Assembly: GCF_001857965.1 (NCBI RefSeq)
Contig: NZ_CP017774.1
Span: 992,001-1,056,000 of the forward strand
DNA length: 64,000 nt
Direction: 5' to 3'
From: Flavobacterium commune
Lineage (GTDB): Bacteria > Bacteroidota > Bacteroidia > Flavobacteriales > Flavobacteriaceae
A program made the translations under genes and the position numbers. Positions within the stretch are counted from its first letter, which is position 1. The number at the start of each line of letters is the position of its first letter. Positions 1 to 64,000 of this stretch are shown piece after piece. Below the pieces are notes generated by a model. It worked only from the letters and a program-made list of their open reading frames with translations, had not been told where the DNA came from and did no database searches.

Positions 1-1932
1 AAACTTCTGCTGCCTTCTATCATTATTGTCGCAGCATCTTTGCTACTAATTCGGATTTTTTATTTGCAGGTAATCAATGATACTTTCAAATTAAAATCAG
101 AAAACAACGCTATTAAAATACAATACGAATATCCTGAACGAGGCTATATTTACGACCGAAACGGGAAACTTTTAGTTGCCAATCAGGCTTCTTATGATAT
201 CATGGTAATTCCAAGGGAAATTAAAAATATTGATACTTTGGAATTCTGCCAACTCTTAGATATTACCAAAGAAGATTTCATCAAAAAAATAGAAAAGGCT
301 AAAGTTTACAGTCCTAGATTGCCTTCTGTTTTCCTACCTCAATTAAACAAAAGTGAATATGCCGCTTTTCAGGAAAAAATTAGAAAATTTGAAGGTTTTT
401 ATGTTCAAAAGCGATCACTTCGAGACTATGAAGTTGATTTTGGAGCCAATATATTTGGTTCTATAGTTCAGGTAAATGACCAAGTCATCAAAAAAAATCC
501 ATACTATAAAAGTGGTGACTTAATAGGAAAACAGGGAGTTGAAGAATACTACGAAGAAATTCTAAGAGGAATAAAAGGGGTTAAGTATTTTCAAAAAGAC
601 AAATACAATCGCCTAATTGGCTCTTATAAAAACGGAAAATACGATACCATAGCTGTACAAGGAGAAGACATCAACCTGACCATTGATGCCGAAATCCAAC
701 GTTATGGGGAACAACTGATGGTTAATAAAAGAGGTGGAATTGTAGCTATAGAACCTAAAACTGGTGAAATATTAGCATTGGTTACAGCTCCTTCTTACGA
801 CCCTTCAATTCTAGTGGGTCGTCAACGTTCTAAAAACTATACCCTTTTGTATCATGATTCTATTGCAAAACCATTATACGACAGAGGTCTATTGGCCGAA
901 TACCCACCCGGTTCGCCATTTAAAATTTTAACGGGACTCGTGGCACTTCAGGAAGGAGTTATTGACGAACAATTTACGGTTTTTTGCCGACATGGTTTTA
1001 GTTATGCCAGAGGACGTTTTATGAGATGTCACTGTCATGGAGGCGCATTACAACTGCATCGCGGAATCTACGAATCCTGTAATGCTTATTTCGGGACAGC
1101 TTATATGAAAACCATCAACAAATACGTAAAACCTTCTTATGCCGTTGATGTTTGGAGTAATCACGTTAAAAGTTTTGGACTAGGACAATTCATGGGCTAT
1201 GACTTACCAACTGGAAGAAGAGGAAACATTCCTTCTTCTAAAACCTACAAACGTATTTATCCTAACGGAGGATGGAGAAGTACCGCTATCGTTTCTAATG
1301 CTATTGGACAAGGTGAAGTATTAATGACTCCTATTCAACTGGCCAATATGATGGCAACCGTTGCAAACCAGGGTTATTACTACACCCCTCATATCATTAA
1401 GAAAATTAAGGGCGAAAATATTGATCCTAAATTCAAGGTTAAGCACGAAACCACTATTAACAAAGAATATTACACTCCTATAATAAATGGATTATTCGAT
1501 GTTTATAACTTAGGAACAGCCAGAGGACTTAGAGTAGATGGAATTGATATTTGCGGAAAAACAGGTACCGCAGAAAACTTTGCAAAAATAGACGGTAAAA
1601 GAGTCAAACTTGAAGACCACTCTATATTTGTGGCCTTTGCTCCAAAAGACAATCCAAAAATTGCCATTGCGGTTATGGTTGAAAACGGAGGATATGGAGC
1701 CACTATTGCAGGACCAATCGCGAGTTTGATGATTGAAAAATATTTGAGAAAAAAAATCACCCGAACTGATTTAGAAAAAAGAATTCTGGAAAGAAGTTTG
1801 AGAGACCGATATGCAATTTTAGGAGGAATGAAAGAAGCCAATGCTATTGAAAGTACCCCTAAAGATACAATCCAAAAATATAAGGAAGCAAAAACAAACA
1901 CGGCAACTGATACAACCAAAAAAATTAATTAA
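1..1932 (+). CDS. mrdA: Penicillin-binding protein 2 (5' end outside window)
   Basis: Peptidoglycan DD-transpeptidase of the elongation machinery, anchored in the inner membrane with its catalytic domain in the periplasm. The reading frame is open from base 1 and the first visible residues are a hydrophobic membrane segment, so the true start lies upstream and the N-terminus is missing. The motif ERGYIYDRNGKLL, typical of the class B PBP pedestal domain, follows about 40 residues in. All three transpeptidase motifs are present: SPFK (nucleophile Ser codon at 913-915), SCN (1075-1083) and KTG (1558-1566). A basic, Thr/Lys-rich tail of about 50 residues ends the protein. rodA starts 15 bp after the stop, the usual partnership of PBP2 (transpeptidase) with RodA (glycosyltransferase). 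Assignment to PBP2 rather than FtsI rests on this neighbour and the motif spacing. Confidence 0.93.
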   Translation, partial: KLLLPSIIIVAASLLLIRIFYLQVINDTFKLKSENNAIKIQYEYPERGYIYDRNGKLLVANQASYDIMVIPREIKNIDTLEFCQLLDITKEDFIKKIEKAKVYSPRLPSVFLPQLNKSEYAAFQEKIRKFEGFYVQKRSLRDYEVDFGANIFGSIVQVNDQVIKKNPYYKSGDLIGKQGVEEYYEEILRGIKGVKYFQKDKYNRLIGSYKNGKYDTIAVQGEDINLTIDAEIQRYGEQLMVNKRGGIVAIEPKTGEILALVTAPSYDPSILVGRQRSKNYTLLYHDSIAKPLYDRGLLAEYPPGSPFKILTGLVALQEGVIDEQFTVFCRHGFSYARGRFMRCHCHGGALQLHRGIYESCNAYFGTAYMKTINKYVKPSYAVDVWSNHVKSFGLGQFMGYDLPTGRRGNIPSSKTYKRIYPNGGWRSTAIVSNAIGQGEVLMTPIQLANMMATVANQGYYYTPHIIKKIKGENIDPKFKVKHETTINKEYYTPIINGLFDVYNLGTARGLRVDGIDICGKTGTAENFAKIDGKRVKLEDHSIFVAFAPKDNPKIAIAVMVENGGYGATIAGPIASLMIEKYLRKKITRTDLEKRILERSLRDRYAILGGMKEANAIESTPKDTIQKYKEAKTNTATDTTKKIN

Positions 1933-1947
1933 GCCATTCATTTACTG

Positions 1948-3183
1948 ATGAAAAATCAAAGTGTTAAGAAAAATATTGACTGGATATGCGTTATTATCTA
2001 TAGTGCATTAGTAATTTTAGGATGGCTAAATATCTATTCTTCATCGCTGTCGTCTATTGAAGATACCTACCAAAAACAATTAATTTTTATCTCTTTAACC
2101 ATTCCTTTGATTTTTATGATTCTTGCCGTAGATGGTAAATTCTACGAAAAATATGCAACTATCATTTTTGGGATTTCATTATTATCTTTAATGGGATTAT
2201 TTGTCTTTGGAAAAACCATTGCTGGACAACGCTGTTGGTATGCCATAGGAAGTTTTACACTACAACCCTCTGAGTTTGCAAAAGCCGCAACTTCATTGGC
2301 TTTAGCCAAATATCTTAGTGATTCCCAAATTAATTTAAAAGACATTAACCGACAAGTACAAGCTTTAGCTATTGTATTTTTCCCTGTATTGCTTATTTTA
2401 CCTCAACCTGACCCGGGAAGTGCACTTATCTATAGTATTTTCTTAATTGTTTTGTATCGTGAGGGCTTACCTGCATGGTATATCTGGACAGGCTTCATAG
2501 CTATCGTTTTATTTGTTTTCACCTTAATTTTCGAGCCACAATATGTCATCTTAATGGCTTTAATAACCATACTAATCGTTTATTGGAGATCACGATTAGC
2601 CGATAGAAACATTGTGGCAAGTAGTATTGTTTTTGTACTTATTTCCGGTTTTGTATTCTCAGTAAATTATGTTTTCGAAAATGTTTTTAAACAACACCAC
2701 AGAGACCGTTTTAATATCTTACTTGGAAAAACAGTCGATTTAAAAGGAATTGGATACAATACCAACCAATCCGAAATTGCCATTGGATCAGGCGGTTTGT
2801 TTGGAAAAGGTTTTCTCGAAGGAACACAAACCAAAGGTGGTTTTGTACCCGAACAACACACTGATTACATCTTTACTACAGTAGGTGAAGAATGGGGTTT
2901 TATTGGTTCATTGGTAGTAGTTGGCTTATTTGCGACCTTATTTCTAAGAATCATTTATCTCGCCGAAAGACAAAAAACTAAATTCAGCAGAGTCTATGGT
3001 TACTGCTGCGCAGGGATTTTATTTATCCACTTTTTTGTAAATATCGCCATGGTGATTGGGATTTTTCCAACTATTGGAGTTCCGCTGCCTTTCTTTTCTT
3101 ATGGAGGTTCCGGTTTATGGGGATTTACTATTTTACTTTTTATCTTCCTTAAAATGGATGCTAATAAGGTTAATGAATGGTAG
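1948..3183 (+). CDS. rodA: Rod shape-determining protein RodA
   Basis: SEDS-family peptidoglycan glycosyltransferase that polymerises lipid II during cell elongation together with PBP2. The 411-residue protein is almost entirely hydrophobic, with about ten membrane segments, as expected for the family. The conserved loop PQPDPGSAL lies at residues 152-160, and the family signature GGLFGKGFLEGTQTKGG starts near residue 282, followed by PEQHTDYIF and GEEWGF. The gene follows mrdA by 15 bp and is probably cotranscribed. Its stop is only 11 bp from the 3' end of the convergent nuclease gene, leaving no room for a dedicated terminator. FtsW is the alternative family member, but the pairing with PBP2 favours RodA. 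Confidence 0.93.
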   Translation: MKNQSVKKNIDWICVIIYSALVILGWLNIYSSSLSSIEDTYQKQLIFISLTIPLIFMILAVDGKFYEKYATIIFGISLLSLMGLFVFGKTIAGQRCWYAIGSFTLQPSEFAKAATSLALAKYLSDSQINLKDINRQVQALAIVFFPVLLILPQPDPGSALIYSIFLIVLYREGLPAWYIWTGFIAIVLFVFTLIFEPQYVILMALITILIVYWRSRLADRNIVASSIVFVLISGFVFSVNYVFENVFKQHHRDRFNILLGKTVDLKGIGYNTNQSEIAIGSGGLFGKGFLEGTQTKGGFVPEQHTDYIFTTVGEEWGFIGSLVVVGLFATLFLRIIYLAERQKTKFSRVYGYCCAGILFIHFFVNIAMVIGIFPTIGVPLPFFSYGGSGLWGFTILLFIFLKMDANKVNEW

Positions 3184-3194
3184 GCTAAACAAAT

Positions 3195-3977
3195 CTATTT
3201 GGCAAGCCATAGATTCAAATCAACATTTTTTTCCAAATTATTTTCTAACTCATCATCCAGTTTAGGAAAGAAATCTATACCTGTAACTGATTCCAGTTTG
3301 TCAATAGAAACCACATAATTGTATATTGATTGACTGCTTTTTTCATTGGGAACTAAAAAAGCAAGCACCTTATATTTCCCTTTTGAATTACACAACAAAA
3401 TCTTGTAAAAATAGTTAGGAACAAATACCTTTTCTTTACCTATTGCTTTTAAATTCCCTTTCAAAACTCCTCCGGTAATAACAAAAAGACCATCATTCTT
3501 TACAGCCCAAAAACGTACTTTCTGTTCTAACCGGTTCCAAATTCCTGAATTAAAAGCATGATTTTGAGGACTAATATTGGATGTAAAAAAAGTATCATTA
3601 TAGGCATTTATATCAAATTCCATATCGGCAGCAGGACACAAATGCCCTTTATCATAACCTGATTTTTTATAATTTCTCCAATCAGCTGATTGTGTTTTCA
3701 CCTTAGGATCTTCAATAAAAAAAGGGCGTTTAAAATCGCTTTTCTTAATGTTATTTTTCTTTAATTCATAAGCAACCCATTCAGCTTGTTCTGCTTTTTC
3801 ACTATACGATAATGTATAATATTGATGCTTTACAATTTGAGAAGTTGTTGATTTTGGCAAATAGAAATTCAAATCGCCGGATTTAGACAATGCTGTCTTT
3901 TGTTGAATACCATATTGCTGAGAAGTCCAAAATACACCAGCTAACAAAATGATTCCGTAAAAAAACCTAAAATTCAT
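3195..3977 (-). CDS. DNA/RNA non-specific endonuclease (NUC1 family)
   Basis: Predicted secreted or membrane-anchored nuclease of the beta-beta-alpha-metal superfamily, degrading DNA and RNA. The catalytic DRGH-type motif is present as DKGH followed by LCPAADM (His near residue 112 counted from this start), with the downstream NISPQNHAFN and WNRLE segment holding the expected metal-binding Asn. Length (260 aa) fits the family. The frame stays open to 4013, but that extension overlaps the hairpin at 4000-4028 that terminates the upstream prc gene. The start at 3977 gives a clean N-terminal hydrophobic segment (MNFRFFYGIILLAGVFW), so I prefer it. The product probably acts outside the cytoplasm, in nutrient scavenging or DNA turnover; a toxic effector role is not supported because no immunity gene is visible. 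Confidence 0.85.
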   Translation of the reverse strand: MNFRFFYGIILLAGVFWTSQQYGIQQKTALSKSGDLNFYLPKSTTSQIVKHQYYTLSYSEKAEQAEWVAYELKKNNIKKSDFKRPFFIEDPKVKTQSADWRNYKKSGYDKGHLCPAADMEFDINAYNDTFFTSNISPQNHAFNSGIWNRLEQKVRFWAVKNDGLFVITGGVLKGNLKAIGKEKVFVPNYFYKILLCNSKGKYKVLAFLVPNEKSSQSIYNYVVSIDKLESVTGIDFFPKLDDELENNLEKNVDLNLWLAK

Positions 3978-3999
3978 ACCGCTTATTTTAAATAAAAAA

Positions 4000-4028
4000 G
4001 CTCTGAAAATCAAACTAATTTCCAGAGC
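4000..4028 (-). terminator. Intrinsic terminator of prc
   Basis: Inverted repeat with arms GCTCTGAAAAT (4000-4010) and ATTTCCAGAGC (4018-4028), one mismatch, 7-nt loop. Read on the minus strand it is followed by a run of T. It sits 25 bp beyond the stop of the protease gene and upstream of the nuclease start at 3977. Confidence 0.75.
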
Positions 4029-4052
4029 AAATTCTTTTTTAATATTACTAAA

Positions 4053-6305
4053 TTAATACGTTTTAGCTAATTTTTGCTTCTTCATAGTATTAGTAGTAGC
4101 AGGGGCTATAGATTTTTTCAAATTCACTTTCGTTTGCAAATCATCTAAAACATTTAATGCTTCTTCTACATAAATATCTTTAGCCAAACTTTCATGCCAA
4201 CGATCTCTCTTTTCTTTTAAAATATTGTCTTTACCCATTTGTTCCGTTTCATAAGGCAAAGAAGTAAATTTTAAATTGTTTTTATAATCAGAAATAGGCT
4301 TGAATTTCTTCGCCTTTTCCTCGATAGCCGTTTGCGCTTTTCTGAATTTATCAATATTCAGACTGTATTCATTTTCGTCACTACGAGTATCAATCCATTT
4401 TGCATTTTCCTCAATTAACTTAAATTGTGGATTAGCTGCAATACGTTCTTTACTGTGCAAAATAGCTTTAGCAAAATTACTGTTGTTATTCCAAACAGTA
4501 TAATCAGCGGCATCAATTTTATCCCAAGGCATAGCATTTTCAACATCGCGCTCACCCATTTTTAAATAAGAATAACGATCCGGCATTACAATATCACTAC
4601 TTACACCTTCTAATTGTGTAGAACCTCCATTGATTCTGTAAAATTTTTGAGTAGTGGTTTTAAGCGCACCTAAATCACCTAACTCATTACTGCGCACAAA
4701 CTGATTCAAATCAATCACATTTTGAACCGTTCCTTTTCCGTAAGTTTGCTTACTGCCTATAATAACGCCACGTTTGTAATCCTGAATAGCCGCTGCTAAA
4801 ATCTCAGAAGCTGAAGCCGAGAAGCTATTCACCATAATTACCAATGGTCCATCCCACTCTATTTTTTTGTCTTTATCATACAAAACTTCTTTCTTTCTAC
4901 CAGCCGATTTTATTTGAACAATTGGTCCTTGCTCAATAAATAATCCGGCAATATCAACAACGGTAGATAAAGAACCACCACCATCATCACGAACATCTAA
5001 AACAATACCATCAACCTTAGCTTCTTTTAATCGAGCTACTTCCTGAGCAATATCTTTTCCTGCATCTCTTCCGTCTTTATTTTCGAAATTGATATAGAAT
5101 TTAGGCAAATAAATCACCCCATATTTCAATCCGTTTTTGTTAACGATACTTGATTTAGCATAGGTTTCTTCGATTTCAACAATATCTCTAATAATCGAAA
5201 TCACCTTAATAGTTCCATCTACTTTTTTGATAGTCAAACGTACTTCGGTACCTTTTGGCCCTTTAATTTTCTTCACCACATCATCCAGACGCATCCCTAC
5301 TACATCTACCGGCTGACCTTCGCCTTGCGCAACTTTCATCACAATATCACCTGCTTCTAATTGTTTTCCTCTCCAGGCTGGTCCTCCCGAAATCAATTCA
5401 GAAATTTCAGTGTATTCATTTTTCTTTTGCAAACGCGCACCAATACCTTCTAATGTTCCACTGATACTAACATCAAAACGTTCTTTTTCTTCCGGAGCAA
5501 AATAATTAGTATGCGGATCAAAACGAGCGGTAATAGAATTAATATAAACCGAAAACCAATCGTTACGGTCTAAATCTTTCATAAATCCAAAATATTCATC
5601 CAAAGATTTTGAAGTACTTTCTCTGGTTTCTTTTTCCAATTCTTCAAAAGATTTTGGTTTACTATCAGCTGGCAAAACTTCTTTTTTTACTTCCTGAACA
5701 ACATCCTCCGGATTTTCCAAAGGGTTAGAAAGAATAGCCGCTTCTTCTTTAGAAAGCTTTCCTTTGTTTTCCTGCATTTTTAAACGATCGGTCAATGACG
5801 AAAGCGTAGTTAACTTTAACTGTTTTCTCCAACGTTCTTTTAATTCAGCATCCGTTTTAGCATAAGGTGCTTTCTCGTAATCCGTATTGAAACTCTCATC
5901 TATCGTATAATCGAAAGGATTCTTCAAGATTTCCTTGTAAAACCCCTGACTTTCCTTCATTCTTTGCATCAAACAATCGTAAGTTAATGTAAAAAAAGTT
6001 AAATCTTTATTCATCAATTCATCGTCAAGTTCTAATTCGTACTTAGAAAACTCTTCAATATCTGATTGTAAAAAGAACCTTTTTGATGGATCTAATGCCT
6101 GAATATAATCTTTATAAACTCCTTTAGAAAAAGTATCATCTATAGCCGATGGACTATAATGTCCTTTCTCAATAACAAAAGTCAGTAATTCTAAAAGTAA
6201 TTTATCTTTATCAGGATTGGTTTCAGAAGCCGAATTTATTTTAAAAGCAAACAATGTTACTGATAAAAAAGCAACGACAAGAAGTATTTTATAATTTCTC
6301 TTCAT
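4053..6305 (-). CDS. prc: Carboxy-terminal processing (tail-specific) protease
   Basis: Periplasmic serine protease of family S41 that cleaves proteins from their C-termini; in other Gram-negatives it controls peptidoglycan hydrolases and lipoproteins. Domains in order: signal or anchor segment (KILLVVAFLSVTLFAF), a long N-terminal helical region, a PDZ domain with SGTLEGIGARL near its start, the S41 catalytic core, and a C-terminal extension as in Prc/Tsp. The catalytic Ser lies in SFSASASEIL (codon 4812-4814) and the catalytic Lys in TYGKGTVQ, about 26 residues later, matching the Ser/Lys dyad of Prc. The length of 750 aa is near the Prc class and far above CtpA. An in-frame ATG at 6326 would add seven residues; I chose 6305 because the signal segment then begins with MKRNYK. 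It is transcribed divergently from surE. Confidence 0.92.
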   Translation of the reverse strand: MKRNYKILLVVAFLSVTLFAFKINSASETNPDKDKLLLELLTFVIEKGHYSPSAIDDTFSKGVYKDYIQALDPSKRFFLQSDIEEFSKYELELDDELMNKDLTFFTLTYDCLMQRMKESQGFYKEILKNPFDYTIDESFNTDYEKAPYAKTDAELKERWRKQLKLTTLSSLTDRLKMQENKGKLSKEEAAILSNPLENPEDVVQEVKKEVLPADSKPKSFEELEKETRESTSKSLDEYFGFMKDLDRNDWFSVYINSITARFDPHTNYFAPEEKERFDVSISGTLEGIGARLQKKNEYTEISELISGGPAWRGKQLEAGDIVMKVAQGEGQPVDVVGMRLDDVVKKIKGPKGTEVRLTIKKVDGTIKVISIIRDIVEIEETYAKSSIVNKNGLKYGVIYLPKFYINFENKDGRDAGKDIAQEVARLKEAKVDGIVLDVRDDGGGSLSTVVDIAGLFIEQGPIVQIKSAGRKKEVLYDKDKKIEWDGPLVIMVNSFSASASEILAAAIQDYKRGVIIGSKQTYGKGTVQNVIDLNQFVRSNELGDLGALKTTTQKFYRINGGSTQLEGVSSDIVMPDRYSYLKMGERDVENAMPWDKIDAADYTVWNNNSNFAKAILHSKERIAANPQFKLIEENAKWIDTRSDENEYSLNIDKFRKAQTAIEEKAKKFKPISDYKNNLKFTSLPYETEQMGKDNILKEKRDRWHESLAKDIYVEEALNVLDDLQTKVNLKKSIAPATTNTMKKQKLAKTY

Positions 6306-6522
6306 AAGACTAATAATAGTATTCATCTAATTTTTTAAACTAAGTTACAGGAAAAACCAAGCCAACAATGATAAGGCTTCCATAATTTTTTGTTAAAGAT
6401 ATAAAATTGTTTTTTTCTTAATAACAATAATCATGCAACTAAATAAAATTTGTTTACTTTGTTGAAAAAAGTAGTATTTTATTCTTTTTTAAAGTCCAAA
6501 AAAATCAGCTAATCAACTTCCA

Positions 6523-7302
6523 ATGAACAACAACAAACCCTTAATTCTAGTTACTAATGACGATGGTGTTTCGGCTCCCGGAATCAAAGCCTTAATTGAA
6601 GTGATGTCCGAAATTGGAGAAATTATAGTGGTAGCTCCGGACAAACCACAAAGCGGAATGGGACACGCCATCACCACTAATGAAACTTTATATCTCAATA
6701 AAATTTCAACCGAAAATGATGCTATTAGCATTTACAGTTGCTCAGGAACTCCTGCCGACTGTGTTAAAATTGCCACTAATGAAGTTCTGAAAAGAAAACC
6801 TGACTTATGCGTTTCGGGTGTGAATCACGGTTCGAATTCTTCGATAAACGTGATATATTCCGGAACGATGAGTGCGGCTATTGAAGCCGGAATCGAGGGA
6901 ATTCCTGCCATTGGATTTTCACTTTTAGACTTTGACTGGAATGCTGATTTTGAAGCTATCAAACCTTTTATTCGAAAAATAACCGCCGAAACTTTAAAAA
7001 AGAAATTACCACAGGACGTGGTTTTAAATGTTAATTTTCCAAAATTAAAGCAAGAAGAAATCAGAGGAATTAAAATTTGCCGTCAGGCAAAAGCACTTTG
7101 GATGGAAAAATTTCATAAAAGAAAAACGCCTCAAGGTCGCGATTATTACTGGTTATCGGGCGAATTTGTAAACCAGGATCAAGGCGAAGATACAGACGAA
7201 TGGGCATTAAATAACGGATATATTTCTATCGTTCCTGTGCAATTTGATTTGACTGCTTATCACGCCACACAGCAACTCAATACCTGGAATTGGAACGAAT
7301 AA
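6523..7302 (+). CDS. surE: 5'/3'-nucleotidase SurE
   Basis: Cytoplasmic metal-dependent nucleoside monophosphate phosphatase (stationary-phase survival protein). The N-terminal signature LVTNDDGVSAPG supplies the paired Asp that bind the metal. SGTPADCVKI and the GVNHGSN segment with downstream YSGTMSAA complete the active site. The length (259 aa) is normal. It begins a run of plus-strand genes, surE, lpxB, an NlpC/P60 lipoprotein and a ComEC-like protein, with short gaps or overlaps that suggest one transcript. The 196-bp gap to the divergent prc gene must hold the promoter; I see no perfect TAnnTTTG box there. Confidence 0.93.
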   Translation: MNNNKPLILVTNDDGVSAPGIKALIEVMSEIGEIIVVAPDKPQSGMGHAITTNETLYLNKISTENDAISIYSCSGTPADCVKIATNEVLKRKPDLCVSGVNHGSNSSINVIYSGTMSAAIEAGIEGIPAIGFSLLDFDWNADFEAIKPFIRKITAETLKKKLPQDVVLNVNFPKLKQEEIRGIKICRQAKALWMEKFHKRKTPQGRDYYWLSGEFVNQDQGEDTDEWALNNGYISIVPVQFDLTAYHATQQLNTWNWNE

Positions 7303-7381
7303 TTTAAAAGAACAGCTTTATTTGATTCCTCAGGATGGAATAGTTAATTTTGATTTCCGTTTTAAAAAGAAACTGCATACA

Positions 7382-8497
7382 ATGAAATACTACATTATAG
7401 CCGGAGAGGCATCAGGTGATTTACATGGTTCTAATTTGATGAAATCACTTTTGGAGCAAGATTCTAATGCTGAAATTCGTTTTTGGGGAGGCGATTTAAT
7501 GCAGGCTGTAGGTGGAACTTTGGTCAAACATTACCGCGATTTGGCTTTCATGGGTTTTGTAGAAGTACTTTTTAATTTGAAAACCATTTTAAACAATATC
7601 AAAATCTGCAAAGAGGATATTAGTCAGTTTCAACCTGATGTGATTATTTTTATAGATTATCCCGGTTTTAATATGCGCATTGCCAAATGGGCTAAGGAAA
7701 TTGGAATTAAAACACATTATTACATTTCGCCACAAATTTGGGCCTGGAAAGAAAGCCGAATCAAAGCTATCAAAAGAGATGTCGATAAAATGTATGTGAT
7801 ATTGCCTTTCGAGAAAAACTTTTACGAAGACAAACATCATTTTCCGGTAGAATTTGTGGGACATCCATTGATTGATGCTATTCAAAATCAAAAACCAATT
7901 GATGCAGCCGATTTTAAAACCGAAAATAATTTAGATGAAAAACCTATTATTGCCTTACTTCCGGGAAGCAGAAAACAGGAAATTACCAAAATGCTTTCGG
8001 TAATGCTTAGCGTGGTGGATGATTTTCCGGATTATCAGTTTGTAATTGCTGGAGCACCGAGTCAGGAATTTGCTTTTTACGAGACTTTTATCAGCAATAA
8101 AAACATTAAATTCATTTCTAACAAAACCTATGATTTATTAAAAATTGCTCACGCTGCCTTAGTCACTTCGGGAACTGCCACCTTAGAAACGGCACTTTTT
8201 AAAGTCCCGGAAGTAGTTTGCTACAAAGGGAATTCCATTTCGTACCAAATTGCAAAACGCATTATTACTTTAAAATACATCTCATTAGTTAATTTAATTA
8301 TGGATAAAGAAGTGGTAACCGAATTAATTCAGGACGATTGCAATACTAAAAACATCAAAAAAGAGTTAACTAAAATACTGGATCCGGAATACCGCAAGAA
8401 TTTGTTAGCTCAATACGATGCTTTAGAACAAAAACTGGGCGGAAATGGTGCCAGTAAAAAAACAGCTCAATTAATTATTGCCGATTTGAATGCGTGA
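7382..8497 (+). CDS. lpxB: Lipid-A-disaccharide synthase LpxB
   Basis: Glycosyltransferase (family GT19) that joins UDP-2,3-diacylglucosamine to lipid X to form the lipid A disaccharide, at the inner face of the cytoplasmic membrane. The N-terminus KYYIIAGEASGDLHG is the family hallmark. Further motifs are FIDYPGFN, YYISPQIWAWKESR, VGHPL and LLPGSRKQEI, the last lying in the donor-sugar domain. TSGTATLETAL follows near the C-terminus. The frame is open from a TTG at 7322, but the ATG at 7382 places GEASGD at the usual distance from the start and gives 371 aa, close to the family length. The 3' end overlaps the next gene by 8 bp, indicating translational coupling. Confidence 0.94.
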   Translation: MKYYIIAGEASGDLHGSNLMKSLLEQDSNAEIRFWGGDLMQAVGGTLVKHYRDLAFMGFVEVLFNLKTILNNIKICKEDISQFQPDVIIFIDYPGFNMRIAKWAKEIGIKTHYYISPQIWAWKESRIKAIKRDVDKMYVILPFEKNFYEDKHHFPVEFVGHPLIDAIQNQKPIDAADFKTENNLDEKPIIALLPGSRKQEITKMLSVMLSVVDDFPDYQFVIAGAPSQEFAFYETFISNKNIKFISNKTYDLLKIAHAALVTSGTATLETALFKVPEVVCYKGNSISYQIAKRIITLKYISLVNLIMDKEVVTELIQDDCNTKNIKKELTKILDPEYRKNLLAQYDALEQKLGGNGASKKTAQLIIADLNA

Positions 8498-8984
8498 AAC
8501 AACTCTTTTAAAACCGTACTTTTTTCTAATCCTGATTGCAATTTTTTTTACTTCTTGTAAATCGACATCAGGAACAACCAGTAAATCATCTGCTAATCTG
8601 GCTCAAAAAATAATCAATACAGCATCCGAAAATTTGGGTGTGCCTTATAAATATGCCGGAACAACAAAATCCGGTTTTGATTGTTCGGGATTGGTTTTTT
8701 CGACCTTTAATCAATACGATATCAAACTGCCTCGAAGTTCAGCCGAGCAATCTAAAGTGGGAATTGATTTAGGAAAAAATATTTCGAAAGCACAAAAAGG
8801 GGATTTAATCTTTTTTAAAACCAATAATCGAAACCAAATCAACCATGTGGGTATTGTAACCAATGCCAAAGACGACGAACTGGAATTTATTCATTCCTCT
8901 ACTTCCAGAGGTGTTATAATTTCCTCAACCAAAGAATCTTACTACGACAAAACTTTTGCCCAACTGAATAGAATTTTGCCATAA
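8490..8984 (+). CDS. NlpC/P60 family (C40) lipoprotein peptidase
   Basis: Predicted outer- or inner-membrane lipoprotein that hydrolyses peptide cross-bridges of peptidoglycan. The N-terminus has a hydrophobic stretch ending in a lipobox (FFTSC, Cys at residue 23). The C40 catalytic set is visible: Cys in GFDCSGLV, His in INHVGIV, and a polar third residue in EFIHSST. The length (164 aa) is that of a minimal Spr/NlpC-type enzyme with no extra binding domain. It overlaps lpxB by 8 bp and precedes the ComEC-like gene by 38 bp. Co-expression with lipid A synthesis fits a role in envelope growth, but the exact bond cleaved cannot be read from the sequence. Confidence 0.87.
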   Translation: MRETTLLKPYFFLILIAIFFTSCKSTSGTTSKSSANLAQKIINTASENLGVPYKYAGTTKSGFDCSGLVFSTFNQYDIKLPRSSAEQSKVGIDLGKNISKAQKGDLIFFKTNNRNQINHVGIVTNAKDDELEFIHSSTSRGVIISSTKESYYDKTFAQLNRILP

Positions 8985-9022
8985 AAAAACACAATACAAT
9001 AGAAAATTCGTACTTTAGAGTA

Positions 9023-11047
9023 ATGAAAGTATTCGAATTTCCTTTGGCAAAAATCACACTAGCTTTCCTGCTGGGAATTCTGATTGCATTCTATTTTCCT
9101 CTAAATCCGAAATGGATTTTCGGACTTCTTGTTGTATTCCTACTCTTGCTATCTGTTTTGTTTTCTCGAACAAAAACCAACCAAAGCACAAAGAATTATT
9201 TCTCTATCCTTAGCTACTTTATTTCCCTTTTAATCGGAATGAGCAGTTTGATTGTACAAACGGATTCTTTCCGGGAGAACAACTACAGTAATCACAACAC
9301 TGTTTTTGAAAAAGAGCATAGCATTACGCTCATTCTGAGAGAAAAATTAAAAAATACAAAATACAACCAACGTTACATTGCATTAGTTCAAAAAATCGAC
9401 AATAAAAATTACAGCGGAAGAATTTTATTAAACATTCCAAAAAATCTATCGACTACATTTGAAATTGGGACAATACTCAATATCAAAGGGCATTTACAAC
9501 AAAACAAAAAGCCCGACAACCCTAATCAATTTGACTACGGCAACTATCTCAATAACAAACAAATTTATGCCCAACTCTATGCGATTCCGTCAAATATCAA
9601 AGTGAGTACTGAAGTCAAAAAAGACATTTGGTTTTATGTTGCTCAACTCAATTCGCGAATTAGCCATAATTTAGAAGAATCGCATTTTGACAAAACTGCT
9701 TTAGCCGTCGCTTCTGCATTGATTTTAGGTCAAAGGCAAGACATTGCTCCCGAAATTATTCAGGATTATCAATATGCAGGAGCGGTACATATTTTATCGG
9801 TTTCGGGTTTACATGTGGGGTTTATTTTTCTGTTAATCAAATTCCTGTTAAGCCCAATTCCTAATACCCGAAAAGGGTCTTTTATAAAATTAACAACAAC
9901 TTTACTAAGCTTATTTCTCTTTGCGTTAATTGCTGGTTTGTCTCCTTCCATTATACGTTCGGTTGTTATGTTTTCCTTTGTTGCCATTGGATTACACCTT
10001 CGAAGAAGCGTGAATATCTATCACACTTTGTTAGTATCCATGTTGCTAATATTGCTTTTTCAGGCTTATTTTTTATTTGATGTTGGTTTTCAACTCAGTT
10101 ATTTGGCTGTGTTTTTCATAGTTTGGTTTCAGCCCATTCTATCCAAAATTTGGCAACCCAAAAACAGAATATTAAAATACAGCTGGGATATTATCACGGT
10201 TTCATTTGCGGCACAAATAGGCACTTTACCATTAAGTTTGTATTATTTCCATCAATTCCCCGGATTGTTTTTTATTACTAATTTGGCAGTGATTCCACTG
10301 GTTAGTATCATTATGTTTTGGGGTGTTGTCGTCATGTCTTTTGCTGCAATAGGACTTACCGCATTTTGGCTGACAAAACCTTTGGAATGGAGTATTATTT
10401 TACTCAACAAAATCATCAATACTATTGCTTCTTTCGAACAATTCATCATCAAAGACATTCCCTTTAACTTTGTATTACTTACAACTTCTTATCTTTTCAT
10501 TTTAGCAATAATCATTTGGCTAAAAAAACCGGATTTTAACAAACTTGTATTTGTTTTATGTGCAATTATCGGCTTGCAATCAGCCTATTTATTCAATCAA
10601 TGGAAGATTCAAAATCAGGAAGAATGGATTGTTTTTAATCAAAAAAAGAAAACACTAATTGTACAACGTCAAGGAAATGACGTTCATCTATATTCGAATA
10701 ATAGCGCTTCCGCAAAAAACAAAATGCTACACTCTTACTTACTTGGTAATTTTAGCCAGATAAAAAAACAAAAAGCACTAAGTCACCTGACTTATTTTAA
10801 GGGAAATAAAATCTTGCTTTTGGACAGCATGGGTATTTTTCCAAAAAACATCAAACCGGATATTGTATTACTTACTCAATCCCCTAAAATTAACTTAGAC
10901 CGAATGCTTTTATCCTTAAAACCTAAAATAGTTATTGCTGATGGTTCTAATTACAAAAGCTTTTTAAAACAATGGGAAGCGAGTTGTGAAAAACAAAAAA
11001 TCCCTTTTCACGCTACTGCCGAAAAGGGATTCTTCCAATTAAACTAA
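9023..11047 (+). CDS. ComEC/Rec2-family membrane protein
   Basis: Probable inner-membrane channel for single-stranded DNA uptake in natural transformation. The N-terminal third has several membrane segments followed by a soluble OB-like region of the DUF4131 type (residues about 90-190). The central Competence domain carries HILSVSGLHVGF, a typical ComEC motif, and about seven membrane helices. The C-terminal 130 residues resemble the position of the metallo-beta-lactamase domain of ComEC but contain no HxHxDH motif, so any nuclease activity there is probably lost. A strong hairpin at 10999-11031, inside the last codons, is oriented to terminate the convergent thioredoxin gene. The 674-aa length is below that of ComEC proteins with a full C-terminal nuclease domain. 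No other competence genes are in view. Confidence 0.82.
   Translation: MKVFEFPLAKITLAFLLGILIAFYFPLNPKWIFGLLVVFLLLLSVLFSRTKTNQSTKNYFSILSYFISLLIGMSSLIVQTDSFRENNYSNHNTVFEKEHSITLILREKLKNTKYNQRYIALVQKIDNKNYSGRILLNIPKNLSTTFEIGTILNIKGHLQQNKKPDNPNQFDYGNYLNNKQIYAQLYAIPSNIKVSTEVKKDIWFYVAQLNSRISHNLEESHFDKTALAVASALILGQRQDIAPEIIQDYQYAGAVHILSVSGLHVGFIFLLIKFLLSPIPNTRKGSFIKLTTTLLSLFLFALIAGLSPSIIRSVVMFSFVAIGLHLRRSVNIYHTLLVSMLLILLFQAYFLFDVGFQLSYLAVFFIVWFQPILSKIWQPKNRILKYSWDIITVSFAAQIGTLPLSLYYFHQFPGLFFITNLAVIPLVSIIMFWGVVVMSFAAIGLTAFWLTKPLEWSIILLNKIINTIASFEQFIIKDIPFNFVLLTTSYLFILAIIIWLKKPDFNKLVFVLCAIIGLQSAYLFNQWKIQNQEEWIVFNQKKKTLIVQRQGNDVHLYSNNSASAKNKMLHSYLLGNFSQIKKQKALSHLTYFKGNKILLLDSMGIFPKNIKPDIVLLTQSPKINLDRMLLSLKPKIVIADGSNYKSFLKQWEASCEKQKIPFHATAEKGFFQLN
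10999..11031 (-). terminator. Terminator of the thioredoxin gene inside comEC codons
   Basis: Perfect 11-bp stem (AATCCCTTTTC at 10999-11009, GAAAAGGGATT at 11021-11031) with an 11-nt loop. On the minus strand the stem is followed by TTTTTTG, while on the plus strand no T-run follows. It therefore serves the minus-strand gene that ends at 11057, although it lies within the last coding codons of the plus-strand gene. Confidence 0.75.
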
Positions 11048-11056
11048 GTTGTATTT

Positions 11057-11518
11057 TTATTTCTGATTCAAAATTCCGTTAGCTACTTCCAGCCAGGCCA
11101 CCGGACCACCAGCTACATAACCTGTTTTTCCTAAACCGCCAAAACTTGGTTTCCCATCTTTAAACTGAGGTGTAGCAAACCAAACCGTTGGATATCCTTG
11201 TACTCCGAAAGCATTTTGTAATCCGTAGTTTTGCTGTTTGAGCTCTTGTGTTTGTGGTACAGATCTAGGATAATCTAATTCTACTAATATTACTTTTTCT
11301 TTTGCCCATTTAGTAAACTCCGCGGTTTTCAGTACTTCTTTTTGCAAACGAATACACCAACCGCACCAGTCGCTTCCTGTAAAAAACAACAACAAAGGTT
11401 TTTTTTCTTTAATTCCAATTGCCATAGCTTCTTTAACATCAGTATGCCATTTGAGCTCCTGAGCTTGCATTGAAACCAGACCTAAACAGAAAATGGCAAT
11501 TAAATATATTTTTCTCAT
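11057..11518 (-). CDS. Secreted thioredoxin-fold protein
   Basis: Periplasmic thiol-disulfide protein of the thioredoxin_7/DUF255-like type. A cleavable signal peptide is evident (YLIAIFCLGLVSMQAQ). The redox motif is WCGWC, preceded by FTGSD and followed by a basic helix. The cis-Pro region is GVQGYPTVWF. The length (153 aa) fits a single thioredoxin domain. Such proteins may reduce or isomerise disulfides in exported proteins; the partner is not indicated. A POT transporter gene ends 43 bp upstream of the start on the same strand, so cotranscription is possible. A terminator for this gene is embedded in the convergent comEC-like coding sequence. Confidence 0.85.
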   Translation of the reverse strand: MRKIYLIAIFCLGLVSMQAQELKWHTDVKEAMAIGIKEKKPLLLFFTGSDWCGWCIRLQKEVLKTAEFTKWAKEKVILVELDYPRSVPQTQELKQQNYGLQNAFGVQGYPTVWFATPQFKDGKPSFGGLGKTGYVAGGPVAWLEVANGILNQK

Positions 11519-11561
11519 TTTTATTTTTTATCGAATTCACAACAAATATAATACCTAAATT

Positions 11562-13319
11562 TTATTTCACACCGTGCATTAACTTTTTCATAAGAGGATT
11601 TAATGCTATCACTATTATTCCTGCAACAGCAGGCACTATAGTAAATATTAAAAAGAAAGTTGACAACGAATAAGTATTAGTAATATTCTCGATTTGTCCT
11701 CCCAAAACTGCTGCCAATTTACTACCTATTGCAATGGCCAAATACCACATACCAAACATAAAAGCAACCATACGGGCAGGAACTAATTTAGAAACATACG
11801 ACAATCCTACAGGAGATAAAAACAATTCCCCAATAGTATGAAATAAATAAGCCAACACCAACCAAATCATCGATACTTTTACACCCGTACTTATCCCATA
11901 AGATCCATAAGCCAACAATCCAAATCCAATAGCCATAATAATTAATCCCAAACCATACTTAGCCGAAGCTGGTGGATTGTACTTACTATCCCAAAGTTTA
12001 GAAACGGTAGATGCCAAAGCAATAATAAAAAAGGAATTCAAAATCGAGAACCAACTCGGGTCAATCTCAGAAGCTTCTTTGCTAAATTCATTATTCAGCA
12101 TCCAAATCGAAATACCCCAAACCATTAAAAAAGTAATCGCTAATACAATGTTAGATATGGTTATCTTTTTCCAGGTTTGCTTAGCCAATAAAAATAGAAC
12201 CACCGAAATAATAATTAACGGAACTACAGTTAACAAAGTATTGATGGAATTAAAAACCGTCAAAGAAGTTCCTTCTAAACTTCTATCCACATTGTCTCTT
12301 GCAAAAAGCACTAAAGAAGATGCTGCCTGTTCAAAAGACATCCAGAAAAAGATAGTAAAGAATGCAAAAACAATCACGGCAATCATTCGGTCTCTAACAA
12401 CTGTGGTATAGCGCAACAAACGCGAGATAACTAAATATAAAAACAATAATAAGCCAACAAGAATTACAAAAATAGAACCATCAAGTCCATTCACTGTAAA
12501 AGGAAACAAATTGATTCCACCAATTTTAGAAAGCGGATCATTAAAAGCATACAACAAACCAATTACAGTAGAAAATACTATTAAAGCATAATCTATAGTT
12601 GTAAAAGGATTTGGTTTGTCTTCAGGATCATTCAAAAGTCTTGATTTCGCCACAGCTGCTTCTCTTTTTTCTTTCGAAGGAACATCACCAATACCTCCAA
12701 ATAATGGCTTTGCCATCCAAAACTGTAAAGTTCCTAAAAGCATAAAAACACCTGCTAAACCAAATCCCCAGCGCCAACCTAAATTAGAAGCCAAATAACC
12801 ACAAAGCATCATTCCAAAAAAAGCTCCAGCATTGACTCCCATATAAAAAATAGTATAAGCACCATCTTTTTTCTCTGGAAAAGCTTTATACATTTCGGAT
12901 AATATCGAAGTCATATTGGGTTTAAAAAAACCGGTTCCAATTACTAACAATCCCAAACCTAAATACAACATAAAAGGAGTATCCAGAAACATAGCAACAT
13001 GTCCTAAAGTCATGATAATAGAACCCACAACAACAGCCCAACTGTAACCAATGTACCTATCAGCTATAATTCCTCCAAAAATAGGAGTGATATATAAAAG
13101 CAAAGCGTAAGTTCCATACAAAGCTCCTGCGTTTTCGGCATTCCATCCCCAACCCGGATTTACTCCTGAAACAGAAGCTGTCAAAAACAAAATCAACAAT
13201 ACCCGCATTCCGTAGAATGAAAACCGTTCCCACATTTCAGTAAAAAACAATACAAATAATCCCGCAGGATGTCCTAAAACGGTGCTTTTAAAAAAATTAT
13301 CTTGAGTATCCTGATTCAT
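11562..13319 (-). CDS. POT/PTR-family proton-coupled oligopeptide transporter
   Basis: Inner-membrane proton symporter of the MFS superfamily importing di- and tripeptides. The family signature ExxERFxxYG is present as EMWERFSFYG near residue 29, and the second PTR signature region FYMGVNAGAFFGMMLCG lies in helix 5. About 14 hydrophobic segments are visible. The length (585 aa) is above the bacterial minimum because of a central insertion between helices 6 and 7 (KPLFGGIGDVPSKEKREA). The next gene upstream on the same strand encodes a DPP-IV-type peptidase, so the two probably cooperate: dipeptides released in the periplasm are imported here. Substrate range cannot be read from the sequence. 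Confidence 0.9.
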   Translation of the reverse strand: MNQDTQDNFFKSTVLGHPAGLFVLFFTEMWERFSFYGMRVLLILFLTASVSGVNPGWGWNAENAGALYGTYALLLYITPIFGGIIADRYIGYSWAVVVGSIIMTLGHVAMFLDTPFMLYLGLGLLVIGTGFFKPNMTSILSEMYKAFPEKKDGAYTIFYMGVNAGAFFGMMLCGYLASNLGWRWGFGLAGVFMLLGTLQFWMAKPLFGGIGDVPSKEKREAAVAKSRLLNDPEDKPNPFTTIDYALIVFSTVIGLLYAFNDPLSKIGGINLFPFTVNGLDGSIFVILVGLLLFLYLVISRLLRYTTVVRDRMIAVIVFAFFTIFFWMSFEQAASSLVLFARDNVDRSLEGTSLTVFNSINTLLTVVPLIIISVVLFLLAKQTWKKITISNIVLAITFLMVWGISIWMLNNEFSKEASEIDPSWFSILNSFFIIALASTVSKLWDSKYNPPASAKYGLGLIIMAIGFGLLAYGSYGISTGVKVSMIWLVLAYLFHTIGELFLSPVGLSYVSKLVPARMVAFMFGMWYLAIAIGSKLAAVLGGQIENITNTYSLSTFFLIFTIVPAVAGIIVIALNPLMKKLMHGVK

Positions 13320-13418
13320 AAATGAGATGTTAGTGGGTTGGTATTTCTAATGGTAATTTTGGGGAATTAAAAATTCTAATCCAAATATACTTCTAAAATT
13401 CTAACTTCTTTATTTGAA

Positions 13419-15587
13419 TTATAGATTTTCCTTTATAAAATTAGTCATCTTATTAAACAATTGAATTCGGGTCATTCCACCGTAAATCCCGTGATTGCAA
13501 TCGGGATAAATTTGGGAATCAAATTGTTTATTGGACTTAATCAAGGCATTCATCATTTCCATCGAATTTTGAACGTGCACATTATCATCGGCACTACCAT
13601 GAATCAAAAGGTATTTTCCCTTTAAGCGATTTGCAAAATTAATTGGCGAATTATCATCATAACCACTAGCATTTTCCTGTGGAGTGTGCATATATCTTTC
13701 GGTATAAACCGAATCATAAAAGCGCCAATTGGTAACCGGAGCTACGGCAATTGCCATTTTAAAAATGTCATTTCCTTTCAAAATACAATTTGAAGCCATA
13801 AATCCGCCATAAGACCAACCAAAAATTCCAATTCTGGATTTGTCAACATAAGGATAATTCCCAATAACTTTTGCCGCATCAATCTGATCTTCCACTTCGT
13901 ATTTCCCTAGTTGTAATTGCGTTACTTTCTTAAATTCGGCACCTTTATAACCGGTTCCTCTACCGTCCACACAAACGATGATGTAACCCTCTTGCGAAAG
14001 CATTAAACACCAATAATCATCCAGAGAATTCCATTTATTAGCCACTTGTTGTGAACCCGGCCCGGAATATTGCGTCATAAAAACAGGATACTTTCTAGAA
14101 GCGTCAAAATCTTTCGGCTTGATAATCCAGGCATTCAATTCGTTGCCTTTCTCTGTTTTTAGAACAAAAAACTCTTTGGTTGGTAAATTAAATCCTTTTA
14201 AAGAATTGGATAAAGCAGCATTATTTTCAATCACTTTTAATTCTTTTGCTGATTTTACTTCGTTTAAAGTGTAAGTTGTGGGCTGGCTCGCACTGGAAAA
14301 AGTCCGAATATAGTAATCAAAATTTGGACTGAAAGTCGCTTCATTAGTTCCTAATTGATTAGACAATGCCACTTTGTTATTGCCTTTCAATCCTATTTTA
14401 TAAACACCTCGGTTAATAGAACCATTTTCGGTTGATTGATAAAAAACAGTATTGTTTTTTTCGTCCAAACCATAAAAAGCAGTCACTTCCCAATTCCCTT
14501 TGGTTACTTGATTTTTTAATTTCCCCGTTTTATCATAATAGTAAATATGATTGAATCCATCTTTTTCACTAGTCCAGATAAAACTGTTGTCTTTTAGAAA
14601 AGTAAGGTTATTAGTTATGCCAACATAAGCTTTGTCTTTTTCATTCAAAACCACTTTTTTAGCAGCTGAATTTCCATCAATAAAAAGTAAGTCTAAATTA
14701 TCCTGATGACGATTTAAAATCTGAGCTGACAACACATTGGCATCATTAGTCCATTGCATTCGGGCAATATAAAAATCGGAATAATTGCTCAAATCCACCG
14801 TTTTGAAATCTTTCGAAACTACATCAAAAATATGCAAAGACACTTCCGAATTTTTCTCCCCTGCTTTTGGATATTTAAAAGTCTGATTAACAGGATACAA
14901 TTGTTGACCAAAAATATTCATTGAAAATTCAGGCACTTGTGATTCGTCAAATCGAATGTAAGCTATCTTTTTGCTGTCAGCAGACCAATCAAAAGCGCGT
15001 ACAAATTCAAATTCTTCCTCATAAACCCAATCACAAATTCCGTTAATAATGACATTTTTCTTCCCATCAGTCGTAATCTGGCTTGTTGTTTTTGATGCTA
15101 TATCATATACATATAAATTATTTTCTCGGACAAAAGCAATCTTCGCTCCATCAGGTGAAAAAGTAGCTTCCTGAATTTGGAAGTCGAATAATAGTGTCAA
15201 TTCTTTTTTCGAAATATCATACAAATAATAATCAGCAGTTGAGGAACGACGGTAAATAGGGGAAGAATTGCAAGCCAATAAAAGCATTTTTTCATTCGAG
15301 TCAAAAGTATAACTGTCAATCGTTGGCATGTCTTTATGATCTTTAGTATCGATAATGGTGGCTGTTTTTTGCAAAGTAGCAAAATCAAACAAATCAATAT
15401 GTGTGGACTGTGCCGCCTGATTGTAATTCAAAACCGCATATTGATTGGTTTTTTTTAACGAATGCAACTCATCCATATCCTGAGTTCGAAACATTCCGCG
15501 ATAAATAGATTCAACTGTTATTTTTTGTTGTCCAGAAACACTCAGTGTCAACAAAAACAAAACCAAAGGCAGCAACTTATAATTCAT
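13419..15587 (-). CDS. S9 family dipeptidyl peptidase IV-type serine protease
   Basis: Secreted or periplasmic peptidase that removes N-terminal dipeptides, typically after Pro or Ala. Architecture: signal peptide (LLPLVLFLLTLSVSGQ), beta-propeller DPPIV N-terminal domain (residues about 100-450), then the alpha/beta-hydrolase domain. The nucleophile is in GWSYGGFMA, the acid in HGSADDNVH and the His in DCNHGIYGG. The double-Glu motif that grips the substrate N-terminus in DPP-IV appears as YEEEFEF near residue 193. The length of 722 aa is normal. It lies 99 bp upstream of the POT transporter on the same strand. The gene is divergent from HMG-CoA reductase. I am confident in the family but less so in cleavage specificity. 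Confidence 0.92.
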   Translation of the reverse strand: MNYKLLPLVLFLLTLSVSGQQKITVESIYRGMFRTQDMDELHSLKKTNQYAVLNYNQAAQSTHIDLFDFATLQKTATIIDTKDHKDMPTIDSYTFDSNEKMLLLACNSSPIYRRSSTADYYLYDISKKELTLLFDFQIQEATFSPDGAKIAFVRENNLYVYDIASKTTSQITTDGKKNVIINGICDWVYEEEFEFVRAFDWSADSKKIAYIRFDESQVPEFSMNIFGQQLYPVNQTFKYPKAGEKNSEVSLHIFDVVSKDFKTVDLSNYSDFYIARMQWTNDANVLSAQILNRHQDNLDLLFIDGNSAAKKVVLNEKDKAYVGITNNLTFLKDNSFIWTSEKDGFNHIYYYDKTGKLKNQVTKGNWEVTAFYGLDEKNNTVFYQSTENGSINRGVYKIGLKGNNKVALSNQLGTNEATFSPNFDYYIRTFSSASQPTTYTLNEVKSAKELKVIENNAALSNSLKGFNLPTKEFFVLKTEKGNELNAWIIKPKDFDASRKYPVFMTQYSGPGSQQVANKWNSLDDYWCLMLSQEGYIIVCVDGRGTGYKGAEFKKVTQLQLGKYEVEDQIDAAKVIGNYPYVDKSRIGIFGWSYGGFMASNCILKGNDIFKMAIAVAPVTNWRFYDSVYTERYMHTPQENASGYDDNSPINFANRLKGKYLLIHGSADDNVHVQNSMEMMNALIKSNKQFDSQIYPDCNHGIYGGMTRIQLFNKMTNFIKENL

Positions 15588-15731
15588 AATTCAAAGACTA
15601 AATTAAACACATTCAATGTTAATAAAAAAATCACAATTATCTCACATTTAATTCATCTAAATGCAGTTGGTAAATTAACAATATATCTTATTATTGACAC
15701 TAAATTAATGGCAAATAAAAAGCTGAAAACG

Positions 15732-15739
15732 TATCTTTG
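15732..15739 (+). promoter_or_regulatory. -7 box of the HMG-CoA reductase gene
   Basis: TATCTTTG matches the Bacteroidota -7 consensus TAnnTTTG and ends 28 bp before the ATG at 15768. No clear TTTG -33 element is found at the usual spacing. The position supports 15768 as the real start, since the upstream open frame would begin inside the divergent peptidase gene. Confidence 0.5.
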
Positions 15740-15767
15740 CGCCTCATTACACTATAATCCACTGAAA

Positions 15768-17087
15768 ATGAACAAAGCCGTAGCAGGATTCTCTAAATTA
15801 TCGAAAGAAGAAAAAATAAACTGGATAGCCTCAGCCTATTTTTCAAATCCGGAAAATGCCATCCAATTATTAAAAAAATACTGGAACAGCGACGAAAAAC
15901 TCCAAAAACTACACGATGAATTTATAGAAAACACTATTAGTAATTTCTATATTCCACTGGGTGTTGCTCCTAATTTCCTTATCAACGGAAAATACCATAC
16001 AATTCCAATGGCTATCGAAGAAAGCTCTGTTGTTGCTGCTGCTTCTAAATCGGCTAAATTTTGGGCAAGTAGAGGCGGTTTTAGAACTACGGTAATCAAT
16101 ACCGAAAAAATCGGTCAGGTACATTTTATGTACAAAGGAGATGTTTCTAAACTGGAATTATTTTTTGTTCAAACCAAAGCTAAATTTTTCTCAGAAACAG
16201 AACATTTGACCAAAAATATGCAACAACGTGGCGGTGGAATTCTAAACATTACACTGGAAGACAAAACCGCTTTATTGTCCAATTATTTCCAACTTCATGC
16301 TACTTTTGAAACTAAAGACAGCATGGGAGCTAATTTTATCAACTCCTGCTTAGAGCAGTTTGCCAATATCTTAAAATCAGAAGCTCAGGCATACGAAATC
16401 TTTACCGAGGAAGAGAAAAATATCGAAGTAGTGATGAGTATTCTTTCGAACTATGTTCCAAATTGTATCGTGAGAGCCGAAGTTTCTTGTCCAATAGAAG
16501 ACTTAGCCGAAAAACACATCGATAATCCACAAGCTTTTGCAGAACGTTTTGTTCAGGCAGTTCAAATTGCCGAAGTCGAACCTTTTCGCGCTGTAACACA
16601 CAACAAAGGCATCATGAACGGAATTGACGCCGTAATCCTTGCCACCGGAAATGACTTTAGAGCCGTAGAAGCCGGAGTTCATGCTTATGCAGCTAAAAAT
16701 GGTCAATACAGCAGTTTATCACACGCTAAAATAGAAAACGGAATTTTTAGTTTTTGGCTAGAAGTTCCATTAGCTTTAGGAACTGTAGGAGGATTAACGA
16801 GTTTGCATCCTTTGGTTAAACTTTCATTGGAAATGCTCGAAAATCCATCTGCCGGAGAATTAATGGAAATTGTTGCTGTTGCAGGATTGGCTCAAAATTT
16901 TGCTGCATTACGTTCGTTAACTACAACAGGAATTCAGGATGGACATATGAAAATGCATCTGAATAATATTTTGAACCAATTTGAAGCCACCGCCGAAGAA
17001 CGTCATTTGGTACAAAAACACTTTAAAAATCATGTGGTATCGCACAGCGGAGTCGTCAATTTTATTGAAAGTATCAGAAAACAATAG
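15768..17087 (+). CDS. Hydroxymethylglutaryl-CoA reductase, class II type
   Basis: Converts HMG-CoA to mevalonate in the mevalonate route to isoprenoids. The 439-aa length fits the soluble bacterial class. Motifs: IPMAIEESSVVAAASKSAKFW (catalytic Glu), RAVTHNKGIMNG (Lys), GNDFRAVEAG (Asp), GTVGGLTSLHP, and DGHMKMH (catalytic His). The frame is open from 15462, but the first 102 codons overlap the divergent peptidase and lie upstream of the probable -7 box. The ATG at 15768 starts MNKAVAGFSKLS, a normal N-terminus for the class. A GHMP kinase follows 26 bp downstream, and HMG-CoA lyase is encoded elsewhere in the window. The cofactor preference (NADH or NADPH) is not evident. Confidence 0.92.
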   Translation: MNKAVAGFSKLSKEEKINWIASAYFSNPENAIQLLKKYWNSDEKLQKLHDEFIENTISNFYIPLGVAPNFLINGKYHTIPMAIEESSVVAAASKSAKFWASRGGFRTTVINTEKIGQVHFMYKGDVSKLELFFVQTKAKFFSETEHLTKNMQQRGGGILNITLEDKTALLSNYFQLHATFETKDSMGANFINSCLEQFANILKSEAQAYEIFTEEEKNIEVVMSILSNYVPNCIVRAEVSCPIEDLAEKHIDNPQAFAERFVQAVQIAEVEPFRAVTHNKGIMNGIDAVILATGNDFRAVEAGVHAYAAKNGQYSSLSHAKIENGIFSFWLEVPLALGTVGGLTSLHPLVKLSLEMLENPSAGELMEIVAVAGLAQNFAALRSLTTTGIQDGHMKMHLNNILNQFEATAEERHLVQKHFKNHVVSHSGVVNFIESIRKQ

Positions 17088-17113
17088 CACAGCGATTTTA
17101 ATTCAATTCGAAA

Positions 17114-18037
17114 ATGGATACAAAAAAAACATTTTACAGCAACGGAAAATTATTAATTACCGCTGAATATTTAGTATTAGACGGCGCTAAAGCATTAGCA
17201 TTACCAACTAAATTTGGACAAAATTTAATTATTGAAGAAGGCGACTATCAGGAAATAAAATGGACCAGTTATGATGCAGATGGAAGCATTTGGTTTGAAG
17301 AAGAAATTCTTTTTTCAGAAATAAAAGAGCCAAAAAATATCGAAATTGAATCTATAAAAAACACTTTAATCCAAATTCTACATCAGGCCTACCTTTTAAA
17401 TCCTGTGTTTCTAAATCAGGAAAAAGGATACAAAATAAGCACCGAATTAACTTTTCCAAAAAAATGGGGGTTAGGTACTTCTTCTACCCTTATCAACAAT
17501 ATGGCGCAATGGCTCAAAATTGATGCTTTCGAATTATTGAATAATAGTTTTGGAGGAAGCGGTTATGACATTGCCTGTGCACAAAATAACAGCCCAATTA
17601 CATACCAATTAAAACACGGCAAACCAAAGGTGGAAACCATCAGTTTTAACCCCAATTTTAAGGACAATATTTACTTTGTGTATTTGAACAAAAAACAAAG
17701 CAGCAAAACAGCTATAGCCAAATACCAAAACAACAAATCTAGTGATATAGAAAAAGATGTTGCTAAAATAGACAAACTAACTCATGAAATTATTCATGCT
17801 AAGACCGAAACGGCATTGGCTCATGCTATGGCTAAACATGAAGCTACAATGAGTCACATTTTAGAAACGGTAACTGTCAAAGAAAATCTCTTTTCTGATT
17901 TTATGGGCGAAATAAAAAGCTTAGGTGCCTGGGGCGGCGATTTTATCATGGTAGTTTCTGAAGTAAGTCCTGTTACTTATTTTACATCTAAAGGCTTTAG
18001 CACGATTATTCCGTATAAAGACATGATATTAGAATAA
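17114..18037 (+). CDS. GYDIA family GHMP kinase
   Basis: Small-molecule kinase of the GHMP superfamily. The sequence GSGYDIACAQ near residue 155 is the signature naming the GYDIA group. The ATP-binding loop is KKWGLGTSSTL near residue 116, the usual glycine/serine motif 2, and the C-terminal motif is GAWGGDFIM. The length (307 aa) fits. Its position directly after HMG-CoA reductase (26 bp) suggests a phosphorylation step in the mevalonate pathway, such as phosphomevalonate or mevalonate kinase. The substrate is inferred from context only and is not established for the group as far as I know. No terminator follows before ilvD. Confidence 0.85.
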   Translation: MDTKKTFYSNGKLLITAEYLVLDGAKALALPTKFGQNLIIEEGDYQEIKWTSYDADGSIWFEEEILFSEIKEPKNIEIESIKNTLIQILHQAYLLNPVFLNQEKGYKISTELTFPKKWGLGTSSTLINNMAQWLKIDAFELLNNSFGGSGYDIACAQNNSPITYQLKHGKPKVETISFNPNFKDNIYFVYLNKKQSSKTAIAKYQNNKSSDIEKDVAKIDKLTHEIIHAKTETALAHAMAKHEATMSHILETVTVKENLFSDFMGEIKSLGAWGGDFIMVVSEVSPVTYFTSKGFSTIIPYKDMILE

Positions 18038-18160
18038 CACAACATTGGCAGAAAGCATTAAAAACAATTTCAGTCAACGAATCATTAAAACAACCATCAA
18101 AGTTACCATTTCATATCCGATATAATCCAAGATACTTTTTTAATAAAGTATAAGAATAGC

Positions 18161-18168
18161 TATCTTTG
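18161..18168 (+). promoter_or_regulatory. -7 box upstream of ilvD
   Basis: TATCTTTG, an exact match to TAnnTTTG, ends 37 bp before the ilvD ATG. A T-rich tract (about 18137-18141) occupies the -33 position but lacks a clear TTG. It suggests ilvD has its own promoter apart from the HMG-CoA reductase/kinase pair. Confidence 0.5.
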
Positions 18169-18205
18169 AGCCCGAAAAAAAAATAATTACACAAAAAGAC
18201 ATAGC

Positions 18206-19894
18206 ATGAGAAGTGATGAAGTAAAAAAAGGACATCAAAGAACCCCGCATAGATCATTATTTAGAGCAACAGGATTAGTTGACGAGGATTTTGACAAACC
18301 ATTTATTGGTGTTGCCAATTCTTATATCGAAATTATTCCGGGACACTTTTTTTTGGACAGAGTTTCCAGAGTGATCAAAGAAGAAATCAAAGCCAATGGT
18401 TGTGTACCATTTGAATTCAATACAATTGGTGTAGATGACGGTATTGCAATGGGTCACGATGGAATGCTTTTTTCTTTGCCTTCAAGAGAAATCATTGCAA
18501 ACTCTATCGAAACAGTAATGAATGCGCATAAGTTAGACGCTATGATTGCTATTCCTAACTGTGATAAAATTGTTCCCGGAATGATTATGGGAGCTTTGAG
18601 AGTAGATGTTCCAACCATTTTTGTAAGTGGTGGACCAATGAAAAAAGGACATACTAAAGATGGTGTGCCTATCGATTTGGCTACAGCTTTTGAAGCAGTT
18701 GGAAAACACGAATTAGGAGAAATAACCGATGAGGAATTAAAAGACATCGAGTGCAATGCCTGTCCTAGTGGAGGAAGTTGTTCCGGAATGTTTACAGCAA
18801 ACTCCATGAATACCTTAATGGAAGCTATGGGAATTGCACTTCCAGGAAACGGAACGATCCTAGCTTTGACTAAAGAACGTGAAGAATTGTACAGACAAGC
18901 GGCTAGAAGAATCTGCGAAATTGCAAAAGACAGCGCTAAAACTGAAAAATTCAAACTGAGAAATATCCTTAACGAAAATGCCGTAAGAAATGCTTTTGCT
19001 GTAGATATGGCAATGGGAGGAAGTTCGAATACGGTTTTACACATGCTTGCTATTGCTAAAGAAGCTGATGTTGATTTTAACTTGGAAGACATCAATAAAA
19101 TTTCCAAAAGAGTTTCTCATATTGCTAAAATTTCTCCAAGTTTATCAACCGTTCATATGGAAGATATTAATACTGCCGGTGGTGTAAATGCAGTGATGAA
19201 AGAAATGACTAAAAGAGGTGATGATATTTTGTTAGACAACCTGACTATTACCGGAGAAACCGTCTTAGAAAAAATCAAAGACGCTTATATCAAAGACACT
19301 AATATTATCCACACAATTGACAATCCATATTCTCAAGTAGGTGGTTTAGCTGTTTTATATGGTAATTTAGCCGAGCAAGGTGCAGTTATTAAAACGGCTG
19401 GAATTACAGGAGACCGAGTATTTACTGGTAAGGCAGTTTGTTTTGACGGACAGCCGGAAGCTATAGAAGGAATTCTGGGCGGAAAAGTAAAAGCAGGTAA
19501 TGTAGTTGTTATACGTTACGAAGGTCCAAAAGGAGGCCCGGGAATGCAGGAAATGCTGGCACCAACTTCATTAATTATGGGAATGGGACTAGGGAATTCA
19601 GTAGCATTAATTACTGACGGTCGTTTTAGTGGTGCTACCAGAGGAGCATCTATCGGTCACGTATCTCCTGAAGCTGCCGAAGGTGGAATGATTGGTTTAC
19701 TAAAAGACGGAGACGAAATCCATATCGACGTAGATCAATACATCTTATCTGTAAATTTAACAGACGAAGAAATCGCAAAAAGAAAAGCAGAATTTGTTCC
19801 GCTAAAAAAAGAATTAAATTCAAAATGGTTAGGACAATACCGTTCCTTAGTTACTAATGCCAGTAATGGCGCTGTTTTGAAATATGATTTATAA
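18206..19894 (+). CDS. ilvD: Dihydroxy-acid dehydratase
   Basis: Fe-S enzyme that dehydrates 2,3-dihydroxy-isovalerate and -methylvalerate in valine, leucine and isoleucine synthesis. Cluster-ligand cysteines are visible in [10 protein letters not shown] and [14 protein letters not shown]. Family motifs include [36 protein letters not shown] and [11 protein letters not shown]. The length (562 aa) is normal. The usual ilvBNC partners are not adjacent: an intrinsic terminator closes the gene and an unrelated lipoprotein follows. So this copy is a single-gene unit here, or the rest of the pathway is elsewhere. Confidence 0.95.
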
Positions 19895-19943
19895 TATTCT
19901 AAAAAAAGATTGAAATCTTAAAACCTCAATCTTTTAAAATAAC

Positions 19944-19985
19944 AAACCTCGTTTTTCTCATTATGAGTAGAAACGAGGTTTTTTT
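19944..19985 (+). terminator. Intrinsic terminator after ilvD
   Basis: Stem AACCTCGTTT (from 19945) pairs with AAACGAGGTT (19971-19980), with additional pairing CTCAT/ATGAG at the loop side, followed by TTTTTTT on the plus strand. Confidence 0.85.
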
Positions 19986-20044
19986 ATGCTCTAAGGTTTC
20001 AAATAAAAACAAAAACTTTTCCTACTCTAAAATAACTATTTTAT

Positions 20045-20052
20045 TATATTTG
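20045..20052 (+). promoter_or_regulatory. -7 box upstream of the unknown lipoprotein
   Basis: TATATTTG matches TAnnTTTG exactly and ends 53 bp before the lipoprotein ATG. The -33 element is not clear. It fits an independent transcript after the ilvD terminator. Confidence 0.45.
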
Positions 20053-20105
20053 AAAACCCTAGCTGTAGTTCTTTTAAACCAATTCAAACAAAATAATCTT
20101 TTAAC

Positions 20106-20582
20106 ATGAAAAAAATAATTATTTTAGGAATGTTTGCGTTAATAGGATGCACAACAAAAAAACAGCTAAACACAGTAGACACAGATAAAGGTATTGGAGA
20201 CACCCGAACAAAAACAGTCGAATACATCAATGATGATACCTATTTATTAACCGAAACAGCTGTTGACAAAACATACGGATATGACAAATCAAACCCCATA
20301 AAAGTGGGTGGTGCACGGGAAAACAGCGGCCCCAGAAACGAAAGAAGATTTTTAAACGCCTTATTTGGCCCAAATGATAAAAAGATGACCTACTACAGAG
20401 CTGGGAGTTGTTGTGCATTTAAAACACCAAATGGCTTTAGCAATATCGGCATGCTTGACAGGTACAGAATAACTGAAATTGGTAGTAAAGACACACTCGA
20501 CATATATATCAATATGTATGATACAGGTGATTTAAAAATCCCTGTTGGACTAAAAGCGAAAGAAAAACCAAAAAAAAACTAA
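20106..20582 (+). CDS. Unknown lipoprotein
   Basis: I do not recognise a functional family. The N-terminus is a lipoprotein signal (ILGMFALIGC, lipid Cys at residue 15), so the 158-aa product is probably anchored in the periplasm or outer membrane. The body has a polar repeat-free sequence with KVGG, GPRNERRFLNALFGP, a paired Cys in AGSCCAFKTPNG, and a C-terminal DTLDIYINMYDTGDLKIPVG that looks like beta structure. The tail is Lys-rich. It is followed 39 bp later by a PH-domain protein and closed by the terminator at 21022-21060, so the two probably form a short operon. Confidence 0.72.
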   Translation: MKKIIILGMFALIGCTTKKQLNTVDTDKGIGDTRTKTVEYINDDTYLLTETAVDKTYGYDKSNPIKVGGARENSGPRNERRFLNALFGPNDKKMTYYRAGSCCAFKTPNGFSNIGMLDRYRITEIGSKDTLDIYINMYDTGDLKIPVGLKAKEKPKKN

Positions 20583-20621
20583 AAAATAAATTTTCAAATA
20601 AATTAACAACTAAAAAATATC

Positions 20622-21002
20622 ATGGGATTATTTTCAGCATTACTTGGAAACGCCGGAACGGTTAGCCAGGAAGATTTACAAAAAGATTACGGAAAGCTAT
20701 TGATTAATGGCGAAGAAATTGAATTAGGTTTTAAACTAATTAGAGATACGTTTATTTTTACCAATAAAAGGCTTATTCTGGTTGACAAACAGGGGCTGAC
20801 AGGCAATAAAATTGAGTACCAATCTATTTCGTATAAAAACATTTCCCGATTTAGCATAGAAACCGCCGGAACTTTTGATTTGGAAGCCGAATTGAAAATC
20901 TGGATTTCCAGCGAACAACATCCCAGCATTAAAAAACAATTCAACAAATCGGTTAATGTATATGATGTCCACAATGTTTTAGCTACTCATGTACTAAAAT
21001 AA
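20622..21002 (+). CDS. Bacterial PH domain protein
   Basis: A 126-aa soluble protein consisting of essentially one bacterial pleckstrin-homology-like domain (bPH_1 type, PF08000 by pattern). It shows a short N-terminal segment, then alternating beta-strands with DTFIFTNKRLILVDKQG, a motif typical of this domain, then YKNISRFSIETAG and a C-terminal helix (NVYDVHNVLATHVL). No signal peptide or membrane segment, so it is cytoplasmic. The function of such stand-alone domains is not established. It follows the unknown lipoprotein and shares a bidirectional terminator with guaB on the other strand; that link is now interrupted by an insertion sequence. Confidence 0.8.
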   Translation: MGLFSALLGNAGTVSQEDLQKDYGKLLINGEEIELGFKLIRDTFIFTNKRLILVDKQGLTGNKIEYQSISYKNISRFSIETAGTFDLEAELKIWISSEQHPSIKKQFNKSVNVYDVHNVLATHVLK

Positions 21003-21021
21003 AAAGATTGCTAAAAAACTA

Positions 21022-21060
21022 AAAAGGGCTGTCCTGAGTTTAATTCAAGACAGCCCTTTT
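21022..21060. terminator. Bidirectional terminator
   Basis: Perfect 12-bp stem AAAAGGGCTGTC (21022-21033) and GACAGCCCTTTT (21049-21060), with T-runs possible on both strands. It serves the PH-domain gene on the plus strand. Before the IS insertion it would have lain about 20 bp beyond the guaB stop on the minus strand. Confidence 0.85.
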
Positions 21061-21079
21061 ATAATGATTTTAGCTTAAA

Positions 21080-21087
21080 AATTATCT
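21080..21087. repeat. IS target site duplication, left copy
   Basis: AATTATCT, identical to 22458-22465 on the other side of the insertion sequence. Eight bases is a usual duplication length for IS256-family elements. A ninth shared base (G) is also the first base of the left terminal repeat. Confidence 0.8.
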
Positions 21088-21134
21088 GACACTATCCCAA
21101 AAAGTGTGTAAGTTGAAAAGTTAAGGCTTCGTTT

Positions 21135-22337
21135 TTATAATCGGAGCCTTTTTTCAAATATAAGGGTAAATTGGTTTAAAACAATTCCCCAATTTTGAAT
21201 AGGCATTGACCATTTTTTGGTCGCTTCTCTTAAAGCCAAAAATACCGATTTTAATACAGCATCATCTGTTGGGAACGACATTTTATTTTTAGTGTATTTT
21301 CTAATTTTTCCGTTTAAGTTCTCGATTAAATTTGTTGTATAAATGATTTTTCTAATTTCAATTGGAAAATCAAAAAATACGGTCAATTCATCCCAGTTAT
21401 CTCGCCAGGATTTAATTGCATAAGAATATTTGGATTCCCATTTGTCTGCAAAATCGTTTAAAGCCAACTCTGCTGCTTGTTTTGTTGGAGCGTTATAAAT
21501 ATGTTTCATATCGGCAGTAAATTGTTTTCGATCCTTCCAAACGACATATTTACAAGCATTTCTAATTTGATGAACCACGCAGATTTGTGTTTGAGATTCA
21601 GGGAAAACACTTCGGATTGTTTGAGTAAATCCATTTAAATTATCGGTAGCTGTAATAAGTATATCTTCAACGCCACGGGCTTTTAAATCAGTCAAAACAC
21701 TCATCCAAAAGCTACTGCTTTCATTCTTACCAAGCCACATTCCTAAAACATCTTTTTTACCATCTCTGTTAAGCCCTACAGCTAAATAAATAGTTTTATT
21801 GATAACTTTCGAACCTTCTCTAACCTTAAAAACAATACCATCCATCCAAACAATTAAATAAAGCTCTTCTAGTGGCCTGTTTTGCCAAGTAACTACTTCA
21901 TTTGTAATTGTGTTGGTAATACGTGATATAGTCGAAGAAGACACTTCAAAATCATATACCTCCTTGATCTGTTCTTCAATATCACTAACACTCATGCCTT
22001 TAGCATAAAGTGAGATGATGACATTTTCAATACCTTGGGCTATATTTTCTCTTTTAGGAACAAGCAGGGGATTAAAGGAAGAATCTCTGTCACGAGGAAC
22101 TTTGATTTCTTGTTGACCAAAAGAGGTCTTTATTTTTTTAGTTCCGTGTCCGTTGCGATAATTACCCTTAGTGGTTTTATCGTGTTTTTCATTGTCTAAA
22201 TGAGCATCAAGTTCGGCTTCGAGCATATGTTCAACAGCTCGTTTGTGCATCGTTTGAAAGAATGAGGTTAAATCTTCTGCATTCTTGAAGGATTTATAGA
22301 AATCCTTGTTGTTTAATAAGTCGTCTTTGTCAATCAT
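21135..22337 (-). CDS. IS256 family transposase (mutator type)
   Basis: DDE transposase of the Mutator/IS256 family (PF00872 pattern), 400 aa, the full family length. The N-terminal part contains the DNA-binding region ([19 protein letters not shown], then the [13 protein letters not shown] motif typical of the family). The catalytic acids appear as D in [10 protein letters not shown] in TATDNLNGF, and E in [26 protein letters not shown] is the conserved segment between the second D and the E. No frameshift or stop is present, so the enzyme is probably active. The gene is oriented in the same direction as guaB, which lies immediately upstream, so guaB readthrough would enter it. Confidence 0.95.
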
Positions 22338-22361
22338 AATTATGTAAGGTTAAAAATAACA

Positions 22362-22429
22362 AAAAGTTATTTCCGAAAAATATTTTTGAGCTTTTTAAAG
22401 GAGCTCAAATATTTTTCAGAATAACTTTT
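22362..22429 (-). promoter_or_regulatory. Long hairpin in the transposase leader
   Basis: Near-perfect arms (22362-22392 and 22402-22429) pair over about 28 bases around a 9-nt loop; the apex pairs GAGCT with AGCTC. On the minus strand the stem is followed by TTTTTGTTATTTTTAA, like a terminator. It lies upstream of the transposase ATG and could block readthrough from outside the element. Confidence 0.6.
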
Positions 22430-22457
22430 CAACTTACACAGTTAGTGAGACACTACC

Positions 22458-22465
22458 AATTATCT
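22458..22465. repeat. IS target site duplication, right copy
   Basis: AATTATCT, the same as 21080-21087. This copy contains the guaB stop codon (TTA on the plus strand at 22460-22462), so guaB remains intact. Confidence 0.8.
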
Positions 22466-23932
22466 GGAATAATTTGGTGCTTCTTTAGTTATCGTAACAT
22501 TATGAGGATGACTTTCAGAAATTCCACTTGAAGTCAAACGTACAAAACGTCCTGTTTCCTGCAAAGTAGCAATATCTTTAGCACCACAGTATCCCATTCC
22601 GGCACGAAGTCCGCCAACAAATTGTAACATACTTTCGTTTAACTCTCCTTTGTAAGGCACACGACCAACGATTCCTTCCGGAACTAATTTCTTTACATCA
22701 TCTTCTACATCTTGGAAATAACGATCTTTAGAACCTGTTTGCATTGCTTCAACAGAACCCATTCCTCTGTATGATTTGAATTTTCTTCCTTCGAAAATGA
22801 TAGTTTCTCCTGGAGATTCTTTAGTTCCTGCTAAAAGAGATCCTAACATCACACAATCAGCACCTGCAGCAATCGCTTTAGGAATATCTCCTGTGTAACG
22901 AATTCCACCATCGGCAATTACAGGAACACCTGAACCTTTGATAGCAGCAGCCACTTCTAAAACCGCTGAAAACTGTGGAAATCCAACACCAGCCACAATA
23001 CGGGTAGTACAAATAGAACCAGGTCCGATTCCTACTTTTACTCCGTCAGCTCCATTTTGAACTAAATATTGAGCTGCTTCAGGAGTTGCAATATTTCCAA
23101 CAATTACATCTAAGTCAGGAAATTGTGCCTTAACTAATTTTAAAACATCAACTACTCCTTTGGTATGTCCATGAGCAGTATCAATAATTACAGCGTCAAC
23201 ACCTGCATTTACTAAAGCCGTAGCTCTTTCAACTGCATCGGCAGTAACTCCTAAGGCAGCAGCTACGCGCAAACGCCCGTATTTATCTTTGTTAGCATTT
23301 GGTTTTTGATTCAATTTAGTAATATCTCTAAATGTAATCAAACCTACTAATTTATTGTCTTTATCAATTACAGGAAGTTTTTCGATTTTATGACCTTGCA
23401 AAACCACTTCAGCCTGCTCTAAGGAAGTACCTTCGGCAACAGTAACTAAGTTGTCCTTAGTCATTACTTCAATGATAGGTCTTGTAGTATTTTTTTCAAA
23501 ACGCAAATCACGGTTAGTAACAATTCCTTTCAAGGTTTGATTTTCATCAACAACCGGAATTCCGCCAATACCAAATTCTTTCATTGCCGCTTTAGCATCA
23601 GCAACAGTCGCATTAAGAGGCAAAGTAACCGGATCGATAATCATACCTGATTCGGCACGTTTTACTTTTCTTACTTTAGCAGCTTGCTGCTCAATAGTCA
23701 TATTTTTATGTAAAACACCAATTCCACCTTCTTGCGCCATAGCAATTGCCATAGAACTTTCGGTAACTGTATCCATAGCAGCAGATACAATAGGAACGTT
23801 AAGTGTAATGTTTCTTGAGAATTTTGTTTTGATACTCACTTCGCGAGGAAGCACCTGCGAGTAGTTAGGAACTAATAATACATCATCGTAAGTTAAACCT
23901 TCGCCGATAATCTTGGAGTTGTGTGCTATCAT
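22460..23932 (-). CDS. guaB: Inosine-5'-monophosphate dehydrogenase
   Basis: NAD-dependent oxidation of IMP to XMP, the committed step of guanine nucleotide synthesis, in the cytosol. The 490-aa length is typical. The N-terminal barrel segment [11 protein letters not shown] is followed by a tandem CBS (Bateman) module at about residues 95-210. The catalytic Cys loop is GPGSICTTR. The barrel motifs [12 protein letters not shown] and MLGSLLAGT bind the phosphate, and [11 protein letters not shown] with YFQ is the flap region. The stop codon lies inside the 8-bp target duplication of the adjacent IS256 element; the C-terminus is unaffected, but the native terminator is now 1.4 kb away. A -7 box is present at 23959-23966. 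Confidence 0.96.
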
Positions 23933-23958
23933 GTTGCAATTTCTAGTTGAATTGCGTG

Positions 23959-23966
23959 CAAATATA
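23959..23966 (-). promoter_or_regulatory. -7 box of guaB
   Basis: On the minus strand this reads TATATTTG, an exact TAnnTTTG box ending 26 bp before the guaB ATG. No strong TTG is seen at the usual -33 spacing. Confidence 0.5.
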
Positions 23967-24015
23967 GCAAATTATTTTGAATTTGCTATAATTCGGAATC
24001 CAATTAATTTAAAGC

Positions 24016-25416
24016 TCAATAAGGCGGCTCATTGCTATCTGCGAAAATAAAATTAAATCCAAACTGAAACGAAAGACTATTGGCTTTAGAAACATCGCGG
24101 TATTCCAATAAATTATCAGCCATAAAATACATATTGAACTTCCCGAGATTTGCCGATAATCCCAATCCTACATTAGTATAAGAATAAGAATCCAATGTAT
24201 AGGTTGCCTTTAGTTGCAATTTATCCGAAACATTTCTTTGATAAAAACCCGTCAAAGCTGTTATGGGAAGTCTTGGTGTACTCATCATAAAAAACTGTGC
24301 TCCTACAGCATTTTTATAACGCTTTTCGGTTGCTGTACACACACAATCTTCATCGGTAGAAGTTCCAAACGAATATTGATAGGAAGCATTTAATTTTACA
24401 GGTCGCCAGGTAGTGTATTTGTTATACAAAGTATCTAACGGAATGGCTTCTCTAAAATCATCATAAACACCATCAGGATCATCTGTTCCTGAAAAATTCG
24501 GATTGGTTCCTTCGTATTTATAATAACCTTTCCAGGTAAAATTCTCTACATCTTTAGCATGATTTATAAAACCAACATCTAAAATGCTCCCTGTAATCTG
24601 GATATTTTTTTTAGGATAATAAGTGAATCCAATGTCAAACCCCAAACCCATATCGCCTCCAAGCAACAGTTGTTTTCTAACATCAGTCGCTACATCTCCA
24701 TTATAATTTTCGTCGATATATTTAGAAATCCCGGAAGTATTTAAGGATAAATTGGAATTAATTTCCTGATTATAAACAGTGGTATTGGAATTGGTAGTAA
24801 TTATCGAACCTGAATTATTTGTAGAAGTAGCATTAAATCCACTGAAATAAATTTTTCCTCTGGCTCCTACTATCAGCTTTTCGGAAATATTTTTGTGATA
24901 GCCCAGATGCAAAACCGAAACCAATTCGGATTTCATACTCAAATCGCCTAAGTTAAAAGACTTACCTATGTAATTTTGATTTCCATCTAAGGCTAAAATC
25001 GCCAAATCTCTTGGCATATAAGCAAACAAATCAAACTCCTGATACATTCCGAATGAAAGATACCCTTTGTCTTCAAGCCAATCGCCCAGTTTAATTCCGC
25101 CATTAAAGATCTCGATTTGCTCATTTATAGCTCCATGATCGTTTCGGCTTGTAGAATAAACCACATTTCGCAACTTCTGATTGAAATCGACTCCGTCATT
25201 TGCAAACAAATCATAAACTGAAAATCCGGTCGAACCTACTTTAAAGGACATTCCGGAAAGCAAAGGAACGCCAAAATAATATTTGTACTTAAAATCGGCT
25301 CCGGGATTCAGCATTAAAGACTGAGGCACAGAAGTTAAATTATACAGAATTTGCTTGTTTTGAGAAAAACAACCAACAGAGATAAAAACCAACAAAAATA
25401 AAAGCCTTTTTCTCAT
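24016..25416 (-). CDS. Outer-membrane beta-barrel protein (DUF5723/PorP-SprF-like)
   Basis: A 466-aa protein with a signal peptide (LLFLLVFISVGCFSQN) and a body of alternating amphipathic strands rich in Gly, Tyr and Asn, ending in an aromatic strand (LSFQFGFNFIFA) typical of outer-membrane barrels. The N-terminal NKQILYNLTSVPQSLMLNPG resembles the opening of PorP/SprF-related proteins and of the DUF5723 family. A CVCTATEKRYKNAVG loop is present. It is translationally coupled to the lipoprotein gene upstream through a TAATG overlap, so the two probably work together at the outer membrane. A direct role in type IX secretion is not shown. The family is moderately sure; the function is unknown. 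Confidence 0.75.
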   Translation of the reverse strand: MRKRLLFLLVFISVGCFSQNKQILYNLTSVPQSLMLNPGADFKYKYYFGVPLLSGMSFKVGSTGFSVYDLFANDGVDFNQKLRNVVYSTSRNDHGAINEQIEIFNGGIKLGDWLEDKGYLSFGMYQEFDLFAYMPRDLAILALDGNQNYIGKSFNLGDLSMKSELVSVLHLGYHKNISEKLIVGARGKIYFSGFNATSTNNSGSIITTNSNTTVYNQEINSNLSLNTSGISKYIDENYNGDVATDVRKQLLLGGDMGLGFDIGFTYYPKKNIQITGSILDVGFINHAKDVENFTWKGYYKYEGTNPNFSGTDDPDGVYDDFREAIPLDTLYNKYTTWRPVKLNASYQYSFGTSTDEDCVCTATEKRYKNAVGAQFFMMSTPRLPITALTGFYQRNVSDKLQLKATYTLDSYSYTNVGLGLSANLGKFNMYFMADNLLEYRDVSKANSLSFQFGFNFIFADSNEPPY

Positions 25417-25970
25417 TATATTTCCAAATAAACAGTAGCACTCGAACGCAACACTAAGTTTCCTGTACTATTTTGGTTTAAAGCTGTTCCAGACTTCATT
25501 ACAACTAAAAATCTCATTTTTCTGGCTCTTTTAAGCAAATCCAGTCTGACATTTTCAAATACTTCAGTTCGTGTAACCACATTATTAGCTGAAGCTGAAT
25601 AAGCCGGAATATCAAAAGCTATAGTTGTCAACGCATTACTATTATCATCTAACAAAACAATACTCAACAAAAAAGCTCGGCTAATTGTATTGGTAATTTC
25701 AAAATGGAAATCTGCTTTTTGCAAATAACTATTAAAATACTTGTCTCTAAAAACATCAAAGTTTTGATCATCAGAATCCCAATGATAGGCTGAACCATCA
25801 TCGGCTACAAAAGCTGTTGCGGGAACATCAAAATAACTTAAATTTCCCTCAATAACCGGAGTTAATTTCAAATCGTTGGCCTGATCAAAATTCAAATCAC
25901 TGGAACAGGAGAAAGAGCACATTAAAAAAAGTGCCAGACTCAATACTCTTATAAAATGATATTTTCTCAT
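25416..25970 (-). CDS. Unknown lipoprotein coupled to a beta-barrel protein
   Basis: A 184-aa protein with a lipoprotein signal (LALFLMCSFSC, lipid Cys about residue 22). The remainder looks all-beta, with ATAFVADDGSAYHWDSDDQNFDVF and a C-terminal VLRSSATVYLEI strand. No known catalytic motif is visible. Its stop codon shares one base with the ATG of the downstream barrel gene (TAATG), which implies coupled translation and a joint role, for example a lipoprotein partner of the barrel. The gap to the HMG-CoA lyase gene is 68 bp. Confidence 0.7.
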   Translation of the reverse strand: MRKYHFIRVLSLALFLMCSFSCSSDLNFDQANDLKLTPVIEGNLSYFDVPATAFVADDGSAYHWDSDDQNFDVFRDKYFNSYLQKADFHFEITNTISRAFLLSIVLLDDNSNALTTIAFDIPAYSASANNVVTRTEVFENVRLDLLKRARKMRFLVVMKSGTALNQNSTGNLVLRSSATVYLEI

Positions 25971-26038
25971 CTTTTGTTGATCACAAATTTCAATTTAAGC
26001 AAACGAATAATAATAAACATTTATTACAATTACAACAA

Positions 26039-26902
26039 CTAATAAAAAGTTCCAAATAACTTAGAAGCCTCATTGTAAGCACTTTCAAAACTCAACGGAT
26101 TCAATTTTAAATTCTCTTTATTGACTGTAAAATAAGACAGCAACTTCTCAGTTGGCATATTTCCTGTCAACTCGTCTTTTGCCATTGGGCAACCACCAAA
26201 TCCCTGAATGGCACCATCATATCGACGGCAACCCGCCTGATGGGCTGCTTCTATTTTTTCGAACCATTTATCATAAGTAGTATGCAAATGTGCTCCAAAC
26301 TCAATCTGAGGATATTTTGGAATCAAATTCGAAAATAAGTATTGAATCACTTCCGGCGTAGAACTCCCGATGGTATCCGAAAGTGAAAGTATTTTCACTC
26401 CCATTGCCGCTAATTTTTCAGTCCACTCGCCCACAATATCCACATTCCAAGGATCTCCATAAGGATTACCAAAGCCCATAGACAAATAAGCTACCACTTC
26501 TTTATTATTTTTATCGGCAATTTCCAGAATTTCCTCCAAACTAATAATCGATTCTGCAATGGTTTTATGCGTATTACGCATTTGAAAATTTTCAGAAATT
26601 GAAAAAGGAAAACCCAAATACTGAATGGGCTCGAATTCAGAAGCTGTTTTCGCTCCCTGAGTATTAGCAATAATAGCTAATAATTTACTTGTGGTTTTAG
26701 ATAAATCCAATTGGTCTAGAACAGCAGCTGTATCTTGCATTTGCGGAACTGCTCTTGGCGAAACAAAACTGCCAAAATCGATAGTATCAAATCCTACCCG
26801 CAACAAAGACTGAATGTACGACACTTTCCTTTCGGTAGGAATAAATGTTTTAATGCCTTGCATGGCATCGCGCGGACATTCTATAATTTTGATTGGCTCC
26901 AT
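26039..26902 (-). CDS. Hydroxymethylglutaryl-CoA lyase
   Basis: Cleaves HMG-CoA to acetyl-CoA and acetoacetate, usually the last step of leucine degradation. The 287-aa length is normal for bacterial enzymes. The N-terminal IKIIECPRDAMQGIKTFIP holds the substrate-binding Arg/Asp segment. FGSFVSPRAVPQMQDT follows, and the metal-binding His pair is in GAHLHTT. The family signature loop with catalytic Cys is FGGCPMAKD. The frame is open to 26953, but the ATG at 26902 gives the canonical N-terminus and lies only 7 bp from a well-formed promoter, so the message is probably leaderless or nearly so. Confidence 0.92.
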   Translation of the reverse strand: MEPIKIIECPRDAMQGIKTFIPTERKVSYIQSLLRVGFDTIDFGSFVSPRAVPQMQDTAAVLDQLDLSKTTSKLLAIIANTQGAKTASEFEPIQYLGFPFSISENFQMRNTHKTIAESIISLEEILEIADKNNKEVVAYLSMGFGNPYGDPWNVDIVGEWTEKLAAMGVKILSLSDTIGSSTPEVIQYLFSNLIPKYPQIEFGAHLHTTYDKWFEKIEAAHQAGCRRYDGAIQGFGGCPMAKDELTGNMPTEKLLSYFTVNKENLKLNPLSFESAYNEASKLFGTFY

Positions 26903-26908
26903 AGATTT

Positions 26909-26938
26909 CAAAGATACTAAAACTTGGAAAGCGGCAAA
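26909..26938 (-). promoter_or_regulatory. Promoter of the HMG-CoA lyase gene
   Basis: On the minus strand TTTG (26935-26938) and TATCTTTG (26909-26916) are separated by 18 bp, close to the Bacteroidota TTTG-N19-TAnnTTTG pattern. The box ends 6 bases before the ATG codon at 26900-26902, so transcription should start at or very near the first codon. Confidence 0.65.
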
Positions 26939-26969
26939 ATTTAGAATAAACAAAAAAACGGCCTTTTGT

Positions 26970-27137
26970 TTTACAAAGATTCACAAAGAAAACACACAGC
27001 TACACAAAGAAATTTAAAAAGTTTAATCCCAAAAGTTTGGAAAAAGTATTCGCAAAGTGCACAGAGTTAAAAACAATCTGTTTTTAAGTAAAAAAACTTA
27101 GCGAATCTTAGTCCCTTCTTTGTGAACCTTTGCGAAA
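26970..27137. repeat. Intergenic inverted repeat element
   Basis: Arms TTTACAAAGATTCACAAAGAA (26970-26990) and the near-complement at 27116-27137, reading TTCTTTGTGAACCTTTGCGAAA, enclose about 125 bp. The interior also has TTCGCAAAGTGCACAGAG and CTTAGCGAATCTTAG. The CTTTGCGAA/CTTAGCGAA wording recurs at 60731-60848, suggesting a dispersed noncoding repeat family. No coding potential seen. Confidence 0.55.
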
Positions 27138-27139
27138 TA

Positions 27140-28159
27140 TTACAAACGACTTAAAATCTTTTTATTGATGGCTTTTACTAAGGCTGGACCTTCATAAATA
27201 AAACCGGTGTACAATTGTACCAAACTGGCTCCCGCTTCTAATTTTTCGATAGCATCATCGGCAGAATGAATTCCTCCTACCCCTATAATCGGGAAAGCCT
27301 TATTGCTTTTTTGTGAAAGAAAACGAATCACCTCAGTAGAACGTTTCGTCAACGGTTTTCCTGATAATCCGCCCATTTCAGTTTTATTTGCCGATTGTAA
27401 ACCTTCACGCGAAATGGTAGTATTAGTAGCAATTACACCTGCAATTTTGGTTTCATTCACAATATCGATAATATCTAACAATTGCTCGTCAGTCAAATCA
27501 GGAGCAATTTTTAACAGAATTGGTTTTTGTTTTGGCTTAGCCAAATTTTTATTCTGCAAAGTTTGCAACAACTGCGTCAACGGCTCTTTATCCTGCAAAG
27601 CGCGTAAATTTGGCGTATTTGGCGAACTCACATTCACCACAAAATAATCCACATAATCGTATAGAGCATCAAAACAAATTTCGTAATCCGAAGTTGCTTC
27701 CTCGTTAGGAGTTACTTTATTTTTACCTATATTTCCTCCAATTAAAACTCCGGGATTCGATTTCAGTCTTTCAACAGCTTCCATCACACCACCATTATTA
27801 AATCCCATTCGATTAATAATTGCCGAATCCTCTCTAAGACGAAACAAACGTGTTTTAGGATTTCCTTCCTGCCCTTTTGGTGTTAAAGTCCCTATTTCGA
27901 TGAAACCAAAACCAAAATTAGACAACTCCTTGTACAATTTGGCATCCTTATCAAAACCGGCAGCTAAACCAACAGGATTTTTAAATTTCAACCCAAAAAC
28001 TTCCGTTTCTAATCTTTTGTCATTTACCAAATAAAGCGATCTGTAAAGAGCTGAAAAACCAGGTATTTTAGAAGTAACGCGAACTAACGAAAACGTAAAA
28101 TGATGTATTTTTTCAGGATCAAAACAAAAAAATAGCGGTCGGATAAACTGTTTATACAT
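27140..28159 (-). CDS. pyrD: Dihydroorotate dehydrogenase (quinone), class 2
   Basis: Membrane-associated FMN enzyme of pyrimidine synthesis that oxidises dihydroorotate to orotate with a quinone. The N-terminal extension ([23 protein letters not shown]) is the amphipathic helical region that distinguishes class 2 from class 1 enzymes. Motifs: [34 protein letters not shown], the active-site Ser region [37 protein letters not shown] and GVGGI. The length (339 aa) is normal. It stands alone between the repeat-containing gap and a long spacer on the other side. Confidence 0.95.
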
Positions 28160-28447
28160 AGGATTTTAATTTGTCTGCAAAAATAGAATTATCTAATGGA
28201 TAAAAAAATTATAACACAAGAATTGAGTTCACATACTGAAAGAACCTACAAATGAGCTAAACATTAGTTAAACAAAGCACAAAAACAAATCAGAAACAAC
28301 TAAAAAACAGCTATTTACTCCAGAAAACAATTCATTAACTTATATAAAATCCAAAAAACATGGCTTTTCGAAAAGATTTTTCTTATATTGTATTAGAGAA
28401 ATTAATAATTATGACTCATTTTTATTATTAACTTAAAACACATTATC

Positions 28448-28999
28448 ATGAAACTACAATTTATTTTTACCGCTGTATTACTTGCTAGTTTTCAAGTTTT
28501 CTTAGCACAGGAAATCACAAACGACACTATAAAATCCGTAAAAAAAACGACTATAACTACAGTCACCACCGTTAAAGACACCATTATAAAAGTAGTTCCC
28601 GAAGCAGCTGCAACTATCCCGGACAAAGAGGCATTAAAAAAAGAAGAAAAAATGCTTCAGGCCAAAATGAAGGAAGAAAAAAAGGCATTAAAAGAGGCTA
28701 AAAAATTAGAACAAGAGCAAAAAGATTTTGAAAAAGAACAAAAAGCTTTTGAAAAACAGCAAAACAAAATTTTGTCAGGCGAAAAATCAGTCAATAAGTT
28801 AAAAACTAAAATTGCTAATGAAGAAAAAAGTTTGACCCGAAACAAAGAAAAATTAGATAGTAAAAAATCAAAAGGCAAACTAAGTTCTACTGATATAGAA
28901 AAAGAAAATATCAAAATCAGCAAACAACAAATTAAGATAAACAAACTCAACGCAGATCTTGTCAAAGAAGAAGAAAAATTAAGCAAATTGAGAAATTAA
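28448..28999 (+). CDS. Secreted coiled-coil protein of unknown function
   Basis: A 183-aa protein with a cleavable signal peptide (FIFTAVLLASFQVFLAQ), a Thr/Val-rich linker (residues about 30-60), then an almost continuous charged coiled coil rich in Lys and Glu from residue 65 to the end. No catalytic motif or membrane helix follows the signal. A role as a periplasmic spacer, a peptidoglycan-contacting protein or a helper of an envelope complex is possible but not shown. The gene is a single unit with its own strong terminator; 288 bp of noncoding sequence precede it, in which I find no clear element. Confidence 0.7.
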   Translation: MKLQFIFTAVLLASFQVFLAQEITNDTIKSVKKTTITTVTTVKDTIIKVVPEAAATIPDKEALKKEEKMLQAKMKEEKKALKEAKKLEQEQKDFEKEQKAFEKQQNKILSGEKSVNKLKTKIANEEKSLTRNKEKLDSKKSKGKLSSTDIEKENIKISKQQIKINKLNADLVKEEEKLSKLRN

Positions 29000-29013
29000 A
29001 TAATCCTAAAATT

Positions 29014-29052
29014 AACTGCAAATTCAGCAATTGTTGAATTTGCAGTTTTTTT
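29014..29052 (+). terminator. Terminator of the coiled-coil gene
   Basis: Perfect 13-bp stem AACTGCAAATTCA (29014-29026) with TGAATTTGCAGTT (29034-29046), 7-nt loop, followed by a run of T on the plus strand. Confidence 0.88.
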
Positions 29053-29090
29053 TATAAACATTCTTTACTTTTAAATAAAAAACACCGCAT

Positions 29091-29498
29091 ATGAATATCA
29101 ATAAAAACTGGCATCAGCAACATTATGATAGCCTGGAATTCGGGAGCCGTATTGCCGATTCAGTAGCCAAAGGAATGGGTTCTTGGCGATTTATAATCAT
29201 TCAAACAGTATTTGTAATCATTTGGATGGGATTGAATCTTATTGCTTATTTTAAGCATTGGGATGCCTATCCTTTTATCTTGCTCAACCTTTTATTTTCT
29301 ACTCAGGCGGCTTATGCTGCACCTATAATCATGATGTCACAAAACCGTCAAAACGAAAGGGATCGCATCCAGGCTCAGGAAGATTATGACACCAATAAAG
29401 AAGCAAAACTTGAAATCGAAGCTTTGGCAACAAAACTCAACTCTATTGATGTAGAAAAATTAGATAAAATAATCCAAATGCTGGAAAATATGAAATAA
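29091..29498 (+). CDS. DUF1003 membrane protein
   Basis: A 135-aa inner-membrane protein of the DUF1003 family. Two closely spaced hydrophobic segments (FIIIQTVFVIIWMGLNLIAYF and AYPFILLNLLFSTQAAYAAP) flank a short loop WD, and APIIMMSQNRQNERDR follows, the motif by which I recognise the family. The soluble C-terminal tail is acidic and helical (EDYDTNKEAKLEIEAL). Function is unknown for the family. It precedes pepT by 60 bp; a -7 box between them suggests separate transcription. Confidence 0.82.
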   Translation: MNINKNWHQQHYDSLEFGSRIADSVAKGMGSWRFIIIQTVFVIIWMGLNLIAYFKHWDAYPFILLNLLFSTQAAYAAPIIMMSQNRQNERDRIQAQEDYDTNKEAKLEIEALATKLNSIDVEKLDKIIQMLENMK

Positions 29499-29528
29499 AG
29501 TTGGATTTACTATGCTGCAAATTAATCT

Positions 29529-29536
29529 TATCTTTG
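29529..29536 (+). promoter_or_regulatory. -7 box of pepT
   Basis: TATCTTTG matches TAnnTTTG and ends 22 bp before the pepT ATG. A TTG is present at 29501-29503, but the 25-bp spacing is longer than usual. Confidence 0.45.
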
Positions 29537-29558
29537 GACTCCAATAAAAAATTATTTT

Positions 29559-30839
29559 ATGCAAAATATTATTGATCGTTTTATCAGTTACGTAACTATT
29601 GATACCGAATCCAATCCTGATTCAAAAACAACTCCAAGCACAGAAAAACAATGGGTTTTAGCCAATAAATTAGTCGAAGAACTAAAAGCTATTGGAATGC
29701 AAGACGTTACTATAAACAACAAAGCATACATCATGGCAACTTTGCCAAGTAATGTTGAGCACGAAGTACCTACAATAGGATTTGTATCACATTTTGACAC
29801 CTCGCCTGATTTTTGCGGAGCTAATGTAAAACCACAAATTGTAACTGATTATGATGGAAAAGACATTGTTTTGAATGCGAAACAAAACATTATTTTATCA
29901 CCAGATTATTTCAAAGATTTATTGCAATACAAAGGTCAAACCTTAATTACCACTGACGGAACAACTCTATTAGGTGCAGATGACAAAGCCGGAATTACCG
30001 AAATTGTTACCGCCATGGAATTCCTTATTAAAAACCCGGAAATCAAACACGGAAAAATAAGAATTGGATTCACCCCTGATGAAGAAATTGGTCGTGGGGC
30101 ACACTTTTTTGACGTGGAAAAATTTGGAGCACAATGGGCTTACACCATGGACGGAAGTCAGATAGGCGAATTAGAATATGAAAATTTTAATGCGGCTTCC
30201 GCCAAAATAACTTTCAAAGGAAAAAGCGTCCATCCGGGCTATGCCAAAGGAAAAATGATTAACTCCATGTTAATTGCAAATGCCTTTATTAATGAATTAC
30301 CTTCAGAAGAAGTTCCTGAAAAGACGAAAGGTTATCAGGGTTTTTATCATGTACATCACCTCAACGGAAACATCGAAGAAACGATTGTTGAATTGATTAT
30401 CAGAGACCACAACCTGAAAAAATTTGAAAAGAGAAAAGAAAAAATCCAAAAAATAGCGCGCAAAATCAACAGGAAATTTGCTAAGCAATTTGGAGAAGAT
30501 ATTGTTATTGCCGAGATTAAAGATCAATATTACAATATGAAAGAAAAAGTACTTCCTGTAAAACATATTGTGGATATTGCCGAAAAAGCAATGAGAGAAC
30601 TAAATATCAAACCCATCATCAAACCCATTCGTGGCGGAACTGACGGTTCGCAATTATCGTACATGGGATTACCTTGTCCTAACATTTTTGCCGGCGGACA
30701 TAATTTTCATGGAAAATACGAATATGTTCCTGTAGAAAGTATGCAAAAAGCCGTAGAAGTAATTGTAAAAATTGCCGAATTGACTGCCTTACCTGATTTT
30801 GGCTTAGAGCAAACAAAAAAGACCAAAAAGAAGAAATAG
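29559..30839 (+). CDS. pepT: Peptidase T
   Basis: Cytoplasmic zinc aminotripeptidase (family M20B). Metal and catalytic residues appear as His/Asp in [11 protein letters not shown], Asp in [10 protein letters not shown], Glu pair in TPDEEIGRG, Asp in [10 protein letters not shown], and His in [10 protein letters not shown]. The dimerisation lid domain lies between residues about 210 and 320 ([14 protein letters not shown]). The length of 426 aa is slightly above the enteric protein because of a Lys-rich C-terminal tail. With the POT transporter and DPP-IV-like peptidase elsewhere in the window it fits a peptide-using lifestyle. Confidence 0.94.
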
Positions 30840-30960
30840 TTAGCTAATAACGCCATTTCGAACTAAATTTTTTTACCAAAAAAGCAATCTAAATCACGCT
30901 TCAATTGTCTAGGTGTTGTCATAAAAAACACTGCAATTTACAACCGAAAAGACACAAAAA

Positions 30961-30991
30961 AAACCGATGTAAGTTTGAATTACATCGGTTT
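30961..30991. terminator. Bidirectional terminator between pepT and the PpiD-like gene
   Basis: Perfect 12-bp stem AAACCGATGTAA (30961-30972) and TTACATCGGTTT (30980-30991), with A-rich and T-rich flanks so that both convergent genes are served. Confidence 0.88.
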
Positions 30992-31029
30992 TTTTTATGT
31001 GAAATTAAAATTAATCTAACCAGATCAAA

Positions 31030-33129
31030 CTAGTAATTAAACAGTTTTCTGTTGTCTTTAATATCAGCAATATCTTTAAGAGCAGGCAACACTCTGTTTA
31101 CATCTCCTGCTGATTGCGCTTTTACTTTTGCAACATAAGGAGAAACATCTTTTACTGCCGGAGCTTTGATAATACTTGTAGTTTTCACTACATAAACTCC
31201 TGTGTTACCTTCAATAGGAGCTGATATTTTGTTAGCTGCTAAAGCAAATGCGTTTCCTACTACTCTTGGCTCCTGACCAACACCACCGTTCAATACTGGG
31301 TTATCCAAGGTTACATTAACCGCTTGCTCTACTTTGCTACCTGTAGCCTTAGCAATAGCTTCAAGTGAACTTCCATTCATTTTAGCTTTTAACAATTCGG
31401 CTTTTTTAGCATTCTTTAATTTAGTTTCAACAAATGGTCTTACCTGATCAATTGGTGCAAATCCGGAATCATCAATATTTTTAACTGTTGCAATTACGTT
31501 ACCTAAATTAGCAACTTCAAAACGTTTTACTGAACCCACTTTAGTACCGTCTTCAAAAGCCCATCTAATAATATTTCTTTGGTTTCCTAAAGAACCAAAA
31601 GTCTCATCCATTGCTTTTACAGAAACCGCAGGAGCTACCTTAAGTTTCATATCTTTTGCTAATTTATTAAAATCTTTATCAGCTGCATCCATTTCGAATT
31701 GAGTAGCTTTTGCAAAGATTTCATCTGAAGTAGCCTCAGAAGCTTCTAATTTTTGAGCTACAGTAGCCAAACGAATTCCGTCTTGCTTATCAGTAACTTT
31801 TATAATGTGGAATCCGAAATTAGTTTCTACTAAACCGATTTTACCAATACTACTACTGAATACAAAATCATTAAAAGGTTTCACCATTTGGTTAGGCCCA
31901 AAATACCCCAAATCACCACCTTGTTGTGCAGATGAATCATCAGAATACTGGAAAGCTAACATCATAAAACTTTCCGGATTAGCATTAACCTGAGCTAAAA
32001 CCTCTTCAGCCTTAGCTTTTGCCTCTTCTTTAGTTCTCTTTTCTCTTTGATTAGGAACCTGCGCTCCTTCGTAACTAATTAAGATATGACTTGCCTTAGC
32101 ATTAACACCTAATTTTTTACCCAAAGATTTTGAAATACAATAATAATCTCCATAAACATAAGGTCCGTAAACTTCGCCCGGAGCTAAATTAAATAATCTG
32201 TCAGCATCTACAGCCGGCAAATCTTTTTTAGCAACATAAGTCGAATCATAAGGGATATCCGAATTTGAGTTTACATATTCAATAACATTTGCAGCTGTTC
32301 TAAATCCGGCTAAAGTATCATTCTTAGCAGTAGCCTGATTGTAAACCACACTTCCTGTCAATAAAGCGTTAACTCTGGCTTTTACCTCAGCCACGTCTGC
32401 TGCAGATGGTTTGTCTTCTATCAAAACATATTCTACTGAACGGGATTCTTCTGCTTTGTATCTTTTTTCGTTTTTCTTCATGTATTCTAAAATCTCAGCA
32501 TCAGTTACTTTTACTTCACTGTCTTTGATTGACGAAAATAAAGCTCCAACATAAGAGAAATTAGCCTTATCAGCTTCCATTCTATATTTCAATTTTCCTT
32601 CAGCCTTAGTTGTATAAGAAGCAGATTGTACCAAAGTGCTGTAAATTTGGTATTTTGCATTAAGTACAGCATCTTTTTCTCTTTGTTTCAAATATTCTGC
32701 CTGTGCAGGATTTGCTTTAAAGTAATCCTTAAATTTAGCCAAATCAAACATACCCGCAGCATTCTGGAACATTGGATTTTGACCGATATTCTGGTCAGCT
32801 TTTAAAATTTCGATGATGTGTTTTTCACCCACTCTCAATCCTAATTTATCAAATTCAGAAGTTAGCAAAGCCACAGAAACTTCTTGTTCCCAAACTCTGT
32901 TAGCTGCAGCTGTAGGAGTGATTCCTTGACCACTTTTTTCAACCTCACTAACTTTAAGTCTAAAATCCTCAAATGAAATATCTTTTCCATTGATGCTTCC
33001 TACATCTTTTGAAGTACTGCTAAATGTACCACTCTGAAACAAATCACCTATTAGAAATGCAAATAAAGCCAGTGCAATTACTGCAATCATTAAAGCGGAT
33101 CGTTGTCTAATTTTTGATAAAACTGCCAT
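31030..33129 (-). CDS. PpiD/SurA-like peptidyl-prolyl isomerase
   Basis: Membrane-anchored periplasmic chaperone and prolyl isomerase that assists outer-membrane protein folding. A single N-terminal anchor (ALMIAVIALALFAFLIGDLF) is followed by a SurA_N-type chaperone domain (GSINGKDISFEDFRLKV), a long helical region, one parvulin domain at about residues 335-445 (KASHILISYEG, GGDLGYFGPNQMVKPF, ETNFGFHIIKV), and a second, degenerate C-terminal chaperone region. The length of 699 aa from this ATG is typical of the Bacteroidota homologues. The frame extends to 33171, but the ATG at 33129 starts directly before the anchor and lies 31 bp after a probable promoter. It is the last gene of the minus-strand coaX-to-ppiD run. 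Confidence 0.9.
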   Translation of the reverse strand: MAVLSKIRQRSALMIAVIALALFAFLIGDLFQSGTFSSTSKDVGSINGKDISFEDFRLKVSEVEKSGQGITPTAAANRVWEQEVSVALLTSEFDKLGLRVGEKHIIEILKADQNIGQNPMFQNAAGMFDLAKFKDYFKANPAQAEYLKQREKDAVLNAKYQIYSTLVQSASYTTKAEGKLKYRMEADKANFSYVGALFSSIKDSEVKVTDAEILEYMKKNEKRYKAEESRSVEYVLIEDKPSAADVAEVKARVNALLTGSVVYNQATAKNDTLAGFRTAANVIEYVNSNSDIPYDSTYVAKKDLPAVDADRLFNLAPGEVYGPYVYGDYYCISKSLGKKLGVNAKASHILISYEGAQVPNQREKRTKEEAKAKAEEVLAQVNANPESFMMLAFQYSDDSSAQQGGDLGYFGPNQMVKPFNDFVFSSSIGKIGLVETNFGFHIIKVTDKQDGIRLATVAQKLEASEATSDEIFAKATQFEMDAADKDFNKLAKDMKLKVAPAVSVKAMDETFGSLGNQRNIIRWAFEDGTKVGSVKRFEVANLGNVIATVKNIDDSGFAPIDQVRPFVETKLKNAKKAELLKAKMNGSSLEAIAKATGSKVEQAVNVTLDNPVLNGGVGQEPRVVGNAFALAANKISAPIEGNTGVYVVKTTSIIKAPAVKDVSPYVAKVKAQSAGDVNRVLPALKDIADIKDNRKLFNY

Positions 33130-33160
33130 TTTTATTGTTGTTAATTTTATATTCAGTTTG

Positions 33161-33189
33161 CGAAAATACAATTATCTCGCTAATAACAA
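33161..33189 (-). promoter_or_regulatory. Probable promoter of the PpiD-like gene
   Basis: On the minus strand TTG (33187-33189) and TATTTTCG (33161-33168) are separated by 18 bp. The -7 box deviates from TAnnTTTG by one base. It lies 31 bp before the ATG at 33129. Confidence 0.4.
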
Positions 33190-33236
33190 TACAAGTAACG
33201 TTTTATTTTAAAAGATTTTTCACTTTTCTAAAAAAA

Positions 33237-34496
33237 TTACTCTTTTACCGTCATTTTTACTAATTCAATTTTTTTATTTGTTGCCTCTTCAATCACAAAA
33301 TGATAGTTCTCAATGGCAATAACATCGCCTTTTTGAGGAATTTCTTTTGTAAAATCGACAATAAATCCCCCCAAAGTTCCGTAGGAATCACTCTCAGGAA
33401 TCTGAAATTTATAGGTCTGATTTAAATATTCTACATCAAATCGGGTCGAAAAAAGATAAACGCCTTCTTCTAATTCTTTTTCGATTAATTCTTCGTCTAA
33501 ATCATGTTCGTCTTCAATTTCGCCAAAAAGCTCTTCAACAATATCTTCCACCGTAATAATACCTGAAGTCCCTCCGTATTCGTCCAAAACCACGGCCACA
33601 CTTTTTCGCTTTTTAGTAAGCAAATCCATGACATCTTTAATATAAATGGTTTCAGGAACATATTCGACAGCAATAACCACTGATTTGATATGTTTGGGTT
33701 TTTTAAACAAATCAAACGAATGCACATAACCTACAATTTCGTCTAATGAATTCTCATAAACCACAATTTTAGAATAACCGGTTTGCACAAATAAATCTTT
33801 GAGTTCAGCCACCGAATCATACAAATCTACAGCCACAATTTCGGTTCTTGGCGTCATAATATCACGCGCTTTTACTCCCGAAAATTCCAGTGCATTTTGA
33901 AAAATCTGAATCTCCGAATCCACTTCTTCGTCATCTTCCACCGTACTCATTTGCTCAGTGATATAATTCCCTAATTCTACTTTCGAAAAATACAATTGAA
34001 CCTGATCTCCTTCGGTTCGAAAGAATTTCTTCAAAATAAAATCGGAAACCCAAATTAAAAATGTCGAAATAAAATAGAAAAGCAAATAGAAACCATAAGC
34101 CGGAACGGCAAAAAACTTGATTAAACTATTGGAATAAATTTGAAAAAAAACCTTTGGCAAAAACTCGGCTGTAATCAAAACAATCACCGTAGAAATCACT
34201 ATTTGAATAAACAAACTCAGAAAATCTGAAAAATGATAACTAAAAGAAGTTACCCATTTCATAATGAGATCTCCCATAAAAAAACCATAAACTACTAATG
34301 CTATATTGTTCCCAATAAGCATTGCAGCTATAAACTTAGATGGTTTTTCAGTAAGTTTAGTGAGGATTTTGGAGATAAAACCGTCTTGTTTTTTCTCAAG
34401 TTCAAGATAAATTTTATTGGAAGAGATGAACGCAATTTCCATCCCTGAAAAAAATGCAGATAGTATTAGACATAGAATTATAATACTAATTTCCAT
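33237..34496 (-). CDS. CNNM/CBS/CorC-domain transporter-like protein
   Basis: Inner-membrane protein of the hemolysin-C/CorC group. Order: a CNNM (DUF21) domain with four hydrophobic segments (residues about 1-180, starting LCLILSAFFSGMEIAF), two CBS domains (about 205-325, with ARDIMTPRTEIVAVD and VAVVLDEYGGTSGIITVEDIVEELFGEIEDEHD), and a C-terminal CorC_HlyC domain (about 335-415, DSYGTLGGFIVDF). Homologues have been linked to magnesium or divalent cation export; GldE of gliding motility has the same architecture, but its partners are not here. A small membrane-protein gene ends 4 bp from its start codon, and lptC precedes that gene on the same strand. Confidence 0.88.
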   Translation of the reverse strand: MEISIIILCLILSAFFSGMEIAFISSNKIYLELEKKQDGFISKILTKLTEKPSKFIAAMLIGNNIALVVYGFFMGDLIMKWVTSFSYHFSDFLSLFIQIVISTVIVLITAEFLPKVFFQIYSNSLIKFFAVPAYGFYLLFYFISTFLIWVSDFILKKFFRTEGDQVQLYFSKVELGNYITEQMSTVEDDEEVDSEIQIFQNALEFSGVKARDIMTPRTEIVAVDLYDSVAELKDLFVQTGYSKIVVYENSLDEIVGYVHSFDLFKKPKHIKSVVIAVEYVPETIYIKDVMDLLTKKRKSVAVVLDEYGGTSGIITVEDIVEELFGEIEDEHDLDEELIEKELEEGVYLFSTRFDVEYLNQTYKFQIPESDSYGTLGGFIVDFTKEIPQKGDVIAIENYHFVIEEATNKKIELVKMTVKE

Positions 34497-34499
34497 AAA

Positions 34500-34694
34500 C
34501 TATGATTTACCGTTACGGTCTTGCATTTTTTTTGCAAATCTTCTTCTAAAGAAAAACATAAAAATCCCTAAGCCCGCCATTAAAAGACTCAACACAGGCG
34601 TTGCATCGGCTACATTCCATTTTTCGATAGCATCATAAATAAAGAAAGCTGCCAGGATAAGATAAACATAAGGAGTATATTTTAAAAAACTCAT
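34500..34694 (-). CDS. Small membrane protein
   Basis: A 64-aa protein with two hydrophobic segments (YVYLILAAFFIYDAI and PVLSLLMAGLGIFMFFF) and a strongly basic C-terminus (RRRFAKKMQDRNGKS) that should stay in the cytoplasm. It lies 18 bp downstream of lptC and 3 bp upstream of the CNNM/CBS gene, tight spacing that supports its reality. No functional family recognised. Confidence 0.72.
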   Translation of the reverse strand: MSFLKYTPYVYLILAAFFIYDAIEKWNVADATPVLSLLMAGLGIFMFFFRRRFAKKMQDRNGKS

Positions 34695-34712
34695 AGTATA
34701 AAAATTTAATGA

Positions 34713-35267
34713 TTATTCGGCTGTTAAAACTTCGCCTGTTATTCTTTGTGAATTAATTACTTTAAAATCTTTGCTAAAATCAATTCCCTGACCGTTTGAA
34801 GCGCCTTTTAAATCAGTAAATTTAAACTTTTTCTCGGTAAAAAACCATTCGTTTTTTTGATCATAATACAATTGTTCGGTCTCTAACATTTGTCCGTCCT
34901 GGGAAACAATTTTTACTTTTCCCTGCAAATCAATAATATTGGTTTGCTTGTATGAAACTGCATAATTAGATGTTACCCGGGTTTTTTTTGCTTTTTTATC
35001 ATACAAAGTAACATCAACTCCTTTAGGAAATTCGGTAAAAGGAAAATCCACAGTAGCATAATCCAGCATTTTTGAACTAAGCAAAACTGCTTTTATCAAA
35101 CCCGAATCGGTGTATTTTAGATGAACATTGTCGGCGTCACCTGAGGGAGTAAATTCGGTAAAATTAATTTTTTGTACTTTTTTAAAATTACTTTCGCACC
35201 CAAAAAACAGAGTCACAGCTAAGGCCGTGACTACCATAAACATTTTATTTTTTTTAAATAAAAACAT
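34713..35267 (-). CDS. lptC: LPS export protein LptC
   Basis: Bitopic or lipid-anchored periplasmic component of the lipopolysaccharide transport bridge, receiving LPS from the LptBFG ATPase and passing it to LptA. The N-terminus has a hydrophobic segment with a lipobox (ALAVTLFFGC). The OstA-like jelly-roll body is seen in LLSSKMLDYATVDFPFTEFPKGVDVTLYD (shown in parts), TSNYAVSYKQTNIIDLQGKV and a C-terminal GQGIDFSKDFKVINSQRITGEV pattern typical of the Bacteroidota LptC family. 184 aa is a usual length. In-frame ATGs occur at 35279, 35267 and 35243; 35267 leaves a short positively charged start before the hydrophobic core. It lies between an outer-membrane protein gene and small membrane protein genes. 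Confidence 0.87.
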   Translation of the reverse strand: MFLFKKNKMFMVVTALAVTLFFGCESNFKKVQKINFTEFTPSGDADNVHLKYTDSGLIKAVLLSSKMLDYATVDFPFTEFPKGVDVTLYDKKAKKTRVTSNYAVSYKQTNIIDLQGKVKIVSQDGQMLETEQLYYDQKNEWFFTEKKFKFTDLKGASNGQGIDFSKDFKVINSQRITGEVLTAE

Positions 35268-35317
35268 AGTTTTAAACAAGCAAAGTGAAACTAAGCAAAA
35301 TTTCCTTAAAGCAATTA

Positions 35318-36568
35318 TTAATCAAACTTTCTCTTTACAAACCATCTGTCATTGAACGAAAGTCCAACACTAAGTTTAACATAGTTTTCCTGAATTAAAG
35401 ATGCAGAAGTAGTGCCTCTTTTCCCAAATTCAAAACCTAAGTTTATATTAGAAAAACTTCCTGTAATAGGCAAACCTACACCTAAACTAAGACCCTGATC
35501 TTTGATTGATTGCGAATTAACAACCAAACCTGTCTCTTCATATCTAATCCCTGCTCGGTAAACAATTCTTTTAGCATAGTTTGAAAAAGAACTATAGTTA
35601 GGAATAAAATAACCTCCTAAACTATACTTCATTGCTTTTTCGTAAGACACATTAGGCAAATTATTATAAGTATTTGCTAAATCTCCCTGACTTGCCGAAA
35701 TAATTTGCGCCCCAATTAACCATTTTTTAGATTCTCCTATTCCAAGACCAATTCTTAATTCACTTGGCAAAGTCAGGTTTTCTGAATCTTTTTCCTCATC
35801 CAATGCTTCTACTGAAGTCACATCAAAATCAGATGTCAGACTCACAACATCTCTGTTTCGGGTATTATCAGAAGCCAATTTGCTTTCTAATCTATAACTC
35901 AAACTGCTGTACAAACTCAGTTTCTTAGTCAATTTTGCCTGATACAAAGCTCCAAAATTGAAGTTTACACCTGATAAATCAGCTCTGTTCAATTCCCTGC
36001 TTCCTAAAACAACTCCATTAATATATTGCAAATTAGTTGTTTCAATTCGTCCAAAATTATAATCCACATTAGCACCTATACTAAAATTAGGAAGTATTTT
36101 ATAAGAAGCAGCAAAAAAAGCTTTATTTACTCCACCCGTTCCAAAATCACGAGTATTTTGTCCATCTGCCACATCAGAAGTATTCGTAATTTTAAAACCC
36201 ACAGAAGAATAAGGTATCAAACCAAATCCCACACCTAATTTCCCCATAGGCAACCCTACTGCCAAATAATCAAAAGTAGTTCTCTTAGCCCGTTCAGAAG
36301 CAGTAGTATTTTTCAACGTTGTTTGGTTATAAGTTCCACCCACCGTAAAAGTGGTCAATTTTAGATTAGAATAACTCGCCGGATTATCTAAATTGATGTG
36401 AATACTATCCTGTTCCACCTGCACTCCAGCCATCGAACGACTTTCAATAGTTCCTTTAAATCGTACATCTCCAATTCCGTAAAAAGAATAAGGTGAAGAA
36501 GTCCCCTCCTGAGCAAAAGACAGCAGTGATAAAAGCAAGCAAAAGCTTGTTATAATTTTTCTAATCAT
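35318..36568 (-). CDS. Outer-membrane beta-barrel protein
   Basis: A 416-aa exported protein with a signal peptide (ITSFCLLLSLLSFAQEG) and an opening SPYSFYGIGD found in many Bacteroidota outer-membrane proteins. The body is a succession of amphipathic strands (LAVGLPMGKLGVGFGLIPYSSVGF, SFSNINLGFEFGKRG), consistent with a FadL-like or related barrel. The final strand ends in aromatic and basic residues rather than a canonical terminal Phe. It overlaps coaX by 8 bp and precedes lptC, a context suggesting involvement in envelope assembly, but ligand and function are unknown. Confidence 0.78.
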   Translation of the reverse strand: MIRKIITSFCLLLSLLSFAQEGTSSPYSFYGIGDVRFKGTIESRSMAGVQVEQDSIHINLDNPASYSNLKLTTFTVGGTYNQTTLKNTTASERAKRTTFDYLAVGLPMGKLGVGFGLIPYSSVGFKITNTSDVADGQNTRDFGTGGVNKAFFAASYKILPNFSIGANVDYNFGRIETTNLQYINGVVLGSRELNRADLSGVNFNFGALYQAKLTKKLSLYSSLSYRLESKLASDNTRNRDVVSLTSDFDVTSVEALDEEKDSENLTLPSELRIGLGIGESKKWLIGAQIISASQGDLANTYNNLPNVSYEKAMKYSLGGYFIPNYSSFSNYAKRIVYRAGIRYEETGLVVNSQSIKDQGLSLGVGLPITGSFSNINLGFEFGKRGTTSASLIQENYVKLSVGLSFNDRWFVKRKFD

Positions 36569-37295
36569 TTTTGATTTTGTATTGAAATGTTTGGCTCAAA
36601 CTTTCCAAAAGGAAATTTGAATTGGCAAATATGGTATTTTTTAATCGTTTAGCCAAAAAATCTGCATCACCACCCGTTAAAATTATGATAATTTTTGTAC
36701 AAGCTGCCTTATATTCATCTATGAAACCGTCAATCTCATAGACCAATCCGTTAACCACACCCGAATGTATGGATTCAGCTGTTGATTTTCCGATATAGCT
36801 TTCTGGACTTTGCAAAGTCAACAACGGAAGTTTTGCCGTAAACTGATTCAAAGATTCATATCGCAACCGCAATCCCGGCGCAATGGCACCGCCCTGATAT
36901 ACATTATTTTCATCGACAAAATCATAGGTAACACAGGTTCCTGCATCGATTATCAATCTGTTTTGATTGGGATATAACAAAGTAGCTCCTGCAGCAAGTA
37001 CCATACGGTCAATTCCTAAAGTTTTTGGAGTCCCATAATTATTGGAAAACGGAAAAGAATCTTCATTTGAAACAAAATGAACCTTAACCTTATCTTCGAA
37101 TGCTAAAAAAGATTGTTTTTCGACATATGCTACCGAAGAAACCACCAAATGAGCTATTGTTTCAAATTTTTCTAAAATTTTTTCTATCTTTTTCTCAAGG
37201 GCTTTTTTATCAAAAACAAAACGCTCCAAAATGGTATCACCCTCAAAAACAGCCGCTTTAATTTGGGTATTCCCCACATCAACAGTTAATATCAT
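36561..37295 (-). CDS. coaX: Type III pantothenate kinase
   Basis: Phosphorylates pantothenate in the first step of coenzyme A synthesis. The N-terminal phosphate loop TVDVGNTQIKAAVFE is the DxGNT signature. Further motifs are YGTPKTLGIDRMVLAAGA, IIDAGTCVTYD and GGAIAPGLRLR, all typical of the ASKHA-fold CoaX group, and ILTGGDAD near the C-terminus. The length (244 aa) is normal. It heads the minus-strand run through the barrel protein and lptC to the CNNM/CBS gene, with an 8-bp overlap to the next gene. It is divergent from tRNA-Phe. Confidence 0.94.
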   Translation of the reverse strand: MILTVDVGNTQIKAAVFEGDTILERFVFDKKALEKKIEKILEKFETIAHLVVSSVAYVEKQSFLAFEDKVKVHFVSNEDSFPFSNNYGTPKTLGIDRMVLAAGATLLYPNQNRLIIDAGTCVTYDFVDENNVYQGGAIAPGLRLRYESLNQFTAKLPLLTLQSPESYIGKSTAESIHSGVVNGLVYEIDGFIDEYKAACTKIIIILTGGDADFLAKRLKNTIFANSNFLLESLSQTFQYKIKND

Positions 37296-37347
37296 ATTTT
37301 GATTTTTGGTTTAGCGAATGTACGAATAGATTTTTTCATAAAAATGT

Positions 37348-37378
37348 TTTGGTTATATTAAAAATGGTTCTATATTTG
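37348..37378 (+). promoter_or_regulatory. Promoter of tRNA-Phe
   Basis: TTTG (37348-37351) and TATATTTG (37371-37378) are separated by 19 bp, an exact fit to the Bacteroidota sigma-A pattern. The box ends 16 bp before the tRNA, as expected for a short 5' leader. Confidence 0.85.
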
Positions 37379-37394
37379 CACCCGCAACAAGCAC

Positions 37395-37467
37395 GGTACC
37401 TTAGCTCAGATGGTAGAGCAATGGACTGAAAATCCATGTGTCCCTGGTTCGATCCCTGGAGGTACCA
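37395..37467 (+). tRNA. tRNA-Phe (anticodon GAA)
   Basis: A 73-base cloverleaf with acceptor stem GGTACCT/AGGTACC, D-loop CTCAGATGGTAGAG, anticodon stem ATGGA/TCCAT with loop CTGAAAA (anticodon GAA at 37428-37430), and T-loop GGTTCGATCC. The discriminator base is A; CCA is not encoded. The gene stands alone, with a textbook promoter before it and a terminator after it. Confidence 0.96.
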
Positions 37468-37470
37468 CAA

Positions 37471-37500
37471 AACCCGAATTCTTAGAGTTCGGGTTTTTTG
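37471..37500 (+). terminator. Terminator of tRNA-Phe
   Basis: Stem AACCCGAA (37471-37478) and TTCGGGTT (37488-37495), 9-nt loop, followed by TTTT on the plus strand, directly after the tRNA. Confidence 0.85.
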
Positions 37501-37613
37501 TTTTTGTAACAATTTGGAACACGGATGACACTGATTCAGCAAATAAAAACGGATTTTTTAGGTTATTCGCTTTTATCTTTTAGAAAAAGAACAAGCAAAC
37601 TATCTCAAAAAAA

Positions 37614-38744
37614 TTACAGCAACGCCAACAAATACCCCATTAAAGAACCTCCCAAAACAACAAACGCACTATTTAGTTTTTTGTAACCAAAACTTACTCC
37701 AATACTCAAAACCGCAATTAAAATAGTACGCCAGTCTGTGATGGTTTCTTTGGTCATTAGCACACAAACAGCAACAATAATTGCCACCGAAGCCACATTT
37801 ACGGCATCTAAAAATACAGCAAAGCTATTTGAATTCCGCATTTTCTTAACCAATGGATTCAGTAAGACAACAAAAACAAAAGACGGCAGAAAAACCCCAA
37901 TAGTAGCAACAACAGCTCCGGATAGTCCATTAATTTGATAACCAATAAATGTTACCGAAGAAAAAACCGGTCCCGGTGTAAATTGCCCAACAGCGATAGC
38001 GTCAATAAGTTGAGCTCTTGACAAAAATCCCGTTGCGACCAGCTCAGTATCTAAAAAAGCAAACAATACATAACCACTTCCATAAAGTATGGCGCCTATT
38101 TTTAAAAAAATCAAAAATAGATTTGAGTTGGTTACCGAAAGAAAAACGGTCTTGGTTATCGGCAAAAAAGCTAAAGGGAAAACACTATTGGTATTTCTCA
38201 AGGATTTATTTCGAATAGAATCCAAAAACAAAGCAAGAAATCCTGCTCCAAACATCAGGTAAATTTCATTAATACCCAGCAAAGAACAACTTAAAACCAG
38301 AAGACCAACGATGAGCAATTCGAATGATTTTAATGATTTTTTTGCCAATGGAAAAATAGCCCCCAGAATCACAGCAATTATTGCAGGTTTTATTCCGTAA
38401 ACAAAAGGCTGCACCCGAGGAAGCTGCCCGAATTGCTTGTAAAGCCAGGCAAAAATTCCTGTTATAAAAACCGCAGGTAAAATAAAACAAAGTCCCGCAA
38501 TCAATAAACCTTTCCAGCCTGCTTTTTCATGTCCAACATGAATAGCCATTTCGGTGCTATTAGGCCCCGGAATCAAATTGGTCGCACCTATTAAATCTAA
38601 AAAATGTTGCTCCGTTAACCACTTTCGCCTTACAACTACTTCTTCCCGCATCATTGCAATATGAGCCGCAGGACCGCCAAAACCAATTATACCGAGTTTT
38701 AAAAAAAGCTTTGCTAAATCTTTTAATTCTGCTTTATCTACCAT
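37614..38744 (-). CDS. chrA: Chromate transporter (ChrA, CHR family)
   Basis: Inner-membrane transporter of the CHR superfamily, members of which export chromate. It has two homologous halves, each with the CHR signature: GFGGPAAHIAMM followed by NLIPGPNSTEMA in the first, and LYGSGYVLFAFL followed by GQFTPGPVFSSVTFIG in the second. About ten membrane segments. The length (376 aa) is that of the two-domain form. The gene overlaps the DoxX-like gene upstream by 11 bp, so the two are cotranscribed. Substrate is inferred from the family; sulfate-related or other oxyanion transport cannot be excluded. Confidence 0.9.
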   Translation of the reverse strand: MVDKAELKDLAKLFLKLGIIGFGGPAAHIAMMREEVVVRRKWLTEQHFLDLIGATNLIPGPNSTEMAIHVGHEKAGWKGLLIAGLCFILPAVFITGIFAWLYKQFGQLPRVQPFVYGIKPAIIAVILGAIFPLAKKSLKSFELLIVGLLVLSCSLLGINEIYLMFGAGFLALFLDSIRNKSLRNTNSVFPLAFLPITKTVFLSVTNSNLFLIFLKIGAILYGSGYVLFAFLDTELVATGFLSRAQLIDAIAVGQFTPGPVFSSVTFIGYQINGLSGAVVATIGVFLPSFVFVVLLNPLVKKMRNSNSFAVFLDAVNVASVAIIVAVCVLMTKETITDWRTILIAVLSIGVSFGYKKLNSAFVVLGGSLMGYLLALL

Positions 38745-39165
38745 TCCTTATTATCATTTTGTCAAATGAGTAACCGCCACTACCTTCAATTAATAAAAAG
38801 AAACTCCCTAAAAGCATTGCCCAATCAGTTCTGCTTTCGTGGATCAATTCCCATAATCCTTCCTCTAAATAAACTTCTGATTTTGTTATTGCCAATGCCA
38901 CAAGCATAATTACAATCAAAGGAATACTTGCCAACCTTGAAAACAACCCGATTAAGAGCAACAAACCGCAAATAATTTCAAACGCACCAACAAAACTGCC
39001 TAAGAATTCAGGCGATGGCAAACCTATTTTTTCAAACCTTCCTGCTCCCCGAAGTGCCGGAAATAAAAACTTTTGAATACCTTCTGATAAAAATACTGCC
39101 CCCACAATTAAACGAATGAGTATTATGGTTTTAGAATTGTTTGTACTGATTATTTTTGCTAACAT
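38734..39165 (-). CDS. DoxX family membrane protein
   Basis: A 143-aa protein with four hydrophobic segments. LIRLIVGAVFLSEGIQKF is the typical DoxX opening, followed by GRFEKIGLPSPEFLGSFVGAFEIICGLLLLIGL, reported here in parts. FWELIHESRTDWAMLLGSFFLLIEG-like sequence near the C-terminus completes the pattern (the actual start of that segment is LWELIHESR). DoxX proteins are often linked to oxidative or thiol stress. It overlaps chrA by 11 bp, which suggests a joint role in oxyanion or redox stress tolerance (inference). Confidence 0.88.
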   Translation of the reverse strand: MLAKIISTNNSKTIILIRLIVGAVFLSEGIQKFLFPALRGAGRFEKIGLPSPEFLGSFVGAFEIICGLLLLIGLFSRLASIPLIVIMLVALAITKSEVYLEEGLWELIHESRTDWAMLLGSFFLLIEGSGGYSFDKMIIRNGR

Positions 39166-39210
39166 ATTTTCTTGTTAAGATTTTCTGTCTGTTACAATTG
39201 TGGCACTAAA

Positions 39211-39244
39211 TTAGAAAACCTTTTGTTTCCAAAAGGTTTTCTAA
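39211..39244 (-). terminator. Terminator of the GH51-GH127 unit
   Basis: Perfect 15-bp stem TTAGAAAACCTTTTG (39211-39225) and CAAAAGGTTTTCTAA (39230-39244) with a 4-nt loop. It lies 16 bp beyond the stop of the GH127 gene and upstream of the DoxX gene. The following T-run on the minus strand is short. Confidence 0.75.
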
Positions 39245-39259
39245 TTATTATTTTTGAGT

Positions 39260-41632
39260 CTATTTCATCAAGCGTACTTCGTAAATACCTGTAATAGACG
39301 AATTCGGTTTGGCTTGAAATTTCACTTCCAGCAACTTTGCATTTGATTTTAAAATTTCGGCCGGAATTTCAATTATTTTATCAATAAACTGATTGCCTTC
39401 TTTTCCATCCATCGCAATCGAAGCAACTAAAACGGAGTTCAGATAAACATCAAATTTTCTGTTTTTATCCGAACCAAAATAAGTGATTCTCAACTTACGT
39501 GCTTCCGCTTTTGGGTTTTTCAAATCATAGCTAAAGAATCCCGTTCCGTTTCTATAATGACGTTCTTTATAAATTCCGGTATCAGTTTTCTCTCCTTTAA
39601 AATTATGATCGTTTTCAGGTTGCTGCTCTCCAGCCGTAACTAAATCTACTGTTACAGCTTCCAATTTCATTTTCGCATCTTCTCTTTCTTTCATTGCAGC
39701 TTGCAACTCAGGTAATTTTTCCTTTGTGGTAAAAGGCCAATACAACATATATCTGGCATCGTGAATTTGGAAGAAAGGTACCAATTGTAGATTCTTAAAC
39801 TGATCCTGATACGTAATATCTGAAATCGAATACGTAAAAGGTTTGTTTTTTACTGCTGTTATTGACTGTGCTAAATCAGTCGAATTTGAAACCAACATTG
39901 GCGCTTCTTCAATTGGATAAATTGGTCCGTTTGCAATATGCCCCATTCGGCTTCCATCGGCTCTTAAGCCTATTAAATCAGTCTCACCTGTAACAGCAGC
40001 CAGAACTATTGGTCCATGCACAAATGAAACCCAAGCCGATTTGTCCGGAAGTTGTTCTGCGCTATTGTGCATTGGCAGCACTATTGAAATAACATCTCCT
40101 GATTTCCATTTTCGATTAATAGAAACATAAGAATTCGCATCTTTTTCAATCGCTACTTCTTTGCCATTTACCTTAATTTTCATTTCTTCGTTCGTTATCC
40201 AGGAAGGATATCTGAACTTAACCGCAAACTTTTGCGCTTTTTTCAAATCCAATGTAAAGACTGATTGTTCTTCGAAAGGAAATTTGGTATTTTGTGTCAG
40301 CCTCAATCCTTTTTCTTTCCATTCTAAAGTGGAAGGAATAAAAAGATTCACGTACAAATTGGTAGCATCATGAGCGTAAATCATTTCGCCATATTTTCCG
40401 TGATTTTCTAAACCAGAACCCACACAACACCAAAAAGATTCCTGTGACTCCGAATACACACGGTAATGACGCGGACGAATAGGCGTAAAATAAACAAATC
40501 CTCCTTCAGGATGCTGCGATGATAAAATATGATTGTAAGTGGTACGCTCGTAATAATCCATGTATTTAGCCTCAGGATGTGCCAGAAACAAATGCTTACT
40601 CAATTTAAGCATGTTGTAACTGTTGCAGGTTTCAGGACCTTCTCTGGATTCAAGCATGGACGAAAAATCATTCGAAGGATTAAAATGTTCTCTCACACTA
40701 TTTCCTCCTATGGAAATGGTTCTATTTTCGACTACTGTTTTCCAAAAAAAGTTAGCCGCATCAGCCCATTTTGTATCACCACCTACTTCGGCTACACGCA
40801 TAAAACCGATTACTTTTGGAATTTGTGTATTGGCATGAATACCATTCAGCTTGTCTTCATCTTTTAACAAAGGATTCAAAATGGTCTTGTGCGAAAATTT
40901 TTCAGCCAAAACTAAATATTTTTTATCTCCTGTAATTGCGGCAACATCCGCAAAAACTTCGTTCATTCCGCCATGCTCGCTTTTTAGCATTAATTGGATT
41001 TGCTCATCCGAAAGATTAGCCACTAATTTCAAACACCAATCGGACAATTGAATTAGCATCTTTTTAGCTTTTTCATTCCCCGTTAGTTTGTAAGCATCCA
41101 CAAGACCCGCGTAAACCTTATGAACATTATACCAAGGCACCCATTTTCCGTTTAACGAAAAACCACCCGCATCAATCTTGCCTTTAGCAATATCAGCCCA
41201 CAATGCCTTACTTCCAGGAACACCGCCTATATAACCGTCTCCATTTTTTAATTGGCATTTTTCCAGCCAATCCAGCACATAATCTAAACGTTCTTTTATT
41301 TGCTGATTTCCAGTTGCGGCATACATCTCCGATAAAGCCGAAAGATAATGTCCACCAATGTGACCATCCAATCCTGTATTTTCCCAATTGCCATAATTAT
41401 CCTTTAGAGGCGTGATTCCGGCTTCTTTTAAATAAGGTGCCAGCAGCCTATCGGCATCGAGTTCTAAAATATATTTCATATCGGTTTGCTGCGCCTTTTG
41501 AAAAGGACTTTCTAACAAACGAACAGAAATTAACGGAAAAGACTGCAATTGTGCTGACTGACTATAAGCAGTAGCACTCAGCGTAATCAAAACAACCGAC
41601 CATAGATTGTTTTTTACATTTTTTAATATCAT
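39260..41632 (-). CDS. GH127 family beta-L-arabinofuranosidase
   Basis: Secreted or periplasmic glycoside hydrolase (family GH127, DUF1680) releasing beta-L-arabinofuranose from arabinose-containing glycans. Signal peptide VVLITLSATAYSQS. The N-terminal alpha/alpha barrel includes GHIGGHYLSALSEMYAATG and NVHKVYAGLVDAY. The zinc-cysteine active site is visible: ETC in GPETCNSYNML and the paired Cys in FWCCVGSGLENHGKYG, the second region containing the cysteine nucleophile known from HypBA1. A beta-sandwich region and a C-terminal accessory domain (from about residue 680) follow; total 790 aa, longer than the minimal enzyme of about 650. It follows the GH51 gene by 55 bp on the same strand. Confidence 0.9.
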   Translation of the reverse strand: MILKNVKNNLWSVVLITLSATAYSQSAQLQSFPLISVRLLESPFQKAQQTDMKYILELDADRLLAPYLKEAGITPLKDNYGNWENTGLDGHIGGHYLSALSEMYAATGNQQIKERLDYVLDWLEKCQLKNGDGYIGGVPGSKALWADIAKGKIDAGGFSLNGKWVPWYNVHKVYAGLVDAYKLTGNEKAKKMLIQLSDWCLKLVANLSDEQIQLMLKSEHGGMNEVFADVAAITGDKKYLVLAEKFSHKTILNPLLKDEDKLNGIHANTQIPKVIGFMRVAEVGGDTKWADAANFFWKTVVENRTISIGGNSVREHFNPSNDFSSMLESREGPETCNSYNMLKLSKHLFLAHPEAKYMDYYERTTYNHILSSQHPEGGFVYFTPIRPRHYRVYSESQESFWCCVGSGLENHGKYGEMIYAHDATNLYVNLFIPSTLEWKEKGLRLTQNTKFPFEEQSVFTLDLKKAQKFAVKFRYPSWITNEEMKIKVNGKEVAIEKDANSYVSINRKWKSGDVISIVLPMHNSAEQLPDKSAWVSFVHGPIVLAAVTGETDLIGLRADGSRMGHIANGPIYPIEEAPMLVSNSTDLAQSITAVKNKPFTYSISDITYQDQFKNLQLVPFFQIHDARYMLYWPFTTKEKLPELQAAMKEREDAKMKLEAVTVDLVTAGEQQPENDHNFKGEKTDTGIYKERHYRNGTGFFSYDLKNPKAEARKLRITYFGSDKNRKFDVYLNSVLVASIAMDGKEGNQFIDKIIEIPAEILKSNAKLLEVKFQAKPNSSITGIYEVRLMK

Positions 41633-41687
41633 AATTTTGGTTTTAGTTGGATTATAGAAAATAAATTCCTCCTTGATTTATTTCTAA

Positions 41688-44303
41688 TTATTTTTTGGTT
41701 TTTATTCGAATAAGCGAAAATGAATACGCTGGCAGTTCACTTGAAAACTCCTCGTTTACTGCAATAGTATCTGTTTTTGGCAAAGCCGTTTTACTATCTG
41801 GTGCTCCAGTTAACAACGTACGACTTGCATTGGAAGCCACTACTCCAAGATTTTTCAAATTCAATTGTGTATTTACCGAAACCGGAAGCATGTTAACCAA
41901 TTTTACAATTAAATCATTGCTTTTACTATCGCGCACAACCGAAACTCCAATGCGTTTTCTAACCGATTCACTGGTATCAGAAATACTAATATCATTAGAG
42001 AAATAAACATCTCCTGCATTGTTTCCGTACATTTTTTGAACCTGATAACCCACTGTTGGTTTCACTTCCGAATTATTGAAATAAATAATATCCGGATTCC
42101 ATTGTGTGTGACCTTCTTTGGCAAGCATTGGCGCAATAGAAGCCATACTTACCACATCTCCATTGCGTTCAATTGACGTTAAATATAAGGCTTCCGCCAA
42201 AGCTGTTTCGATATTATTAGGACGTCCCTGTAAAAAAGCAGCATATTCCCCAAGATATACTTTTGATTTCGAACGATCGTATTTATCATAAAAATCCTGA
42301 TTATTGATAAACCATCCCACTGATTCGTAATAATGTTCGTCCACCATTGGAATATTCAATTTATCGGCAAGAGCCCAACCTTCGTTATAATCCGTTCCTT
42401 CATAAAAAGGTCCAACCGTACCAATAACGGTAATTTCGGGATATTTTGCTTTTACAGCATTAAAAATCATCGTAAAACGCTCTTCAAAAATATCCGTTAT
42501 CAAATCTTCATTTCCTACACCAACATATTTAAGATTGAATGGTTTGGGATGTCCTGCTTCGGCTCTTTTCTTTCCCCATTTGGTATTCACATCACCATTG
42601 GCATATTCGATTAAATCTAAAACATCCTGAACATATTCGTCCATTTCACTCATCGGGATTCCGCCTTGTTGTCCGGCTCCGCCTGTTCCTGAATTTTGGC
42701 AAGGAACTCCAGCAGCTACAACCGGTAAAGGAGCTGCTCCCATATCTTCACAAAACTGAAAATACTCAAAATAACCCAATCCCATCGACTGGTGGTAACC
42801 CCAAAGATTGCGTTGTGGTTTTCTGGATTCTAATGGACCAATGGTGTTTTTCCAATGGTAAATATTCCCCAATCCATCACCATGAGCTACACATCCACCC
42901 GGAAAACGCATGAATTTTGGCTGAATGTCAGCAATAGTTTGAGCCAAATCGGCACGAAGGCCATTTTTACGCCCTTTGAATGTTTTTTGTGGAAACAACG
43001 AAATCATATCCAAGGCAATACTTCCTATATTTTGAGGAACAATCTCCAATTTTGCATCGGCTATTGTTTTATTGGAAACCAAAACAGCATTATATTTTTT
43101 CCAATTTACGCTGTTCGAATTAATAGTCGTTTCGGCATATTTTTCTCCATTTTCACCTACTAAACGAACCAGTAATTTTGTATTGGCTCCAGCCAAATTG
43201 CTAACAAAAACCGAAAAATCATATTTCTCACCCGCTTTCAAAGCAATCCCATCAAAACCTTCGTTGATAAATCCTTTTCCAACCTCAGCGATTTTTAAAA
43301 CAGCATAATGCTTATTATTTTCATGAATTGGCGAAATTGAATCGATATTAAATGTATTTTGAGTTCCTTCAATAGTCCAGGATTTAGAACTATTCCATGA
43401 TTTATCGTGACCTTCCTTGTCACTCAAAGCATATTCAAAATCACGATTCTGAATCAACTCAGCATACAATCCTCCATCAGCAGCATAATTGATATCTTCG
43501 AAAAACACCCCCGTGAGCATGTTGCTTATTTTTTTACTTTGAGAAGCTTCTACAGTAATGGTCGCATTTAGTGTTTTAAGTGAAGCAAAACGACTAGCAT
43601 CGGTTTTTGAAGTTTCCCCATTCAATTGATTTTTATAAGCTACTAGTTGTTCAGCCTTAATTAAATCATTCACCACATCCCAGGAAACTTTGTTTACGGT
43701 TCCGTTTTGAACAATCCCAGCAATGGCAACAGCTTCCCTTAAATCGACACGCTCTGATTCCTGAATTGTTTTTGTAGCAGCATATTTTACAAAATCCGTT
43801 GTAGTTACAGCAAATAATCCATTTGTGGCATTAGCCGAACTCTTCCATGATATCGCAAAAATTCCGTTATTTTGAGAAACTATCGGTTTCAGGCAATTAT
43901 TATCTTTCATGACCACAGGATACGACTGACGTCCCCAGCTAATCAAATCTTTAGAAGCCGCATGCGCAAAAGTTCCATCTTTATCATTCAAACTCCACAC
44001 ACAATGCCACATTCCGTCAACAGCCTTAAAAAGATAAGGCGCTATCATCTTTTTTTGAGAACCCCATCTTCCATAATCGGAATATAAAAAATTATAATTC
44101 TGCCCTACCGAATACCAATTTTTTCTGTCGACACTCCAGGCAAACTGTAATCCTGTTCTACCCGATAAATTTTCCGGAGTATAGGCAAATAAATATACTG
44201 AACCCGGATGGGCTAACTTTATATTGTTGTTTGCAAAAGTTGGTAAGACCATTACAAAACTCATTATAAATGCAACAATACTCAGTTTCATTTTATTTTT
44301 CAT
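41688..44303 (-). CDS. GH51 alpha-L-arabinofuranosidase with an N-terminal propeller-like region
   Basis: Exo-acting enzyme that removes alpha-L-arabinofuranosyl residues. After a signal peptide (FIMSFVMVLPTFANN), residues about 30-200 resemble part of a GH43-like beta-propeller (GLQFAWSVDRKNWYSV, GTFAHAASKDLISWGRQSYPVV, FAVTTTDFVKYA) without a complete catalytic set. Residues about 260-430 look like a CBM4_9-type sandwich. The GH51 catalytic domain follows, with RFPGGCVAHGDGLGN, the acid/base Glu in VGVGNEDL and the nucleophile in VYLGEYAAF. A C-terminal sandwich closes the 871-aa protein, which is longer than typical GH51 enzymes. It has its own promoter and precedes GH127, so it probably supplies the alpha-linked half of arabinan breakdown. 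Confidence 0.88.
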   Translation of the reverse strand: MKNKMKLSIVAFIMSFVMVLPTFANNNIKLAHPGSVYLFAYTPENLSGRTGLQFAWSVDRKNWYSVGQNYNFLYSDYGRWGSQKKMIAPYLFKAVDGMWHCVWSLNDKDGTFAHAASKDLISWGRQSYPVVMKDNNCLKPIVSQNNGIFAISWKSSANATNGLFAVTTTDFVKYAATKTIQESERVDLREAVAIAGIVQNGTVNKVSWDVVNDLIKAEQLVAYKNQLNGETSKTDASRFASLKTLNATITVEASQSKKISNMLTGVFFEDINYAADGGLYAELIQNRDFEYALSDKEGHDKSWNSSKSWTIEGTQNTFNIDSISPIHENNKHYAVLKIAEVGKGFINEGFDGIALKAGEKYDFSVFVSNLAGANTKLLVRLVGENGEKYAETTINSNSVNWKKYNAVLVSNKTIADAKLEIVPQNIGSIALDMISLFPQKTFKGRKNGLRADLAQTIADIQPKFMRFPGGCVAHGDGLGNIYHWKNTIGPLESRKPQRNLWGYHQSMGLGYFEYFQFCEDMGAAPLPVVAAGVPCQNSGTGGAGQQGGIPMSEMDEYVQDVLDLIEYANGDVNTKWGKKRAEAGHPKPFNLKYVGVGNEDLITDIFEERFTMIFNAVKAKYPEITVIGTVGPFYEGTDYNEGWALADKLNIPMVDEHYYESVGWFINNQDFYDKYDRSKSKVYLGEYAAFLQGRPNNIETALAEALYLTSIERNGDVVSMASIAPMLAKEGHTQWNPDIIYFNNSEVKPTVGYQVQKMYGNNAGDVYFSNDISISDTSESVRKRIGVSVVRDSKSNDLIVKLVNMLPVSVNTQLNLKNLGVVASNASRTLLTGAPDSKTALPKTDTIAVNEEFSSELPAYSFSLIRIKTKK

Positions 44304-44363
44304 TGGTTTTATTCTTTATAAAATTAACTTGTCCTGTTTTTTTTAACAAGAAGTCCGAATTAA

Positions 44364-44393
44364 CAAATGTAAAAAAAACATTTATTAATTCAA
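44364..44393 (-). promoter_or_regulatory. Promoter of the GH51-GH127 unit
   Basis: On the minus strand TTG (44391-44393) and TACATTTG (44364-44371) are separated by 19 bp, matching the Bacteroidota pattern. It lies 60 bp before the GH51 ATG and downstream of the susD terminator, so the hydrolase genes can be transcribed apart from susCD. Confidence 0.65.
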
Positions 44394-44414
44394 GCTTAAA
44401 TAATTATAAAAAAA

Positions 44415-44447
44415 ATACCCTCAAAAAGTAAAATACAATTTGAGGGT
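44415..44447 (-). terminator. Terminator of susD
   Basis: Perfect 10-bp stem TACCCTCAAA (44415-44424) and TTTGAGGGTA (44438-44447). On the minus strand the stem is followed by eight T. It is located 22 bp past the susD stop and separates susCD from the enzyme genes. Confidence 0.85.
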
Positions 44448-44468
44448 AATTTAAAAACAAGAAAAATC

Positions 44469-46580
44469 TTAATTCGTTATGTATCCTGGGTTTTGCCAAG
44501 CTCTTGCCTGTGCTTCAGTTAAATTAGAACCATCATCATTTCGTAAGCCATCTATAAAAGATTGCGGTATAGGACGTAATTCATGTTTGTTAGCAGTAAT
44601 ATTAGGAGCTGCTTCTGTGTTAAACGCTTTAGCACGGGTGATTAAGGTTCCAGTACGCGATAAAGTTTCCCAACGTTGCCATTCTCCTAATAATTCACGA
44701 GTACGCTCGTTTAATATAAAGTGTAAGGCACGCTGGTAATTAGAACTTGCTCCAACCTTAGTCATTACAGCTTCATCTTCAGCAGGTAAATTAGCCGGAA
44801 ATGAAGTTAATTGTAAATTAGACGCAGCTGTAGTGACAGCAAGAGTAGGATTAGACAAATAATACGTATTCATATTCAAATTAGAATTGATATAATTGGT
44901 TGCATTTGTCCCTGTATTTAATCCATTCGTTTCAAACGCTTGTGAACCATCTCTATAATATGATCTATTTTCTCCATTTTTCCATTGGGCTCGGGCACGA
45001 ATGATATTAATATCTCCCATTGCTTCAGCATATTGTCCTAAACGTGCATAACATTCAGCTCTAACAAGATAAGTCTCTCCCAAACGTGCCATAGTTACAT
45101 CACGTCGTGAATCTCCTCTTTCTGCCTGGCGAGATCCATCTTCGGTTTTGTTGATACCTGCAAAGAAGTTACTGAAACTAGTACCTGTCCCGAATGTTGG
45201 AGCTACATAAGTTCCATTTTTATACAATACTAATGAGTTCGGAGAATAGTGTCCTACTTTGGTAGTTAAAGATCCGGAAGTAGCTGTTTGACGAGAACCA
45301 ACAGTCCAGGCTGGCAATCTACTATTATCATCTCTCCATGTTGGATTTTGGTTGGTTGACCCAAAAGTATAGCCATTATAAGTAGCATCGTCTTTTGTAT
45401 TTAAAATCATTACAATAGCAGGATCGCCAAGTTGAACTCCGTTTGGATTTGCTCCTACAATAGTATTGGCACCATAAACGGTTTTAAATGTTTTCCACAT
45501 ACGGGAGTCATTGACGTGATCATAAACGGCATAACTGTACTCAGTAGGACGACAACGTTGAAAATCCATACTTCCAATCCATACCCCACGGCGAACCCAA
45601 CCTCCTGCAAAATTTGAGAATTGAGGAGCGAAATAATTGTAGGTACGGTTTCCAAAACGTCCTGCTGTAATTGGGTCTGCATTGTGTCCTGCTGCCATAA
45701 GAATTTCGTTTTGTTGCTCAGCAGCCGAATCCACTCCAGTCCAGTTTCCGAACAAATCTCTATAGTTGCTCGTTAATGGACCTCGAGCATTAATAGCATA
45801 AGTACAAGCATCAATAGCTTCATTCAAATCTGCATCTTTGTAAGCGCTGTTCCAGGCATCATTTCGTTCTGAAGAACGGAATAATAAGGCTTTTGCTAGG
45901 AAATGTGCAGCTGTAGCCTTTGTCCATGTAATTCCTTTACCATAAGTAAAAATTTCTCCTTCAAACAAATTGTAAGCATTACGGAAATCAGAAATTACTT
46001 GCTCCCAACATTGTTCGTCAGTAGAACGGGTAAAGTTACGTACAATTCCAACTACAGGTTTAGTCTGTAATACTACACCTCCATATTGAGCAGTAAGACG
46101 ATAATAATTGTATCCGCGAAGGAAATAAGCATGTGCTAAACAACGGTTCCTAACTGTTAGGTCTGAAATTTTATTGGCATTGGCAATGATTCTATTGGCT
46201 GACGCAATACCAAAATACATCTGATCCCAAAGTGCTTCCGGTCCTGTTGCGTTATTATTTGCAGCTCCTAAAGCAGGAGTTGCTCTAAAAGGTGCTAAAC
46301 GGTTATCATAATTATTCCACATTTGATTGGTTAAGTCATTCGCATTGGTAAACTCATCCGTTCCGTAAAGTGTAATTCCATAAGCCCATTCAAACCCAAA
46401 ATGCCATCTGATGTTACCGTAAAGTGATAGGGTTAAAGCTTCAAGTCCTTCTGCTGTCTCAAAATAATCTGTTGAATAGCGATTTGTTTGCTCTTCATCC
46501 AGAAAGTCTTTGGAGCAAGAGCTGAAAGACAGTCCCGTTAATAGCAGCAGACCGATTCCTATATTTTTAAATTTATTCAT
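44469..46580 (-). CDS. SusD/RagB family glycan-binding lipoprotein
   Basis: Outer-membrane surface lipoprotein that captures oligosaccharides and acts as a lid on its SusC partner. The signal ends in a lipobox (LTGLSFSSC) followed by SKDFLDEEQTNRYSTDYF. The TPR-containing N-terminal half shows AHAYFLRGYNYYRLTAQYGGV, and the C-terminal part ends in ALHFILNERTRELLGEWQRW, a typical SusD segment. The length of 703 aa is above the usual 500-600. The open frame continues to 46709, but the ATG at 46580 begins the lipoprotein signal. It is 52 bp downstream of susC. Ligand is inferred to be an arabinose-rich glycan from the neighbouring enzymes. Confidence 0.93.
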   Translation of the reverse strand: MNKFKNIGIGLLLLTGLSFSSCSKDFLDEEQTNRYSTDYFETAEGLEALTLSLYGNIRWHFGFEWAYGITLYGTDEFTNANDLTNQMWNNYDNRLAPFRATPALGAANNNATGPEALWDQMYFGIASANRIIANANKISDLTVRNRCLAHAYFLRGYNYYRLTAQYGGVVLQTKPVVGIVRNFTRSTDEQCWEQVISDFRNAYNLFEGEIFTYGKGITWTKATAAHFLAKALLFRSSERNDAWNSAYKDADLNEAIDACTYAINARGPLTSNYRDLFGNWTGVDSAAEQQNEILMAAGHNADPITAGRFGNRTYNYFAPQFSNFAGGWVRRGVWIGSMDFQRCRPTEYSYAVYDHVNDSRMWKTFKTVYGANTIVGANPNGVQLGDPAIVMILNTKDDATYNGYTFGSTNQNPTWRDDNSRLPAWTVGSRQTATSGSLTTKVGHYSPNSLVLYKNGTYVAPTFGTGTSFSNFFAGINKTEDGSRQAERGDSRRDVTMARLGETYLVRAECYARLGQYAEAMGDINIIRARAQWKNGENRSYYRDGSQAFETNGLNTGTNATNYINSNLNMNTYYLSNPTLAVTTAASNLQLTSFPANLPAEDEAVMTKVGASSNYQRALHFILNERTRELLGEWQRWETLSRTGTLITRAKAFNTEAAPNITANKHELRPIPQSFIDGLRNDDGSNLTEAQARAWQNPGYITN

Positions 46581-46632
46581 TTTACTATATTTTAATATTA
46601 TTACTTTGTTAGATTCGTTATAACGTATTTTA

Positions 46633-49600
46633 CTAAAATCCAACTTCAATTCCCATAACAAAACTACGATTGAAGATAGTTGAATTAGTGTCAAAATCAT
46701 ACCAGTCAACTGATTGATAAATACTACCAGGATTCACTGCCTGAGCATAGATTTTTAAATTAGCTAATCCAATTGCTGAAGTGTATTCTTTAGGGAAATT
46801 ATACCCTAGAGAAATATTACGGATTTTTACAAAAGAAGCTTTTGTAAACCCAAGAAGTCCTGAATAAGGATCTCTTGATCCGGCAGATGCTTGTCCTAAC
46901 AATGGTTTTTGGAATTCAGCATTTGGATTATCAGGAGTCCAGTAATCTACTTGGCGTTGGTTGCTTGTTCCTGTCAACGCTTCTCCACCTAAGGAGGCTG
47001 TATAACCCATACGTCCGTACAATAGTGCTGATAACTCAAAGCCTTTGTAATTGAAAGTATTACTCCATCCCATAGTCCAATTTGGATCACTATTACCTAT
47101 GATTGTTCTGTCTTCAATAGTCATGTCGTAGTCCCCGTTTTGATCTTTTGGACGTACATTACCTGGTGTAAAATTATAGCCGTTAGCTTTCCATAATGCC
47201 ATTTCGGCTTGGTCTTCAGGGGTGTCTTGCCATAAACCTAAGTTGTCAAAACCATATCGAACACTGATTTGTTGGCCGATGAAGCGTGTATCCTGCACCA
47301 TGTCGTTTTTACCATAAGCCAATCCTTCAATTTTATCTTTTTGCCAGGCTGCATTTAAACTACTTTCCCATGTAAATCCACTTTCTGTTTGTATAGGAGT
47401 GAAATTTAAAGTAACTTCAACTCCTTTATTACTGGTTTTTCCTATGTTAGCAATAGTTCTGTCGTAACCTGTCAATGTTGGTAAAGCTGTGTTCAATATT
47501 AAATCATTTGTAAAGGATCTATAAAATTCTATACTACCGCTAATTCTATTTTTAAGAAAACCAAAATCAACCCCAAGATTGTATTGCGTCGTCTTTTCCC
47601 AACCCAGTGCAGGGTTTGCCATTGGTGTTAAATCGCCTGTGTAATAAGGTTCATTGGTAGTATAACCTACTTGATTACTTATTCCATTGAATGGGAGATT
47701 TAAGTTTCTGATATTTCCTTTAGTGTCATAAGGGTCTATAGCAGAGTTCCCAACAGTACCAAATCCCAAACGAAGTTTAAGGTTGTTAATCCAGTCAGTG
47801 TTTTTAATAAATTCCTCTTGATCCAAACGCCAGGCTAAGGCTGCTGAAGGGAAGAAATCCCATTTGTATCCCTCAGACAATTGAGATACCGCATCATAAC
47901 GTCCTGAAACGGTTAATAAATAACGGTCATCAAATCCATAATTAAAACGACCTAAATACGAATAAATTTGACGTTGTATAATACCAGAACTCATGCTTGC
48001 ACCATTATTAGCATTTGTTAAATCGATATCGCCTAAAGCATTCCATAAGAAAGAAGGTTTAGCAATGTTACTTGCTGCTAAAGAAGAGAATTCTTCATCC
48101 CAAGAAGATGCACTTTGTACTATAGTAGCTCCCACCTTGTGTTTACTAAAAGTGCGATCATAGACAATCATGTTATCCAAAGTCCAAGAGAAATCACGTT
48201 CGTTTCTCAATCGGGCAAAGTTTCTTCCAGGAGTACCATTTGAATTAATTCTGTGTGAAGAAGTACCGTCAATATAAACCCCTTCTCTCCAATGACGAAA
48301 ATCGGGGCCAAAATTAAATTTGTAACTCAATCCTTTTAGAGGTTCCCAAATTTTTCCTATTTCAATAGTGGCAGAAATATTACCTAAAGCACGCATAGTT
48401 TGTGACAATTGAGTGCTTTTTTTCCATTCGTCCATTATGGTATAGATTCCATTTTCTCCACCTGGATTAATTATTAAGTTGCCATCCGCATCATAAGGAA
48501 CAGCCATATTAAAAATAGATTTAGCTGCTCCGTAAATTGCATTAGGTACAGATCCACTACGTCCTCCTAAAGTGGACATACCGAAATCTTGTTCGCTCCA
48601 TGAAATATTCAATGAAGCATTCAATTTAAACCAATCTACAGGTGTAATGTTGGTTGTCAATTTTGTAGTATAACGAGAGTAGTCTTGCCCTCTTTGTGTT
48701 CCTTTGTTGCTTAAGTAACCAAAAGAAACGTAGCTATTTACTTTTTCAGATCCACCACTACCACTGATTACGTGTTCATTCATGATACCTGTACGGGTTA
48801 CAAAGTCAGTCCAATTGGTGTTAGTTACCTTTGAGGGATCCCATGTTCCGCTTTCCCAACCTTTCAATACATTATCTCGTGTAGCGTTAACGTCTAAACC
48901 ACTGGCAAACAACTGAAAATCACTAGCATAGGTAGGTGAGTCTGGGTGTGCATATTGGAATGAGTTTGGATCTAGCATACTTGAGTTATATGCCGCCCAA
49001 CGTTTGAATTGAATAAAATCAGCTGCACTCATTGATGGGGAACGATCTACAATGTTAGTAGTTGTTAATGTAGCTGAGTAATTCAAATTGAATCTTCCGG
49101 ATTTCCCTTGTTTTGTTGTAACAATTATAACTCCGTTTGCACCACGAGAACCATAAATAGCCGTAGCAGAGGCATCTTTAAGAACATCAATAGATTCAAT
49201 ATCTCTAGGATTCAAAGTTTCAATAGCTGAAGAAGATAACAATGGTACTCCATCAACTACATAAAGAGGATCGCTGGTAGCATCTAATGAACGTCGTCCA
49301 CGAATACGAACCGTTCCAAGTGTCCCTGGGCGTTCACTGGTAGTAATATCAACACCGGCTGCCTTCCCTTGTAAAGCCTCCATAGCATTGCTTACTGGTC
49401 GATCATTTAATTCTTCTGCACTAACTCTAGTAACAGCTCCCGTTAAATCTGATTTTTTAACGGTACCATACCCAATAACAACAACTTCTTCTAAACTCTG
49501 TGATGATTCTTTCAAAGTAATTTTAAAATCGGTTTTATTTGCTACCGGGATTTCTACAGTATCAAAACCAATAAAAGAAATCACTAATATTTTAGCTGCA

Positions 49601-50130
49601 TCATCCACACGAATAGAAAACTTTCCATCCATATCAGTTGAAGTACTGTTAGTGGTTCCTTTTACAAGAACACTTGCACCCGGCAACGAAAGTCCATTGG
49701 CATCTACAACTACCCCTGTAAGTACTTTTTGTTGTTGCTCAACTGCAGAAACACCAGGTGCTTCGTTTGATTTTGCTTTTTGCAAAACAATTTGATTACT
49801 AACAAGAGTGTAAGTAATGTTAAGCGGCTTTAGCACTCTTGAAAGCACTGTTGATAAGACTTCATTAGTCGCTTCAACACTCACTTTTTGATCAAAAGCA
49901 ACCATTCTGGAATTATAAGAAAACTTAACATCGGCTGATTTTCCTAATTCAGATAATGCTTTATTTAAGTTCATATCAGATATAGAAATAGTTACTTTGG
50001 TATCTAATTTTCCTTGTCCCAGGCTATTTGCCATAGTCACAGTTGAGAAAACCAGCGCTAATACAAATTGGTATAAAGTCATCTTCATGAGTCGGATTAG
50101 TAATCGTTGTTTTACTACGGTTTTTTTCAT
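46633..50130 (-). CDS. SusC/RagA TonB-linked outer-membrane transporter with STN domain
   Basis: TonB-dependent importer of oligosaccharides. Order: signal segment (FVLALVFSTVTMANSLGQG), STN domain (about residues 45-100, SDMNLNKALSELGKSADVKF) that contacts a FecR anti-sigma factor, a carboxypeptidase-regulatory-like domain (LTGVVVDANGLSLPGASVLV), the TonB box region EEVVVIGYGTVKKSDLTGAV, the plug (KDASATAIYGSRGANGVIIV) and the barrel ending at GIEVGF. The 1165 aa from the ATG at 50130 is normal for STN-type SusC; the frame extends to 50193 without a plausible signal. The STN domain and the upstream FecR/sigma genes indicate trans-envelope induction by the transported glycan. Two hairpins occupy the 152-bp leader gap. 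Confidence 0.95.
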   Translation of the reverse strand: MKKTVVKQRLLIRLMKMTLYQFVLALVFSTVTMANSLGQGKLDTKVTISISDMNLNKALSELGKSADVKFSYNSRMVAFDQKVSVEATNEVLSTVLSRVLKPLNITYTLVSNQIVLQKAKSNEAPGVSAVEQQQKVLTGVVVDANGLSLPGASVLVKGTTNSTSTDMDGKFSIRVDDAAKILVISFIGFDTVEIPVANKTDFKITLKESSQSLEEVVVIGYGTVKKSDLTGAVTRVSAEELNDRPVSNAMEALQGKAAGVDITTSERPGTLGTVRIRGRRSLDATSDPLYVVDGVPLLSSSAIETLNPRDIESIDVLKDASATAIYGSRGANGVIIVTTKQGKSGRFNLNYSATLTTTNIVDRSPSMSAADFIQFKRWAAYNSSMLDPNSFQYAHPDSPTYASDFQLFASGLDVNATRDNVLKGWESGTWDPSKVTNTNWTDFVTRTGIMNEHVISGSGGSEKVNSYVSFGYLSNKGTQRGQDYSRYTTKLTTNITPVDWFKLNASLNISWSEQDFGMSTLGGRSGSVPNAIYGAAKSIFNMAVPYDADGNLIINPGGENGIYTIMDEWKKSTQLSQTMRALGNISATIEIGKIWEPLKGLSYKFNFGPDFRHWREGVYIDGTSSHRINSNGTPGRNFARLRNERDFSWTLDNMIVYDRTFSKHKVGATIVQSASSWDEEFSSLAASNIAKPSFLWNALGDIDLTNANNGASMSSGIIQRQIYSYLGRFNYGFDDRYLLTVSGRYDAVSQLSEGYKWDFFPSAALAWRLDQEEFIKNTDWINNLKLRLGFGTVGNSAIDPYDTKGNIRNLNLPFNGISNQVGYTTNEPYYTGDLTPMANPALGWEKTTQYNLGVDFGFLKNRISGSIEFYRSFTNDLILNTALPTLTGYDRTIANIGKTSNKGVEVTLNFTPIQTESGFTWESSLNAAWQKDKIEGLAYGKNDMVQDTRFIGQQISVRYGFDNLGLWQDTPEDQAEMALWKANGYNFTPGNVRPKDQNGDYDMTIEDRTIIGNSDPNWTMGWSNTFNYKGFELSALLYGRMGYTASLGGEALTGTSNQRQVDYWTPDNPNAEFQKPLLGQASAGSRDPYSGLLGFTKASFVKIRNISLGYNFPKEYTSAIGLANLKIYAQAVNPGSIYQSVDWYDFDTNSTIFNRSFVMGIEVGF

Positions 50131-50182
50131 AATTTTGGTTTGTTTATTAATTAATACTATTTGTGGGTATTCTAAGAAACAT

Positions 50183-50248
50183 TTCAACCCCACTTTGCAG
50201 AGTGAGGGTGAAGCTTTAGGCGTCGATGATGTTGCAGCATATCGACGC
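50183..50248 (-). promoter_or_regulatory. Tandem hairpins in the susC leader
   Basis: Two potential hairpins lie in the fecR-susC gap. One (50220-50248) has a perfect 8-bp stem GCGTCGAT/ATCGACGC and a 13-nt loop. The other (about 50184-50213) pairs TTCAACCCCACT with AGTGAGGGTGAA, 10 of 12. Neither is followed by T on the minus strand, so they look like leader structure rather than a terminator of fecR. Confidence 0.45.
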
Positions 50249-50282
50249 TGTTTTTTATATTTTATTTCGCTGTTTTTTTCAT

Positions 50283-51398
50283 CTAATTACATCCTTTAGA
50301 AACAATAGTTATTTGATTTCCGTTCATGGTATAACTGGAATTCTCACCAATACTCTTGCATATAATCTTTAGTTTTTCAGGCAATGGCTGATCACTCAAA
50401 GAAGTCGTTAAATGGCATTTTTCTAATTGCTGTTTTGGGTAATCAATCTCCACAGAATAAGCCTGCTCTATCGTTTTAAAAATTTGAGCTACAGGAATAT
50501 CACTAAACTCGAAACTCAATTGTTCTATACTTTTTACCGAACTACTGATGGATTTATCCAAAGTGATATCAGTAATTTTATCAAAAGTTTTGTTTTTTCT
50601 CTCAAATCGTAATGCCTCATTAGGCAACAGCACGATTTCTTCCTGAGATGAATTTCGAATTAATTTCTCAGCATTTACTTTTACCTTTCCTGTTCGTACT
50701 ACAACCTCCACATCCGATTGGTCAGCATAAGCTTTGATTCTAAAACTGGTTCCTACAACTTTGGTAACAATCTCATTGGCATGAACAAAAAATGGTTTTT
50801 TGGGATTTTTGCTAATTTCAAAAAAAGCTTCTCCTGATAAATATACATTTCGCTCATTACCTTCAAATAGCTTTGGATAACTTAACTTACTCTTTGGTTG
50901 CAACAATACTGAACTCCCGTCAGACAAGGTCAAAATTTGAGGTTTATTTGAATTATTAATTTGCTCAATCAAGCCATCTTCATCCAGATTACTTACTATT
51001 TGTTCGTAATTAGCAGCATATCTTTCAGTACTGAAATAATTATCATAAGCATAAAACGACAGCAAACCAACTACCAGAATGGCAGCAATTTTTCTAAACC
51101 AAGAAGTATTCCACAACTGGATTAGCTTGAGTTCCATTTTACTTTCCTGTTCTGCTTTTTCAATTTTCATCCAGGTATTTTGCAAAGCAGCATCCAGCTG
51201 TTCCTGTGACACATTAACCTCCGGAACTTCCATAGCTAACAACCACAAACGGGCTTCTTCTACCAGTTTTGCCCGCTTAGGATTTTCCAAAGTCCATTCT
51301 TCCCAACCGTTCGAATCTTCTTTTGACCGCATCCACAATCGGAATGACTCATCTGCCAAAAAATCTTCTATTTCACTATATTGATTACGATTCTTCAT
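50283..51398 (-). CDS. FecR family anti-sigma factor
   Basis: Inner-membrane regulator that holds the neighbouring ECF sigma factor until a signal arrives from the STN domain of SusC. The cytoplasmic N-terminus (about 95 aa, with RLWMRSKEDSNGWEEW) should bind sigma. One membrane helix follows (KIAAILVVGLLSFYAYDNYF). The periplasmic part has the FecR domain (about 130-235, ILTLSDGSSVLLQPKSKLSYP, GEAFFEISKNPKKPFFVHA, TSFRIKAYAD) and a C-terminal DUF4974 domain (about 295-368, FEFSDIPVAQIFKTIEQAYSV). 371 aa is a normal length. It ends 152 bp before susC and starts 73 bp after the sigma gene. Confidence 0.92.
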   Translation of the reverse strand: MKNRNQYSEIEDFLADESFRLWMRSKEDSNGWEEWTLENPKRAKLVEEARLWLLAMEVPEVNVSQEQLDAALQNTWMKIEKAEQESKMELKLIQLWNTSWFRKIAAILVVGLLSFYAYDNYFSTERYAANYEQIVSNLDEDGLIEQINNSNKPQILTLSDGSSVLLQPKSKLSYPKLFEGNERNVYLSGEAFFEISKNPKKPFFVHANEIVTKVVGTSFRIKAYADQSDVEVVVRTGKVKVNAEKLIRNSSQEEIVLLPNEALRFERKNKTFDKITDITLDKSISSSVKSIEQLSFEFSDIPVAQIFKTIEQAYSVEIDYPKQQLEKCHLTTSLSDQPLPEKLKIICKSIGENSSYTMNGNQITIVSKGCN

Positions 51399-51471
51399 TT
51401 AAAAAACTATATTATTCTGTCTTAATAAGGACAGCATCCAACTTTCATACTCACTAACTTCTAACTTTAAT

Positions 51472-52086
51472 TTATATCCAATTAGCCCAAAAAACTAATA
51501 TCAAAATTAAATTCCCCTTCCACTCCTTACGAATATTTACCAAGGCACGATGCAGTAAATTATTAGCCGACTGGTAATTAACATTCAAAATCCCGGCAAC
51601 TTCTTCCACATTCAAACCATGATGATACCTTAAATACAAGGCCTCTTTTTGTCTGGCCGGTAAAACATTTAATAACTTATTCAAATGCGCCACTTTCCCG
51701 GCAGTCAATTCATCCGAAATCAACTGATGCTCTACCGAAAAATCCAGTAAAAAAGCAACTGCATCCACCGATGTTGTTTTGCTGAAAATTTTATCACGCT
51801 GCTGTAAACGCACAATACGTTTACGAACACTCGACAGCAAGTAGGCTTTTACCACTACTGTATCACTCAAACTATTTCTATATACCCAGATATCAGTAAA
51901 AACATCCTGAACACAATCCTGAATTTTTTCAGAAAAGGACGAGAATGAATTCCCGTACTGAATCAAATAACCATAGTACCTCTTAAAAAGTGTCGAAAAA
52001 GCTTTCTCATCCCCGGCTTTCATCTCCAACCATAGTTCGTTATCATCAAGAACTGTGTTATGTAAAATTTGCTTTTTCAAATTCAA
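51472..52086 (-). CDS. ECF RNA polymerase sigma factor
   Basis: Extracytoplasmic-function sigma factor controlling the glycan locus. Region 2 is at residues about 25-95 (AFSTLFKRYYGYLIQYG, DCVQDVFTDIWVYR) and region 4 at about 135-190 (LPARQKEALYLRYHHGLNVEEVAGIL followed by NYQSANNLLHRAL), reported in parts. The 204-aa protein ends in a hydrophobic tail, ILILVFWANWI, an odd feature for a soluble sigma factor that might mediate membrane or anti-sigma contact. The gene directly precedes fecR, the usual arrangement in SusCD loci of this phylum. It is divergent from the InsA-like gene. Confidence 0.92.
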   Translation of the reverse strand: MNLKKQILHNTVLDDNELWLEMKAGDEKAFSTLFKRYYGYLIQYGNSFSSFSEKIQDCVQDVFTDIWVYRNSLSDTVVVKAYLLSSVRKRIVRLQQRDKIFSKTTSVDAVAFLLDFSVEHQLISDELTAGKVAHLNKLLNVLPARQKEALYLRYHHGLNVEEVAGILNVNYQSANNLLHRALVNIRKEWKGNLILILVFWANWI

Positions 52087-52422
52087 AAGTTTATTACTTA
52101 AATTACTATTTTGTTATTCCTGAAAACTTATTTATTATCTTAAAAAAGAGTTACCAATAAAACAGCAACTCTTTTTACCAACTATATGACTAACCAAAAT
52201 CACATTCAAAAAAGTTCTTTCCTATATAAAGGACATCTTTTTTATTATATACTCATTAAATTATAACTTTTTTTTAATTTCACACAAAAAAAACCTAAAA
52301 CCCTTATTCCCAATCACAGTAAGACGCTCATTTTTTTGCAAAATTCATTAGTATAAAATAACAAATAACGTTTTATTGAAACATATTTGCTAATTTAGTA
52401 TATTTATGCAAATTTTATATAC
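52087..52422. other. Divergent intergenic region with hairpin
   Basis: This 336-bp noncoding stretch separates the sigma gene from the InsA-like gene. It contains a perfect 10-bp stem AAAAAGAGTT (52143-52152) and AACTCTTTTT (52167-52176), with T-runs on both strands, about 60 bp upstream of the sigma ATG. A weak promoter for the InsA-like gene lies at 52375-52406. The rest is AT-rich with nothing recognised. Confidence 0.6.
52375..52406 (+). promoter_or_regulatory. Possible promoter of the InsA-like gene
   Basis: ATTG (52375-52378) and TATATTTA (52399-52406, one mismatch to TAnnTTTG) are 20 bp apart and end 16 bp before the ATG at 52423. Confidence 0.4.
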
Positions 52423-52842
52423 ATGGAAGATATCAGTTGCCCAAAATGCCAGGAAAATAAAATAGTAAAAAGTGGTGTTATTAACCAAAAGCAAAGGTAT
52501 TTATGCAAAAAATGCAACTATTTTTTCACTGTGAGCAAATTGGGAAAAAAAATAGACGATTACTATGTTACCAAAGCCTTACAACTTTATCTCGAAGGAT
52601 TGAGTTACAGAGAAATCGAACGCATTATTGGCGTTTCGCATGTAAGCATAAGCAATTGGATAAAATCTTTCAATATAAAAAAACCGGTAAACACTAACTA
52701 CCATCCCACATACAAAATACTAAACCACTTAGAACTAGTAGAATATATAAAAAACAAAGAAACCATCTCAGGTGCAGGAATGATTATCACCGAACTGGGT
52801 GATAAATTCATGCTTATCAAATGGGAACGATTTAAAAAATAA
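52423..52842 (+). CDS. InsA-like zinc-ribbon/HTH protein (stand-alone)
   Basis: A 139-aa basic protein resembling the InsA part of IS1-family transposases. The N-terminus is a zinc ribbon with CPKC and CKKC pairs (ISCPKCQENKIVKSGV, YLCKKCNYFFTV). A helix-turn-helix follows (ALQLYLEGLSYREIERIIGVSHVSISNWIKSF, in parts), then a C-terminal segment with no DDE catalytic residues. No InsB-like frame, terminal inverted repeats or target duplication is visible around it, so it is not an intact IS1. It lies 104 bp upstream of an acetate transporter gene and on the same strand as the acetate module, so a domesticated DNA-binding regulator is plausible. This function is inference. A degraded IS remnant is the alternative. 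Confidence 0.75.
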   Translation: MEDISCPKCQENKIVKSGVINQKQRYLCKKCNYFFTVSKLGKKIDDYYVTKALQLYLEGLSYREIERIIGVSHVSISNWIKSFNIKKPVNTNYHPTYKILNHLELVEYIKNKETISGAGMIITELGDKFMLIKWERFKK

Positions 52843-52946
52843 CTATACTCTTTACAATTATATATATATTATTTTTTTATACAAACAAAAAAACTGAATT
52901 TGCTATCCTATTTAACCCAAAACAACCTTAAAATTTTAAACCAATT

Positions 52947-53507
52947 ATGGAACAAGTACTAAAAGACACTACTGCCAATCCAGCTCCACTGGGACTCTTC
53001 GGCTTCGGAATGACAACTATTTTATTAAACATCCACAATGCAGGATTCTTTGATCTCAATGCGATGATTATGGGAATGGGAATATTTTTTGGCGGAACAC
53101 AACAGGTTATTGCCGGAATTATGGAATGGAAAAAAGGAAACGGTTTTGCCATGGCAGCCTTTACTTCTTATGGTTTCTTTTGGTTATCATTGGTTGCTTT
53201 ATGGCTGCTGCCTTTAATAGGTGTCAACAAACCTGATGGCGCTTCAATGGGATGCTACTTAGGGATGTGGGGATTATTTACATTTGCTTTTTTTATAGGA
53301 ACTCTAAATGGTAATACCGTTGGAAAATTGATTTTTGGCTCACTGGTAATTTTATTTGCGCTATTAGCAGCAGCTAGTTTTACAGGAAGTGAACAAATTC
53401 ATACCATTGCAGGTTACGAAGGAATTTTATGCGGATTTTTTGCTTTTTACGAAGCAGCCGCAATTGTAATTAATGAAAAATTAGGTAAACAGCTTTTACC
53501 TTTATAA
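52947..53507 (+). CDS. satP: Acetate uptake transporter (SatP/GPR1/FUN34/YaaH family)
   Basis: Inner-membrane transporter for acetate and possibly succinate. The family signature NPxPLGLxGF is present as NPAPLGLFGFGMTT near the N-terminus. Six hydrophobic segments follow, with GGTQQVIAGIMEWKKGNGF and FTSYGFFWLS in the positions expected for the family. The length (186 aa) matches SatP. The gene is followed by a terminator at 53519-53546 and then by the sensor kinase unit and acs, so uptake, sensing and activation of acetate are encoded together. Confidence 0.93.
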   Translation: MEQVLKDTTANPAPLGLFGFGMTTILLNIHNAGFFDLNAMIMGMGIFFGGTQQVIAGIMEWKKGNGFAMAAFTSYGFFWLSLVALWLLPLIGVNKPDGASMGCYLGMWGLFTFAFFIGTLNGNTVGKLIFGSLVILFALLAAASFTGSEQIHTIAGYEGILCGFFAFYEAAAIVINEKLGKQLLPL

Positions 53508-53518
53508 AAAATAACATG

Positions 53519-53553
53519 CAATAGCCTTATTCATTTAAGGCTATTGTATTTTT
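53519..53553 (+). terminator. Terminator after satP
   Basis: Perfect 11-bp stem CAATAGCCTTA (53519-53529) and TAAGGCTATTG (53536-53546), 6-nt loop, followed by TATTTTTTAG. It lies only 15 bp before the next gene, so it may act as a partial stop rather than a complete boundary. Confidence 0.78.
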
Positions 53554-53560
53554 TAGTTCA

Positions 53561-53755
53561 ATGAAAAAAAGACATGAACAAAAATTAATTATCCTTTCAA
53601 TGCTGATGATTTTAGCATTGAACATTCCGCTTATTCTATTATTTGATAGTTCGAAACCCTTATTTGGTTTCCCTATTACTTATATCTACATCTTTTCGGC
53701 CTGCTTATTTTCAATTGGCACCACCTACCTAATTGTAAAAAAATATTATGAGTAG
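53561..53755 (+). CDS. Small two-helix membrane protein
   Basis: A 64-aa protein with two hydrophobic helices (LIILSMLMILALNIPLILLF and ITYIYIFSACLFSIGTTYLIV), a basic N-terminus and the connecting loop DSSKPLFGFP. The stop overlaps the start of the SSS-kinase gene by 8 bp, so the two are translationally coupled. Small membrane proteins accompany some sodium:solute symporters, so a subunit or stabiliser of the kinase's transporter-like domain is plausible (inference). No family recognised. Confidence 0.78.
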   Translation: MKKRHEQKLIILSMLMILALNIPLILLFDSSKPLFGFPITYIYIFSACLFSIGTTYLIVKKYYE

Positions 53756-56450
53756 TCTGGGGCTGTTGTTAATCTTAGCCATCTATGTAGTAATGCTTTT
53801 TTACATTGCACATTGGTCTGAAAAAAGAAGCCATTCTAAATGGACTAACAACCCTTATGTTTATTCATTTTCACTGGCGGTTTATTGTACTGCCTGGACC
53901 TATTACGGTAGTATTGGTTTAGCAGCACAAACCGGTTTGGATTATTTACCCATTTATTTAGGCCCAATAATCATTATTCCCACCTGGATTATCATCCTTA
54001 AAAGAATTATCCGAATTTCGAGAGTCAACAAAATAACCAGTATTGCCGATTTTATTTCGTTGCGTTACGGCAACAGTCGATCACTGGGAGCCTTAGTTAC
54101 TTTAATTTCTATTTTCGGAATTGTACCCTACATTGCCTTACAGCTAAAAGCCATATCCGATACTTTTCACGTTGTTACCAAGACACAGGCGAGTTCCAAT
54201 ATTTTTACAGACAACACTACTTATATTTGCATTGCCTTAGCACTATTTGCTTCTTATTACGGTAACAAATACGTTGATGCTTCCGAAAAAAGACGCGGAA
54301 TTGTAACCGCCATAGCCATTGAATCGATTTTAAAATTAGTCTTCTTTTTGATTATCGGCATCTATGTAACTTATTTTGTTTTCGATGGTTTTGACGATAT
54401 TTATACCAAAGCATCCGTTTTAGAAAACTTTGACAAAAAAAACACCATCGGCAATTTGACTAACGGACTCAACTGGTTTTTCCTGTGTCTGATTTCTATG
54501 TTTGCCATTTTTATTTTACCAAGACAATTTCACACCGCAATTGTCGAAAACAATCAGGAAAAACATATTCGAACTGCCATTTGGTTGCTTCCGCTTTACT
54601 TATTACTTTTTAATGTTTTTGTATTTCCAATAGCCTGGGGAGGCAACATTCTTTTTGGAACTCAGGGTTTGAATTCCGATACTTATTCATTACTAATTCC
54701 GCAATATTTCAACAATAATTTCTTAACCGTTTTAGTATTTCTGGGAGGATTTTCAGCAGCCATTTCGATGATTATTGTTTCTTCGATTACACTTGCCACT
54801 ATGCTTAGTAACAACCTTTTAATCCCTTATGGTTTTATTGGTTCATTAGAAAATGTTTCTCAAGAAAAAAACACCAAAAGAATCGTTCTTAGTCGAAAAA
54901 TCGGAATCTTTTCGCTCATCATTCTAGGCTATATTATCTATCGTGTTTTTATTTTAGATTACACTTTAGTTTCCATCGGATTAGTTTCTTTTGTTATTAT
55001 AGCTCAATTAGCTCCTGCATTTTTCGGAGGTTTATTTTGGAGAAGAGGCTCTAAAAAAGGGGCTATAACCGGCATTATCCTTGGCTTTTTAGTTTGTTTT
55101 TATACCTTATTAATTCCATACGCACTTGGAACAACAAACTCAGCGAGCACCTTTGTACAGAAAGGCCCTTGGGGAATCGCATTATTAAAACCTTTTCAGC
55201 TTTTTGGACTGGATTATTTAGAACCCATTCCACAGGCAGTTTTCTGGAGTTTATTAGTCAATTTTCTAAGCTATATGGCGGTTTCGGTAAGTTTTAGCGG
55301 TAATTATCGCGAACGCAATTATGCTGAAATGTTTGTTGATATTGACCGATACATCACCAATCACGAGAATGCTTATGTATGGAAAGGAACAGCCAATATT
55401 TCGGATGTTCAAAAAATATTAGAGCGTTTTTTAGGTATCGAAAGAACCCAACGCGCCATGACTATTTTTAACCTGAAATACAATATTGACAAAGACAATA
55501 AGATTGCCGATGCACGTTTTATCAAATTTGCCGAAAATTTACTCACAGGTCATATAGGTACGGCTTCCGCCAAAATAGTCATTTCCAGTGTAGCCAAAGA
55601 AGACAAAATAAGTCTGCCTGAGGTTTTGCGAATTCTGGAAGAATCCAAAGAAAACATCATCATCAACAAAAAACTAACCGAGAGTTCGAATGAGCTAAAA
55701 ATATTATCAGAGCAACTTCAAATTGCCAATAAAGAACTCATTAACAAAGACATTCAAAAAGATGAATTTCTGGACACGGTAACCCACGAATTAAGAACGC
55801 CCATAACAGCAATACGTGCCGCTACCGAAATCCTGCATGACGACGAAAATATTCCTGCCGAAGTACGCCAAAAATTTCTGCAAAATATCATCTCCGAATC
55901 CGACAGACTCAATCGTTTGATTGACAAAATTTTGGATTTAGAAAAATTTGAAACCGGGAAACAAAAAATTTATCTTTCTAAAAACAATATCTGCCAAACC
56001 ATCAACAACACCCTTGAATCGCTACAACAATTAATAGCCAACAAAAATATATATGTTGACTTTAAAGACCAATCCCGGGAAGTAAAAGCCTTTTATGACG
56101 AAGAGCGCATCATTCAGGTATTGCATAATCTATTTTCGAATGCGATTAAATTCTGCGAAAGCATAGCCGGGAAAATCACTATTAAACTAATCGAAAATCC
56201 TGATTTTGTATCCGTTAGTATCCACAACAATGGAAAAGAAATAAAACCCGAAGATTTTGAAGCCATTTTTGATAAATTTTATCAATCCAGAAATCAAAAC
56301 CTAAAAAAACCCATAGGAAGCGGTTTAGGATTAGCTATTTGCAAAAAAATTATTGAACATCATAAAGGAAAAATATGGGTGGAGAGCTCAACCGGAAAAG
56401 GAACAAGCATTATTTTTACATTACCCAATTACAATACTACTGAAAAATGA
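53748..56450 (+). CDS. Sodium:solute symporter-STAC-histidine kinase fusion (CrbS/CbrA type)
   Basis: A 900-aa sensor in which a transporter-like module is fused to a kinase. Residues about 1-525 form a sodium:solute symporter domain with roughly 13 membrane helices (YCTAWTYYGSIGLAAQTG, IADFISLRYGNSRSLG). A STAC-like linker follows (about 545-640: ILERFLGIERTQRAM, FAENLLTGHIGTASAKIVISS), then a coiled coil. HisKA comes next (DTVTHELRTPITAIRAA, phospho-acceptor His680, codon 55785-55787), then HATPase (HNLFSNAIKFCES, GSGLGLAICKKIIEHHKGKIW). No PAS domain is evident. Proteins of this design sense or transport small acids; CrbS controls acs in Vibrio and Pseudomonas. The receiver gene overlaps by 4 bp (ATGA) and acs follows. 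Confidence 0.93.
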   Translation: MSSLGLLLILAIYVVMLFYIAHWSEKRSHSKWTNNPYVYSFSLAVYCTAWTYYGSIGLAAQTGLDYLPIYLGPIIIIPTWIIILKRIIRISRVNKITSIADFISLRYGNSRSLGALVTLISIFGIVPYIALQLKAISDTFHVVTKTQASSNIFTDNTTYICIALALFASYYGNKYVDASEKRRGIVTAIAIESILKLVFFLIIGIYVTYFVFDGFDDIYTKASVLENFDKKNTIGNLTNGLNWFFLCLISMFAIFILPRQFHTAIVENNQEKHIRTAIWLLPLYLLLFNVFVFPIAWGGNILFGTQGLNSDTYSLLIPQYFNNNFLTVLVFLGGFSAAISMIIVSSITLATMLSNNLLIPYGFIGSLENVSQEKNTKRIVLSRKIGIFSLIILGYIIYRVFILDYTLVSIGLVSFVIIAQLAPAFFGGLFWRRGSKKGAITGIILGFLVCFYTLLIPYALGTTNSASTFVQKGPWGIALLKPFQLFGLDYLEPIPQAVFWSLLVNFLSYMAVSVSFSGNYRERNYAEMFVDIDRYITNHENAYVWKGTANISDVQKILERFLGIERTQRAMTIFNLKYNIDKDNKIADARFIKFAENLLTGHIGTASAKIVISSVAKEDKISLPEVLRILEESKENIIINKKLTESSNELKILSEQLQIANKELINKDIQKDEFLDTVTHELRTPITAIRAATEILHDDENIPAEVRQKFLQNIISESDRLNRLIDKILDLEKFETGKQKIYLSKNNICQTINNTLESLQQLIANKNIYVDFKDQSREVKAFYDEERIIQVLHNLFSNAIKFCESIAGKITIKLIENPDFVSVSIHNNGKEIKPEDFEAIFDKFYQSRNQNLKKPIGSGLGLAICKKIIEHHKGKIWVESSTGKGTSIIFTLPNYNTTEK

Positions 56451-56809
56451 AGAAAATATTAATTGTAGATGACGAACCTAATATTGTAATGTCACTGGAA
56501 TACACTTTTAAAAAAAATAATTTTGAGGTATTCATAGCCCGCGACGGACAAGAGGCATTGGATATTTTAAAGAACCAATTGCCGGACATCATTATTCTCG
56601 ACGTGATGATGCCTATGGTTGACGGTTACAGTACATTGGAACAAATCAAACAAGATGCCCGATTGGATCATTGCAAAGTGATTTTTATTTCGGCAAAAAA
56701 CAAAGAAAAAGACATTGAAAAAGGACTCGCATTAGGAGCTAATTTATACGTAACCAAACCTTTTTCTCTGAAAAAACTCGTTGAACAAGCCCAGGAATTA
56801 ATAAACTAA
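56447..56809 (+). CDS. Receiver-only response regulator (CheY-like)
   Basis: A 120-aa protein consisting of a single REC domain. Key residues are visible: acidic pair Asp8/Asp9 in LIVDDEPN, phospho-acceptor Asp52 in IIILDVMMP, Ser82 in VIFISAKN and Lys104 in YVTKPFSLKK. No DNA-binding or enzymatic output domain is present after residue 120, unlike CrbR, which has a LuxR-type HTH. The gene overlaps the SSS-kinase gene by 4 bp and precedes acs by 24 bp, so the pair is clearly a two-component system. The output must therefore be another protein, or a protein-protein contact. Confidence 0.95.
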   Translation: MKKILIVDDEPNIVMSLEYTFKKNNFEVFIARDGQEALDILKNQLPDIIILDVMMPMVDGYSTLEQIKQDARLDHCKVIFISAKNKEKDIEKGLALGANLYVTKPFSLKKLVEQAQELIN

Positions 56810-56833
56810 CAAAACTAAATACAAACAAAAATC

Positions 56834-58741
56834 ATGAGTCGTTACAAGATTAGTAATTTCGAAGAATACTTTAAAGAGTACAAAAAATCAATCAAAGACC
56901 CGAAGAAATTTTGGGACAAAATTGCCTCTGAAAACTTTACCTGGTACCAGGAATGGGACAAAGTAGTTGATTTCAACATGGCAGAAGCCGAAATAAAATG
57001 GTTTGTAGATGCTAAGGTAAATATCACCAAAAACTGTATCGATCGCCATTTAGCTAAAAAAGGAGACAAAACAGCTATCATTTTTGAACCTAACAATCCT
57101 GACGAAGCTTCACAATCGATCACTTACAATGAATTACACCAACGTGTAAGCAAAATGGCAAATGTTTTATTGAGCCAAGGAATTCAAAAAGGAGATCGTG
57201 TATGTATTTATTTGCCTATGATCCCTGAATTAGCCATTACTACATTAGCTTGCGCCCGTATTGGAGCCATTCACTCAGTAGTTTTTGCCGGATTTTCAGC
57301 ATCGGCTGTTGCTGCCCGAATTAACGATAGCGAATGTAAAATGGTGATTACTTCTGACGGTGGTTATCGTGGAAATAAAACCATTGACCTAAAAGGAATT
57401 GTTGACGAAGCATTGGTTAACTGTCCATCGGTAGAAACGGTTTTAGTTGCTCAAAGAACCAATACGGATATCCAAATGAAAGAAGGACGTGACTTATGGT
57501 TAGCTCCTCTAGTGGAAAAAGCATCAGACAATAATGCTGCCGAAATCATGGATGCCGAAGATCCGTTGTTTATCCTTTATACTTCGGGTTCTACCGGAAA
57601 ACCAAAAGGAATGGTACATACAACAGCAGGTTATATGGTCTATACTGCTTATACTTTCCAAAATGTTTTTAACTACGAAGAGAATGATGTTTTCTGGTGT
57701 ACTGCCGACATTGGCTGGATTACCGGACATTCTTATATTTTATACGGTCCGCTATTAAACGGAGCTACCACTGTTATTTTTGAAGGCGTTCCTTCTTACC
57801 CTGATTTCAGTCGTTTTTGGGAAGTAATCGAAAAACATAAAGTAAACCAATTCTATACGGCACCAACAGCCATCAGAGCTTTGGCCAAAGAAAGTTTAGA
57901 TTATGTACAAAAATATCCTTTGAGTTCGTTAAAAGTAATTGGTTCAGTTGGAGAACCTATCAACGAAGAGGCTTGGCACTGGTACAATGACCACGTGGGC
58001 GGAAAACGTTGTCCTGTTGTGGATACCTGGTGGCAAACTGAAACCGGAGGAATTTTGATTTCACCAATTCCTTTCATTACACCAACAAAACCAACGTATG
58101 CCACTCTCCCTCTTCCGGGAATCCAGGCTGTTTTGATGGACGAAAAACGCAACGAGATTGAAGACAATCAGGTAGTAGGAAGTTTGTGTATTAAGTACCC
58201 TTGGCCTGGAATTGCAAGAACCATTTGGGGTGATCACAAACGTTATAAAGAAACGTATTTCTCTACTTTCCCGGGAAAATATTTCAGTGGTGACGGTGCT
58301 TTACGTGATGAAGTGGGCTATTACAGAATCACAGGTCGTGTGGATGATGTAATTATTGTTTCAGGACACAATTTAGGAACTGCTCCTATTGAAGATGCCA
58401 TCAACGAACATCCGGCAGTTGCCGAAAGTGCTATTGTAGGTTTCCCTCATGACATCAAAGGAAATGCTTTGTACGGTTTTGTAATTCTAAAAGAAACAGG
58501 AGAAAAACGCGACAAAGCTAATTTGGCTAAAGAAATCAACCAACATATCGCAGATCATATTGGTCCTATAGCGAAATTAGACAAAATTCAATTTGTTTCC
58601 GGATTGCCAAAAACCCGATCCGGGAAAATCATGCGACGCATTCTTCGTAAGATTGCCGAAGGGGATTTTTCAAACTTTGGAGACACCACAACTTTATTAA
58701 ATCCGGAAATTGTGGAAGAAATCAAAAATGGAAAACTATAA
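56834..58741 (+). CDS. acs: Acetyl-CoA synthetase
   Basis: AMP-forming acetate:CoA ligase that activates acetate to acetyl-CoA in the cytosol. The 635-aa length is near the norm. The adenylate-forming core motif is LYTSGSTGKPKGMVHTTAGY. WCTADIGWITGHSYILYGPL and VDTWWQTETGG are acs-specific regions. The C-terminal lid contains GRVDDVIIVSGHNLG, and the catalytic Lys subject to acetylation in other bacteria is in PKTRSGKIMRRILR. It lies 24 bp after the receiver gene and ends with a strong terminator, closing the acetate module. Confidence 0.96.
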   Translation: MSRYKISNFEEYFKEYKKSIKDPKKFWDKIASENFTWYQEWDKVVDFNMAEAEIKWFVDAKVNITKNCIDRHLAKKGDKTAIIFEPNNPDEASQSITYNELHQRVSKMANVLLSQGIQKGDRVCIYLPMIPELAITTLACARIGAIHSVVFAGFSASAVAARINDSECKMVITSDGGYRGNKTIDLKGIVDEALVNCPSVETVLVAQRTNTDIQMKEGRDLWLAPLVEKASDNNAAEIMDAEDPLFILYTSGSTGKPKGMVHTTAGYMVYTAYTFQNVFNYEENDVFWCTADIGWITGHSYILYGPLLNGATTVIFEGVPSYPDFSRFWEVIEKHKVNQFYTAPTAIRALAKESLDYVQKYPLSSLKVIGSVGEPINEEAWHWYNDHVGGKRCPVVDTWWQTETGGILISPIPFITPTKPTYATLPLPGIQAVLMDEKRNEIEDNQVVGSLCIKYPWPGIARTIWGDHKRYKETYFSTFPGKYFSGDGALRDEVGYYRITGRVDDVIIVSGHNLGTAPIEDAINEHPAVAESAIVGFPHDIKGNALYGFVILKETGEKRDKANLAKEINQHIADHIGPIAKLDKIQFVSGLPKTRSGKIMRRILRKIAEGDFSNFGDTTTLLNPEIVEEIKNGKL

Positions 58742-58762
58742 GTTTCAACCTTATTTTTATAT

Positions 58763-58805
58763 AAAACCAAAAGCTACTCAATAAACCGGGTAGCTTTTGG
58801 TTTTT
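58763..58805 (+). terminator. Terminator of the acetate operon
   Basis: Perfect 14-bp stem AAAACCAAAAGCTA (58763-58776) and TAGCTTTTGGTTTT (58791-58804), 14-nt loop, followed by T on the plus strand, 22 bp past the acs stop. Confidence 0.88.
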
Positions 58806-58924
58806 CTAAAAGTAATTATTCAATTTAAATTCATATCAAAACGCTATATTTTTACTACATTCGTTAACTAAGAGTAAGCATAACGTTTTTGTTTTTTACC
58901 GCTATGCTTTAATTTCTCTATTTT

Positions 58925-60730
58925 ATGAGTACTGCGTTAAACAAACAAATACAAAGAATCGAACCACCATTTTGGTTTTCCGGAATGCACAATCCTGAAC
59001 TTCAAATTCTTTTTTACGGAACCAATATCAGTCAATGCCAAATTACAATTGAAAACAGCAATGCTATTACCAATGTAAAACGCACCGAAAATCCCAATTT
59101 TATTTTTGTAACCATCAACACGCAAAAGATAAACACTACCGAAATTGATTTTGTCTTCAAACGTAAAGACAAATCGGGTTTTATTCAAAAATATGAATTA
59201 AGAAAACGAACGAAAAACTCCGCTACTCGTAAAAGTTTTGATTCCTCAGACAGTATTTATCTTTTAATGCCCGATCGTTTTGCAAACGGAAACAAGAACA
59301 ATCAAAACGACACTAAGACTACCGAAAAATACAATAGGGAATTGCCGGGAGGACGACATGGCGGCGATATCGAAGGGATAATTCAAAATCTGGATTACAT
59401 ACAATCACTGGGAATTACCACTATTTGGTGTACGCCACTTTGTGAAGACAATGAAGCTGAATACTCTTATCATGGCTATGCCCAATCAGATGTTTACAAA
59501 ATTGATCCTCGTTTTGGTACTAACGAAGATTATGTGCGTTTAGCCAAAGAAATCCATAACAGAAACATGAAACTAGTTATGGATTATGTAACAAATCATT
59601 GGGGATTAGCCCACTGGATGCTCAAAGATTCGCCTGCAAAAAACTGGATTCATCAATTTGAAAATTATACCGAAACCAATCACAAAAGAAGTACGATAAG
59701 CGACATTAATGCGTCAAAAATTGACCGTAATATTTGTTTGAGCGGCTGGTTTGTTCCCTCAATGCCCGACTTGAATATCACCAATCCCCTAGTTTTCAAT
59801 TATCTTTGTCAAAATGCCATTTGGTGGATTGAATACGCTAATTTGGACGGTTTTAGAGTCGATACTTACAATTATTCAGAACCCGAATACATCTCAAAAT
59901 GGACTAAAGCCATTTCCGATGAATACCCCAATTTTAATTTGGTAGGCGAAATCACCATGCGCAATCAGGGTTTACTTTCTTATTGGCAAAAAGACAGTCC
60001 CATTGCTAAAATCCAAAACTTTAATTCACATTTATCCAGCGTAATGGATTTTGCCTTATCCGATGCTTTACAAAGTGTTTTCAACGAAGATGATGACAGC
60101 TGGGATCAGGGAATCACCAGAATTTATGACATCCTTTCGAAAGATTTTTTGTTCCCAAATGTGAATAATTTATTGATTTTTGGTGAAAATCACGATACCA
60201 GACGACTGAATCACATTTATAATAACGACATTCGAAAATACAAAATGGCAATGTGTATGCTCGCTACTTTGCGCGGAATTCCTCAGTTGTATTATGGTTC
60301 CGAAATTGGGATGGCCGGTGATCAAAACCTAGGCGATGCCGATATTCGAAAAGATTTTCCCGGCGGTTGGGAAAATGATGAAAACAATGCTTTCCTTCCC
60401 GAAACTCGTTCCGAATGTCAAAAAGCCTATTTTGATTTCACTTCCAAATTATTCCATTGGCGAAAAACGAATGCTGCCGTACATTTTGGAAAAACAACAC
60501 ATTATATACCAGAAAATAATGTGTACGTTTATTTTAGATACAATACTAATCAAACGGTAATGGTATTGATTAACAACAATCCCGAAAATCAAGAAATCAT
60601 GACCAAACGATTCGAGGAAAACATTAAAAATCATATCACTGGAAAAGAAATCTTAACTGATTTATTTTTTGACTTATCTCAAGCAATTCCTATCGAAGGC
60701 AAATCGGCTTTGATTTTGGAATTAGAATAA
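58925..60730 (+). CDS. GH13 family alpha-amylase/neopullulanase-like enzyme
   Basis: Alpha-glucan hydrolase of family GH13, similar in domain plan to cyclomaltodextrinase and SusA-type neopullulanases. An N-terminal immunoglobulin-like domain (residues 1-105, PPFWFSGMHNPELQILFYG) precedes the barrel, and a C-terminal sandwich closes the 601 aa. The four conserved regions are visible: DYVTNHWG (I), DGFRVDTYNY with the nucleophile Asp (II), LVGEITM with the acid/base Glu (III) and FGENHDTRRL (IV). The loop region GRHGGDIEGIIQNLDYI is typical. No signal peptide is present: the ATG is preceded in frame by a TAA 16 bp upstream, so the enzyme is predicted to be cytoplasmic, unlike SusA. It stands alone, away from the SusCD locus. 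Confidence 0.92.
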   Translation: MSTALNKQIQRIEPPFWFSGMHNPELQILFYGTNISQCQITIENSNAITNVKRTENPNFIFVTINTQKINTTEIDFVFKRKDKSGFIQKYELRKRTKNSATRKSFDSSDSIYLLMPDRFANGNKNNQNDTKTTEKYNRELPGGRHGGDIEGIIQNLDYIQSLGITTIWCTPLCEDNEAEYSYHGYAQSDVYKIDPRFGTNEDYVRLAKEIHNRNMKLVMDYVTNHWGLAHWMLKDSPAKNWIHQFENYTETNHKRSTISDINASKIDRNICLSGWFVPSMPDLNITNPLVFNYLCQNAIWWIEYANLDGFRVDTYNYSEPEYISKWTKAISDEYPNFNLVGEITMRNQGLLSYWQKDSPIAKIQNFNSHLSSVMDFALSDALQSVFNEDDDSWDQGITRIYDILSKDFLFPNVNNLLIFGENHDTRRLNHIYNNDIRKYKMAMCMLATLRGIPQLYYGSEIGMAGDQNLGDADIRKDFPGGWENDENNAFLPETRSECQKAYFDFTSKLFHWRKTNAAVHFGKTTHYIPENNVYVYFRYNTNQTVMVLINNNPENQEIMTKRFEENIKNHITGKEILTDLFFDLSQAIPIEGKSALILELE

Positions 60731-60848
60731 ATTCATTACCGCAAAGCTCGCTATACTTTTTGAAAACTTAGTGTTTCTCCGAGTTACTTTGCGAATATTT
60801 GTGATAAAACTGAAAAAACTTTGCGAACTTTGTAATTAAAAAAATACT
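60731..60848. repeat. Intergenic repeat-like segment
   Basis: The gap before the glycerophosphodiesterase gene contains CCGCAAAGCTCGCTATAC, CTTAGTGTTTCTCCGAG, ACTTTGCGAATATTTGTG and ACTTTGCGAACTTTG. This CTTTGCGAA vocabulary matches that of the element at 26970-27137. No coding capacity seen. Confidence 0.5.
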
Positions 60849-61538
60849 ATGCTTAAAATAGGTCATCGCGGTGCCAAAGCTTACGAAGCCGAAAACACCT
60901 TAGCCAGTTTTCAAAAAGCAATTGACTTACAAGTTGATGCTATTGAACTCGATGTGCATTTAAGCGTCGATAACGAACTCATGGTTATTCACGATGAAAC
61001 CATTGACAGAACAACCAATGGAAAAGGCAAAGTCAATCAATTTACCAAAGCCGAATTGCAAGATTTTTGTATTGAAAACCAACATAAAATTCCAACTCTC
61101 CAAGAAGTTTTTGACTTAGTACGCCGTCGTTGTTTTATCAATGTCGAATTGAAAACTTTTGAAACCGCTGCCAAAGTAGTCGATTTAATCGAAAAATACA
61201 TTCGGGAGAAAAACTGGGAATACAGTGATTTTTTAGTTTCCAGCTTCGATTGGGATGCCTTAGAAGAGGTTAATTTTGTCAATTCCAAAATCCCAATTGC
61301 GGTACTTACCGAAACGGATTTAGATAAAGCTCTGGCTTTCGCCAAAATAATTCAGGCAAAAGCTATCAACCCTGATTTTCAATTATTAAACATTGAAAAC
61401 ACAAGAAAACTACAGGAAAACGGCTTTGAAGTATATCCCTGGACAGTCAACGAAACAGCCGACATCAAAAAAATGCAATCCTTTAGCGTAAACGGAATCA
61501 TCTCCGATTTTCCAGACAGGATTTATTTTAAACCATAA
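60849..61538 (+). CDS. Glycerophosphodiester phosphodiesterase
   Basis: Hydrolyses glycerophosphodiesters from deacylated phospholipids to glycerol-3-phosphate and the alcohol. GDPD-family motifs: HRGAKAYEAENTLASF at the N-terminus (catalytic His and substrate-binding Arg/Glu), IELDVHLSVDNELMVIHDE (metal-binding Glu/Asp and catalytic His), NVELK, and near the end VYPWTVNE and GIISDFPD. The 229-aa length is that of a cytoplasmic single-domain enzyme, and no signal peptide is visible. A repeat-rich gap precedes it and a direct-repeat region follows; operon partners are not clear. Confidence 0.93.
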   Translation: MLKIGHRGAKAYEAENTLASFQKAIDLQVDAIELDVHLSVDNELMVIHDETIDRTTNGKGKVNQFTKAELQDFCIENQHKIPTLQEVFDLVRRRCFINVELKTFETAAKVVDLIEKYIREKNWEYSDFLVSSFDWDALEEVNFVNSKIPIAVLTETDLDKALAFAKIIQAKAINPDFQLLNIENTRKLQENGFEVYPWTVNETADIKKMQSFSVNGIISDFPDRIYFKP

Positions 61539-61572
61539 GAGCATTATAGTATTTTAAAAGAAAAAATCACTC

Positions 61573-61649
61573 AATATTTCTTAATTCTCTTAATGGTTTA
61601 AAAACACAAAACAACTTAATATTTCTTAACTCCCTTAATGGTTTAAAAA
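61573..61649 (+). repeat. 32-bp direct repeat upstream of the flavoprotein gene
   Basis: Two copies at 61573-61604 and 61618-61649, both starting AATATTTCTTAA and ending CTTAATGGTTTAAAAA, identical at 30 of 32 positions, 45 bp apart. The second copy ends on the A of the downstream ATG, so the repeat is part of the translation start region. Confidence 0.75.
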
Positions 61650-62872
61650 TGAATTCAAATTTTGACATCATAATTGTTGGCGGTGGCGCAGCAGGATTTT
61701 TCACAGCCATAAATATTGTCGAAAAAAACCCCAAATTAAAAGTAGCTATTCTGGAGCGCGGTAATGAAGTTTTGCAAAAAGTCCGCATTTCTGGGGGTGG
61801 TCGTTGCAATGTAACCCATGCCTGTTTTGAACCTAATGAATTAGTAAAATTTTATCCTCGTGGTGAAAAAGAATTACGCGGTCCTTTTCATCAATTTTGT
61901 TCTGGTGATACCATAGAATGGTTTGAAAAACATGGAGTAGCGTTAAAAATCGAAGAGGACGGCAGAATGTTTCCTGTTTCTAATTCGTCCCAAACCATTA
62001 TTGATTGTTTTCTGAAGGCAACCCAAAAACTAGGAATTACAGTCCTGACCGGACAAAGCGTACAATCGATTTTCAGTCCCGAAGTCTCGGGAGAATCGGT
62101 CTGGAAAATAGACACTCAAAACCAACAATTTATTTGCGAAAAATTAGTAATGGCAACAGGCAGTAATCCTAAGATTTGGGAAATGCTGCAACAAAAAGGT
62201 CATGCCGTTGTGAGTCCTGTACCTTCCCTATTTACTTTTAATATCAAAGATTCCCGAATTAAGGAATTACCAGGTGTTTCGGCACAGGTTTCTGTAAAAG
62301 TAAAAGACACTAAACTCACTTCAACCGGTCCTTTGTTAATCACTCATTGGGGTATGAGCGGACCGGCTATATTAAAATTATCGGCTTGGGGTGCACGCAT
62401 TTTACACGATAAAAATTATCAATTCACGATTTTTGTGAATTGGCTCAACGACATTGAAACCAGCGAAGCTGAAAAAATCCTGAAAGACCTAAAACAGGAA
62501 CATGCTAAAAAAACGGTTTCAAAAAAATCTCCTTTTGAAATTACTAATCGACTATGGGAAAGCTTAGTTCTTGCTTCCGGTATTTCCACCGAAACCAAGT
62601 GGGCCGATTTATCGAAAACTCAATTACAAAATCTGGCCAAACAATTAACCAATGCTACTTTTCAAGTCAATGGAAAAAGTACTTTTAAAGAAGAATTTGT
62701 AACTGCAGGTGGAATTGATTTAAAAGAAATCAATTTCAAAACCATGGAAAGCAAATTACATGAAAATCTTTATTTTGCTGGTGAAATCGTTAATATTGAT
62801 GCTATTACAGGTGGATTTAATTTCCAGAATGCCTGGACCAGTGGGTTTATTTTGGCGAATGGAATTTCTTAA
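61649..62872 (+). CDS. NAD(P)/FAD-dependent oxidoreductase (BaiN/YhiN/HI0933 family)
   Basis: Two-dinucleotide-binding flavoprotein. The N-terminal FAD loop IIVGGGAAGFFTAINI is the GxGxxG Rossmann signature, with ERGNEVLQKVRISGGGRCNVTH as the family hallmark (given in parts: LQKVRISGGGRCNVTHAC). MATGSNPKIWEML follows, and the C-terminal FAD contact is LYFAGEIVNIDAITGGFNFQ, where GE plus the GGFN segment is typical. 407 aa is a standard length. The physiological substrate is not established for most members. The DUF1801 gene follows 21 bp downstream. Confidence 0.92.
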   Translation: MNSNFDIIIVGGGAAGFFTAINIVEKNPKLKVAILERGNEVLQKVRISGGGRCNVTHACFEPNELVKFYPRGEKELRGPFHQFCSGDTIEWFEKHGVALKIEEDGRMFPVSNSSQTIIDCFLKATQKLGITVLTGQSVQSIFSPEVSGESVWKIDTQNQQFICEKLVMATGSNPKIWEMLQQKGHAVVSPVPSLFTFNIKDSRIKELPGVSAQVSVKVKDTKLTSTGPLLITHWGMSGPAILKLSAWGARILHDKNYQFTIFVNWLNDIETSEAEKILKDLKQEHAKKTVSKKSPFEITNRLWESLVLASGISTETKWADLSKTQLQNLAKQLTNATFQVNGKSTFKEEFVTAGGIDLKEINFKTMESKLHENLYFAGEIVNIDAITGGFNFQNAWTSGFILANGIS

Positions 62873-62893
62873 ATATAACTAATCCCTTTTAAA

Positions 62894-63247
62894 ATGGAAG
62901 AAGTAGAAGAATATATTAACACATTTCCCATTGAAATTCAAAAAATAGCACAAGAAATAAGAAACATTATTAAAAATGAAGCTCCGGATTGTGTTGAAAG
63001 AATTTCTTATGGAATGCCGGCTTACAAAACATTCGGAAAGCCATTAGTCTATTTTGCTGCCTACAAAAATCACATTGGTTTATATGCAACTCCTTCAGGA
63101 CATACACAATTTTCTGAAGCATTATCAAAATACAAGCAAGGCAAAGGTTCTGTTCAATTTCCTCTTGATGCGCCTATCCCTTATGAACTAATCAGAAAAA
63201 TAGTTGCATTTCGTGTAAAAGAAAATATGGAAAAATTCAAGAAATAA
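62894..63247 (+). CDS. DUF1801 family protein (YdhG-like)
   Basis: A 117-aa soluble protein of the DUF1801 group, whose fold resembles small frataxin-like or SH3-related proteins. Recognisable segments: FPIEIQKIAQEIRNIIKNEAPD, ERISYGMPAYKTFGKPLVYFAAYKNHIGLY and a C-terminal PIPYELIRKIVAFRVKEN, all in the order typical of YdhG-like proteins (quoted in parts). It lies 21 bp after the flavoprotein and 23 bp before the YdeI-like gene, which often accompanies it. Function is unknown for the family. Confidence 0.85.
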   Translation: MEEVEEYINTFPIEIQKIAQEIRNIIKNEAPDCVERISYGMPAYKTFGKPLVYFAAYKNHIGLYATPSGHTQFSEALSKYKQGKGSVQFPLDAPIPYELIRKIVAFRVKENMEKFKK

Positions 63248-63270
63248 AGTCTTATAACCAACATCAAATA

Positions 63271-63747
63271 ATGGAAAAACCTTTAATCAGTAAAGAATAT
63301 CTTTTAGAAAAATTCCCGGGAAAAGGAGGTTGGACATACGCAGCAATTCCAGAAATACTACAAGATAAAAAAACTCCTTTTGGTTGGGTAAAAGTTCGTG
63401 GAAGTATTGACGATTACGAATTAAAAAATTACAAACTCATGCCCATGGGAAACGGAAAATTATTTCTTCCGCTAAAAGCTGCAGTTCGAAAAAAAATAGG
63501 AAAACAAGCCGGAGATTATGTAAAAGTGATTTTATACAAAGACGAAAATCCTTTGGAAATTCCAAATGAACTAGAACTCTGCCTCAAAGATGAACCATTG
63601 GCTTATGAAACTTTTATCAACTTAAAAGAAGGTGAACAAAAAGCATTTATTGATTGGATTTATTCGGCAAAAAAGGATGAAACCAAAGTAGAACGAATAG
63701 CAAATACTATAAACAAAGTGATAAAAGGAGAAAAATTACACCCCTAA
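63271..63747 (+). CDS. YdeI/OmpD-associated family protein (DUF1905)
   Basis: A 158-aa protein with two parts: an N-terminal DUF1905-like beta domain (KGGWTYAAIPEI, GWVKVRGSIDDYELKNYKL, PMGNGKLFLPLKAAVRKKIGK) and a C-terminal helical bacteriocin-protection/OmdA-like region (AYETFINLKEGEQKAFIDWIYSAKKDETKVERIANTI, in parts). No signal peptide. It follows the DUF1801 gene by 23 bp, and the two families frequently co-occur. Function is unknown; links to stress tolerance or bacteriocin protection in other bacteria should not be transferred without test. Confidence 0.85.
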   Translation: MEKPLISKEYLLEKFPGKGGWTYAAIPEILQDKKTPFGWVKVRGSIDDYELKNYKLMPMGNGKLFLPLKAAVRKKIGKQAGDYVKVILYKDENPLEIPNELELCLKDEPLAYETFINLKEGEQKAFIDWIYSAKKDETKVERIANTINKVIKGEKLHP

Positions 63748-63856
63748 TACTTTTTAAAAATCAGATTTTAAATCATCATAATTAACAAGTATTTACATAA
63801 TTTTTAACTTTTTAAGACCAATAACTTTACTACTTTTACCTCAAAGTAGTATTTGT

Positions 63857-64000
63857 ATGAAAAAACTAGCTGTCATTTTATTGATTACGATTGTTCAATT
63901 TAGTTTTTCACAATCCAGAAAAGTAATCAATGGTAGTGTTTTCTCTCAAAATCTACTCATCCCAGACGCTGAAATCATCAACCTTTCTACAGAACGAAGC
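63857..64000 (+). CDS. N-terminus of a secreted protein with a carboxypeptidase-regulatory-like start (3' end outside window)
   Basis: Only 48 codons are visible. They encode a signal peptide (LAVILLITIVQFSFSQ) followed by SRKVINGSVFSQNLLIPDAE, which matches the opening of carboxypeptidase-regulatory-like domains at the N-terminus of many Bacteroidota exported and TonB-dependent proteins. The frame stays open to base 64000. The identity of the full protein cannot be told. Confidence 0.75.
   Translation, partial: MKKLAVILLITIVQFSFSQSRKVINGSVFSQNLLIPDAEIINLSTERS

What the first reader, a model, noticed from the sequence alone, without database searches (positions are those of the whole stretch)
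52423..58741. An acetate-use module with a split or rewired two-component output
Seen directly: a zinc-ribbon/HTH protein, SatP-type acetate transporter, small membrane protein, SSS-STAC-histidine kinase, receiver-only regulator and acs lie consecutively on one strand with overlaps of 8 and 4 bp. Known: in Vibrio and Pseudomonas the SSS kinase CrbS acts with CrbR, a REC plus HTH regulator, to switch on acs. Here the regulator lacks a DNA-binding domain, while an orphan InsA-like DNA-binding protein sits at the head of the module. Inference: the InsA-like protein is the transcriptional output, activated directly or through the phosphorylated receiver.
Basis: partly seen in the sequence, partly recalled or inferred. 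Interest (0 to 1): 0.75.

Follow-up and report, generated by a model that had tools for sequence, protein, structure and literature searches.

The report
Transposase-like regulator in acetate-use switch
In many Bacteroidota, a small protein built like the DNA-binding end of a jumping-gene enzyme travels with an acetate-linked sensor kinase and probably serves as its genetic switch, pointing to a signalling system whose DNA-binding part may have been borrowed from a mobile element.

Summary
In detail: insA-like, satP, small membrane gene, SSS-histidine kinase, receiver-only gene and acs lie on one strand with 8- and 4-bp overlaps.

New: a DNA element. Two direct repeats, TGCTAAATTANTATA, 19 bp apart, precede insA in 77 of 77 evaluable named loci. 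At two or fewer mismatches they occur once, at insA, in 32 of 32 other InsA-plus-kinase genomes and in 0 of 8 without the pair; the own genome has one extra 2-mismatch site. Weaker inverted copies precede the transporter. Regulator and element stay while the transporter changes (SSS, MFS, SatP).

In 4 of 5 evaluable genomes with InsA but no detected kinase, the C-domain leaves the range seen elsewhere; the DNA-binding part does not.

Best reading: InsA-like is a dedicated local regulator, probably gated by the receiver. Against: related kinases without InsA also have receiver-only partners; nothing was measured. Descent from IS1 is only suggestive.

The parts
52388..52421 (+). tandem operator upstream of insA: two direct repeats (52388-52402 TGCTAATTTAGTATA, 52407-52421 TGCAAATTTTATATA), 19 bp apart, ending 1 bp before the start codon
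52423..52842 (+). insA-like regulator gene, 139 aa: Zn ribbon (about 1-45), HTH (46-88), beta-alpha-beta-beta C-domain (about 93-136)
   Evidence: AlphaFold2 model mean pLDDT 80.8
52843..52856 (-). inverted, weaker copy of the repeat directly after the insA stop codon
   Evidence: Block TAaCTATAntanTTtACA conserved in 72 porin-type intergenic regions, with a similar block in all 6 satP-type ones
52865..52879 (-). second inverted, weak copy
   Evidence: 2 mismatches; score reached by 1 of 40 shuffles in this locus, so weak on its own
52896..52903 (+). conserved GAATTTGG-like block (window GAATTTGC), candidate -7 promoter element of the transporter gene
   Evidence: conservation only; promoter role inferred
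52947..53507 (+). satP, acetate uptake transporter, 186 aa (slot held by DUF4212+SSS or an MFS transporter in relatives)
   Evidence: NF038013 above cut-off; slot exchange
53516..53559 (+). terminator-like hairpin plus T run between satP and the small membrane gene
   Evidence: hairpins in the same gap in the 17 relatives printed
53561..53755 (+). small membrane protein, 64 aa, overlaps kinase start by 8 bp
   Evidence: conserved beside the kinase
53748..56450 (+). SSS-type sensor histidine kinase, 900 aa
56447..56809 (+). receiver-only response regulator, 120 aa; residues usual for phosphorylation (D8, D9, D52, K104) invariant in the alignment
56834..58741 (+). acs, acetate-CoA ligase, 635 aa
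   Evidence: TIGR02188 above cut-off
58763..58804 (+). terminator-like hairpin after acs
   Evidence: -23.7 kcal/mol, z -6.2

Best explanation
The InsA-like protein is the dedicated DNA-binding output of this acetate-use module. Its Zn ribbon and HTH bind the 19-bp-spaced tandem repeat over its own promoter (autoregulation) and the weaker inverted copies in front of the transporter promoter. The SSS kinase senses or transports the substrate and phosphorylates the stand-alone receiver, which changes InsA activity by contact with InsA's C-terminal domain. acs is reached mainly by read-through past the hairpin between transporter and kinase genes. Shown: co-inheritance, the DNA element and its near-uniqueness, the receiver-only partner, a C-domain change in 4 of 5 evaluable kinase-less genomes. 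Inferred: that InsA binds the element, the receiver contact, the sign of regulation, the read-through.
For: Linkage: 31 of 31 shared family genomes; 28 of 28 in the phylum sample and 70 of 71 in the genus sample, one of the 70 being a pair of fragments and the one exception lying on two contigs; kinase downstream in 73 of 74 named loci with enough contig. Element: 52 of 59 upstream regions with 0 of 200 shuffles reaching them, 77 of 77 named, once per genome at 2 or fewer mismatches in 32 of 32 other InsA-plus-kinase genomes and absent in 8 of 8 without the pair. In 10 loci with a kinase but no InsA the motif scan gave one borderline hit only, so the element follows InsA, not the kinase. C-domain identity to consensus is 35, 37, 12 and 10% in four kinase-less genomes against a minimum of 47% in 131 others, with Zn and HTH parts within range. 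Co-decay: in G851 what looks like one deletion removes the InsA C-terminus and the kinase's SSS part together.
Against: Thirteen genomes of the phylum sample, plus G270 of the family sample, have the kinase without InsA; I fetched 10 of these 14 and in the 7 where a receiver could be read it is also receiver-only. InsA persists in a few genomes without a detected kinase (G064, G280, G456, G577), so it can work without it, and three of these (G064, G280, G456) lack the exact 19-bp pair. The element is not detected before smp-kinase-receiver-acs (0 of 45 gaps above all shuffles) and only rarely before acs (L119, L121). The inverted copies in the window are weak (1 of 40 shuffles). F. psychrophilum has no detected kinase yet keeps a conserved C-domain. 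The InsA-receiver complex could not be predicted.
Confidence: 0.62

Rival explanations
1. InsA-like is the local regulator and binds the tandem repeat, but is independent of the receiver: it responds to its own cue (for example a metabolite at the C-domain), while the kinase-receiver pair acts on something else, such as a regulator elsewhere or transport itself.
For: InsA is kept with transporter or acs genes in genomes without a detected kinase (L064, L065, L096, L097); receiver-only partners exist without InsA.
Against: Near-perfect co-inheritance with kinase and receiver; C-domain leaves its range in 4 of 5 evaluable kinase-less genomes.
Confidence: 0.25
2. The receiver is a phosphate sink or relay with no transcription role and InsA-like is a passenger remnant of an IS1 element trapped in the cluster.
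For: Some database names call it 'IS1 family transposase' or 'transposase-like protein'; it shares the Zn ribbon with IS1 transposases.
Against: 65-72% identical to the window copy over nearly its whole length in 30 other kinase-linked family genomes, one copy each; conserved own DNA element; two real IS1 transposases of the genus are longer and score far higher on the IS1 model (180 and 173 bits against 78).
Confidence: 0.05
3. The tandem repeat is the site of another regulator or simply a strong conserved promoter of insA.
For: It lies where the promoter should be; TTTG and TA-rich parts resemble Bacteroidetes promoter elements (inference from recalled consensus).
Against: 15-bp repeats with constant 19-bp spacing while the distance to ATG varies; found once per genome in 32 genomes, unlike a general promoter; absent from 10 kinase loci without InsA apart from one borderline hit.
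Confidence: 0.08

Closest known systems
CrbS/CrbR (MxtR/ErdR) acetate two-component system of Vibrio and Pseudomonas
   Same: SSS-type sensor kinase controlling acetate use with acs as target (PMC5715377, PMC5436829, PMC9100948: passages seen, abstract passages among them)
   Different: CrbR is a LuxR-family activator acting at an inverted repeat (PMC5715377 passages); here the receiver stands alone and the candidate output is an IS1-InsA-type protein with a direct repeat
IS1 InsA repressor
   Same: Zn finger plus HTH protein that represses the IS1 promoter and binds both terminal inverted repeats (PMC12428005 passages); here too repeats flank the gene in opposite orientation
   Different: no transposition gene, extra C-domain, single copy, fixed place in a metabolic module; repeat similarity to IS1 ends not significant
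cbrX-cbrA of Pseudomonas putida
   Same: small gene for a predicted two-helix membrane protein overlapping the start of an SSS kinase gene (PMC6591292 passages)
   Different: translational coupling shown there, only the overlap shown here
[quoted passage not shown]
   Same: example of mobile-element-type proteins acting as transcription factors (PMC13418256, search listing and abstract start only)
   Different: RNA-guided; not tied to a two-component system (recalled)

Membership tests
CrbS/CrbR system | SSS-domain sensor histidine kinase | tested here: met
   10ed_A match over SSS part, E 5e-81; HisKA and HATPase_c
CrbS/CrbR system | STAC domain between SSS and kinase | not tested
   no hit in the Pfam scans; no STAC sequence compared
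CrbS/CrbR system | cognate regulator with LuxR-type DNA-binding domain | tested here: not met
   receiver only, 120 aa; 121 genes matched by the receiver profile at these loci are 107-164 aa
CrbS/CrbR system | controls acs | not testable with these tools
   adjacency to acs only
IS1 transposase | score above NCBIfam NF033558 cut-off over the full model | tested here: not met
   77.8 bits against 100, model positions 1-120 of 199; two genus IS1 transposases 180.5 and 173 over 1-199
IS1 transposase | IS1-type Zn ribbon | tested here: met
   NF050000 40.2 bits, cut-off 28
IS1-derived (repeats homologous to IS1 ends) | flanking repeats similar to IS1 terminal repeats of the genus | tested here: inconclusive
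   best alignment 18 columns with one gap; shuffle p against five ends: consensus 0.04-0.13, first window copy 0.01-0.14, second window copy 0.11-0.78, not corrected for multiple tests
SatP (AceTr) acetate transporter | score above NF038013 cut-off | tested here: met
   256 bits, cut-off 50

The most novel reading that the evidence does not exclude
A two-component system whose DNA-binding output is a domesticated insertion-sequence regulator: the Zn-ribbon/HTH module of an IS1-type element, together with its flanking repeats as operators, was captured by a kinase and a stand-alone receiver that talk to a newly added C-domain, giving a portable switch to which unrelated acetate transporters are plugged in turn.
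Probability: 0.3. Interest if true: 0.88.

Novelty: new variant of a known kind. Interest (0 to 1): 0.72.

Why it matters
Many receiver-only response regulators have no assigned output (general knowledge). This gives one a specific, testable partner, operator and C-domain, in a family some of whose members are named 'IS1 family transposase' or 'transposase-like protein' (2640 homologues at E 1e-10 or better, best 120 listed). It would explain how many Bacteroidota control acetate uptake, and would be a bacterial case of a transposon-type DNA-binding module wired into phosphorelay control.
Full report
Observation. The window (part of a single 3.85-Mb contig) holds on the + strand: insA-like 52423-52842, satP 52947-53507, a 64-aa membrane protein 53561-53755, an SSS histidine kinase 53748-56450, a 120-aa receiver 56447-56809 and acs 56834-58741. 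Overlaps of 8 and 4 bp are exact. Family scans confirm the Zn ribbon of IS1/IS1595 type, SatP, HisKA/HATPase_c, a receiver alone, and AcsA. The SSS part matches a solved histidine-kinase chain, 10ed_A, at E 5e-81. I did not test the STAC label. A strong terminator-like hairpin lies between satP and the small membrane gene, and a hairpin is predicted in the same gap in the 17 relatives printed (judged by eye), so the six genes are unlikely to be one uniform operon.

Co-inheritance. In 299 family genomes, insA-like was found in 33 and the kinase's sensor half in 32, with 31 in common; all 31 are neighbours on one strand. The receiver was called in 29 of these 31 loci and read by frame in the other two. 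In 199 genus genomes, 72 have insA (G851 a fragment, G818 in two pieces) and 73 the kinase; 71 have both, 70 linked and one (G692) on two contigs; the three single finds (G832, G708, G831) lie on cut contigs. From the 78 genus genomes that matched I left out six whose only hit was weak (E 1e-12 to 4e-9): five look like IS1 transposases and one (G824) is a LacI-type protein, by sequence. In 395 phylum genomes, 32 have insA (G470 and G481 with stop codons inside) and 41 the kinase; 28 have both and all 28 are linked; four weaker hits of the 36 (G440, G322, G422, G368) were left out. Among 80 named loci, mostly Flavobacterium or Flavobacteriaceae, the kinase follows in 73, six end too early to tell, and one, F. 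psychrophilum, lacks it. These 80 are the best of 565 in a capped list, biased by the peptide patterns used, and some are the same genomes as in the unnamed samples.

Exceptions. Thirteen phylum genomes have the kinase without InsA. I fetched nine of them and G270 of the family set. In the seven loci where a receiver could be read it is also alone (L066, L088, L090, L091, L093, L094, L095), and in five loci a further 316-380 aa protein follows. In G270 the distant kinase and receiver sit next to an ArsR-type regulator. InsA without detected kinase: G064 and G280 (insA-DUF4212-SSS-acs), G456 (an acs-like gene about 2 kb downstream), G577 (contig ends; no kinase in the genome at the threshold), the broken G470 and G481, and F. 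psychrophilum, whose insA lacks a normal start codon at the conserved place (itself warns that an empty answer without a positive genome shows little). In G851 what looks like one deletion truncates both insA and the kinase.

Operator. Upstream of insA stand two direct repeats, consensus TGCTAAATTANTATA, exactly 19 bp apart. Of 59 evaluable upstream regions (60 collected, one too short) 52 have the pair with at most 6 mismatches of 28, and none of 200 mononucleotide shuffles per locus reached it. The seven without it are L064, L065, L096, L098, L104, L107 and L108; L096 has a poorer pair 20 bp apart. The pair starts 35 bp before ATG in 45 of 59; in other loci it starts 37-68 bp before with the spacing unchanged, so it is not bound to the start codon. 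In named loci it is present in 77 of 77 evaluable (80 less three cut short), all at -35. Genome-wide, at two or fewer mismatches, it occurs exactly once, at insA, in 32 of 32 other InsA-plus-kinase genomes and not in the 8 other genomes searched, three of which (G064, G280, G456) have an InsA-like protein without kinase; three-mismatch hits number 8 over the 40 genomes against 4 for the backward control. The own genome has the exact site plus one 2-mismatch site elsewhere. A scan of 74 loci with a matrix trained on these same upstream copies gave 125 hits, 106 of them at insA promoters; ten loci with kinase but no InsA gave one hit, 13.1 against a threshold of 13. Between insA and the next gene, inverted, weaker copies follow the stop codon: best score on the minus strand in 49 of 55, mean 3.8 against -2.7 for shuffles, above all 40 shuffles in 16 of 55. 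In the window this is weak (1 of 40 shuffles). The block is much the same whether satP (6 loci) or a porin (72 loci) follows.

Transporter exchange. Downstream of the regulator the transporter slot holds DUF4212 plus a VC_2705-type SSS symporter, an MFS protein of metabolite/H+ symporter type (below the model's cut-off), or SatP; families were assigned on representatives and spread by profile. SatP occurs in the window, in G683 and G747 and in 5 of the 80 named loci (at least one is likely the same genome). The regulator genes and the operator do not change with it.

C-domain. AlphaFold2 gives Zn ribbon, three-helix HTH and a beta-alpha-beta-beta domain (mean pLDDT 80.8; C-domain alone 79.4). 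No clear fold relative was found. Against the consensus of 131 InsA-like proteins, four from kinase-less genomes have Zn 53-61% and HTH 58-67%, inside the range of the rest (minima 51 and 58), but C-domain 35, 37, 12 and 10%, below the minimum of 47%. The 131 include some loci cut before the kinase and F. psychrophilum, the fifth kinase-less genome, whose C-domain is still conserved. The broken G470 and G481 were not evaluated. Two of the four are from one genus, so this is about three independent cases. It fits, but does not prove, that the C-domain meets the receiver.

Origin. The protein shares the IS1-type Zn ribbon and part of the IS1 transposase model, but fails that model's cut-off, whereas two IS1 transposases of the genus pass it. 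IS1 elements of the genus carry an outer end and a second copy near the transposase start, an arrangement reminiscent of the one here, but the letter similarity is not significant. Domestication from IS1 is therefore a lead.

Mechanism. In IS1, InsA binds both inverted ends and represses the IS1 promoter (PMC12428005 passages). By analogy I infer that InsA-like autoregulates through the tandem repeat and acts on the transporter promoter through the inverted copies, and that the receiver alters this. CrbR in Gammaproteobacteria is instead a LuxR-type activator (PMC5715377 and PMC9100948 passages). The small membrane gene overlapping the kinase start resembles cbrX-cbrA, where translational coupling was shown (PMC6591292 passages).

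Noticed in passing
L137:1054-2238 and L138:841-2142: IS1-type Zn ribbon at the front of LacI-family regulators (LacI HTH and sugar-binding domain shown by Pfam for L137; L138 by sequence only): a second kind of regulator bearing this transposase-type ribbon.
   Followed up: partly
L087-L089, L093, L094 (downstream of kinase and receiver): In InsA-less kinase loci a 316-380 aa protein follows; the one in L088 has a PAS domain and its C-terminal half looks like a degenerate histidine kinase by eye.
   Followed up: partly
L066: A distant SSS kinase plus receiver-only pair sits beside an ArsR-type regulator, TRAP transporter-like genes (by eye) and a porin on the other strand; possibly the same logic with another DNA-binding partner.
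   Followed up: partly
window 53505-53562 and the same gap in relatives: A hairpin between transporter and small membrane gene is predicted in all 17 relatives' gaps printed despite transporter exchange (the other named loci were not printed).
   Followed up: partly
L054, L059, L061, L062, L063: Two acetyl-CoA synthetase units fused in one 1272-1286 aa open frame downstream of the receiver.
   Followed up: no
L038, L045, L046 and similar family loci, insA-to-porin gap: A second conserved stretch around GCACACAAAACCAAT follows the inverted repeats in many loci of other genera of the family; unexplained.
   Followed up: no
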